Source of the DNA: a candidate division TA06 bacterium SM23_40
GTDB lineage: Bacteria; LJUI01; SM1-40
NCBI GenBank assembly: GCA_001303705.1
Contig: LJUI01000122.1
Span: forward strand, 1-7,711
Length of the DNA stretch: 7,711 nt
Reading direction: 5' to 3'
Shown here one piece after another: positions 1 through 7,711 of the stretch (the stretch's first letter is position 1; each line of letters begins with the position of its first letter). The notes beneath the pieces are model-generated. The model was not told where the DNA came from. It was given only the letters and a program-made list of their open reading frames with translations, and searched no databases. The position numbers and the translations under genes were made by a program.

Positions 1-1983
1 CTCGTCGTCGGTGATCTGGATCGAGGTGGAGGCCGTCCCGCCCGAAGACACGTCCACGTCGATCTCGAACGACCACTGCTCGTAGTATCCGTCCGAATCC
101 GCGTCGGTAATGCTGACGGTGTCTACATCGAAAATGTGGGGCTGGTCGGGATCGTCGACCTGCATCAAGCCCTGATAGGTGTCACCACCGTTGGATAACG
201 TGAATGTGAAAAGCACATCCTCGGGCGGATTGTCGGGATCGACCATCGCGTGGGTGAAGGGCCCTATCACCACAAAATCGCTGGAGGATACCCCTGTGAA
301 TGTGAACGGCCCGTACGGACCCCAGCTGTTGCCCTCATCGTCGGTTATCGTGATCGAGGTCTGCGCCGTACCCCCGTACGGAACGTCGACGTCCACCTTG
401 AAATCCCACTGCTCGAGGTACCCGTCCCCGTCGGCGTCGGTATGGTTGAGGTAATAGACGGCCTCGATATACGGGATGTACGGACCGTCAACAGGTACGG
501 TCTCCTGCGCGGTATCCCCACCATTGGACAGCGTGAACGTGAACACCACGTCCTCCGGCGGCGCATCGGGTGCCACACCGAAGTGCGTGAACGGACCGAT
601 CGTGACATTGTCGCTGGTGAGTGAACCGGTGAACGTGAACGGCCCGTAGCTGCCCCAGTCGTTGCCCTCGTCATCGGTGATCTGGATCGAGGTCGAGGCC
701 GTCCCGCTCAATGGAACATCAACATCGATCTCGAACGACCACTCCTCGTAGTATCCGTCCGAATTGGCATCTGTGGTCGTTACAGTGGTGACCCCCCAGA
801 TGTACGGCTGATAGGGATCGTCAACAGGTACGGTCTCCTGCTCCGTATCACCACCATTGGACAGCGTGAACGTGAACACCACGTCCTCCGGAGGTGTATC
901 CGGATCCACTCCGCTGTTGGTGAACGGCCCGATCGTGACGTTGTCGCTGGTTCCCGTCCCGGTGAATGTGTACGGCCCGTAGCTGCCCCAGTTGTTGCCC
1001 TCATCGTCGGTGATCGAAATCGACGTCGAGGCCGTCCCGCCAGATGGCACATCCACATCGACATCGAACGACCACTGCTCGTAGGAGCCATCCCCGTCAT
1101 CGTCGGTGATAGAGACGGTGGAAATGCCCGCGATGCTGGGCTGATAAGGATCGTCCACCGGCACGGTCTCCTGCGCGGTATCCCCCCCATTGGACAACAC
1201 TAACGTGAATACCACGTCCTCCGGCGGCGCGTCAGGGCCGACCCCGAGCGCCGAGAAAGGCCCGATGGTGACGTTGTCGGTGGTCCCCGTCCCCGTGAAA
1301 GTGAACGGCCCGTAGCTGCCCCAGTCGTTGCCCTCGTCGTCGGTGATCTGGATCGAGGTGGATGCCGTCCCCCCCGAAGACACGTCCACGTCTATTTCGA
1401 AAGACCACTGCTCGTAACTGCCGTCGCCGTCGGTGTCAGTGATGTCGATAGTGGTGATGCCGGCGAAATAGGGCCCGACCGGCTCGTCCACCGGCACCGA
1501 TTTCTGTCCTGTATCTCCCCCTTTGGAGAGCACAAACGTGAATATCACGTCTTCAGGAGGATTATCCGGATCCACCGCCTCTCTCGTGAACGTTCCCACG
1601 TTTACATTGTCGCTTGTCAGTGTGCCTGAGAATGTAAACGGCCCATAGGTTCCCCAATCATTCCCTTCATCGTCGGTAATCGAAATCGAGGTCTGAGCCA
1701 TACCGCCGAAGGGGACGTCCGCATCGATCTCGAAATCCCACGACTCGTAGTAGCCGTCCTGGTCCGAATCGGCGGTATTCACCAGATAGACACCCGCCAG
1801 ATAGGGCACGTAGGGGTCGTCAACATTGACCGACTCTTCTATGCTATCACCCCCGTCGGAGAGAACAAAGGTGAAGACCACATCCTCAGGAGGATCGTCC
1901 GGTGCCACCCCGCCATCAGAAAACGGTCCTATAATCACGTTGTCGCTCGATGAGGCCCCTACAAATGTATAAGGCCCATAGTT
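1..1983 (-). pseudogene. In-frame continuation of the repeat protein beyond the TGA, partial at left edge
   Basis: I translated this stretch in the frame of the upstream ORF. It is open for all 661 codons, with no frameshift and no further stop, and it runs off the window. It completes repeat unit 3, contains units 4 to 8 and holds 46 residues of a ninth unit. There is no plausible independent start. The first in-frame ATG (1705-1707) is inside a conserved GG-M-AQ strand of unit 4 and has neither a ribosome binding site nor a signal peptide. The stretch is therefore expressed only if the TGA at 1984-1986 is a sequence error or is read through. The strong protein-level conservation of the units after the stop shows that selection acted on them until recently, or still does. 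The alternatives are a fresh nonsense mutation, a base-calling error (GGA to TGA is one change), or leaky readthrough. The real C-terminus lies outside the window. Confidence 0.75.
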
Positions 1984-2802
1984 TCACCAATCGTTGCCCT
2001 CGTCATCGGTGATCGCGATGTACGTCTGGGTCGTCCCGCCGTAAGGCACATCCACGTCTATCTCGAAAGACCACTCTTCGTAATAGCCATCCTGGTCCGT
2101 ATCCTGATAGTTGATAGTGTAGATGTCGTAGAAATAGGGAATGGGGAGGTAGCAAACCGGAACGGTAACAGCGGACTGGTCGCCGCCGTTGAGCAGTTCG
2201 AAAGAGAATTCCACGTCCTCTGGCGGATTGTCCGGATTCACCGCTTCAACTGTAAAGGGTCCGATCGTCAAGTTATCGCTGGTAAGGTTCCCGCTGAACG
2301 TATACGGCCCGAAGGCGCCCCAGTCGTTGCCTTCGCTGTCGGTGATTTTTATCGAGGTCGACGCAGTCCCACTGCAATCCACATCCACGTCAATTTCGAA
2401 ATACCACTCTTCGTAGTAACCATCGGAGTTCGCATCGGTGGTGCTGGTTATGTGAATATCGCTGATCTGAGGTTGATAAGGATCATCGACGGGTACCGTA
2501 TGCGTGTGTGTATTCCCACCATTACCGAGCTCGAAGGTGAAGTCCACGTTTTCCGGAGGCTCGTCCGGCAGGACCGCACACTTTGTAAACGGGCCGACAG
2601 TTACATTGTCACTGGTCTCAGTGCCAGTGAACGAGAAGGGACCGAAGGAACCCCAGTCGTTCCCCTCGTCATCGGTCAACAGGATAGAAGTTTCAGCCGT
2701 GCCTTCATTGGGCACATCCACGTCGATGATGAACTTCCACGACTCGAGGTAACTGTCACCATCCTCATCCAGCGTTTCATACACATAGACATCGAATATG
2801 TA
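1..2802 (-). repeat. Tandem array of 333-bp (111-codon) protein repeats, eight full and one partial
   Basis: Unit boundaries in coding order are 2802-2470, 2469-2137, 2136-1804, 1803-1471, 1470-1138, 1137-805, 804-472 and 471-139, then a partial unit at 138-1. The conserved Trp codon sits at 2653, 2320, 1987, 1654, 1321, 988, 655 and 322, always exactly 333 bp apart, so there is no indel in any full unit. Conserved features along a unit are a D-x-[DN]-x-D-G-x-x-E acidic loop at about residues 12-20 (Ser replaces Gly in unit 1), W22, the strand FEIDVDV at 24-30, ITDDEGNDWG at 42-51, YGPFTF at 53-58, SDNVTIGPF at 64-72, PPEDV at 82-86, SNGGD at 93-97 and VPVDDPYQP at 103-111. Alternating short strands and Gly-rich turns suggest a beta-sandwich. 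The acidic loop suggests calcium binding, which is inferred and not shown. Confidence 0.95.
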
Positions 2803-3201
2803 AGGGACCGCGAAAATACACTGGAATGCCCTGCTGTCGACCGGGGAGAGCTCCTGCTGGTCGTCCTCCGCCATGACATAGAATGTGTGATGCCCTTCCT
2901 CTATGTCGGTGTAGGTATGGGATGTCGCCGTCGTCTTCGTAGTAGGCGGATTTTCATCGAGGCCGATATAGTATGCAGAAACGCTTCCGTCCTCGTCACT
3001 GCCGCTCCAGGTGAAAGTGGCTTCCGATTCGAAGATAGTACCGGTCGGGCCGCCGGTTACCTCGACCATCGGTCTCAAATTGGGTTGTACCGGTTGCGGG
3101 ATGACACAGGTACCGGCAGAACACAACATTACTGTTACTACGAAAAACGGAATCGACCGATACGGAAGGACAGCGCGATATTCATGCCGAAAGATAAACA
3201 T
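1984..3201 (-). CDS. Secreted repeat protein, N-terminal part up to an in-frame TGA (405 aa as read)
   Basis: No named family recognised; probably a large extracellular or cell-surface beta-rich protein. Residues 1-30 look like a Sec signal peptide: Arg at 5, 9 and 15, a hydrophobic core around 18-27, and small residues S28 and G30 before a likely cleavage. Cys32 is preceded by Thr, so the lipobox is not canonical and a lipoprotein call is weak. Residues about 44-128 resemble an Ig/FN3-like domain, with TWSGSDEDG and later HHTFYVMAEDD. From residue 134 the protein is made of 111-residue units: two complete, then 50 residues of the third, where TGA ends the frame. The other units have Gly at that point, and the same frame continues open to the window edge. 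The ATG at 3201 is the only reasonable start that keeps the whole signal peptide, but no clear Shine-Dalgarno precedes it. The reading is certain as an ORF; its function is not known. Confidence 0.8.
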   Translation of the reverse strand: MFIFRHEYRAVLPYRSIPFFVVTVMLCSAGTCVIPQPVQPNLRPMVEVTGGPTGTIFESEATFTWSGSDEDGSVSAYYIGLDENPPTTKTTATSHTYTDIEEGHHTFYVMAEDDQQELSPVDSRAFQCIFAVPYIFDVYVYETLDEDGDSYLESWKFIIDVDVPNEGTAETSILLTDDEGNDWGSFGPFSFTGTETSDNVTVGPFTKCAVLPDEPPENVDFTFELGNGGNTHTHTVPVDDPYQPQISDIHITSTTDANSDGYYEEWYFEIDVDVDCSGTASTSIKITDSEGNDWGAFGPYTFSGNLTSDNLTIGPFTVEAVNPDNPPEDVEFSFELLNGGDQSAVTVPVCYLPIPYFYDIYTINYQDTDQDGYYEEWSFEIDVDVPYGGTTQTYIAITDDEGNDW

Positions 3202-3340
3202 GTAGCGTCCCAGTAGTTGAGACCCTTAAACGCCGGCAGCAGGCTCGCAATCTCTATTCTTATATAAGAGCCCTTATATTCCTACCTCAACAGAAACTGT
3301 ACCATCCGTTCTTATCACTTGTCAAACAGACAACTATCCC
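3202..3340 (-). promoter_or_regulatory. Intergenic region upstream of the repeat-protein gene, AT-rich palindrome and weak promoter candidate
   Basis: This 139-bp gap lies between the reductase stop and the repeat-gene start. It contains a perfect 12-bp palindrome, TCTTATATAAGA, at 3258-3269 in a locally AT-rich patch. On the minus strand TATAAG (3259-3264) could act as a -10 box. A possible -35, TTGAGG, lies at 3285-3290, but the 20-base spacing is longer than ideal. The palindrome could instead be an operator. A 5-bp inverted repeat (TTGTC/GACAA around 3318-3332) just after the reductase stop has no T-run and is too weak to call a terminator. I see no small ORF or RNA here. Confidence 0.3.
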
Positions 3341-4714
3341 CTAAAGCGTCAGCAGCGAGTGCGCCTGCAGCATCGCGGACTGGATGTCTATTCCGTAAGG
3401 GCAGGCGCCGCTGCAGGGTGCGCTGCACCCGATGCAGTTGCCCGCGTCGGCCCCGTCCAGACCCGCGTACTCGAGCATGGCGGCCTTCTCGCGCCCCTGG
3501 CACTCGAAGTAGTACGCGAACCGCATGATATCGCTGACCGGCAGGTCGTACGGACACGCCCCCGCGCACATGCTGCATCCGTGACGGCAGTACTTGTCGT
3601 TCAGAACCAGCTCGTAATCGCTCAGGAGGGCCTCATCGGCGGCCGTCAGCGGCCTCCCGGAGAGCGGTATGATCTTGTCGATGATATCCAGGTCGTTCAT
3701 ACCCACGCACGTCGTGTGCATATCGGGATTCTGTGCGACCCACTGGATGCTCTTGAGCTTCAATTGCTCTGCGGATTCGATCCCGTATTTCTCGATGAAC
3801 GGACGGGTGTTCTGGTAGGTCTCCTCCTGGCGTTGTATCTGCTGCCTCAATCCATCGATCGCCTGCTCCCTGGACCTGCCACGGCTCACCATCCGTTCGA
3901 TGTATTCAGACTGCTGTTCGGTGGGATTATCGGGATCGAACGGCGCCGGCCTCAGCATCCCGGGCGAGGTCTTCATTGCCGTCGTGCCGATATCCTTAGC
4001 CTTACACGCCGCAAGAACCTTATCCCCGATTTCCCTGTTCATGAAGTTGTACGAGAACAGGATCACGTCGAACCGGCCGTCATCGGCTGCGGCCAGGAGG
4101 ATATCCTCGAAGCTGTCGGGGCTGCCCCTGCCGGGACCGTGGCAGGAGAAACCCCTGAACCGGGCTTTCCCGTCCGCCCTCAGGCGGTCGCACGCCTCAT
4201 GGAAGACAGGGGTCTTGAGTCCCTCAATACTGGGCACACCGTGCATATAGAAGGCATTGACATGATCGGTTCTCATCCGCGCCAGACACTGGGCGAACCG
4301 GTCCAGGATCGTGTCGACGGTGTCGTTGTTACCCACGCCGATCTTCGTCGTAATGAAGATCTTGCTCCGGTCCATGAACTGCATCGCCTCACCGACGGCC
4401 CTCTCGGCGCCTCCCCTGCTGTATCCCTCGGCGACATCGAGGTAGTTTATGCCCTTCTCATACGCATACCTGACTACAGCGGTATCCTGCAGAGGAACCC
4501 CGCCTACGGCGAGATCCGAGACCATGAACTCGGTGCGGCCCAGTCTCTTGTGCCGCCGGATACGGTCTCCGCCTCCCTGGCGTCCACCGCCCACCAGGAT
4601 GCTTCCGCCCGGACGCATGGAGAGGGTGCTCCCCGCGACGGCGGCGCCACCCACACCTAAAAAGTTCCTTCTGGATATCCCGTTCTGATTTGAATCGCTG
4701 GATTTATCTGACAC
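3341..4714 (-). CDS. Tat-exported aldo/keto reductase with two C-terminal 4Fe-4S motifs (457 aa)
   Basis: Predicted NAD(P)H-type oxidoreductase fused to a ferredoxin-like tail. Residues 14-20 are a textbook twin-arginine motif (SRRNFLG) followed by a hydrophobic Gly/Ala stretch, so export by the Tat system after cofactor insertion is likely. The AKR barrel starts at about residue 55. The catalytic tetrad is visible as D93 and Y98 (LDVAEGY), K124 (ITTKIG) and H158 (FYMHG). Residues about 255-312 form a charged, Gln/Arg-rich insertion with no recognised role. The tail has C376-x3-C380-x2-C383-x3-C387-P and C427-x2-C430-x3-C434-x3-C438-P, two cluster-type motifs. An in-frame ATG at 4786 would add 24 residues, but the GTG at 4714 has AAGGAGGA eight bases upstream and puts the Tat motif at the usual distance, so I use GTG. 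The gene ends with TAG and is divergent from the decarboxylase. The substrate is unknown; the family placement is secure. Confidence 0.93.
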   Translation of the reverse strand: MSDKSSDSNQNGISRRNFLGVGGAAVAGSTLSMRPGGSILVGGGRQGGGDRIRRHKRLGRTEFMVSDLAVGGVPLQDTAVVRYAYEKGINYLDVAEGYSRGGAERAVGEAMQFMDRSKIFITTKIGVGNNDTVDTILDRFAQCLARMRTDHVNAFYMHGVPSIEGLKTPVFHEACDRLRADGKARFRGFSCHGPGRGSPDSFEDILLAAADDGRFDVILFSYNFMNREIGDKVLAACKAKDIGTTAMKTSPGMLRPAPFDPDNPTEQQSEYIERMVSRGRSREQAIDGLRQQIQRQEETYQNTRPFIEKYGIESAEQLKLKSIQWVAQNPDMHTTCVGMNDLDIIDKIIPLSGRPLTAADEALLSDYELVLNDKYCRHGCSMCAGACPYDLPVSDIMRFAYYFECQGREKAAMLEYAGLDGADAGNCIGCSAPCSGACPYGIDIQSAMLQAHSLLTL

Positions 4715-4722
4715 GGTGAGGC

Positions 4723-4730
4723 TCCTCCTT
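4723..4730 (-). promoter_or_regulatory. Strong ribosome binding site that fixes a GTG start
   Basis: On the minus strand the sequence reads AAGGAGGA, then eight bases, then GTG (4714-4712) and TCA. This near-perfect Shine-Dalgarno decides between the GTG and the upstream ATG at 4786 of the reductase gene. Confidence 0.85.
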
Positions 4731-4788
4731 GACGGTCCTCCGCTCCCCGGAGATCGGTACGACGTGGAAAAATTTCTTTCGGGCACCT

Positions 4789-4819
4789 AAGATATTGTCC
4801 AGGCCCGACTCAAAGTCAA
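4789..4819 (-). promoter_or_regulatory. Weak sigma70-like promoter candidate for the reductase gene
   Basis: On the minus strand TTGACT (4814-4819) matches five of six -35 bases. TATCTT (4789-4794) matches four of six -10 bases. The spacer is 19 bases, longer than the ideal 17, so the call is tentative. Transcription would begin near 4782, just inside the alternative ATG at 4786, which agrees with use of the GTG start at 4714. Confidence 0.25.
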
Positions 4820-4949
4820 GGCGACGAACACTTCTCCTGACCCGCAGATTACGGTTATTATTACACTGCCACGTTATCTGCCCTTCAGACGCACTGGCAG
4901 AACCTCACCAGCACGGTGTGGCACCCAACTCTGAAAAGGGACTCGTTCG
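4820..4949 (+). promoter_or_regulatory. Divergent intergenic region and leader of the decarboxylase gene
   Basis: This stretch lies between the divergent reductase and decarboxylase genes. An AT-rich TATTAT (4856-4861) could be a -10 box for the plus strand, but no convincing -35 precedes it. An inverted repeat CTGCCA (4866-4871) and TGGCAG (4895-4900), separated by 23 bases, lies downstream of it and could form a loose stem in the leader or be a half-site pair. AAAAGGGA (4934-4941) ends eight bases before the ATG at 4950 and is a reasonable ribosome binding site. No riboswitch class or small gene is recognised. Confidence 0.3.
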
Positions 4950-6461
4950 ATGCCGGAATCACCTCCCAACCGATCAGACATATCCCCCCTGCCCCTTCCC
5001 TCCGGTGACATGCCGGTGGAGGACTTCCGTACCGCCGGCTACCGGGTGATCGACTGGATCGCCGACTACCTAGAGAAGGGGCCCCGGGCGCCGATCCTTT
5101 CCAAAGTGGAGCCGGGTGAAGTGACGGGCCGGCTGTCCGAAACCGCCCCGCCGGAAGGCAGCTCGTTCGATGAGATATTCAGAGACTTCGGAGAGATCAT
5201 CTATCCGGGTCTCACCCACTGGAACAGTCCCAGATATATGGCCTACTTCCCCTCATCGGCCTCCGGGCCCGCCATCCTGGGTGAGCTGCTCGCCGCCGGC
5301 ACCAGCCAGAACGCCATGGCATGGCGGACCAGTCCCTCGGGCACCGAGCTGGAGCTGAGGGTGATGGATTGGCTCCGGGACCTGCTGGGGCTGCCGGGAG
5401 AGTTCCACGGCCATATAGTGGATACGGCCTCCATATCCACTATGCTGGCCCTGGCCGCGGCCAGGGAGGCGCACCGGGATCTCCAGATCCGCACCCGCGG
5501 CGCGGCGGGAAGATCCGACCTGCCCCCGCTCACGGTATACGCTTCGGAGGAGGCGCATTCCTCTGTGGACAAGTCGGTGATAACGCTCGGCTACGGGCAG
5601 GAACAGTTACGTAAGATACCTACTGACAATGACTACCGCATGATATCTCAATCATTACATGATGCCATCAGAAAGGATAGGGATGCCGGTTTCCATCCCC
5701 TGGCTGTAGTCGCCACCGTGGGCACCACTTCGAGTACGAGCATAGATCCTGTGGCCGAGATCGCCGACATCTGCCAGGAGTACGACCTCTGGCTGCACGT
5801 GGATGCGGCCTACGGCGGGGTCGCCGCCATCGTACCGGAGAAACGCCACATCCTGGACGGCTGCGACCGCGCCGACTCCCTCGTCGTCAACCCACACAAG
5901 TGGCTCTTCACGCCGATGGACTGCAGCGCCTTCTTCGTCCGCAGGCCCGAAGTACTCAAGGCAACCTTCAGCCTCATACCGGAATACCTGTCCAGCGAGC
6001 GCGACTCTGAGGAAGCGGTCACCAATCTGATGGATTACGGAATCCAGCTCGGGAGGCGGTTCCGATCCCTGAAGCTGTGGATGGTGCTGAGGTACTTCGG
6101 TGCCGACGGCATGGCCGAGAGGCTCAGGTATCACATGACACTCGCGGACCGCCTGGCCGGTATCATCGAGGATCAGCCTGGGGTGGAACTGATGGCGCCC
6201 GTGAATTTCGCAACCGTCTGCTTCAGGTTCCATCCCGGAAGCCTGGAAGGCACCGAAGAGGAGATCGAGGCCCGACTCGAGGAGCTCAACTCCCGGATAA
6301 TGGCCGAGGCCAACGCCACCGGAGAGGTGTTCCTGAGCCATACGAAATTGAAAGATCAATACACGCTGCGCCTGGTGTTCGGACACCTGAGGACCACCGG
6401 AGACGACGTACGGGAGGTCTGGGAGCTCCTGACCCGATTGGCTGAAAAAGCAGCAGGCTGA
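4950..6461 (+). CDS. PLP-dependent group II (aromatic-L-amino-acid type) decarboxylase (503 aa)
   Basis: Predicted cytoplasmic enzyme that removes the carboxyl group of an amino acid, probably aromatic, to give an amine. After a Pro-rich leader of about 20 residues comes the helical N-domain (RTAGYRVIDWIADYLE, about 27-42) and HWNSPRYMAYFPSS (90-103). The PLP domain shows H203 (EEAHSSVDK), which stacks on the cofactor, the GTTSSTSID stretch at 258-266, D285 in HVDAAYGG, which pairs with the pyridine nitrogen, and K317 in NPHKWLF, the Schiff-base lysine. Y346 (IPEYL) matches the catalytic-loop Tyr of animal and plant decarboxylases. It is Phe in the related aldehyde synthases, so decarboxylation is favoured. 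IQLGRRFRSLKLW (365-377) is another family signature. Full length, with no break; it uses TGA as its stop. The substrate (tyrosine, tryptophan, phenylalanine, DOPA or other) cannot be told from sequence alone. It has no same-strand neighbour in the window. Confidence 0.95.
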   Translation: MPESPPNRSDISPLPLPSGDMPVEDFRTAGYRVIDWIADYLEKGPRAPILSKVEPGEVTGRLSETAPPEGSSFDEIFRDFGEIIYPGLTHWNSPRYMAYFPSSASGPAILGELLAAGTSQNAMAWRTSPSGTELELRVMDWLRDLLGLPGEFHGHIVDTASISTMLALAAAREAHRDLQIRTRGAAGRSDLPPLTVYASEEAHSSVDKSVITLGYGQEQLRKIPTDNDYRMISQSLHDAIRKDRDAGFHPLAVVATVGTTSSTSIDPVAEIADICQEYDLWLHVDAAYGGVAAIVPEKRHILDGCDRADSLVVNPHKWLFTPMDCSAFFVRRPEVLKATFSLIPEYLSSERDSEEAVTNLMDYGIQLGRRFRSLKLWMVLRYFGADGMAERLRYHMTLADRLAGIIEDQPGVELMAPVNFATVCFRFHPGSLEGTEEEIEARLEELNSRIMAEANATGEVFLSHTKLKDQYTLRLVFGHLRTTGDDVREVWELLTRLAEKAAG

Positions 6462-6463
6462 AA

Positions 6464-6487
6464 AAAGGGCGCCCGGGGGCGCCCTTT
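6464..6487. terminator. Bidirectional intrinsic terminator between convergent genes
   Basis: A 10-bp perfect stem AAAGGGCGCC / GGCGCCCTTT (6464-6473 with 6478-6487) closes a four-base loop. On the minus strand it is followed by six T (complement of 6461-6466), an excellent rho-independent terminator for the amidohydrolase gene. On the plus strand only three T follow, so termination of the decarboxylase transcript is weaker. The decarboxylase TGA contributes the first A of the run. Confidence 0.9.
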
Positions 6488-6529
6488 CGGCTTCTCACGG
6501 GGATATGCCGCAGAACCCCCGCGTCCGTG

Positions 6530-7711
6530 TCAGAAATCGGGATTCTCGTACACTATCCTGCCGTCGACTATCGTGTACAGCACCTCTGTCTTCAGGATGT
6601 CCTCCGGATCGATTTCGATCAGGTTCTGACTCAGCACGGTGAAGTCGGCGAACTTGCCCGTCCTGATGGACCCGAACTGATCCTCCTCGAACGTGGCCCA
6701 GGCGCAGTTGATCGTGAAGGCCTCGATCGCCTCGTGGACCGTTATCTTCTGCTCCGGGTACCATCCGCCTGCAGGCTCCCCCTCCAGTGTGGTCCGGTTA
6801 ACGGCGGCGTGTATGAGGTATCTGGGATGCTGGTGGTAGATAGCCGCGTTGGTGCCCGGCCAGTCGCTGCCGAACACCAGCACCGCGCCGTTATCCTTCA
6901 GCCTGCGGAAGGCATAGGCGCCCTTGCACCTGTCGCCTATCCGCTCGTACATCCAGCGCATGTCGTCGGAGAGGTGATACGGATTGATCTCGGCCACCAG
7001 ACCCAGCTCGCCGAAACGGACGAAGTCCTTGTCGTGAACGACCTGCGCGTGGATGACCCTCCACCTGTGGTCTTTTATATCGAATTCGTCGATGACCCGC
7101 TCGTACATGGTCAGCAGGGTGTCCACCCCCTTGTCACCTATGGCGTGGATGTGGGGAGCGAATCCCGCCCGGTATCCCCTCCGTATCAGCTCCTCCATCC
7201 CGGGATCGGGAGTCATCCGGCTGCGCCATATTCCGTAATGACCCGGACGGTCCTCGTAAGGTTCGTAGAACATGGCCCCCCAACTGCCCATGATGCCGTC
7301 TATGAAATCCTTCAGGCCCGAGAAGCGCAGCCACGGGTCCCCTAATCCCTGAGTGATTCCAACGCGGTTCAGGAACTCGGCCTTCTCCAGTGTCGGCCTG
7401 GGCCTGACGCGTGCGGTCATCTCACCGGTGGCGTAGAGTTCCTGGAAGATCTCGAGCTGGTCGGGAGGGGTTATGTCGTGGAACATGGTGATGCCGGCTT
7501 CGGCCATCTTCTTGAACGCATACCGCGACTCGGCCAGCCTCCGCTCGTGGGATATCCCGGGCAGGGTTTGGAACATTCTCATTATGGCTCCGCGGTTGCC
7601 CTCCATGAGACCCGTGGGATCGCCCCTCCTGTCCCTGTGGATGGTCACACCGCTGGGATCCCTGGTGTTCCTGTCTATTCCCGCCATCTCCAGGGCGAGG
7701 CTGTTGGCCAG
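6530..7711 (-). CDS. YtcJ-type amidohydrolase (amidohydrolase 3 family), partial at right edge
   Basis: Metal-dependent hydrolase of the amidohydrolase superfamily; YtcJ-like proteins include N-substituted formamide deformylases, but most have unknown substrates. 393 residues are present. The frame is open to the last base and begins at LANSLALEMAGID, a stretch that lies inside the domain in this family, so I judge that roughly 150-200 N-terminal residues, including the first HxH metal motif, are outside. Numbered from the edge, visible active-site motifs are K134 in SGLKDFIDG, H187 and H189 in HIHAIGDKG, H221 in VIHAQ and D283 in FGSDWPG. The C-terminus has the usual small beta domain: FGSIRTGKFADFTVL, then TIVDGRIVYE. 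No stop or frameshift interrupts it. It ends with TGA, 43 bases before the terminator stem. The ATG at 7687 is internal and is not the start. It is convergent with the decarboxylase; a joint role in amine or amide turnover is only a guess. Confidence 0.93.
   Translation of the reverse strand: MANSLALEMAGIDRNTRDPSGVTIHRDRRGDPTGLMEGNRGAIMRMFQTLPGISHERRLAESRYAFKKMAEAGITMFHDITPPDQLEIFQELYATGEMTARVRPRPTLEKAEFLNRVGITQGLGDPWLRFSGLKDFIDGIMGSWGAMFYEPYEDRPGHYGIWRSRMTPDPGMEELIRRGYRAGFAPHIHAIGDKGVDTLLTMYERVIDEFDIKDHRWRVIHAQVVHDKDFVRFGELGLVAEINPYHLSDDMRWMYERIGDRCKGAYAFRRLKDNGAVLVFGSDWPGTNAAIYHQHPRYLIHAAVNRTTLEGEPAGGWYPEQKITVHEAIEAFTINCAWATFEEDQFGSIRTGKFADFTVLSQNLIEIDPEDILKTEVLYTIVDGRIVYENPDF

Follow-up and report, generated by a model that had tools for sequence, protein, structure and literature searches.

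At the left end of the window, which is the whole of contig C81 (7,711 nt), we found a minus-strand gene encoding at least nine tandem units of 111 residues that are diverged in sequence and constant in length. The protein is of an ordinary type; the domain that it repeats is poorly described. We lean towards reading it as a secreted stalk, stiffened by Ca2+, that would work like the extender repeats of RTX adhesins.

The reading frame (Table 1) comprises 1,067 codons and runs off the left contig edge, beyond which the C-terminus lies; eight full units and a partial one of 47 residues are present, and this number is a lower bound. Positions 1-30 are an exact copy of 1333-1362 in unit 5, and this 30-base repeat is the likely reason for the assembly break at the left edge. 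A unit search of the assembly (2.88 Mb in 189 contigs, about 90% complete) revealed no further contig of the same genome that carries units. The first ~31 residues resemble a signal peptide, with a basic n-region followed by the hydrophobic core IPFFVVTVML; a Cys is situated near the cleavage site, without a canonical lipobox. For the single N-terminal domain that precedes the array, the best scores were E 0.26 for PKD, 0.01 for Pur_ac_phosph_N and 0.05 for Big_13. The original prediction had located the array at 1-2802; its end has to be shifted, as unit 1 begins at 2805 and the gene reaches 3201.

Table 1. Features of the repeat gene, in window coordinates; units were cut without gaps at 111 residues.
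Feature	Position	Strand	Remark
Repeat-protein reading frame	1..3201	minus	start ATG at 3201, no stop up to the contig edge save one TGA
Probable Sec-type signal peptide	3109..3201	minus	sequence reading
Single N-terminal Ig/fibronectin-like domain	2806..3066	minus	weak matches, all below cut-off
Unit 1	2473..2805	minus	111 aa
Unit 2	2140..2472	minus	111 aa, atypical C-terminal linker VCYLPI
Unit 3	1807..2139	minus	111 codons, TGA inside
In-frame TGA, unit column 52	1984..1986	minus	Gly codon in the seven other full units
Unit 4	1474..1806	minus	111 aa
Unit 5	1141..1473	minus	111 aa
Unit 6	808..1140	minus	111 aa
Unit 7	475..807	minus	111 aa
Unit 8	142..474	minus	111 aa
Unit 9	1..141	minus	first 47 aa, ended by the contig edge

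Two series of Trp codons mark the period. Those of the DWG motif are located on the minus strand at 2653, 2320, 1987, 1654, 1321, 988, 655 and 322, those of the E-x-W-x-F motif (n=9) at 2737, 2404, 2071, 1738, 1405, 1072, 739, 406 and 73. The spacing is exactly 333 bp in both, so that the eight equidistant Trp codons reported originally are confirmed and joined by a second, agreeing series. Self-identity of positions 1-2805 was 0.67, 0.66, 0.65 and 0.65 at lags of 333, 666, 999 and 1332, and 0.25 +/- 0.03, with a maximum of 0.35, at the remaining lags. Cut without gaps, the units share 52-81% protein identity, and optimal gapped alignment opened a gap in none of the 28 unit pairs, which bears out the claim that the array is free of indels; the 2% indels given by TRF were not reproduced at the protein level.

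How unusual such a fixed length is can be judged from control arrays. We screened 336 diverse genomes for Big_9, a stalk domain, and cut and compared 20 array regions alike; ten bacterial arrays, each with at least three unit pairs at 50-82% identity, made up the control set. Two of the ten (L121 and L125) were wholly gap-free, a fraction to be read with regard to the fact that all controls were found via one domain family and that pairs taken from the same array depend on one another. A third array (L119) contained one odd unit and was otherwise near gap-free; gaps occurred frequently in the remaining seven, with zero-gap fractions of 0.00-0.29. The seven units of L121 are gap-free at just 38-55% overall identity. 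L121 and L119, encoded on contigs C26 and C91 of genome G172, both consist of 96-residue units that are nearly indel-free at 38-64% identity, which is stricter than in the 111-residue array. Going by this control set, repeats of constant length at 50-80% identity are uncommon yet not exceptional. The 111-residue array sits at the rigid end of the known range; its constancy is real but not out of the ordinary. YeeJ of E. coli K-12 was dropped as a control, being too diverged (~20-52% identity) for direct comparison, and the DNA repeats of constant length in Bacillus (PMC8161180) represent another phenomenon.

These controls also bear on the way in which the fixed length had been interpreted. 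The expectation that surface repeats gain or lose loop residues as they diverge applies to some degree to eight of the ten controls and fails for the two gap-free ones. A tightly packed rod is a reasonable reading, and the one that we favour, though it does not follow from the length constancy: since two of ten controls are equally gap-free, length constancy by itself should not count as evidence for a filament.

In pairwise comparisons of the units, 55% of third codon positions differed, as against 28% of first and 24% of second positions. The Nei-Gojobori method yielded dN values of 0.13-0.44 and dS values of 0.65-3.3 or saturation, almost every pair either exceeding a dS of 1.3 or being saturated. 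This shows that each unit is constrained at the protein level. Saturation of most synonymous sites marks the units as long-standing duplicates maintained by purifying selection, as opposed to copies exchanged of late. A more recent relationship is apparent only among units 5-7, the youngest group in the array. They are 76-81% identical at a dS of 0.65-1.1, units 6 and 7 have an exact tract of 41 bp or more in common (from 851 and 518, respectively), and run-length tests gave a nominally low p of 0.004 for u5-u7, without correction for the 28 pairs. Such signs would be expected if frequent in-register exchange or homogenisation of units, rather than structural constraint, kept the length fixed, as the original prediction had considered in its suggestion of renewal by unit exchange. 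We regard this as very unlikely: the remaining pairs show the high or saturated dS given above, identity is nearly flat with distance, adjacent units being hardly more alike than remote ones, and GC3 within this one gene is 0.61-0.67 in units 1-4 versus 0.76-0.83 in units 5-8. With the conversion-tract tests being weak over 28 pairs and identity being flat, the array can be explained without ongoing homogenisation.

The earlier description, correct as to the period, overlooked the in-frame TGA of unit 3, at which the product would end after 405 residues. Recoding of UGA as Gly or another residue was rejected: TGA ends both neighbouring genes, a decarboxylase (6459-6461) and an amidohydrolase (6530-6532), and there were no inner stops in 34 ABC_tran (ABC-transporter) matches of the genome. 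Recoding being unlikely, the gene is truncated (recently, to 405 residues), polymorphic in the population, or affected by a consensus error. A more radical reading takes the TGA as fixed and the array as the functionless relic of a decaying pseudogene. The triplet is in frame and a genuine stop in this genome, and syntenic relatives do without the repeat gene (see below); on the other hand, it is the single stop in 1,067 codons, there is no frameshift, and the codons beyond it retain selection pattern and period. Any inactivation must therefore be recent, and a consensus error in this metagenome-assembled contig is equally possible, so we consider a decaying pseudogene unlikely.

Concerning the identity of the unit, no unit matched a Pfam family above threshold. 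The profile search of domain databases that had been proposed returned no strong match for a single unit. The best one per unit was to NCBIfam NF038116 (Sden1266_dom, choice-of-anchor H family protein), which matches every unit weakly, at 18.6-24.6 bits each, the curated cut-off being 53 bits. Summing over units gives the 646-aa piece 85.9 bits, which exceeds the cut-off, and the 405-aa piece 51.2 bits; individual units align mainly with the first 70-85 of the 124 profile positions, at most with 3-85, and thus not with its full length. A separate profile comparison with two domains of G058 and one of G283 (NF038116-like) gave an E value of 1.6e-6, and NF038116 has the same opening motif, DxDxDGYYxxFxxxxDxD, as the units. 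We treat the unit as a distant relative of NF038116 and not as a member. The earlier statement that the unit is no named domain hence stands with respect to Pfam cut-offs and has to be amended for this sub-threshold relative recognised in each unit. The NF038116-like proteins of G283 and G058 contain one or two domain copies, whereas the repeat protein contains at least nine. In G058, two tandem domains of the superfamily are found before the adaptor part of a predicted RND-type membrane-fusion (efflux adaptor) lipoprotein (L020, 460-2259). A literature search found no paper on NF038116.

A DUF4785_3rd (PF20943)-like domain of L024 has a DTDSDGLYD opening and an aligned stretch of 73 residues in common with the unit. 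This comparison is weak (probability 41%); the L024 domain has longer loops, occurs in single copy and itself scores 23.3 bits against PF20943 (cut-off 24.5). Close relatives of the unit were found neither in genome contigs, viral contigs or plasmids nor in 58 other genomes, where it has to be considered that pattern-based scans can miss distant members. A wider profile applied to 385 other genomes retrieved nothing but four distant matches with one or two copies, and PHROGs gave only short partial matches.

AlphaFold models of three and of two units (mean pLDDT 76 and 77, respectively) both have seven strands per unit, arranged in the prediction as an Ig-like beta-sandwich. At a pTM of only 0.51-0.52, modelling two or three adjacent units, as had been suggested, informs on the fold of each unit and not on the unit-to-unit orientation. 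The three-unit model aligned with the MhLap extender tetra-tandemer 6xi3 over 282 residues (Z 10.4, rmsd 7.2), a likeness between model and structure that reflects similar domains in a row, not identical packing.

The best solved matches of single predicted units were GH2 Ig-like domains (Z 11-12, rmsd ~2.3-2.5 over ~100 residues). The predicted fold is alike at an identity of ~8-15%, and the corresponding family PF00703 reached 14.3 bits, below the Pfam gathering threshold of 23; unlike GH2 glycoside hydrolases, the repeat protein has no catalytic domain. Such matches would also suit units that are ligand-binding modules, for example carbohydrate-binding ones, repeated for avidity instead of building a stalk. 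The Ig-like domain of GH2 enzymes is, however, structural and not catalytic. Conservation is found mainly in Gly residues, the acidic loops and the core, with the A strand being most variable. Though stalk and adhesive roles can overlap (PMC8286594), we find it improbable that ligand binding is what the units are for.

The stalk reading that we prefer takes up the distribution of charges. Over the 888 positions of the eight full units there are 169 Asp/Glu and 7 Lys/Arg. If loop ends are assigned from strand order, assuming the alternating up-down Ig order, acidic residues make up 36% of the loops on the linker end (74/208) and 9% of those on the opposite end (11/120). The linker-end segments are 13-19 (DxDxDG), 46-49 (DEGN), 77-85 (PDxPPE) and 106-111 (VDDPY, the C-terminal linker). 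D13, D17 and E21 are invariant across units; the linker of unit 2 lacks the Asp pair. According to our proposal, the protein would be secreted, with a body made of serially linked Ig-like beta-sandwich domains from a single family, in which the acidic DxDxDG...E loop and the other conserved acidic loops share an end with the linker to the next unit. These loops may bind Ca2+ at the unit junctions, and junction Ca2+ would stiffen the chain into a rod projecting from the cell surface. The fixed 111 residues would then mean that junction loops and domain core accept substitution, not length change. The high acidity could also be a salt adaptation.

Acid-rich repeats with few basic residues and linker Ca2+ are the pattern in the RTX adhesins MpAFP, MhLap and AhLap, and stiffening of extender chains by calcium has been seen in crystal structures (PMC7493085, PMC4083281). 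The extenders concerned (MpAFP RII, MhLap and AhLap) are acidic tandem beta-sandwiches of ~100 residues with few Lys/Arg, as are the units according to their predicted fold. Repeat identity is variable among RTX-adhesin extenders and amounts to 65-90% in MhLap (PMC7493085). On the other hand, the units have no sequence match to any solved chain (nothing below E 0.6), and the calcium sites proposed here are putative. Moreover, the sequenced part of the protein shows no RTX or retention domain, and a Pfam search of this part found no known adhesive domain; an anchoring or adhesive domain is not visible because the C-terminus lies beyond the contig edge. The signal peptide-like stretch argues against the type I secretion of RTX adhesins. 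Fibrillar adhesin-like proteins combine tandem stalk domains with at least one adhesive domain, of which the stalk-like array is seen here.

With this array, a poorly described Ig-like domain joins the list of bacterial stalk modules. Calcium junctions, if true, would support the proposal that calcium-stiffened extenders may have evolved repeatedly (PMC7493085). We think it possible rather than probable that the units represent a new stalk-domain family, so far known from a single genome in a phylum with hardly any sampling, in which the NF038116 superfamily would have given rise by convergence to a calcium-clamped, length-invariant equivalent of the RTX extenders.

The remainder of the window (3341-7711) encodes an aldo-keto reductase with a TAT signal and Fe-S motifs, a PLP-dependent decarboxylase and an amidohydrolase. 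The order of these three genes is kept in L029; L078 retains that of the first two, up to the end of its contig. Neither L029 nor L078 nor any of the four genomes of their group, all of them incomplete assemblies, carries the repeat gene, which is thus specific to its lineage within this sample. The most similar decarboxylases (71-83% identity) derive from MAGs labelled Latescibacterota, Zixiibacteriota or unnamed bacterium.
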